This document shows positions 1 through 25,902 of a stretch of DNA of 25,902 bases, one piece after another. The stretch spans positions 1 to 25,902 of the IMG/VR virus record IMGVR_UViG_3300030419_000979. The stretch is one strand, 5' to 3'. Position numbers and translations under genes: made by a program. The notes under the pieces were generated by a model. That model saw only the letters and a list, made by a program, of their open reading frames with translations. It was not told the DNA's origin and ran no database searches. The DNA is from a virus. How positions within the stretch are numbered: the first letter of the stretch is position 1; each line of letters opens with the position of its first letter.

Positions 1-1676
1 GCAGATCCTTGTATCAATTTATTTAATGCTTTATAGGTAAATGCTCTTCTTATGTTTGGCTTTGTGGCTTTAGGATACTTTTCAAAATATGCTGCTTCTG
101 CATCTGCTTTACTCATGGGTGGTTTAAAATTACCATTGTTCCATTCTGCTATTTCCCATTTATTAAACCTACATTTTCTACCACCAAATGTTTTAATATA
201 ACCAAACGCAGAACCATCTCTTGATATTGCATCCATTAAATCTTTTACAAATGGTACACTGTCATGATATTTATTAAATAGTTTTGTTGCTTCATCTTTA
301 GTAGATAAACCTAATTCTGCTTGTAATTTTGCTTTACCCATGCCATAAAACAATCCAAGGTTGATTGTTTTAGCTTGTGTTCTAGATATGTTAGCCATAT
401 CAGCAACGATTTGGTGAAAGTCCACAGCATTATTTTGAAACCGTTCTACTATTTCTGTAACTTCTTCATCACCTTTAAATTTTGTAGCTGCATAATGCAC
501 AACTAAACGTGGTTCTTGTTGTGAATAATCAAAACAACCCCACTTGTGATTGTTTTCTGGTATAAATAATGATCGTATCATTGGCCCTAGCTGCTTGTTT
601 CTAGCTGGAATTTGTTGGAGGTTAGGATTTGAATATGAAAATCTACCAGTTACTGTGCCCCCACTATCACCTCTGATAGGATTTATATCTGCATGTATTC
701 TACCTTTGTATTGGTACTTAATAATTGTATCAATGAACGTAGTATGAGCCTTGTTTATTTCTCTAGCTTTTGCTATACATTGTACCAACGGGTGCTTATG
801 CACTTGTAAGAAATTTTTAGTAAAGGAAGGTGCTTGTGTTTTTGCAGTTCTGTTATAAGGCAGGGAGAGTTTGTCAAAAACTTTGGCAATCGATCTTGCT
901 GCCCATATTTGGACATCTTCTCCTGTTTCTTTTTTTACTTTTAACAACAACTGTTTTTCTTCTTCTGATAATTTGGACTTTAATAAGTGCGCCCTTTCTA
1001 CGTCTACTCGAACGCCCTTAAATTTCATATCAATCAAACATGGAAACAGTTGAGTTTCTAAATCAAAAACTTTTGTAAGATCTTGTGATTTAATCTCAAG
1101 AGATAATTTTTTAAATAATTCTAATGTTAATTCTGCATCTTTTTCAGCATATGATCCAACATACATTGCAGGTAATCTCCACATTTCAGATTTTGCATCT
1201 ATGCCAGCTTTATCAGCAGCAGCTCTCAATGCTGTTTCATCTTTAATTTGTCCAAGATAATCTATAGATAAACTATTAAGTGAATACCATAATCTATTTT
1301 CATCAACCAAGGATGCCATAACCATTGTATCAACAATATGGCCATTTATTTGAACTCCATATGCTCTTAACCAACATACATCATACATTGCATTGTGAAA
1401 TAATTTAACACAAGGTAAGGCACATACATCTTTTATCCAATTCATAACCGCAGATTCATCAAAAAAATTTCCCTCTTTATGCCCAAAAGAATAATAACCA
1501 GACCAGCCTTCAACTGCTACAGCTATTCCTACAATCTCACCTTCATTAATTAAAGCACCAGAACCTTTAGATTTTAAACCTGGGTCTCTTGTTTCTAGAT
1601 CAATTGCTATGTATTTATAATTTTTTAAATCTGGAAACGATTCTGGACTTATCCATTCAGTCTGTGCTTCAAACAT
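1..1676 (-). CDS. polA: DNA polymerase, family A (T7/Pol I type), partial at 3' end
   Basis: This replicative DNA polymerase has its C-terminus beyond the left edge; 558 complete codons are visible. The N-terminal part is a 3'-5' exonuclease: AIDLET holds Asp26 and Glu28 (Exo I), HNAMYD is Exo II and YAEKDAE is Exo III. The polymerase part shows DYSQQEPRL (motif A, Asp383) and the O-helix RTQAKTINLGLFYGMG (motif B). The last residues are LIQGS(A); motif C with its catalytic Asp lies outside the window. The residue matching E. coli Pol I Phe762 is Leu440 (codon 357-359), a variant reported as common in marine virus polymerases. There is no sign of a 5'-3' exonuclease domain. The ATG at 1676 forms a TAATG overlap with the DUF3310 gene, so it is probably translationally coupled as the last visible gene of the replication block. 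Confidence 0.96.
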   Translation of the reverse strand, partial: MFEAQTEWISPESFPDLKNYKYIAIDLETRDPGLKSKGSGALINEGEIVGIAVAVEGWSGYYSFGHKEGNFFDESAVMNWIKDVCALPCVKLFHNAMYDVCWLRAYGVQINGHIVDTMVMASLVDENRLWYSLNSLSIDYLGQIKDETALRAAADKAGIDAKSEMWRLPAMYVGSYAEKDAELTLELFKKLSLEIKSQDLTKVFDLETQLFPCLIDMKFKGVRVDVERAHLLKSKLSEEEKQLLLKVKKETGEDVQIWAARSIAKVFDKLSLPYNRTAKTQAPSFTKNFLQVHKHPLVQCIAKAREINKAHTTFIDTIIKYQYKGRIHADINPIRGDSGGTVTGRFSYSNPNLQQIPARNKQLGPMIRSLFIPENNHKWGCFDYSQQEPRLVVHYAATKFKGDEEVTEIVERFQNNAVDFHQIVADMANISRTQAKTINLGLFYGMGKAKLQAELGLSTKDEATKLFNKYHDSVPFVKDLMDAISRDGSAFGYIKTFGGRKCRFNKWEIAEWNNGNFKPPMSKADAEAAYFEKYPKATKPNIRRAFTYKALNKLIQGS

Positions 1677-1915
1677 TAATCGTAGTCTCTTTCTAATATC
1701 ATCTCTAAATAGTGTATTGCCTTTTTTATATCGTCTGCTTTACCTTTATTTTGATGTCTACAAATATATTTTATAGCGTTTCCTTCGGCAAAAAGCAACT
1801 TGTTTTCATTTATAAACTCTGCTGGTTGAATTTTCATGTTCCGATAATGTTTCCCTCCTATCTGTTTGTCTAATGATTCGTAAGTTAGTCCTTTGAACAT
1901 ATCTTTGTTTGTCAT
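1676..1915 (-). CDS. DUF3310 family small protein
   Basis: This 79-aa protein carries the DUF3310 signature: a GGKHY motif near residue 20, then AEGNAIKYICRHQNKG and a C-terminal helix IKKAIHYLEMILER. The family is widespread in phages and is usually found among replication genes. Some databases label it a nucleotide kinase-like protein, but no P-loop is visible here, so I assign no activity. The start overlaps the helicase stop (ATGA) and is preceded by GGAGG nine bases upstream, inside the helicase gene. Its stop overlaps the polymerase start. The position between helicase and polymerase suggests a replication or nucleotide-metabolism role (inference). Confidence 0.85.
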   Translation of the reverse strand: MTNKDMFKGLTYESLDKQIGGKHYRNMKIQPAEFINENKLLFAEGNAIKYICRHQNKGKADDIKKAIHYLEMILERDYD

Positions 1916-3450
1916 ACTATTGGTCCTCCTATTGTGTAATAATAATCTGATGTTGGTTGTATTATATATAAATTTTCTTTTGCCCTTGTTGTGCCTACAT
2001 AAAATAATCTATGTTCTGCATCTTGATTTTCATACGCACTACGATAAATAAATTCATCTTGACCCTCAACACCATAGTCCGTAAATAAACATACGTTATC
2101 GCACTCTTTACCTTTTGACCCATGTAAAGTTAATAATTGTATTTTTGATTTTTCCATTAATGTATCTCCTCTCTCTAGTAATGTTTGCATATATTCTTTC
2201 GTATCTTCTGGAAAATGTAATTGTTTCCAATCACCATCTATTAGTAAACCATGTTCACTTTTTAATTTTTCTAAATCAACACTTGTTTCACGTTGTATAG
2301 TTTTACCATCTGAATAACCTCTACGTACGTGTCCTTTTTTTACTAATAAATAATTATAAAGTCTTTCAGCTTCTTCAGGAGAAACAAATGCTCCTTGATT
2401 TAATCTTGTCCAAACTTGATATGCTTCTAATATAGAATTAGGTAAGTATTTATTTGACCTACCTGTAAATCGCACACCTAAAAAATAAAAGTGTTCTGAA
2501 ATATTAAGTAATAATTTGTTTGTTCTAGCTAATATCATCCAATAACCTTTAGAAAAATCTATTTCATCTAGTGTATGATTGGGATAAACTGCTCCCTCTG
2601 CATCTCTTGGTATCCATTTTTTATCTATTCTACTTGTAAGTTGATTTAATATTTTAATAGCCTCCTTATGTATTGCTTTAGGTACACGACGAGATATTTC
2701 TTGATCATCTCGTTCTCCTTCTTGTTTCATAAAATAATCAGGATCTGCACCTTGAAACCCATAAATAGTTTGATCATCATCGCCAGCCATATACGCTCGT
2801 TTACATTTTGATTTTATATAATCAAAACATTTCCATTGATGAGGACTTAAGTCTTGGGCTTCATCGAGGAAGACGGCATCGAGTGGAGGACACCGATCTT
2901 CCTCGACAAACTTGTTAATCATGTCATAGAACTCAACCATATTAGTTCCGTCCTTGAATGATTTTAAATCTGTTTGTAATTGTATTGTAGAGTCTACATC
3001 TATTTCATGATGTTTTTGTAATTCAACAGCAGCATCCTCTATAGAAATTAATTTAGATCTTGAGTATTGTATTATTTGTAAATGTGTGTTTTGATATTTA
3101 GGATTACCTGCTGCATCAACAGTAGTCTCAAAAGATATATTTAACCACTCAGGATACTCTTGTTTAAAACGATTCCATTTTTTACCTGTTAATAATTGAG
3201 TGTTTGCATCTATGTTTGACTCTCTCATACCCATAGCATGCATTGTAGATATATATTTTAGTTTACTATTAGGAAATAATTCTGCAATTCTTTCTGACGC
3301 TTCTTCTGCTGCAGCTCTACTAAATGTAATGTATACTATTTTTTCAGGGTCAATAGCATAATCGTTTAATTCTTTTTTTAAATAATAATTAACTAATCTA
3401 TATGTTTTACCAGTACCTGGCGGACCCATTATTTTTTTAACTATAGCCAC
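1912..3450 (-). CDS. UvrD/PcrA-like superfamily 1 DNA helicase
   Basis: This 512-aa SF1A helicase is shorter than cellular UvrD (about 720 aa). The motifs appear in order: Walker A GPPGTGKT (residues 9-16), ITFSRAAA (Ia), DEAQD (196-200, motif II), GDDDQTIYGF (223-232, motif III), LLTLHGSKGKE (motif V) and LFYVGTTRAKENLY (motif VI). It should unwind DNA 3'-5' using ATP, probably at the phage fork or in repair. The start codon is GTG at 3450. The next Met lies directly before the P-loop and would remove the first beta strand, so GTG is preferred. The gene begins inside the end of the primase gene (10-base overlap) and its stop overlaps the DUF3310 start, which indicates one coupled operon. Confidence 0.93.
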   Translation of the reverse strand: MAIVKKIMGPPGTGKTYRLVNYYLKKELNDYAIDPEKIVYITFSRAAAEEASERIAELFPNSKLKYISTMHAMGMRESNIDANTQLLTGKKWNRFKQEYPEWLNISFETTVDAAGNPKYQNTHLQIIQYSRSKLISIEDAAVELQKHHEIDVDSTIQLQTDLKSFKDGTNMVEFYDMINKFVEEDRCPPLDAVFLDEAQDLSPHQWKCFDYIKSKCKRAYMAGDDDQTIYGFQGADPDYFMKQEGERDDQEISRRVPKAIHKEAIKILNQLTSRIDKKWIPRDAEGAVYPNHTLDEIDFSKGYWMILARTNKLLLNISEHFYFLGVRFTGRSNKYLPNSILEAYQVWTRLNQGAFVSPEEAERLYNYLLVKKGHVRRGYSDGKTIQRETSVDLEKLKSEHGLLIDGDWKQLHFPEDTKEYMQTLLERGDTLMEKSKIQLLTLHGSKGKECDNVCLFTDYGVEGQDEFIYRSAYENQDAEHRLFYVGTTRAKENLYIIQPTSDYYYTIGGPIV

Positions 3451-4979
3451 GGTGATTTCTCTACTTTTGTTGTTCTAGGGTTTGGTCTTTCTAATTTAAT
3501 TGTTGGCACCTTTAATAATCTAACAGTCTTAACACCTACTTTAGGAGATGTTTCCTCTGCTTCAAATAAAGATTGTAGCAATCTCATTGTTTTTTGTTTA
3601 GGATAAGTTTTTTCAGCCCAAGATTTTGTTTTTAATAAAAACTTCCAAAAATCTTTAAATTTAAAATATGTAAAACCATCAGTATCTGTAAATGCAATAC
3701 CTCTCATAACATCTTTTAATTCTTTACCTGGAGTTTTATTTATATAATCTGCTAGTATTTCTTTTAACTGAACATCTAGCTTAGATGATTCTGGTGCAGG
3801 TATTGTTTCTAAATTTGCAAATAATTTTATTAATAATCTACGCCACATATGTTTTGGCACAGGCATCATTGGTTTACCTATTTGATTCATACAAGCTAAT
3901 GAAAATTTTTCAGGATCGTGTAATGTTGCATCATCAACCTCAACACTTTCTCCATCTATTGATGCAAAGTATATTGGCGGATCAGAGTCATATTTTCTTA
4001 TCTCACTTATTTCTGGTGCTGGTGCATTATCCCCCACACCAAATTCTTTTAGTGCACATTTCTTAGCATCACAAAAACTATGTATAGGTTCATCCTTACA
4101 TTTATAGTTATATTCCTTACTATCTAAAGAACCTATTAAAGTATTTATTTCTGTTGCATCTAAAGGTGGAGTCATAAATTGTTTATTGTATGTAAACATA
4201 TGACTTTGCCATTCTTCTTTGTCAGGATATCTTTTTTTAAGATACACGCCAACATTATACATACAGTTGTTTCTTTGACCATCAGGTACACCATCACTTA
4301 ATAATGTAACTAAGCAAGGAGGCATACCTTTAAATAAATCTATTTTTTCTTTCTCACTTTCTATTTTTAATTCATTTAATTGTTCTAAAGTTAAAGATAC
4401 TTTTTCATGTAAATTAAAAAATTCTTCTAATTTTAAAACACCCCCATCTAAACTATAGGCATATCTAACTGTTCTTTCATTTGCATGATAAGGAAGATTT
4501 AAAAAACTACCTGTATCCCCTCTATCAACTCTTATATAATCTTGTTTTGGAAATATTTCTGCACTAGCAAAACCCATTGCAGATGCAATTAGTTTTAGTT
4601 TTACTCTCATCACAGTCGCAGGTACAAAGTCTTTAGTAAATAAAAATGCATGTGCACCACCTGATTTAGATCGGCACACAATCATAGGTATATTTTTTTG
4701 TTTTAATTTTTGTATAAATTTTTTGTGATCAAATGGATAGGTGTCAATATCAATACATCCCCATTTACATTTATTTTCTTTAGTAATAGGAACAATACCT
4801 AAAGCTGGATCTTTACCTTCTAAATGTTCTCTCCATAATTTTTTTGTTACAGGATTTGATATTGTAAATGATTTAGTTTTATGCTTACCTTTTTCGCTAA
4901 ATTGATCTGTTTTGACAGTTTGACCGTAGGCACTATCTAAGCCTTCGAATATTTTTATAAATTTATCTAATTCTATCAT
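3441..4979 (-). CDS. Archaeo-eukaryotic primase (AEP/PrimPol-like) with C-terminal four-Cys domain
   Basis: This is a phage primase of about 512 aa. The N-terminal AEP core shows CIDIDTYP with the metal-binding DxD (residues 77 and 79 from the ATG) and SKSGGAHAFLF with the catalytic His near 110. Both resemble the AEP clade that includes primases of TOTE conflict systems. A second region begins GMPPCLVTLL and continues through GQRNN and WQSHMFTYNKQF to YKCKDEPIHSFCDAKKC. Its four Cys (about 222, 294, 303, 308) could bind a metal or an Fe-S cluster as in PriL; this is inference. The C-terminal 200 residues are unassigned. I chose the ATG at 4979, which has GAG five bases upstream; a GTG at 4985 is also open. 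A strong hairpin lies just upstream. The product probably primes for the neighbouring polymerase. Confidence 0.85.
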   Translation of the reverse strand: MIELDKFIKIFEGLDSAYGQTVKTDQFSEKGKHKTKSFTISNPVTKKLWREHLEGKDPALGIVPITKENKCKWGCIDIDTYPFDHKKFIQKLKQKNIPMIVCRSKSGGAHAFLFTKDFVPATVMRVKLKLIASAMGFASAEIFPKQDYIRVDRGDTGSFLNLPYHANERTVRYAYSLDGGVLKLEEFFNLHEKVSLTLEQLNELKIESEKEKIDLFKGMPPCLVTLLSDGVPDGQRNNCMYNVGVYLKKRYPDKEEWQSHMFTYNKQFMTPPLDATEINTLIGSLDSKEYNYKCKDEPIHSFCDAKKCALKEFGVGDNAPAPEISEIRKYDSDPPIYFASIDGESVEVDDATLHDPEKFSLACMNQIGKPMMPVPKHMWRRLLIKLFANLETIPAPESSKLDVQLKEILADYINKTPGKELKDVMRGIAFTDTDGFTYFKFKDFWKFLLKTKSWAEKTYPKQKTMRLLQSLFEAEETSPKVGVKTVRLLKVPTIKLERPNPRTTKVEKSPWL

Positions 4980-4994
4980 TTCCACTCGATAAGC

Positions 4995-5026
4995 GTAGGC
5001 GGTCTACGTCTCCATCGACCGCCTAC
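4995..5026. other. GC-rich intergenic hairpin between ssDNA-binding-like gene and primase
   Basis: There is a perfect 10-bp inverted repeat, GTAGGCGGTC (4995-5004) and GACCGCCTAC (5017-5026), with a 12-base loop. It fills the only gap between two minus-strand genes and stands out as GC-rich in AT-rich DNA. No T-run follows on either strand, so it is not a standard intrinsic terminator. It could be a leaky terminator, an RNA-processing site or a stabilising 3' end for the upstream message. Confidence 0.75.
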
Positions 5027-5034
5027 TATTCACA

Positions 5035-5757
5035 CTATTTGCTAGCTAAACTAGTGTAAAATTTCTTAGCACGTTCATATAAAGACTCATCCTTTACAGG
5101 ACCTTCTTTAACAACATTATAACCATACCATTGATTACCTTTGCCAGAATTTAACACTGTTGTTAGTTTATAAGAGTGGCTAAATGATGGCGGTGTGTAT
5201 GGACCGTTTTTCCCATCAAATGAAATGGACATCATCATTGAGTTCCATTTCCTACTCACCTTACCTTGAGATGAACTCATTGAAACTAAAGCCTGTTCAG
5301 TTCCGTCATCTCCAACAAGCAACACAAAATGCTGTCCAACAGTTAAGATATAATTACCATTTTCTAATCTATCTTTACCTGAACCATCTTTGGTTGTTTG
5401 AGCCAAAATATCTGAGCCATCTGGAAAAATGTTTTCTGGTCTACCAGAACCCGTTCCAAAGTCAGCCCACTCTTGATATTCTAACTTATAATGGCAAGGT
5501 ATAACCGATATCCCTTTTGCTCCATCATACAATTTTTTTGTAACTGTATTTAAAAGCATTCCAGGTTCAGCCCCATCAACATAATTTTGATTACGTCTTT
5601 GAGCTTCACCTGAGCCATTTTGTAATAGTTTCAAAATAGGCAAAGCCAAACTAGTTGTCTTTACATTCTCAAAACCATGAGCAGCATCATCTTCAAATAA
5701 TATAGATGATGGTAGCCCTGCTTGTTTCTTTATTGCTACTTGTTTCTCGTCACTCAT
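5035..5757 (-). CDS. Conserved phage protein, candidate ssDNA-binding/annealing protein
   Basis: This 240-aa protein has no catalytic motif that I recognise. It is of a type common beside primase/polymerase genes in marine phages, with conserved-looking blocks LPILKLLQNGS (43-53), GMLLNTVTKKLYDG, ISVIPCHYKLEYQEW and SFSHSYKLTT. The middle is rich in Gly, Ser and aromatic residues, and beta strands are likely. The C-terminus is helical (SLYERAKKFYTSL) rather than acidic as in classical SSB. The ATG at 5757 has AAGGAG six bases upstream. It follows the coiled-coil gene with a 2-base gap and precedes primase. A single-stranded DNA-binding role is inferred from position and composition only. Confidence 0.5.
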   Translation of the reverse strand: MSDEKQVAIKKQAGLPSSILFEDDAAHGFENVKTTSLALPILKLLQNGSGEAQRRNQNYVDGAEPGMLLNTVTKKLYDGAKGISVIPCHYKLEYQEWADFGTGSGRPENIFPDGSDILAQTTKDGSGKDRLENGNYILTVGQHFVLLVGDDGTEQALVSMSSSQGKVSRKWNSMMMSISFDGKNGPYTPPSFSHSYKLTTVLNSGKGNQWYGYNVVKEGPVKDESLYERAKKFYTSLASK

Positions 5758-5759
5758 TT

Positions 5760-6311
5760 CTATCTCCTTGTTATTTTTGTACTGTTACCTGCGTAAGTTT
5801 TAAATAAGTCAGGAGGCATCTCACGTCCAGATTCAAGACGCTCCCTGACCACTGCTTTAAGTGTCTGAGGATGAACGCCAATTTTCTGGACGGGCTCATA
5901 CCCCTGACCTTGTGCAAGGCTAGCATATTCTGCAGCCTTGTTGTCTTCGCCTCGACCAAAGGTAACGGTAATATCATTTTTAATAATATCACCTAAGTCG
6001 TTGTCTCGAAGCCATTGAAAAGCTGCCCCTTGATGTTCTTGAGGTATTGATGCACCGTATATTTTTTTTATTTCTACGGACTCACCATCTTTCAGCTTTA
6101 ATTTTGTAATATGCATTTCTTCCATCATCGCTGGTATTTCAAACTGCGATAATTGTTTTGCTTGTTCTTTTAATTTAGAAACACTTTTTTCTGCATTAGA
6201 AATTTCGTCTTCTAAATTTTTAAGTTCTATAACCTTATCGGATAATGATTTTGCAGCATCCGCTTGTGTTACAGATTGTACTCTATCTTGTTCATAGTCT
6301 ATTTGACTCAT
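5760..6311 (-). CDS. Conserved coiled-coil phage protein
   Basis: This protein of about 183 aa has a long charged helix over roughly residues 20-60 (KVIELKNLEDEISNAEKSV and onward), typical of a coiled coil. A compact C-terminal part follows, containing VEIKKIYGASIP, QWLRDNDLGD and VHPQTLKAVVRERLESG. Proteins of this shape occur next to ssDNA-binding-like genes in many marine phages and have no established function. The start at 6311 is chosen because GAGGTG lies six bases upstream; the in-frame ATG at 6329 has no such signal. Either start overlaps the preceding gene. Position in the replication block suggests an accessory role there (inference). Confidence 0.65.
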   Translation of the reverse strand: MSQIDYEQDRVQSVTQADAAKSLSDKVIELKNLEDEISNAEKSVSKLKEQAKQLSQFEIPAMMEEMHITKLKLKDGESVEIKKIYGASIPQEHQGAAFQWLRDNDLGDIIKNDITVTFGRGEDNKAAEYASLAQGQGYEPVQKIGVHPQTLKAVVRERLESGREMPPDLFKTYAGNSTKITRR

Positions 6312-6669
6312 CGATTTCACCTCTTTCATGTATGTTAAACTCGGTTGGGTAATACATTTTTTCTTGCCTATCCCAAGTTAACGTTGTGTACTTTCCATTA
6401 TTAATATCACACGCAACAGCGATAGCCAAACCAATAACTTTAGGATCTCCGGATAAAAGTAAAAAATCTTTATCAGAAAAATCTTTTAACAATCTTCTTA
6501 ATTGATAAGTTATAGGACCTGGACTTCTTACAATTTGTGTATCTTCTTTAAGAAGAACTTTTATTGTACCAAATTTTTGTGCCCCAATAATATTATATTT
6601 AGGACGACCTATTTTAGTACCTGGCACTTCTTGAAGTAAATAAACAATTGATTCGCTATTTTCTTTCAT
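6292..6669 (-). CDS. Conserved hypothetical protein, first gene of the leftward replication block
   Basis: This 125-aa protein matches no family I can name. It is mixed alpha/beta: an N-terminal strand region (ESIVYLLQEVPGTK), a positively charged central part (YQLRRLLKDFS), a hydrophobic segment KVIGLAIAVACDINNG, and an aromatic end (TTLTWDRQEKMYYP). The central LLLSGDPKVIGLAIAVA block looks like a buried strand and helix rather than a membrane span. The ATG at 6669 has no Shine-Dalgarno match, so the message may be nearly leaderless from the divergent promoter region. It overlaps the coiled-coil gene by about 20 bases. As first gene of the replication operon it could be regulatory, but nothing in the sequence shows this. 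Confidence 0.6.
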   Translation of the reverse strand: MKENSESIVYLLQEVPGTKIGRPKYNIIGAQKFGTIKVLLKEDTQIVRSPGPITYQLRRLLKDFSDKDFLLLSGDPKVIGLAIAVACDINNGKYTTLTWDRQEKMYYPTEFNIHERGEIDESNRL

Positions 6670-6720
6670 GCTTGACTTTTAGTGTATATTTGATATTTTG
6701 TCAAATAGAAAGAAGTAATT
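6670..6720. promoter_or_regulatory. Divergent promoter/operator region with inverted repeat
   Basis: This 51-bp gap separates the leftward replication block from the rightward SNF2 gene. It contains a perfect 7-bp inverted repeat, TATTTGA (6687-6693) and TCAAATA (6701-6707), around a 7-base spacer, with the symmetry of a dimeric repressor site. Rightward promoter-like elements are TTGACT (6672-6677) and TATTTT (6694-6699), 16 bases apart. Leftward, TTGACA (complement of 6699-6704) is 17 bases from a weak TAAAAG (complement of 6676-6681). The two promoters would overlap each other and the repeat, which would allow reciprocal control. AGAAAGAAG before 6721 is the likely ribosome site of the SNF2 gene. 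Confidence 0.55.
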
Positions 6721-8163
6721 ATGAATTATAAATTTAAAACTGAGCCATACGCGCATCAATTAAAGGCGTTAGAAAAATCGTGGGAAAAAGAAGTATATGC
6801 CTATTTTATGGAAATGGGTACAGGTAAATCTAAGGTATTAATAGACAACATATCTATGCTTTATGATAAAGGCAAAATCAATGGTGTCCTAATTGTGGCA
6901 CCAAAAGGTGTGTATCAAAATTGGTACAACTCAGAGATACCCAAACACCTTGTTGATCATATTAATAAAACAATGGTGCTTTGGAAAGCCATGATTAATA
7001 AAACTCAACAAAAAAAATTAAATACTTTGTTTAAAACAGGAGAAGATTTACACATTTTAATTATGAATGTAGAAGCTTTTTCTACTAAAAAAGGTGTTGA
7101 TTTTGCTATTAAATTTTTAAATAGTCACAATGCTTTAGTTGCAATTGATGAGTCTACCACTATTAAAAACCCTAGTGCTAAACGAACTAAGAATATTTTA
7201 GGTTTATCAAAACATGCTAAATATAGAAGAATACTTACAGGCTCTCCTGTCACTAAATCACCTTTAGATTTATATACACAATGTTATTTTTTAAGTCCTT
7301 GGTTACTAGATCATATTTCTTTTTATACGTTTAAAAATAGATATGCCATAATGAGAACTGCTAATTTTGGTGGTAGAGATGTAAAAATTGTAGTTGGTTA
7401 TCAACGATTAGGTGAGTTATCAGAAAAACTAAAACCATTTTCTGATCGTGTATTAAAAGATGATTGTTTAGATTTACCTAAGAAAACCTTTATGAAACGT
7501 ATTGTACAATTAAGCGATGAACAAAAAAAAGTTTATTCACAAATGAAACAAACAGCTCTAGCATTTTTAAATGGTAAAGCTGCTACAACTGCAACAGTTA
7601 TGACACAACTTATGCGTTTGCATCAAATAACGTGCGGACATTTTACATCTGATGATGGCACTACACAAGTTTTAAAAAATAATCGTATAGATGAATTGAT
7701 AGACCTGTTGCATGAAGTACACGGTAAAGTTGTAATTTGGGCACATTATAGGCACGACATAGAAACAATCGTAGAACACATTAAAAAAGAATTTAATACA
7801 GATGTGAATAACTGTGTAATGACTTATTACGGAGATACATCTGTTGAAGACAGACAAAAAGCAATTAAAGAAATACAAGATCCAAATAGTCCTGTTAGAT
7901 TTTTAGTTGGTACACCACAAACTGGTGGTTATGGTATTACATTAACTGCTGCATCAACTATGATTTATTATTCTAATGGTTATGATTTAGAGAAAAGACA
8001 ACAGTCAGAGGCTAGAATAGATAGGATTGGCCAAACTAAACCTATGACTTATGTAGATATTATTGCTGAAGATACTGTTGATGAAAGAATTGTAAAAGCT
8101 CTTCGTAAAAAAATTAACATAGCTAGTCAAGTTATGGGTGAAGAATTAAAAGATTGGATTTAA
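6721..8163 (+). CDS. SNF2-family (superfamily 2) DNA helicase/ATPase
   Basis: This 480-aa protein has both RecA-like lobes of a SNF2 ATPase. Motifs in order are: Q-like start YAHQLKALEKSW, Walker A MGTGKSK (32-38), VAPKGVYQNW (Ia), DESTTIKNP (143-151, motif II), LTGSPVTKSPLDLY (motif III), VIWAHYRHDIE (motif IV region), GGYGITLTAAS (motif V) and SEARIDRIGQTKP (motif VI). Small phage SNF2 proteins like this occur beside replication genes and are expected to translocate on duplex DNA or remodel protein-DNA complexes; the specific role is not known. It is the only rightward gene in the window, starts from the divergent region, and ends with its stop overlapping the opposite stop of the 64-aa gene. 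Confidence 0.93.
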   Translation: MNYKFKTEPYAHQLKALEKSWEKEVYAYFMEMGTGKSKVLIDNISMLYDKGKINGVLIVAPKGVYQNWYNSEIPKHLVDHINKTMVLWKAMINKTQQKKLNTLFKTGEDLHILIMNVEAFSTKKGVDFAIKFLNSHNALVAIDESTTIKNPSAKRTKNILGLSKHAKYRRILTGSPVTKSPLDLYTQCYFLSPWLLDHISFYTFKNRYAIMRTANFGGRDVKIVVGYQRLGELSEKLKPFSDRVLKDDCLDLPKKTFMKRIVQLSDEQKKVYSQMKQTALAFLNGKAATTATVMTQLMRLHQITCGHFTSDDGTTQVLKNNRIDELIDLLHEVHGKVVIWAHYRHDIETIVEHIKKEFNTDVNNCVMTYYGDTSVEDRQKAIKEIQDPNSPVRFLVGTPQTGGYGITLTAASTMIYYSNGYDLEKRQQSEARIDRIGQTKPMTYVDIIAEDTVDERIVKALRKKINIASQVMGEELKDWI

Positions 8164-8354
8164 AGCTTCTGTATCAACACCACAATAACGCCACCCATAC
8201 CGGTCATTACTGCACCCATAGAAACTAAAAGTATTCGTTCTATTCTAGTGATATGAGCTTGTAGTTGGTTCATTCTATCATAAGTCTGCTTTTGCATTAT
8301 TCTGCAAAGCTTTTCATGTGAATCTATTCTTTGTATTGCGTTATCTCTTGGCAT
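8160..8354 (-). CDS. Small membrane protein with coiled coil and C-terminal TM segment (XhlA/holin-like)
   Basis: This 64-aa protein starts with a charged amphipathic helix (residues 5-42, including DRMNQLQAHITRIERI) and ends in one hydrophobic span, about residues 43-61 (LLVSMGAVMTGMGGVIVVLI), followed by QKL. This layout matches haemolysin XhlA-type and some holin or spanin-associated proteins, so a lysis role is possible but unproven. No endolysin is visible in the window. It overlaps the end of the 565-aa gene by 14 bases, and TAGGTAAAT before the ATG may serve as a ribosome site. Its TAA shares TTAA with the stop of the SNF2 gene on the other strand. Confidence 0.65.
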   Translation of the reverse strand: MPRDNAIQRIDSHEKLCRIMQKQTYDRMNQLQAHITRIERILLVSMGAVMTGMGGVIVVLIQKL

Positions 8355-10038
8355 ATTTACCTACCCAATAACAAATTGGTTCAAGAATTTTTCTATACAC
8401 TCTACCTAGTAAATGCACCTTGCCTCTCGCTTCTTGTCTAATATCAATAGTTCTATGAACTGCAATGTGTTCTAATGTTTTTTTTAATAGTTTATTTGTT
8501 TTAGATAATCTTACTAATGGTAAGAATATTTTATGGTATCCTATTTGATATTCTGGTGCTAAATCTTTTGAATGTTTTAACCATATTTTATTTCTAAATG
8601 ATCCAAAGCCATAAGAATTGTTCATCATAGTACAAACTATTTTTCCTCCACCACCAGATGACCCACCGCCTCCGCTTTGACTTGGTGGTCCTCCATAACT
8701 GCCTCTAGCTGCATCTTGAGCTGCAGCTGCTGCGGCACTTCCTATGGCTACGGCACTTCCTATGTCAGCTCCGCCACCTCGTTGACTTGGGGGTCCAGCT
8801 TGTCCAGCTGTTGATACAGATCCTGTGTCGCTTCTTCCCGTGTCTTCAAATCCTGCATCTGCTGTAATTTCTGGTTCTAGTAAACCTGTTAATGCAACTT
8901 CATCAACTATATTTATATCTGCAGGTGGTGCATTAAATGCATCTATTTCATCTCGTGTAACTGGTATTTCTCCTGTAGCCACAACTGTTCCTGGTTCTGT
9001 TATAACACCGCTCGATCCTGCTGAAATAGTTTCTGCTTTTATTTGTTCTAGTTCAGCAATTGTTTTTCTACTTGCATCTGTTTGAGGAGCAGTTCTATTT
9101 TTAATATTATCTATTCTATTTTGAATAGTTTGAGCAAAATTTGGTCCAACAGAATATCCAGCCATAACACCACTTGTTAATCTACCAATATCATCTCTTC
9201 CATATTTTGCTGCAAGAGCATCTGATACATCGCCACGCCCACCTTCAAGTCCTAATGCACCTATAGCATCAAACACCAAACTTATAGGTCCACCTACTAT
9301 TTTATTTATTCCTGCTTTTAATAATGTTTTACCTACATTAATTTTTTGACCAGCTATATCTACAGTTTGGTTTGCAAAGTCTGCTATGGCTCCTGGTATT
9401 TGTGACAAGTCATTCATAATATCACTAGCAGTTGATCCTACTTTAGAAAATGCTTGATCTACTAGTCCTTGCGTTTCAGGAGTAAAATCTATTTTTTCTT
9501 CAGCTAATGGATCATCTACTGCAAACACATCACCGGACGGCGCTGTAATAGTCGGTGTAACAGGAGAAGTATCAACTATTGGTCCTTCTAAACCAGCTGC
9601 TAATCTTGGATCAACTTGTCCTTCTCCAAAACCCACGTCTATAGGTGTTCCAATATCTTCAATACTTTGAAATTGATCATCAAAACTTGGTTGTGTAATT
9701 GTTTCAGTTGGTGTTATTCCCTCGACACTCGCTACTTGATCCGTGTCACCTCCGCCACCACCAATATCTACTGTTGGTGTAGTAGTATCTACTGTTGGTG
9801 TAGTAGTATCTACAACTGGTGCTACATCTATAGTTGGTAATCCACCACCATAAACACTATATAAATCTCTTACGTAGTCCGTTCTTGTAGGATCAAATCT
9901 TAATCCTGCAATACCTGAAACATTACCTAGTAATCTTGGACTTGTGGGTGTGGTTTTTCTTAACTTAGATACATCAATAGTAGGGTCTACTACATCTGGG
10001 TCTGCTATAATTGATTGTAAGATTTGATCTTCATCCAT
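8341..10038 (-). CDS. Phage virion-associated protein with low-complexity body and conserved C-terminal domain
   Basis: This 565-aa protein has three parts. The N-terminal third is acidic, Thr/Pro/Val-rich and includes the heptad repeat TTTPTVD. The middle (about 185-290) has helices with hydrophobic Gly-rich stretches (INKIVGGPISLVFDAIGALG), as seen in ejection-type proteins. After a Gly/Ser linker, about 105 C-terminal residues form a separate basic domain beginning KIVCTMMNNSYGFGSF and containing YQIGYHKIFLPLV, LEHIAVHRTIDIR and LGRVYRKILEPICYW. I recognise that domain as one that recurs at the C-terminus of otherwise different marine phage proteins; its role is unknown. The ATG forms a TAATG overlap with the preceding gene. 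It sits at the end of the virion operon, so a structural or injected protein is likely. Confidence 0.7.
   Translation of the reverse strand: MDEDQILQSIIADPDVVDPTIDVSKLRKTTPTSPRLLGNVSGIAGLRFDPTRTDYVRDLYSVYGGGLPTIDVAPVVDTTTPTVDTTTPTVDIGGGGGDTDQVASVEGITPTETITQPSFDDQFQSIEDIGTPIDVGFGEGQVDPRLAAGLEGPIVDTSPVTPTITAPSGDVFAVDDPLAEEKIDFTPETQGLVDQAFSKVGSTASDIMNDLSQIPGAIADFANQTVDIAGQKINVGKTLLKAGINKIVGGPISLVFDAIGALGLEGGRGDVSDALAAKYGRDDIGRLTSGVMAGYSVGPNFAQTIQNRIDNIKNRTAPQTDASRKTIAELEQIKAETISAGSSGVITEPGTVVATGEIPVTRDEIDAFNAPPADINIVDEVALTGLLEPEITADAGFEDTGRSDTGSVSTAGQAGPPSQRGGGADIGSAVAIGSAAAAAAQDAARGSYGGPPSQSGGGGSSGGGGKIVCTMMNNSYGFGSFRNKIWLKHSKDLAPEYQIGYHKIFLPLVRLSKTNKLLKKTLEHIAVHRTIDIRQEARGKVHLLGRVYRKILEPICYWVGKYAKR
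9766..9807 (-). repeat. Two perfect 21-bp tandem repeats in coding sequence
   Basis: Two identical 21-bp units lie head to tail (9766-9786 and 9787-9807), followed by a decayed third. They encode the heptapeptide TTTPTVD twice in the 565-aa protein. The unit is a multiple of three, so copy-number change would keep the frame. This looks like slippage within a flexible linker rather than a binding site. Confidence 0.9.
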
Positions 10039-12992
10039 TACGCCATTCCTCTTTGTCTTAATCTGATAGCTTGTTCTTCAGGTGACAGTAATCCTAACTC
10101 TGTTGGTGTTAAGCCAGATGCTGTAATACCAGTTGGTCGTGCGGATGCTCTAGCTAGTAAAGCTTCACTAATACCCGGTGTATTTAATTGTGATGTTTCC
10201 ATTTTTGGTTTATTAGGAAAAAATTGAAAACTTTTTTCTCGCTCTCTAAATAAATTTGGAGTTTTAACATCTTGTTCAATGACTGATTCTTTAGGCGGAA
10301 CTGGTGTTCCCTCATCTGGTAATATAAAAATACTACCACCAAGTTTAGCAAGAATTACTGCAGCTTGTTTACTACCTCTTTTTAAAGTTCTTAATGCAAT
10401 AAGATCTTTTAATGAGTCTGGATTTAATAAAGCTCTAGCTATTACTCTGTTTGATGCTGCTGTAAAAATTCTTCTACCAGCTGTGAACAACCTACCTGCT
10501 AATGTAAACTGACCTAGTCTTGCTCTAATTATATCTGTGAATGCACTTCCTACAACACCTTGTTGTGCAGAGGGTGCTGTTCTATTAGCTATTTGTAAGG
10601 CTTTGTTTAAAGTTTCTAAATTTTTAACATACTTATCTCCAAACAATTCTCTTAAGGCTGCTTTGTATCCCCTTTCTCCTCCACCGCCGTTTAAATATCT
10701 ATTAAAAGCGTCAGCATCTAAAACCCTATCTAAACTTAATTTATTAGATCTTTTAAAAACTCTTTCATTTAAGTCTGATAAAACATCTCTTTGAAATTTT
10801 TTGTATACTTCAGGATTTTTAACAAGAATATTTTTTAATGTTTTTATTTCACCTATGGCACCTGGCTTATATATTTTATTAAAAATTTCTGGAGGTGATG
10901 CATTTAATAATCTTCCTTCAAAAGATTTATTTAATTCATTAGTTGTTTGTGTAAAAAGTTTATTTGTTCGTTCTATATTTTTTTGTAAACCACCTACTCT
11001 AGATATTTTATTATATTCAGCTTCATTAAAAAATGTTCTTAATGGTTTTGCATAATCTTTTATAAATGCATTGTGTCTAGCTAAATTAGGTTTACCATTA
11101 ACTAAAACTTTAGTTTTATAAAAATCAAAAATAGAATTTTTATATGCATTTAATGCTTCTGGTGATTTACTTATAACATCATAAACTTCTTTTGCTGCTT
11201 TACCATTACCAAGACCTTTTTTAAAAGTTGTTTCAAATATATCTTCATCAGCTATTTTTAATACTCTACCAACATCTATTTTTGTTAATTTAGATATTAT
11301 GTCATTGTTTAAAAGTTCTTTATTAGTAATAACTAAATCGTTAAATTTTTGTAATTCATCTAAATATTCTTTTCCTGCATTTTTTTTAACTTGTTTTGTA
11401 AAAATTTCTTTTAAAAATTTTAGTCTACCTACATCAACAGTTTCTCCTGCTGCTAAACCTATTTCTTTTTCTCTAATTAATTTACCTAATGTTGATATAG
11501 TTTCTCTAGCATTAGCCAACGGAATTAATCCTTCAGGATTAGCAAGGTTATCAAAAACATCTTTTTTAAAAATACCTTCGACTTTAGCAACATTTATTAA
11601 ATTTTTTGTTTCTTTATCTGAAAGTTTAGCTATAGCTTTTGCTATTTCATCTGTTTTTATTGTTTTAAAACCTGTTACATTGTCTAATTCTGCTGCAGCT
11701 AGTTTTGCATTACTTTTATACGCATTACTTAAATCACCTATAATTGATCTGAACTCTACACCTGTTATTTTTGAACTACCGTCTGGTAATCTAAATACAG
11801 TTTTAGTTAATAAATCTTCAGATGCTTCTTGTTTTTTTATAATATTTTTAACTGCATCTTTATTTCTTCTTTCTACTACTTCTTTTATTAGGACACCTGT
11901 ATCATAATTTGAACCCGTAGCTCCTCCAAAATCCTTTTGTAATAATTTATAGTATTCATTTAAAGCACCCGCTTGTTTTTCTCCAAATTCTTGAAACTCT
12001 CCTGTTTTACCTAATCTTCTAACATTTTCAAAAGAAGATTGTACCGCTAATAAATCTTTATCATCAGCAGCTTCTGCTAATGTATATTTTAATTTTGATT
12101 TAATTCCTGCATCTTCTAATTGTACATTTATATCATTTGCAACTTTTTCTGCTTCTAATGCTTTATTAGATTTTGCAATCTGAGTACCTTCATCAACACT
12201 ACCAAAAATTCTACCTTTTATTATATTATTTGCACTTTTAATTATTTTAGCTACACCAACACCTAAAGTTCCTGCACCTATAGATATTCCTGCAGTTTTT
12301 AAACCTTCATAGAACAACTGTTCATCTGTTAAATCCATATTAATGTTGTAAAGTTTTTGACCTAATTTAAGTCTACTGTATTCACCAATACCTGCTGCTA
12401 ATCCTCCTGCAGTTATACCTGCTGGTATATTACCTCCTGAATATACAGTCCCAATAATAGTTGCGGCTAAATCAGGTAGTATAACCATAGCATCACCACC
12501 TAAATCTGCAAAGTCTCCCATATCAAAACCAGGTGCATCTACTAAAGCATATGATTGAGTTTCAGGATTAAAGTATTCTAACTCACCTGTATTAGGTCCT
12601 ATTCTTACATCTATATCTTGTTTGTATAATTTTGATAAAGAATTTTTAATTGCAAGGGCTTTTTGTTCTTGATTATATCCCAGTGAAGCACCAAATCTTG
12701 ATTTACTTGTTGCTGGGTTATCTACAGATACCCCTGCTTGTTTAGCTATCTCTGATGTTGTAGGTTTAAATGCTGACTCATATTCAAAAACTCCTCCAAA
12801 CTCATCATCAGGAAATACAAAATCAGTATATACATCTTCTGCTCTTTCTGCTGCTATACTTGGAAAAAGTTTTTTGTAATATTCAGTTTCGTCTTGATCT
12901 GAATAAAATTTTTTGTAAAATTTATCAGCTAATTCTAAATCAGGAATGTCGTTATATTCAGGATTGTTTTTTCTAAATTCCTTTAATGTCAT
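10038..12992 (-). CDS. Large internal virion/DNA-ejection-type protein
   Basis: At 984 aa this is the largest complete gene in the window. The N-terminus (TLKEFRKNNPEYNDIPDLEL, with YKKFYSD) is a short motif common at the start of phage ejection or tape-type proteins. Residues about 160-255 hold two Gly/Ala-rich hydrophobic stretches (ILPDLAATIIGTVYSGG and GISIGAGTLGVGVAKII) that could insert into membrane. The central 500 residues are mostly charged helix, Lys-rich, with no enzymatic motif that I recognise. A further hydrophobic segment, AAVILAKLGGSIFILP, lies near 885-900, and the C-terminus is Pro-rich. By analogy with T7 and P22 ejection proteins it probably leaves the capsid with the DNA (inference). 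The next gene begins at its stop by TAATG overlap. Confidence 0.65.
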   Translation of the reverse strand: MTLKEFRKNNPEYNDIPDLELADKFYKKFYSDQDETEYYKKLFPSIAAERAEDVYTDFVFPDDEFGGVFEYESAFKPTTSEIAKQAGVSVDNPATSKSRFGASLGYNQEQKALAIKNSLSKLYKQDIDVRIGPNTGELEYFNPETQSYALVDAPGFDMGDFADLGGDAMVILPDLAATIIGTVYSGGNIPAGITAGGLAAGIGEYSRLKLGQKLYNINMDLTDEQLFYEGLKTAGISIGAGTLGVGVAKIIKSANNIIKGRIFGSVDEGTQIAKSNKALEAEKVANDINVQLEDAGIKSKLKYTLAEAADDKDLLAVQSSFENVRRLGKTGEFQEFGEKQAGALNEYYKLLQKDFGGATGSNYDTGVLIKEVVERRNKDAVKNIIKKQEASEDLLTKTVFRLPDGSSKITGVEFRSIIGDLSNAYKSNAKLAAAELDNVTGFKTIKTDEIAKAIAKLSDKETKNLINVAKVEGIFKKDVFDNLANPEGLIPLANARETISTLGKLIREKEIGLAAGETVDVGRLKFLKEIFTKQVKKNAGKEYLDELQKFNDLVITNKELLNNDIISKLTKIDVGRVLKIADEDIFETTFKKGLGNGKAAKEVYDVISKSPEALNAYKNSIFDFYKTKVLVNGKPNLARHNAFIKDYAKPLRTFFNEAEYNKISRVGGLQKNIERTNKLFTQTTNELNKSFEGRLLNASPPEIFNKIYKPGAIGEIKTLKNILVKNPEVYKKFQRDVLSDLNERVFKRSNKLSLDRVLDADAFNRYLNGGGGERGYKAALRELFGDKYVKNLETLNKALQIANRTAPSAQQGVVGSAFTDIIRARLGQFTLAGRLFTAGRRIFTAASNRVIARALLNPDSLKDLIALRTLKRGSKQAAVILAKLGGSIFILPDEGTPVPPKESVIEQDVKTPNLFREREKSFQFFPNKPKMETSQLNTPGISEALLARASARPTGITASGLTPTELGLLSPEEQAIRLRQRGMA

Positions 12993-12995
12993 TTT

Positions 12996-14096
12996 TTACC
13001 TAATGTTAAAAGGATCATTATTTGTATCTTTACTATCTTTAGATTTAGGTTTTTCTATAATGCTTCCAATGTTAAATTCTTCAAAAGATAATTCTTCACC
13101 TGTTAATATTTTATAATTATTTGATGCGTTTTGATTTCTTAAATTTACAGCAGCCGCTAAAATTTGCGCTGTTTTTTGAGGATTAGAACCAATTCCTATT
13201 TCTTCCATTTTTAATGCTATATCTCTATCTGTAAATCTTCCACCAGGTTCATCAACTCTAGCCATTAGATAAGCTAAATTAATAGCATTAGATTTAATTT
13301 TACCATATTGAACTGAATCTGCAAATATTCCTTCTCCAAGATTTTTTCTTAAATAATCATCTATCGCACCAGTTCCCTCACTTACAAAATTATTTTTAAT
13401 TCCTGTGGCTTCTGCTAATTGATTTAACTGTGATCCTACACTATCTAAAGCATTTATAACTCCACCAACTGTGCCTACTTTAGCACCTTCTAAATTTTTT
13501 AACATAGTGCTAGCAACGTTGTTCATAGCAAAAGCTGCACTTTTTATTTCATTTGCTTTTTCTGTAACTTTAGCTGTTGGACTTCCTCCTTCTGATATTG
13601 ATTTAATAGTTCCATCCGGATTAAAATCAATATTAAATCCTCCTTTAACAGTTGCAGCTTGTACATATTTGTTAAATGCTTTTGTTCCTGGAATTAAACC
13701 TATTGCCATAGCATTTTTTACAGCTGCAGTTCTACTATCTTTAGGTGTTTTTAACGCTTGACCAATAGCTAGTTTAGCTGCCCCACCTCTAATAGCCGCT
13801 TCTCTTGCATCATCAGCTCTTGTAAATCTTTTATAAGGATCTCTTAATGCATCTGTAAGTGTCATACCTGATGCTAGATTTAAACCAAACTCACCAATGG
13901 GTAATCTTGTTTTAGGTGTGTATTGTTCTAATATCGCTTCTAAAGCTGCAGTGTTACCTTTTAAAGATTCTAAATCAATATTACTTCCAACAAAAGGATT
14001 TTTTGCGTGTTTAGTTCTATCAACAAGGCCAGACATAATACCTGTATTAGTAGGTCCACCTCTTCTAAACATAGGTCTTTTTAATATTCTAGACAT
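12996..14096 (-). CDS. Conserved marine-phage virion protein with RRGG-TNTGIM N-terminus
   Basis: This 366-aa protein is largely helical and has no enzymatic motif that I recognise. It begins MSRILKRPMFRRGGPTNTGI, a basic Gly-rich N-terminus of a type frequent in marine phage proteins. The rest is Ala-rich helix with segments such as ADDAREAAIRGGAAKLAIG and a polar C-terminus. The position between the ejection-type 984-aa protein and the Gln-rich 407-aa protein suggests an internal virion component. The ATG at 14096 overlaps the previous stop as TAATG. The gap to the next gene is only 3 bases. The function is unknown. Confidence 0.6.
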   Translation of the reverse strand: MSRILKRPMFRRGGPTNTGIMSGLVDRTKHAKNPFVGSNIDLESLKGNTAALEAILEQYTPKTRLPIGEFGLNLASGMTLTDALRDPYKRFTRADDAREAAIRGGAAKLAIGQALKTPKDSRTAAVKNAMAIGLIPGTKAFNKYVQAATVKGGFNIDFNPDGTIKSISEGGSPTAKVTEKANEIKSAAFAMNNVASTMLKNLEGAKVGTVGGVINALDSVGSQLNQLAEATGIKNNFVSEGTGAIDDYLRKNLGEGIFADSVQYGKIKSNAINLAYLMARVDEPGGRFTDRDIALKMEEIGIGSNPQKTAQILAAAVNLRNQNASNNYKILTGEELSFEEFNIGSIIEKPKSKDSKDTNNDPFNIR

Positions 14097-15319
14097 TATT
14101 TAAATATCCTTCCATAAATATCAGCACCTGCTAAACCTAAACCTAAAGCTGTTGTTAATGGACTAGCTTGTGGTGCAACTTGAGCTGGAGCTATTTGCAC
14201 ACTTCCTAGACCCGACAAACCAGCTACACCTTGACCTAACATAGCTAATCTTCTTCGTGGATCATCAACTGCCATTTGTGCTGCTTGTCTTTGTGCATCA
14301 AGAACTGCTTGAGATTGTGCTTGTTGTTGTGCACCTAATGTGCCAAGGCCTGATATCTGTGCTCTTGCAAAGTCTTGAGCTCTCGCTCCTAGTCCTGATT
14401 GTAAATTAGCTAAACCTATTTGGTTAGCAAAATCTTGTTGTCTTGCAGCTTGTGCTTGTTGAAAACCTTGTTGTAATAAATTAGATTGTATAGCCGCTCG
14501 ATTCCTGTCACTTGCTGATTGATACTCTGCTCTTTGTACACCTTCACGGCCACCACCAAATGCACCTGGTATACCAAGTGTTGCTGCTGCTTGTTGGTTA
14601 GCTCTTATCTGAGCTTGTCTATCAAATTCTGTTAATGTTGCATCAATTACTTGTTGTTGGTACGGCGACATGTAAGATGTTGTTTGAGCAGTTGTCATAG
14701 GACCTGTTAATGCAGTTGCTCCTGTTGCAGCTGTTTGTGCCTCTGTTAAAAAAGGTTGATATGCACCAAGACCTGTTGTTGGGTCTGTTGCTTGTGTATA
14801 CGCTGCTGCTTGTAGTGCATCTTGTGCTGCAACTTGCGGTGCAAGTTCAGCCATACCTGCTCTTGTAATACCAAACTGTTGTGCTTGCGCTTGTCTTTGT
14901 GCAAACTGTTCTGCAGTCTCACCTGGTTGTTGAGCTGTTGCTGTAGTAATACTAGGTATACCAGCCTGTCTTGTAAGATCTGCTGCATATGTTTTACCTA
15001 ATGCTTCTACGTATTCTGGTGGTAATGTTCTTGTTTCTGTTATACCGCCTGTTTGATAGCCTACTCTGCCACCTGTTGCAAATGCATCAACACCTAATTC
15101 ATCTGCTAGCATTTTTAATCTTTCTTTTTCTGCATTTGTTTGTGCAGCTTTAAATAATCTTGGAATTATAGTTTTATAATAAAAGTCTTTTGTTTTATCA
15201 TCTACTTTACCCTCCATATCACCCATTAAAGCGTTTAAGATATTTTGATCTTCAGATATTTCTGGTATTAAAGGTATATTTAATTTTTCTATTCTAGTTG
15301 TTTTTATTTCTTCTGCCAT
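14096..15319 (-). CDS. Gln/Ala-rich virion protein, ejection-protein-like
   Basis: This 407-aa protein is rich in Gln and Ala and is probably a long helical structure. An N-terminal helical part ends in ATGGRVGYQTGG. A middle section of low complexity follows, then a block YMSPYQQQVIDATLTEF, RANQQAAATLGIPGAFGGGR and EYQSASDRNRAAIQSNL. That block resembles the internal core or DNA-transfer proteins of short-tailed phages. The last 30 residues are small and hydrophobic (LTTALGLGLAGADIYG). No catalytic residues stand out. TAATG overlaps at both ends couple it to its neighbours. Role inferred: part of the internal core released with DNA. Confidence 0.6.
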   Translation of the reverse strand: MAEEIKTTRIEKLNIPLIPEISEDQNILNALMGDMEGKVDDKTKDFYYKTIIPRLFKAAQTNAEKERLKMLADELGVDAFATGGRVGYQTGGITETRTLPPEYVEALGKTYAADLTRQAGIPSITTATAQQPGETAEQFAQRQAQAQQFGITRAGMAELAPQVAAQDALQAAAYTQATDPTTGLGAYQPFLTEAQTAATGATALTGPMTTAQTTSYMSPYQQQVIDATLTEFDRQAQIRANQQAAATLGIPGAFGGGREGVQRAEYQSASDRNRAAIQSNLLQQGFQQAQAARQQDFANQIGLANLQSGLGARAQDFARAQISGLGTLGAQQQAQSQAVLDAQRQAAQMAVDDPRRRLAMLGQGVAGLSGLGSVQIAPAQVAPQASPLTTALGLGLAGADIYGRIFK

Positions 15320-17115
15320 TATGCTCTTTTCTTTTCTAATCGTTTCATTGTATCATACATCCTTTGTGCTCCCTTTTCAATGCTCCCGTTGCCTGCTCCT
15401 CGAACAGCGTCAGCAGTCATTACAAACTCGTTTTTAGATAACATAGCTGGTACGTCATCTGCTTTTTCTTTTATACCAACTGGTACAAAACCACCTTTAT
15501 CTCTATAGTCTCTTTCTTTAACTCCAGCTTTATTGGTTCTCATAATGCCTGTTGGCATACCGCCTTTTGCCATGCCAGGATTTAAAATTGTTGGACCTAG
15601 ACCATATTTATCTCTATAAAAATTTTGTAAATAATAATATAAATCACCTCCTTGATAGTTTTGTGATAAATCAGGAGAAAAAGCTCTTCTTTGTGCCTCT
15701 ATAGATGCATAGATATCATTAATGTCTGATGGTATATCTTTACCATATTTTAAACCTATATCTGATTGTAAAAAATCTTTAATACCTTTTTCTATATTTC
15801 CTAATGCGGTTTCTCCTACAAAGTCTGGATTATTTGGATCTGGACCTACAGGAGTTTGTATATCCTTATATCTTTCAAACAAACTTAAAAGATTATTTGA
15901 AGTCGAAGGACCCGCAACATCTGCCATGGTTGGCCTATTAACATTAATTAAAGAATCCATGGCTCCTGATATTTGAGCTTTATCTGTAGTTGGCGCTTGC
16001 ACTGTATCTGTTGCTGTAATTCCAGTAGGTGCCATAGTTTTATTTAAAACGTCTAATGCAGCTTGACTTTTATCTTGACCTTCCATTATTGTAGATGCTG
16101 CTTTTTTTGAAAGAGGTCCTAGTATACTATCTTCACCCATTGCGTATTCTTGAACAGGTGTTCTTTTTCTTATTTGCTCTTTAACTCTTTCTCTTGCAGG
16201 TGCAATTGATTGTTGAAACGCTGCTTGTGCCGCTTTATTACGAGCTATGTTTTCTGCAAGAGTATTACCCATACTAATACCAGTTGGAGTATTAGTAGTA
16301 GTTGACATAGCTTTTCTAACTAAATCTCCTAATCCATACCCAACTCTTCCACCTTGAGCTACATTGTATCTTGCAACAAATGCATCCCTACCCGCATCAT
16401 CTAATGCAGAATACTCTGGGTCAAATTTAAAATAACTATCCATATAAGTTCTCATTTGTTGACCTACTGTCTCTCTTCTAGCAGCTAAATAATCTTCTAT
16501 AGTTTCACCAGGTTCTTGTTTTCTAAAATTACCTTTTAAATATTCAAGAAGTGTAACCACTCCACTTGTAAGAGTTCCTACTAATAATTGTTCTTGTACA
16601 ATTTTAGGTAACGCTCTTACTACTGGAATTTTCAGAGTGGTTTTTTCTAAAATACTTTTTGGCAAAATACCTGATTTATCTTTTGCAAGTTTTTCTGCAG
16701 CTTTTTCCTTACCACCGCCACCTTCATCAAATAAACTACCTATTGCTTGTGTTCGCTCTTGACTTAACGGAGATGTAAAACCACCTCTTAATCCACCACC
16801 CATTACTTGATCAGCTCCACCTAAAAATCTTGTACCAGCTCCAAATGCAGTTGTAGCAAGACCTTGTTTAAGTGCATCACTGATACTACCTCTTTGATCA
16901 AACCTACCAATACCTCTCATCAATCCAGCAATGGCTGGATTAAAAGGTGCAACGAATGGTGCAGCTTTAACTGCAACACTTGCAAGTTCATTAGGTATAA
17001 GTTTTCTAAATCTATCTTTTAATTTACTGCCCAAACCATATTTTTTTCTAGGTGTAATATTAGTTATCCCACCTTTTCCACGCAGTTGTCTTGGCATTTT
17101 TGCTCTGTTTATCAT
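15319..17115 (-). CDS. Virion-associated protein with conserved C-terminal motif
   Basis: This protein is 598 aa from the first ATG; a second ATG at 17097 (MPRQLRGKGGI) is also plausible, and neither has a clear Shine-Dalgarno. The N-terminal region is basic, then Pro/Ala-rich and hydrophobic (VAVKAAPFVAPFNPAIAG). The middle contains EYSALDDAGRDAFVARYN followed by AQGGRVGYGLGD. The C-terminal 80 residues hold MAKGGMPTGIMR, DDVPAMLSKNEFVMTADAV and a final helix AQRMYDTMKRLEKK. I recognise this end (the AMLSxxEFVM motif) as recurring in many phage structural proteins of unknown role. It is followed by the ejection-type genes through a TAATG overlap, so an internal or neck component is likely. 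Confidence 0.6.
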   Translation of the reverse strand: MINRAKMPRQLRGKGGITNITPRKKYGLGSKLKDRFRKLIPNELASVAVKAAPFVAPFNPAIAGLMRGIGRFDQRGSISDALKQGLATTAFGAGTRFLGGADQVMGGGLRGGFTSPLSQERTQAIGSLFDEGGGGKEKAAEKLAKDKSGILPKSILEKTTLKIPVVRALPKIVQEQLLVGTLTSGVVTLLEYLKGNFRKQEPGETIEDYLAARRETVGQQMRTYMDSYFKFDPEYSALDDAGRDAFVARYNVAQGGRVGYGLGDLVRKAMSTTTNTPTGISMGNTLAENIARNKAAQAAFQQSIAPARERVKEQIRKRTPVQEYAMGEDSILGPLSKKAASTIMEGQDKSQAALDVLNKTMAPTGITATDTVQAPTTDKAQISGAMDSLINVNRPTMADVAGPSTSNNLLSLFERYKDIQTPVGPDPNNPDFVGETALGNIEKGIKDFLQSDIGLKYGKDIPSDINDIYASIEAQRRAFSPDLSQNYQGGDLYYYLQNFYRDKYGLGPTILNPGMAKGGMPTGIMRTNKAGVKERDYRDKGGFVPVGIKEKADDVPAMLSKNEFVMTADAVRGAGNGSIEKGAQRMYDTMKRLEKKRA

Positions 17116-17171
17116 ATGTCAATTGTTTTATTATATTAAAAAGGCAGGGATTGCACCTGAATTTACATTAA

Positions 17172-17190
17172 TACTTGTTTTTTACAAGTA
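17172..17190. other. Short hairpin in intergenic gap
   Basis: A perfect 7-bp inverted repeat, TACTTGT (17172-17178) and ACAAGTA (17184-17190), has a five-base loop. It lies just after the stop of the 113-aa gene in the 83-base gap 17116-17198. A TATAAT hexamer (complement of 17130-17135) lies further along the same gap with no good -35 partner. The region may separate two transcripts, but there is no clear T-run after the stem. Confidence 0.45.
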
Positions 17191-17198
17191 AATCAAGA

Positions 17199-17540
17199 CT
17201 ATGTTGTAACCTCTCTAGGCTTAGATTCTAAGGCTGAAAGCACTACATGGAGTCTATTAGCTGTTGCTGCAGTCACTTTTAATACTTCACTTTCTTGTAA
17301 TACTAAAGGAGCTGATAATAATTCTGTTGTTGCATTAGCAGATATAGCTTTAGTTTTAAAAAGACTAAATACTGCATCTGATGTATCTGTTATAGTAACT
17401 GTTATAGTATCAGCATTTCCAGAATCCTCTGATACCAATATAGATTTAATTATAGCTGTTGTAGCTGATGGCACTGTATATAGTGTTGTTGCACTATTGC
17501 TAGTTAAATCTGCTTTTTTATTTACAAATGAATTAGCCAA
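17199..17540 (-). CDS. Small beta-rich virion protein (paralogue of the 120-aa protein)
   Basis: This 113-aa protein is predicted to be mostly beta strand: alternating hydrophobic residues and short turns, no signal peptide, no catalytic motif. It aligns with the 120-aa protein at 25358-25720: VPSATTAIIKSILVSEDSG against VPDNKVAKINTILVANVDG, then SAPLVLQESEVLKVTA against ENPIYLDETDLLYFTA. Both may be virion decoration or fibre-base proteins (inference). The start codon is TTG at 17540, supported by GGAGG nine bases upstream and the lack of any ATG in the first third. The start lies 8 bases inside the preceding 54-aa gene. Confidence 0.65.
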   Translation of the reverse strand: MANSFVNKKADLTSNSATTLYTVPSATTAIIKSILVSEDSGNADTITVTITDTSDAVFSLFKTKAISANATTELLSAPLVLQESEVLKVTAATANRLHVVLSALESKPREVTT

Positions 17541-17697
17541 AGAAAAAAGCCTCCACTTCTGATTCGTCTTTTAAATCTTGTTGATAAGTAGTATTTAATT
17601 TTTGTACAATACTATCTACATCTCTTACAAAAGACTGTTGTATTTGTTGATCATATTCTTTATTAGGTTGTGTTAATGCTTGCACTATTCTTGCCAT
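17533..17697 (-). CDS. Small conserved-looking phage protein (54 aa)
   Basis: This 54-codon gene starts with ATG at 17697, forming a TAATG overlap with the stop of the tail stabilisation gene, and ends with TAA at 17533-17535. The product begins MARIVQALTQPNKEYDQQI and continues as a polar Gln/Asp-rich helix with SIVQKLNTTYQQDLKDE, ending in FFFG. I recognise the general pattern (VQKLN-TYQQDLKDE) from small genes found after this tail gene in marine phages, without a known function. It carries the GGAGG ribosome site for the next gene in its last codons, so the two are probably coupled. Confidence 0.7.
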   Translation of the reverse strand: MARIVQALTQPNKEYDQQIQQSFVRDVDSIVQKLNTTYQQDLKDESEVEAFFFG

Positions 17698-19838
17698 TAT
17701 CTTCTACCATCTGGTTGATAGTCTATTCTAAAAGTCCCTACTTTCCAAAACTGACTTGTACTTGTGTTATCTATTTTTAATGATATTGATCTAGCTCTAG
17801 CTCGTGTATCAATCTTTTGTGTACCACTTGTTACCGTAAACGGACCAAGCGTTGAGCTAGCTGCTGTATCATTTGGAAAATCTCTTAAATTTAATGTAAC
17901 TCTTGCATCACCAGTTTGTGATAAAAAGTCAGGTATTACTCTTCTTATTTTCATCATAAACTCTCCGTCTCCAGCAAGCCCTTGTTGACCAATATCAAAA
18001 TCACCTGATTCAATATTTGCAGTAATCGCAGTTGTTGCACCTTCTTTAACTTGGTTTAACCCTGTTTCATGCTCATAGTATGTTGATGTACCATCTTGAT
18101 TACCAAAAATATAATTAGTATCTGTGGTTGCAGTTGTACCATCTTCATCGTATTCTGTTGCATGTGGTAACCCAAAGACAGCAGAATCTTGCCACGCAGT
18201 TCTAGCTAATGTTCCTGTAGTCCACACAGGTCGCTCAGGACTTGAGTCTAGATAATTATATGCAACCATTCTATTAACTGTTCCTGAACCTGAGTTTGGA
18301 TAAAACCATATTATTTCACCAAATAAATTATTTAATCCAGCATTAATATGTTGTTTAGGAATTGTATTAATATCATCATAAACAAAGTCTTCAACTAAAC
18401 ATGGCAATGATTCTAGTTTACCAGTATATCTAAAAAAACCATTCTCTGACATCCAGTAAGCTGTACCATCAACTTCTACAGCTGCGTTCTGTCCTATTAA
18501 TCCACAGTTAGTACCAACTTGTTGAAATGAAAAAGTAAACGGTGGACCAACAAATCTCATAATAAATAATGCTGTATCAGTCCAAATATAAATTGCATCT
18601 CTACCTCTAAGAGCTCCAACTATTTTAGATCCATCTGCTAGTCTTTGAGTGCCTGCAGTATTAGTTGCTGATGGTGTGTACGTGTTAATATCTTCTTGAG
18701 ATGAAAATCTTATAAACATAGGATCTTGTGTAGAAGATGTACCAACAGTTGTTTCTGTTCCAAAAAATACTAAGTGTCTGTCTGGAGTAGATACTATACT
18801 AAACGCAGATGCAGTTGGTGCACTTGTTATAATACTAGCTCTTGTTGACACAGAACCATTTGAATCCCATTCAAAACTTTCACCGCCGTTTATTGTTGCA
18901 ATTAATTTATTACCAAAATTATCTAGTGACCAAAGTCCAGGAGCTGTTATTACGTCTCCTGAAGCTGCAGCATTCCATGCAAAAAAGTTAGATGCGTCTG
19001 TTACAGTTGCACCAGAACTATGTGATGCTGCTGTTGTGCCTGATGCGCCTCTAGTTAATCCAGATAAAGTTCCACCACTATTACCAGTGTATGTTATTAA
19101 TTCACTGTCTATTAAAACAGTTCCAGAAGATGGAAATGAACTTGAGCTAGCCATTGTTAAAGAAGTTACAGATGTATTTATTGATGATGATAATGTTGAT
19201 GTAAATTGTCCTGTTTTAAAACCACTCCAAGGACCAAGTCCAAATCCAGTAGATGCAACTTCTACTGCTGGTCCAACAGGATAGTAATGTCTAACTCTAA
19301 TACCACCAGATGTAGATGCACCTGATCCAGATTCATTAGACCCAACATCTATAGTAAGAGTTGTTGAAGTTGGTATCGATTGAACCATAAATTTATTATC
19401 ATCAAAATTTTGTGAATTAAAATTAGAATTAGTTATAGATGAAAAATTATCTAATAATATAATATCAAATTGATTTATATTATGTGCCGACGAAAATGTT
19501 AATGTTACAGTTGATGACCCATTTGTTGTAGTAAAGGCACTTGTTAAAGTTGTTGTAGCTTTAATTGGATGTATGTCATAAAAAATACCACCAGAATAAA
19601 CATACAATATTCTATTAGTTCCAAGAGCTGCATACTTAATACCTGATGCATTAACAAAATGATGAATAGCTGTGTTACGACCTGTTAATTCAATAGAACC
19701 TAATTGTGACCAACCCCCTATTTTTTCAGGTGATCCATATCTAAAACGAACATTGTCCCCTGAAACCCATTGACTCTCGCCGCCTGTTGATGTGACCTGT
19801 TTATTAAAACCTGGTGCAAATTTTACCTTTTGTAGCAT
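17697..19838 (-). CDS. Phage tail/packaged-DNA stabilisation protein (P22 gp10-like)
   Basis: This 713-aa protein is rich in beta strand, Ser, Thr and Gly, with repeated blade-like segments suggesting a beta-propeller, such as AIHHFVNASGIKYAALG, SRILYVYSGG-like turns and IYIWTDTALFIMRFVGPP. It opens with LQKVKFAPGFNKQVTSTG and FRYGSPEKIGGW, a start typical of a tail protein widespread in marine short-tailed phages and resembling the P22 gp10 stabilisation family. A Gly/Ser/Thr-rich insertion at about 95-285 (TSLTMASSSSFPSSGTV) looks like an added beta domain. It probably closes the portal and links it to the tail fibres. AAGGA lies six bases before the ATG, and a terminator-like hairpin lies just upstream. 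Confidence 0.7.
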   Translation of the reverse strand: MLQKVKFAPGFNKQVTSTGGESQWVSGDNVRFRYGSPEKIGGWSQLGSIELTGRNTAIHHFVNASGIKYAALGTNRILYVYSGGIFYDIHPIKATTTLTSAFTTTNGSSTVTLTFSSAHNINQFDIILLDNFSSITNSNFNSQNFDDNKFMVQSIPTSTTLTIDVGSNESGSGASTSGGIRVRHYYPVGPAVEVASTGFGLGPWSGFKTGQFTSTLSSSINTSVTSLTMASSSSFPSSGTVLIDSELITYTGNSGGTLSGLTRGASGTTAASHSSGATVTDASNFFAWNAAASGDVITAPGLWSLDNFGNKLIATINGGESFEWDSNGSVSTRASIITSAPTASAFSIVSTPDRHLVFFGTETTVGTSSTQDPMFIRFSSQEDINTYTPSATNTAGTQRLADGSKIVGALRGRDAIYIWTDTALFIMRFVGPPFTFSFQQVGTNCGLIGQNAAVEVDGTAYWMSENGFFRYTGKLESLPCLVEDFVYDDINTIPKQHINAGLNNLFGEIIWFYPNSGSGTVNRMVAYNYLDSSPERPVWTTGTLARTAWQDSAVFGLPHATEYDEDGTTATTDTNYIFGNQDGTSTYYEHETGLNQVKEGATTAITANIESGDFDIGQQGLAGDGEFMMKIRRVIPDFLSQTGDARVTLNLRDFPNDTAASSTLGPFTVTSGTQKIDTRARARSISLKIDNTSTSQFWKVGTFRIDYQPDGRR

Positions 19839-19857
19839 AAAAAATCCTTAATAATAA

Positions 19858-19888
19858 GGCAGGAGATGGTGTGGTGGAATCTCCCGCC
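19858..19888 (-). terminator. Terminator-like hairpin upstream of tail stabilisation gene
   Basis: On the minus strand GGCGGGAGAT and ATCTCCTGCC (complement of 19879-19888 and 19858-19867) form a 10-bp stem with one G-U pair and an 11-base loop. TTATTATT follows directly. It lies 18 bases after the stop of the 215-aa oxygenase and 19 bases before the start of the tail gene. It should terminate, at least partly, transcripts of the oxygenase block. Its closeness to the next ribosome site also allows a role in translation. Confidence 0.6.
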
Positions 19889-19906
19889 ATATTATTATAT
19901 ACAATA

Positions 19907-20554
19907 TTATTTAGATATTTTAAAGCCTTTATACCATGCAGGCAACCCTAAAAATGGTCTTTTATCGTATTGGTTTTCTTTTGCTATTTTAGAATTAGCT
20001 TTGTTATAATGTAAAAATACTTGTCCACAATCTTTACCAGTAAACTCTTCTCTCCAATGTTCTAAATCACAACCAGAATAAATTAACATATCCCCTGGTT
20101 TTAATTCTATTTTAATACCAGCTTGACCTTTATTACCTGTTGGATCTAAATAAATAGGCCATGGATCACCACCTAAATTTAATGTCGTAGATATTTCACA
20201 AGAATATCTATCTTTGTGTCTAGCTAATATATCCCCTTTTTTATATATTCTAGCATAAGAATATGTTTCGGATAATTTTAATCCTGTATGTTTTTCCATA
20301 GTAGGTTTTACTTGTTGTAATAAAGTTTCCATTGCAATATCTGAATAATGTGAATAAGTGTTTGGAACTTGATGATCATGCCATATTCCAAAATATTCTG
20401 TAAAAGGTGATATATATCTTTGATTAAATAAAAAACTTGCTACGTTTCTTTTATTTAAAAAATATTGATAAACAAAATTTGCTAACTCTGGTGAAATAGC
20501 ATTTTTTAAAATAGAATATTTATTTTTTTGAAACGCCGATTTTTTTAATGACAT
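19907..20554 (-). CDS. 2-oxoglutarate/Fe(II)-dependent oxygenase
   Basis: This 215-aa protein has a double-stranded beta-helix oxygenase pattern. The Fe(II) ligands appear as HKD (His113, Asp115) and His166 in DLEHWRE, preceded by the typical LKPGDMLIYSG strand. The usual distal Arg or Lys that binds 2-oxoglutarate is not obvious; Lys174 or residues in QVFLHYN may fill that position. The N-terminal 60 residues are helical. It would couple 2-oxoglutarate decarboxylation to hydroxylation of an unknown substrate. AAAGGA lies four bases before the ATG, and its start lies within the preceding 51-aa gene. It is the last of three oxygenases between the fibre and tail genes. Confidence 0.8.
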   Translation of the reverse strand: MSLKKSAFQKNKYSILKNAISPELANFVYQYFLNKRNVASFLFNQRYISPFTEYFGIWHDHQVPNTYSHYSDIAMETLLQQVKPTMEKHTGLKLSETYSYARIYKKGDILARHKDRYSCEISTTLNLGGDPWPIYLDPTGNKGQAGIKIELKPGDMLIYSGCDLEHWREEFTGKDCGQVFLHYNKANSKIAKENQYDKRPFLGLPAWYKGFKISK

Positions 20555-20675
20555 TTTTTCCTTTCAATTGCATTTTAGATTTTATAAAATTATCTATAAA
20601 ATTTGGTTTATTTTTTAAAGGAGTTGAATCTAATATAGTTTTAATTACAGCTTTTTTCATATCTTTATTTTGCAT
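20520..20675 (-). CDS. Small basic protein between two oxygenases (51 aa)
   Basis: This 51-codon gene starts at an ATG (20675) with AAGGAG six bases upstream, placed inside the end of the 226-aa oxygenase gene, and stops with TAA at 20520-20522. The product begins MQNKDMKKAVIKTILDSTPL, contains KPNFIDNFIKSK, and is strongly basic (about one residue in four is Lys). It looks like two short helices with no known motif. It overlaps the oxygenase before it by 11 bases and the one after it by 35 bases. An alternative is a leader whose translation couples the two oxygenases. I do not recognise a family. Confidence 0.6.
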   Translation of the reverse strand: MQNKDMKKAVIKTILDSTPLKNKPNFIDNFIKSKMQLKGKNVIKKIGVSKK

Positions 20676-21345
20676 TTAATACTCCTTTTGGAATTGCTTG
20701 ACAATTCCAATGTATAAATCTAAATGGTTCATATCCCATATCTACTACATATTGATGCGGCATATAAGAAGGAAAAAATATTAATCTACCTGGTTTTACA
20801 TCATAGTTTATTTGATGACTTGCATAAGTTATTTTATTTGTATCTTTTTGAGGTAAAAGATTCATTAGATTACCTGGTCTTGGATCTTCAAATATAGGTC
20901 TTGAAGTTTTTTCACTAGCTTTTAAAAAATAAAAACCAGAAATATGTCCATTCCAATGAGTGTGTAAAGTATGATGACCTCCTCCATTTTTAGCAAACTC
21001 TTGCACCCACATTTCTGTAATAAATACTTGGTGTTGACTTAAATCAAAACCCATTTCTAATAATAAGTTATGGGATGTTGCTCCTACATAATTTTGTAAT
21101 TCTAAAAAATTAGGATCTCCTATTAAAGTGCTAGAGTGAAATACATTACCCATGTCTCCTTTATTACCAAATTTTTTATTTCTTTTATTAATATCTTTTT
21201 TTAAATTTTTTTTAGATTGTTTAATATATTTATCAGATGCTTTATTTAATTTATTTACAAACGCAGGTTCATCTGCAAACCAAATGGGGCATTTAAAATA
21301 ATCTTCTCTTGCTAGTTCTTTAGGAAATATTTTTTCTTTTTTCAT
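20665..21345 (-). CDS. Putative 2OG-Fe(II) oxygenase (2OG-FeII_Oxy_5-like)
   Basis: This 226-aa protein resembles the putative 2OG-Fe(II) oxygenases common in T4-like and marine phages. The metal site is HTHWNGHISGFYFLKA (His128, His130), and the second half reads VKPGRLIFFPSYMPHQYV (His197) followed by FRFIHWN (Arg209), the expected distal 2-oxoglutarate ligand. The first ligand pair is H-x-H rather than the more usual H-x-D, as in that family. The N-terminus is Lys-rich (IKQSKKNLKKDINKRNKK). The start overlaps the previous gene's stop as ATGA, so translation is coupled. The substrate is unknown. Confidence 0.82.
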   Translation of the reverse strand: MKKEKIFPKELAREDYFKCPIWFADEPAFVNKLNKASDKYIKQSKKNLKKDINKRNKKFGNKGDMGNVFHSSTLIGDPNFLELQNYVGATSHNLLLEMGFDLSQHQVFITEMWVQEFAKNGGGHHTLHTHWNGHISGFYFLKASEKTSRPIFEDPRPGNLMNLLPQKDTNKITYASHQINYDVKPGRLIFFPSYMPHQYVVDMGYEPFRFIHWNCQAIPKGVLNAK

Positions 21346-21971
21346 TTAAAAGGCCATCCTAAATTCCATATTACTAAACTATATCTTGATCCTTTTTTAA
21401 CTGGACACACTCTGTGCCAAACATCTGATGGAAACACAACTAAAGATCCTTTTGGTAATATTTCTTTACATTTAACAGGTTTTCTAGGTTTATCAGGATC
21501 TAAATTTCTATAATCAAATTCTAATTCTCCTCCTGTATAATCTTTCTTACCTTCTGATAAAGAAACAGTTACAGATAATTTTCTTATTTTACCATTTGAG
21601 TTAGGATCATTTGGTTTATTATAAGGTTGATCCCAACTATCAGAGTGCCAATCATAATATTGTCCTTTATTATATTTAGTAAATTGACAAGATTCAGAAA
21701 AATCCCATTGAAAATTCCAACCAGCATTTTGATTTGCTTTTTGAATATAAGGTTGTATTTCTTTATAAATCCAACGATCATCCATCCAAACAACATTTGA
21801 ATTTCTTTTCTTTTTTAAATCTTTAATCTGTTTATTATTTAATTTTTTAGGATTATATCCACCAGTAACAGCAATTTGATCTTGTAATTGTTTTCCATAA
21901 CGAACAATATCGTCGCAAATTCTTAGAGGAATTGCTGATTTAAAATACCAATAATAATTAGTTAAATTCAT
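21342..21971 (-). CDS. Prolyl 4-hydroxylase-like 2OG-Fe(II) oxygenase (PKHD type)
   Basis: This 209-aa protein shows the complete active-site set of the P4Hc/PKHD hydroxylase family: WHSD (His109, Asp111), LPKGSLVVFPSDVWHRV (His186) and SRYSLVIWNLG with Arg196 as the 2-oxoglutarate ligand. A central strand KLSVTVSLSE and TGGELEF match the family core. Relatives hydroxylate prolyl residues in proteins, and PKHD proteins in bacteria are linked to iron uptake, so peptide hydroxylation is the natural guess. AAGAAAG lies three bases before the ATG. It is the first of the three oxygenase genes and immediately follows the two-domain Gly-rich fibre gene. Confidence 0.87.
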   Translation of the reverse strand: MNLTNYYWYFKSAIPLRICDDIVRYGKQLQDQIAVTGGYNPKKLNNKQIKDLKKKRNSNVVWMDDRWIYKEIQPYIQKANQNAGWNFQWDFSESCQFTKYNKGQYYDWHSDSWDQPYNKPNDPNSNGKIRKLSVTVSLSEGKKDYTGGELEFDYRNLDPDKPRKPVKCKEILPKGSLVVFPSDVWHRVCPVKKGSRYSLVIWNLGWPFK

Positions 21972-21992
21972 AAACTTTCTTGTACCACAAAA

Positions 21993-22011
21993 AATAATAT
22001 ATTTTATTATT
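21993..22011 (-). terminator. Possible weak terminator after two-domain fibre gene
   Basis: An AT-only inverted repeat, AATAATA (21993-21999) and TATTATT (22005-22011), has a five-base loop and is followed on the minus strand by a short T-run. It overlaps the stop codon of the 616-aa fibre gene. The stem is weak, so termination here would be partial at best. Confidence 0.3.
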
Positions 22012-23860
22012 AACTTAAAGTCAATGTTCCAGAAACTTTAAATGTTGCAATTTTTTGACCACCCGGAACAGAAGATGTTGAATTACAACCAGGAGAAACC
22101 GATATTGTCGCACAAGCTGGTACTCTTACAATTACAATACCACTACCTCCAGCTTTTCCAGTGGCTGGATTATTATCATGGTCACCACCACCTCCACCAC
22201 CAGTGTTAGCTGTACCTGCTGTATTACTAGGGCTTCCACCTTGTCCTTGGCTACCATTACCTCCACCATTTGCACCACTACCTGCTGCAACGTATTGAGC
22301 TCCACCACCGCCACCACCAGCAAAGTATCTTAAAGAACCACATGGTCCTGGAGTTCCAATAGGAGAGGCTGGATTAATTGCTGTTCCTGCACCTGCTCCA
22401 CCATCTCCACCTTTTCCAGAAGGTCCTGTAGGAGAAGGACTTGCAGGAGAACTTGGTGCGTCTTGACCAGCAGCTCCGGCTCCACCACCGCCACCACCAG
22501 ATCTTCTTCTTCCATCACCACCTGCATTACCTTGGGAAGGACTTACTGGAGGAGTATTTCCCGCTCCTCCTGGAAATGCTGAATCATCACCATTTCCACC
22601 TCCACCACCAGAACCTCCAGCTTGACCGGGACTTTGTGATCCACAACCACCACCGCCACCACCACCAGCAGCTGTGATACTATCGAAAACTGAATTAGAA
22701 CCATTATTACTTGCGTCATCACTTGTTTGAGCACCACCAGCTCCGACTGTAATTGAATGACAACCAACTGCAATATTTAATGGAGATACACCTGAGCCAA
22801 GTGGAGAAACTGTATAACATCCTGTTGCTGTTCCACCTGATTCTCTAAAACCGCCACCACCGCCGCCACCACCTCTTTTTGCGCCAGCAGAACCACCACC
22901 AGCAACAACCATATAATCTACATCGTAATGAATAAGATAAGGCCATGTTGTTGCACCACATGCTCCTGCTGTTAATGCAGACATATGTGTTTTTAAATTC
23001 CATACACCACTTGCTTTTGTTAATTCTCTTACTATTACTACACCAGGTCCACCAGCACCTGAATTAGCATTAGCTGGTCCACCACCTGATGATCCACCTC
23101 CACCACCAGTATTATTTGTTCCTGCAGTTCCTGCTTGACCTGTTCCACCAGGTCTTGCTCCACCAGCTCCACCACCGCCAGCTCCACCAGCTCCAGCAGC
23201 ATCTCCATCAGCATCACTACCAGCACCACCTCCACCACCAACTGCAGAAATAGGAGAGGGAAAACTAGCTGGAACACAAACTCCTGCACCTCCAGCGCCA
23301 CCTGCGGGTCGACATGCACATCCACCAGCAGCACCTGCTCCACCACCACCATAACTTTTTGGCGAACTTCCTGATGGAAAACCACCTCCTGGATTTCCTT
23401 GAGAAGGTGATACGGGAGGCACGTTACCTTGACCACCTGGTTTACATGCTAAACCTCCACCACCTGATCCACCATCTTTTACAGCTGAAGGAGTGCACGC
23501 TGCATAAACCCCTGCACCTCCACCTGCTGATTGAAAACAAGAACTAACTATGTTGGAAACATTTCCTACATTTCCATTTGTTCCTGGTCCTGGTACTGCT
23601 GCACCTCCACCACCAATAGTTATAGGAGTAGCTGTATTACCAGAAACTGGTATATTAAAAATTGTTCTAACACCACCTGCACCACCTCCACCTCCTCTAT
23701 CAGAAGCTCCTGATCCACCACCACCAACTACAAAAGCATCAACTACTTTAGTTCCGGGTTGTGTAGTTACATTTCCTGTTGATGTTCTAGTAGTAACAGT
23801 GCATTTTCCAAAAGATGCGGTATTTTTTATACCAATTATACCGCCGTTTGTTCTAGCCAT
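22010..23860 (-). CDS. Glycine-rich tail fibre/adhesin with two Gly-rich domains
   Basis: This 616-aa virion protein is built from two related Gly-rich units. Each opens with a strand (VVDAFVVGGGG at 39-49, VDYMVVAGGG at 314-323), has a conserved NxPPVSPSQGN motif (146-156, 435-445) and closes with VVIVREL (274-280) or GIVIVRV (574-580). The units join at SGVWNL, a motif common in marine phage fibres. Dense poly-Gly suggests a polyglycine-II-like fold as in S16 gp38 adhesin (inference). Fourteen Cys is unusual for a phage fibre. The N-terminus MARTNGGIIG matches the neighbouring fibre. The C-terminus ends in IATFKVSGTLTLS, which resembles the lead-in of another unit. It probably recognises the host surface. 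Confidence 0.72.
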   Translation of the reverse strand: MARTNGGIIGIKNTASFGKCTVTTRTSTGNVTTQPGTKVVDAFVVGGGGSGASDRGGGGGAGGVRTIFNIPVSGNTATPITIGGGGAAVPGPGTNGNVGNVSNIVSSCFQSAGGGAGVYAACTPSAVKDGGSGGGGLACKPGGQGNVPPVSPSQGNPGGGFPSGSSPKSYGGGGAGAAGGCACRPAGGAGGAGVCVPASFPSPISAVGGGGGAGSDADGDAAGAGGAGGGGAGGARPGGTGQAGTAGTNNTGGGGGSSGGGPANANSGAGGPGVVIVRELTKASGVWNLKTHMSALTAGACGATTWPYLIHYDVDYMVVAGGGSAGAKRGGGGGGGGFRESGGTATGCYTVSPLGSGVSPLNIAVGCHSITVGAGGAQTSDDASNNGSNSVFDSITAAGGGGGGGCGSQSPGQAGGSGGGGGNGDDSAFPGGAGNTPPVSPSQGNAGGDGRRRSGGGGGGAGAAGQDAPSSPASPSPTGPSGKGGDGGAGAGTAINPASPIGTPGPCGSLRYFAGGGGGGAQYVAAGSGANGGGNGSQGQGGSPSNTAGTANTGGGGGGDHDNNPATGKAGGSGIVIVRVPACATISVSPGCNSTSSVPGGQKIATFKVSGTLTLS

Positions 23861-23869
23861 AGAGTACCC

Positions 23870-24337
23870 TTACACGGATACCCATTGAGTATTATCCGCG
23901 TCCCATCTGTAATTTGAATTGTCTGATTTTTTAGTTCCTAACCATCTTAAATTATCTTCATCCCAAGTTATTGAATAATCTGATTGATCTCCAGCTGGAT
24001 AAGTAACTGGTGCTTTCCAATCATCACTACCATCTAAAGCCCATGAAGCATAAGGTTGAGGTGTTAAAAATTTATTTTTTGATGCATTATAGACATAACC
24101 TATACCTGCATATTGTTTTCTAAAATTATTGTTATAGGAAGTTTGTTTCCAAGTTCCACCACCAAAAAAATTTACACACCATGTTTCACCATCAACATGC
24201 ATATCATTATCTTCTAATTTACCACCATTAGCTTCTACATCATTACCTACAACAACAACTCTTTTTACAACCAGATGTGTATCTGATGTAAAACCTGTTG
24301 GATCTGTTTTTGATTCTAATTCTGCAAAATGTGCCAT
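23870..24337 (-). CDS. Conserved T4-like/cyanophage-type small protein
   Basis: This 155-aa protein closely follows a pattern found in many marine myo- and podoviruses: MAHFAELE at the start, VVVVGNDVEANGG, then WKQTSYNNNF, KQYAGIGYVYN, FLTPQPYASW and repeated Trp-containing strands (ITWDEDNLRWLG, YRWDADNTQWVS). The function is not established; the location among fibre genes suggests a virion or fibre-attached component. AAAGGA lies before the ATG. A 10-base gap containing AAGGG leads to the next fibre gene. Upstream, the AT-rich gap 24338-24388 holds a perfect 14-bp palindrome (24348-24361) that may be part of a promoter. Confidence 0.72.
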   Translation of the reverse strand: MAHFAELESKTDPTGFTSDTHLVVKRVVVVGNDVEANGGKLEDNDMHVDGETWCVNFFGGGTWKQTSYNNNFRKQYAGIGYVYNASKNKFLTPQPYASWALDGSDDWKAPVTYPAGDQSDYSITWDEDNLRWLGTKKSDNSNYRWDADNTQWVSV

Positions 24338-24388
24338 AATTTTTTCCTTTAATATATTAAAATATTTGTTTTAAATAGTCAATTTTTA

Positions 24389-25342
24389 TTAAAAACTCCA
24401 TTCTCCTTGTTTTACATAATCATATACTTCATTTAAAGTCCATAAACCAGGTGCTCCTTTTGGACTAGCAGGTTCTTTTATAATAACTATTCCTGAACCA
24501 CCAGCAGCACCATTATGAACTCCTGAAGGAGCTGATCCACAACCACCGCCACCACCGCCACCACCAGTGTTTGATGAGCCAGCTGTTGTAGCTGTAGTGC
24601 CTGTACACGTTCCGCCATTTCCACCACCACCTGCACCACCTGGTGTTACGGGTTGACATTCGTTTCCTCCACCGCCACCACCAGCGTAGGTTACATCTGA
24701 ACCTGAAATTGTGTTTGGAGCACCTGCTCCACCTGCTCTTGCAGGAGCTGGGTTCATAGGAGAAGTTGCTGATCCACCAGCGGCTGTTGCACCGCCACCA
24801 GAACCAGAGGCTTTATCAGAACCTGAATCAATACCTGTACCACCATCATTACCTTGAGGTGGATCTGTTGGAGGAGTATTACCTGCTCTTGGAACAGGTC
24901 CTACTGATGTTTTTGTACCAGCACCAGATCCTCCTTGTGCTAAAGGTGAACTAGCTGGAGAACCAGCACCACCACCAGCAGATGTTATAGTATTGCATCC
25001 TGCATAATTAAAAACTGAATTACTTCCTTTACCACCTGTTTCAGGTCCAGGTCCTCCAGCAGCTCCACCAGCACCAACTGTAATTGTGTATCCTGTGCAT
25101 TTTACTACTGGCACAGCACTACCTCGTAAAGGACTAGGTCCAAATCCAGATGCACGATAACCTCCTGCACCGCCACCACCATTTAAACGAAAACCACCAC
25201 CGCCACCACCAGCAACTACTAAATAATCTACATTGCCTGTAATTTGAGCTGTGTAAGTTCCTGATGAATTAAATGTTGCTACTCTTGCACATACTGCTGC
25301 AGTAAAACTAAAATTTGGTCCTATAATTCCGCCATTTGCCAT
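24389..25342 (-). CDS. Glycine-rich tail fibre/adhesin with one Gly-rich domain
   Basis: This 317-aa protein is a one-unit paralogue of the 616-aa fibre. It begins MANGGIIGPN, has the lead-in VATFNSSGTYTAQITGNVDY and VVAGGGGGG (38-50), the motif NTPPTDPPQGN (155-165), and closes with GSGIVIIKEP followed by APGLWTLNEVYDYVKQGEWS. The body is mainly Gly, Ala, Ser and Thr with poly-Gly runs, consistent with an adhesin built on packed Gly-rich strands. The C-terminal WTLNE segment recurs in many marine phage fibres and may be an attachment or trimerisation element. AGGAGG lies eleven bases upstream of the ATG. It is read between the 120-aa and 155-aa virion genes. Confidence 0.7.
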   Translation of the reverse strand: MANGGIIGPNFSFTAAVCARVATFNSSGTYTAQITGNVDYLVVAGGGGGGFRLNGGGGAGGYRASGFGPSPLRGSAVPVVKCTGYTITVGAGGAAGGPGPETGGKGSNSVFNYAGCNTITSAGGGAGSPASSPLAQGGSGAGTKTSVGPVPRAGNTPPTDPPQGNDGGTGIDSGSDKASGSGGGATAAGGSATSPMNPAPARAGGAGAPNTISGSDVTYAGGGGGGNECQPVTPGGAGGGGNGGTCTGTTATTAGSSNTGGGGGGGGCGSAPSGVHNGAAGGSGIVIIKEPASPKGAPGLWTLNEVYDYVKQGEWSF

Positions 25343-25357
25343 AGCCTATAAAACCTC

Positions 25358-25720
25358 CTACGCGTCGTCTAATAGTTCGTATGATACAAAGTAACTTAAA
25401 TCATTTGCAGCTGAAGCTGTAAAATATAATAAGTCTGTTTCATCTAAATAAATTGGATTTTCTAAAAAACTTAATGTTGCATCTGCTGGAACTGAAATAG
25501 TTTTTGCAAGATCAACATAGTTAGATCCATTATCTATACTAACTTCAATTGTTATATCAGCAGCGTTTGAGCCATCAACATTTGCAACTAAGATTGTATT
25601 TATTTTTGCTACTTTATTATCTGGAACATCAATTGCTTCTGTTCTTGATGTGCCTGTCAATTTAGCTGCTGCATTATTAGCAGTAATTGTTGCTACGTTT
25701 ACTATATTTGGTGTTGCCAT
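25358..25720 (-). CDS. Small beta-rich virion protein (paralogue of the 113-aa protein)
   Basis: This 120-aa protein is predicted to be a beta sandwich, with strands such as KINTILVANVDG, ADITIEVSIDNG and DLSYFVSYEL. It is related over most of its length to the protein at 17199-17540, sharing the blocks I-x-ILV-x(2-4)-DG/SG, then P(L/I)(V/Y)L-x-E(S/T) and a final ANxL strand. It is acidic with no Cys. AAGGAG lies five bases before the ATG. The position just before the first Gly-rich fibre suggests a fibre-base or decoration protein; the activity is unknown. Confidence 0.65.
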   Translation of the reverse strand: MATPNIVNVATITANNAAAKLTGTSRTEAIDVPDNKVAKINTILVANVDGSNAADITIEVSIDNGSNYVDLAKTISVPADATLSFLENPIYLDETDLLYFTASAANDLSYFVSYELLDDA

Positions 25721-25732
25721 ATTATCTCCTTT

Positions 25733-25902
25733 TTAACCGAATACGATCGCCATTGCAATAGCTTTTCCCACTGATGCGGCACTCGAATTTGCGTCTATAT
25801 ATGTTACTATTCTTGAAGCAGCTACCTTTCTGTTAGTTCCACCTGCTCCATTATCTACAATAAATAAATCAGCGTCTACAATAGCTTCTCCAATATCTGT
25901 TG
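25733..25902 (-). CDS. C-terminal end of a phage virion protein, partial
   Basis: The open frame enters from the right edge and stops with TAA at 25733-25735. About 56 residues are visible, ending with DADLFIVDNGAGGTNRK, VAASRIVTYID and KAIAMAIVFG. The D(A)DLFIVDxGAGGTxRK pattern followed by a short helix is common at or near the end of phage fibre and other virion proteins. The start and main domains are outside the window. The gap to the next gene is 12 bases and includes its AAGGAG site, so it is probably the preceding gene of the same operon. Confidence 0.7.
   Translation of the reverse strand, partial: TDIGEAIVDADLFIVDNGAGGTNRKVAASRIVTYIDANSSAASVGKAIAMAIVFG

Follow-up and report, generated by a model that had tools for sequence, protein, structure and literature searches.

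The window, that is the whole stretch of 25,902 nucleotides analysed here, is a pelagiphage contig from an IMG/VR record and a close relative of Pelagibacter phage HTVC033P. Its fibre region, encoded on the minus strand, opens with the gene of a 317-aa Gly-rich fibre (24389–25342; 28% Gly; PF21722, 4.6e-21), followed by that of a 155-aa fibre-associated protein ('MAHFAEL'; 23870–24337; phrog_7759, 7e-30) and that of a second, 616-aa Gly-rich fibre (22010–23860; 31% Gly), which has two Gly-rich units and is matched by PF21722 in two stretches (6e-29). The 155-aa protein is thus placed between both fibre genes, and the oxygenases and then the stabilization protein come after. The repeated proline motif initially read in the fibre amounts to three PPxxPxQG occurrences in total, one in the 317-aa protein and two, both as PPVSPSQGN, in the 616-aa protein.

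Directly behind the second fibre, with a gap of 38 nt between its stop and the next start, lies ox3 (21342–21971, minus strand; 209 aa), a PKHD/P4H-like 2OG-Fe(II) oxygenase (PF13640, 2.5e-18). It is followed on the same strand by ox2 (20665–21345; 226 aa; PF13759, 2e-14; TIGR02466 above cut-off), by a basic 51-aa ORF (20520–20675) and by ox1 (19907–20554; 215 aa; phrog_2954, 3e-53), a prolyl-hydroxylase-like 2OG oxygenase. The genes are intact and overlap by 4 nt (ox3/ox2), 11 nt (ox2/51-aa ORF) and 35 nt (51-aa ORF/ox1), so that the sequence-only reading of three tightly coupled oxygenases next to a Gly-rich fibre, with a small basic protein between two of them, was correct. The gene of a head/stabilization virion protein (17697–19838, minus strand; phrog_3287), which served us as a neutral survey anchor, closes the interval. 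Two short virion-region proteins of phrog_1276 (17199–17540 and 25358–25720) flank the fibre region on either side, and elsewhere in the window (3441–4985) a primase is encoded that combines PriCT_1 with an archaeo-eukaryotic primase domain of the TOTE type (PF22548).

The gene set and its order are identical in HTVC033P, at 79–84% identity to the window, and the order ox3-ox2-ox1 is kept in HTVC023P and 023Pt_psg01; the arrangement is therefore not due to chance, and the cassette, genuine and intact, is widespread. The conservation of the 51-aa ORF is limited to close relatives, homologues being present in HTVC033P and in some ten contigs of IMG/VR.

Active sites and folds of the oxygenases

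All three proteins carry the HxD/E (or HxH) plus distal His triad of 2OG-Fe(II) oxygenases. The putative catalytic residues H109/D111/H186/R196 of ox3 and H128/H130/H197/R209 of ox2 are invariant in 133/133 and 89/89 relatives, respectively, which bears out the claim that metal and co-substrate residues can be read in the first two enzymes; in both, the late-strand Arg expected to bind the 2OG carboxylate (R196 and R209) is among them. ox1 is the oxygenase in which H-x-D but no clear distal Arg had been read from the sequence: its putative metal ligands H113/D115/H166 are invariant in 197/197 relatives, and the position of the Arg is occupied by Gln178 in 195 of the 197. By its profile ox3 matches PiuC/PKHD structures, and it shares the domain and the metal and 2OG residues with the PKHD-type PiuC/YbiX, although its score is far under the YbiX/PiuC equivalog cut-off. 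In the case of ox2, the domain match and the shared metal and 2OG residues place it with TIGR02466/PF13759.

For ox1, no Pfam or NCBIfam match was obtained in the profile search, and the PDB sequence search yielded matches at chance level only. The structure model, built on 61 sequences (mean pLDDT 95.8), has the double-stranded beta-helix fold (VIA Z about 15), and its best Foldseek matches are the P. putida prolyl-4-hydroxylase (PPHD) and PHD-type enzymes (E 4e-9). The greater part of the model aligns with PPHD and PHD2 (Z about 15, 11–16% identity), while their Arg for the C5 carboxylate of 2OG is replaced by the nearly invariant Gln178, which is also found in the cyanobacterial relatives of ox1. 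R102, R116 and R168 are invariant or nearly so, and by their conservation they are candidates to take over the 2OG contact from the missing Arg. The fold and triad of a prolyl 4-hydroxylase are thus seen in ox1 through the model and the residues, and in ox3 through PF13640.

In PHROGs the ox1 family, phrog_2954, bears the label 'ferrochelatase', which has been reused in published papers on auxiliary metabolic genes. The ferrochelatase profile PF00762 matched none of 23 phage records, 21 of them with phrog_2954, with positive controls in 8 cellular genomes. In S-SCSM2R, ACG-2014f, S-T4 and S-SCSM1 the phrog_2954 and PF13640 domains share one open frame in an ox1-ox3-type fusion, and phrog_3531 covers both ox1-like and ox3-like parts. 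On the silence of PF00762, the prolyl-4-hydroxylase-like model and the fusion to a 2OG domain in cyanophages, we reject ox1 as a ferrochelatase: the label of phrog_2954 and phrog_3531 is wrong, and both families are prolyl-hydroxylase-like oxygenases. The labels 'DNA endonuclease' and 'DNA endonuclease V' are also borne by phage genes inside oxygenase cassettes (L160:8071-8595, L161:7823-8326, L004:8242-8724); the 'DNA endonuclease' family neighbouring the oxygenases in S-SM1 (L160:8071-8595) matches PF13640 above cut-off, and so does an S-RIM32 gene with the annotation 'DNA endonuclease V'. The genes at L160:8071-8595 and L161:7823-8326, both with this match above cut-off, look like further mislabelled 2OG oxygenases. 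Since ox1 relatives of 46–47% identity adjoin NRPS genes in the cyanobacteria Brasilonema and Rhizonema (L404:4962-5633, L406:3985-4707), the wider ox1 family includes peptide-tailoring contexts.

The glycine-rich fibres

The analogy with the modification of collagen, made in the sequence-only reading, had to be abandoned. The longest (GXX)n runs of the two fibres are 4 and 5, compared with means of 4.2 and 5.1 in shuffled sequences, and long uninterrupted repeats are absent. The model of the 317-aa fibre (pLDDT 82.8) matches the fibre of cyanophage Pam3 (Z 14.9 over 183 residues) and the tail tip of Bxb1 (Z 14.3), with a weaker match to the ALK glycine-rich domain; a PDB search with the fibre sequence gave zero matches. 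With G-X-Y runs that do not exceed those of shuffled sequence, and with the fold of Pam3 and Bxb1, the fibre is a polyglycine-helix adhesin and not a collagen. A Gly-rich core with distal loops is common to Pam3 gp24, S16 gp38 and the Bxb1 tail tip, and the fold of our fibre is alike, by structure match in the case of Pam3 and Bxb1; S16 gp38 is absent among the structure matches listed, which is not evidence for a different fold. The glycine-rich domain of Pam3 bears variable distal loops that were proposed to bind the receptor (PMC9608196), and by analogy a receptor-binding role at the tail tip may be assumed for the fibres of the window. Unlike the window phage, S16 and Bxb1 have no PF13640/PF13759 gene; as Bxb1 makes its PF21722 tail-tip fibre without any 2OG gene, the fold itself does not need 2OG genes.

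The PPxxPxQG motif was considered as a universal substrate and was rejected. It is linked weakly and to ox2 alone, which is found in 41 of 53 loci with the motif and 29 of 58 without (p=0.003, uncorrected for the tree). Many Gly-rich fibres accompanied by ox1 and ox3, including T4-like fibres, lack it, and its proline therefore cannot be the general substrate.

Association of the oxygenases with fibre type

The survey set consisted of IMG/VR contigs that were fetched by the stabilization gene, independently of oxygenases and fibre, and that extended 5 kb or more upstream. Orthologues were called at bit-score cut-offs of 200/150/190, chosen after viewing the distributions; the scores are clearly bimodal for ox2 (≤46 or ≥177) and more graded for ox1 and ox3. 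At these cut-offs ox1 is present in 26/32 loci with a Gly-rich fibre and in 2/24 without (p=7e-8), ox3 in 23/32 and 1/24 (p=2.5e-7), and ox2 in 14/32 and 1/24 (p=8e-4). The single locus with ox3 and no Gly-rich fibre, L295, starts near a contig end, and so its fibre gene may simply be lost. A 2OG gene of any kind, by contrast, occurs in 32/32 loci with the fibre and 21/24 without (p=0.07), and the rule that any such gene accompanies a Gly-rich fibre was rejected. The refuting condition named in the sequence-only reading, oxygenase homologues being just as common in phages that lack Gly-rich fibres, thus applies in part: the 2OG class as a whole comes close to it, and only the orthologues of ox1, ox2 and ox3 follow the Gly-rich fibre. 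Other 2OG paralogues are present at loci with tail-collar-like or kelch-like fibres, and at LamG-like fibre loci this interval is devoid of 2OG genes. Each PF13640/PF13759 match of the four complete HTVC023P-type genomes falls within the fibre interval.

The same preference is seen along the tree of the anchor gene, on which fibre type changed 13 times, giving 13 independent pairs for comparison. The orthologue changed in the same direction as the fibre in 8.9 pairs and in the opposite direction in 0 for ox1 (median p 0.004), in 8.4 and 0.5 for ox3 (p 0.02) and in 5.1 and 0.2 for ox2 (p 0.06), while the presence of any 2OG gene (2.1 and 0) gave no significant result.

The module of Gly-rich fibre, associated protein and ox3...ox1 is common to podovirus-type pelagiphages and, in slightly varied form, to the T4-like phages S-SM1, S-RSM4, Mosig and HTVC008M. 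In S-SM1 and S-RSM4 the fibre is followed by a MAHFA-type protein and then by an oxygenase cassette with ox1 last; the proteins after the Gly-rich fibre in these two phages and in L385 share the N-terminal motif of the 155-aa protein. Of nine T4-like marine phages with PF21722, eight have ox1 no more than 10 kb away from it (1.3 expected by rotation, p=5e-5), and of 13 with a Gly-rich fibre, 11 have their nearest 2OG gene no more than 5 kb from that fibre (4.3 expected, p=1.5e-4). S-MbCM6 is without PF21722, and the sole Gly-rich ORF found in its genome, of a different kind, immediately precedes ox3-ox1. In a freshwater phage contig (L415), a Gp38-type adhesin (PF05268) is encoded near homologues of ox1 and ox3. 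There are counter-cases, S-P4 and P-SSM7, whose ox1 relatives are placed among DNA-replication genes.

Two further features of T4-like phages were seen in passing. In T4-like cyanophages, runs of about eight to ten mostly 2OG-related genes begin soon after the tail-fibre genes (L159:6316-12588, L160:6846-13099, L427:7291-12781). In Mosig, genes annotated as heme oxygenase and phycocyanobilin:ferredoxin oxidoreductase directly follow the oxygenase cassette (L007:12984-14220).

Possible function of the cassette

In our opinion, the best-supported explanation, and a moderately probable one, is that ox3-ox2-ox1 form a tailoring cassette for the receptor-binding fibres of the phage. The main grounds for favouring it are that specific orthologues switch together with the fibre and that the pairing recurs in unrelated phages. 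As the enzymes and the fibre type come and go together, the fibres are probably decorated chemically.

The published interpretation is a different one. In HTVC023P-type pelagiphages the 2OG genes and the 'ferrochelatase' were reported to be co-located and were read as iron- and heme-related genes of host metabolism (Wittmers 2022; PMC9599517), both were found enriched in seasonal viruses in a 2024 time-series paper, and host reprogramming was proposed in the S-CREM1 and S-SCSM1 papers. According to this interpretation, put forward for cyanophages as well (PMC9599517, PMC11561400, PMC9602691), the targets of the oxygenases and of the presumed ferrochelatase during infection are small molecules or the 2OG/iron metabolism of the host, and the great diversity of 2OG oxygenases and the presence of cellular ox1 relatives in NRPS clusters agree with it. 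The genes, the phage group and the co-location are the same as ours; here, however, the 'ferrochelatase' is an oxygenase resembling prolyl hydroxylases, and the set goes with fibre type. A metabolic role predicts neither the switching of particular orthologues with the fibre nor the confinement of every copy to the fibre interval in podovirus-type genomes, and we regard it as unlikely.

The interval from the fibre to the neck/stabilization genes may alternatively be an insertion hot spot, in which fibre and oxygenases travel together by linkage only, without any interaction. Further tailoring genes do gather there, the 2OG class as a whole has no fibre preference, and the adjacency means that a single recombination moves fibre and oxygenases at once; co-inheritance by linkage therefore explains part of the association. 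As a full account it seems quite improbable, given that the orthologue-specific pairing repeats on unrelated phage backbones, that LamG-like fibre loci have no 2OG gene in that interval and that the sites show no variation among as many as 197 sequences. Fibre type may, in addition, reflect the host.

Hydroxylation of host proteins, such as EF-Tu or ribosomal proteins, steering translation during infection, appears highly doubtful: the top structural match of ox1, the P. putida enzyme, was solved in complex with EF-Tu (4iw3), and ribosomal oxygenases exist, but PHD2, SnoN and EctD match the same fold at similar scores, and such a role gives no reason for the dependence on fibre type. We give hardly any credence to AlkB- or TET-like modification or repair of nucleic acids, for although the ox1 relatives of S-P4 and P-SSM7 adjoin DNA methyltransferase and clamp-loader genes and nearby families are labelled 'endonuclease' in PHROG, the fold matches are hydroxylases of proteins and small molecules, with AlkB scoring lower, and in the lineage of the window the genes sit only among fibre genes.

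If the cassette does serve to tailor the fibres, ox3, ox2 and ox1 would, judging from their invariant metal ligands and fold, be active 2OG-Fe(II) oxygenases, expressed late along with the structural genes; in the accessible part of the HTVC027P transcriptome paper, no class is given for gp73. We infer that the enzymes would hydroxylate or otherwise oxidise amino-acid side chains in the fibres of the phage itself, which are Gly-rich and of the polyglycine-helix (Gp38/Pam3) type, or else in a fibre-assembly partner, in either case ahead of virion assembly. Their fusion in some cyanophages suggests that ox1 and ox3 work as a pair. Each fibre type would have its own enzyme set, and the set would therefore be swapped along with the fibre; the likely gain would be that exposed loops are stabilised or receptor contacts altered. 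Of the original proposal that the cassette acts on the phage's fibres, the functional link is sustained by synteny in unrelated phages, orthologue co-occurrence and co-switching on the tree, and the proline of PPxxPxQG as a general substrate is given up. A precedent for a viral prolyl hydroxylase, mentioned in a Baltic Sea paper, comes from chlorella virus PBCV-1, whose prolyl 4-hydroxylase is believed to have Pro-rich proteins of the virus itself as substrates (Eriksson 1999, in PMC9301287); PBCV-1, however, is a eukaryotic virus with a single enzyme, whereas the window belongs to a tailed phage that encodes three, next to a fibre of the polyglycine-helix type. Our literature coverage was incomplete; within it we found nothing on point about hydroxyproline in phage virions, no evidence from mass spectrometry of virions, and no publication linking such oxygenase cassettes to fibre modification.

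Other tailoring genes are found in the same interval. In S-RIM44, Sf-FP1 and S-CREM1 the stretch from the Gly-rich fibre to the oxygenases holds one or two genes of tryptophan halogenases; S-CREM1 encodes a 'collagen-like' Gly-rich protein, then a halogenase and then some eight oxygenase genes in a row. Flavin tryptophan halogenases were located between Gly-rich fibre genes and 2OG oxygenases at L426:5634-8745, L427:4664-6268 and 108370-109926 of PV340854, and, within the oxygenase cassette, at L403:1599-3170. Halogenases occur in 11 of the IMG/VR loci, sulfotransferases in 9 and carbamoyltransferases in 8, and they mostly adjoin 2OG genes in the fibre interval (for sulfotransferases and carbamoyltransferases of relatives, L106:968-1762, L113:7693-8499, L293:2356-3099 and 4525-5622, L304:4505-6115). 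To our knowledge, no natural substrate of a viral tryptophan halogenase has been described; halogenation of the adjacent fibres is possible, and, should the tailoring of virion adhesins be confirmed, these enzymes would gain a concrete substrate candidate.

Few 'auxiliary metabolic genes' are counted more often in ocean viromes than gene sets of this kind, and the mislabelling of phrog_2954 and phrog_3531 as ferrochelatase is already inside ecological conclusions on iron and heme. If adhesin tailoring is their true role, they should be counted as virion-maturation genes and not as host-metabolism genes. As a more tentative generalisation, plausible though short of probable, marine phages may commonly run post-translational tailoring of their receptor-binding fibres, in which polyglycine-helix adhesins would receive non-standard side chains from fibre-specific 2OG sets, in some cases aided by flavin halogenases, sulfotransferases and carbamoyltransferases; the set would be exchanged along with the fibre, leading to a chemical diversification of host range beyond the 20 amino acids. 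The chemistry of the adhesin would then be a new variable in phage host range.
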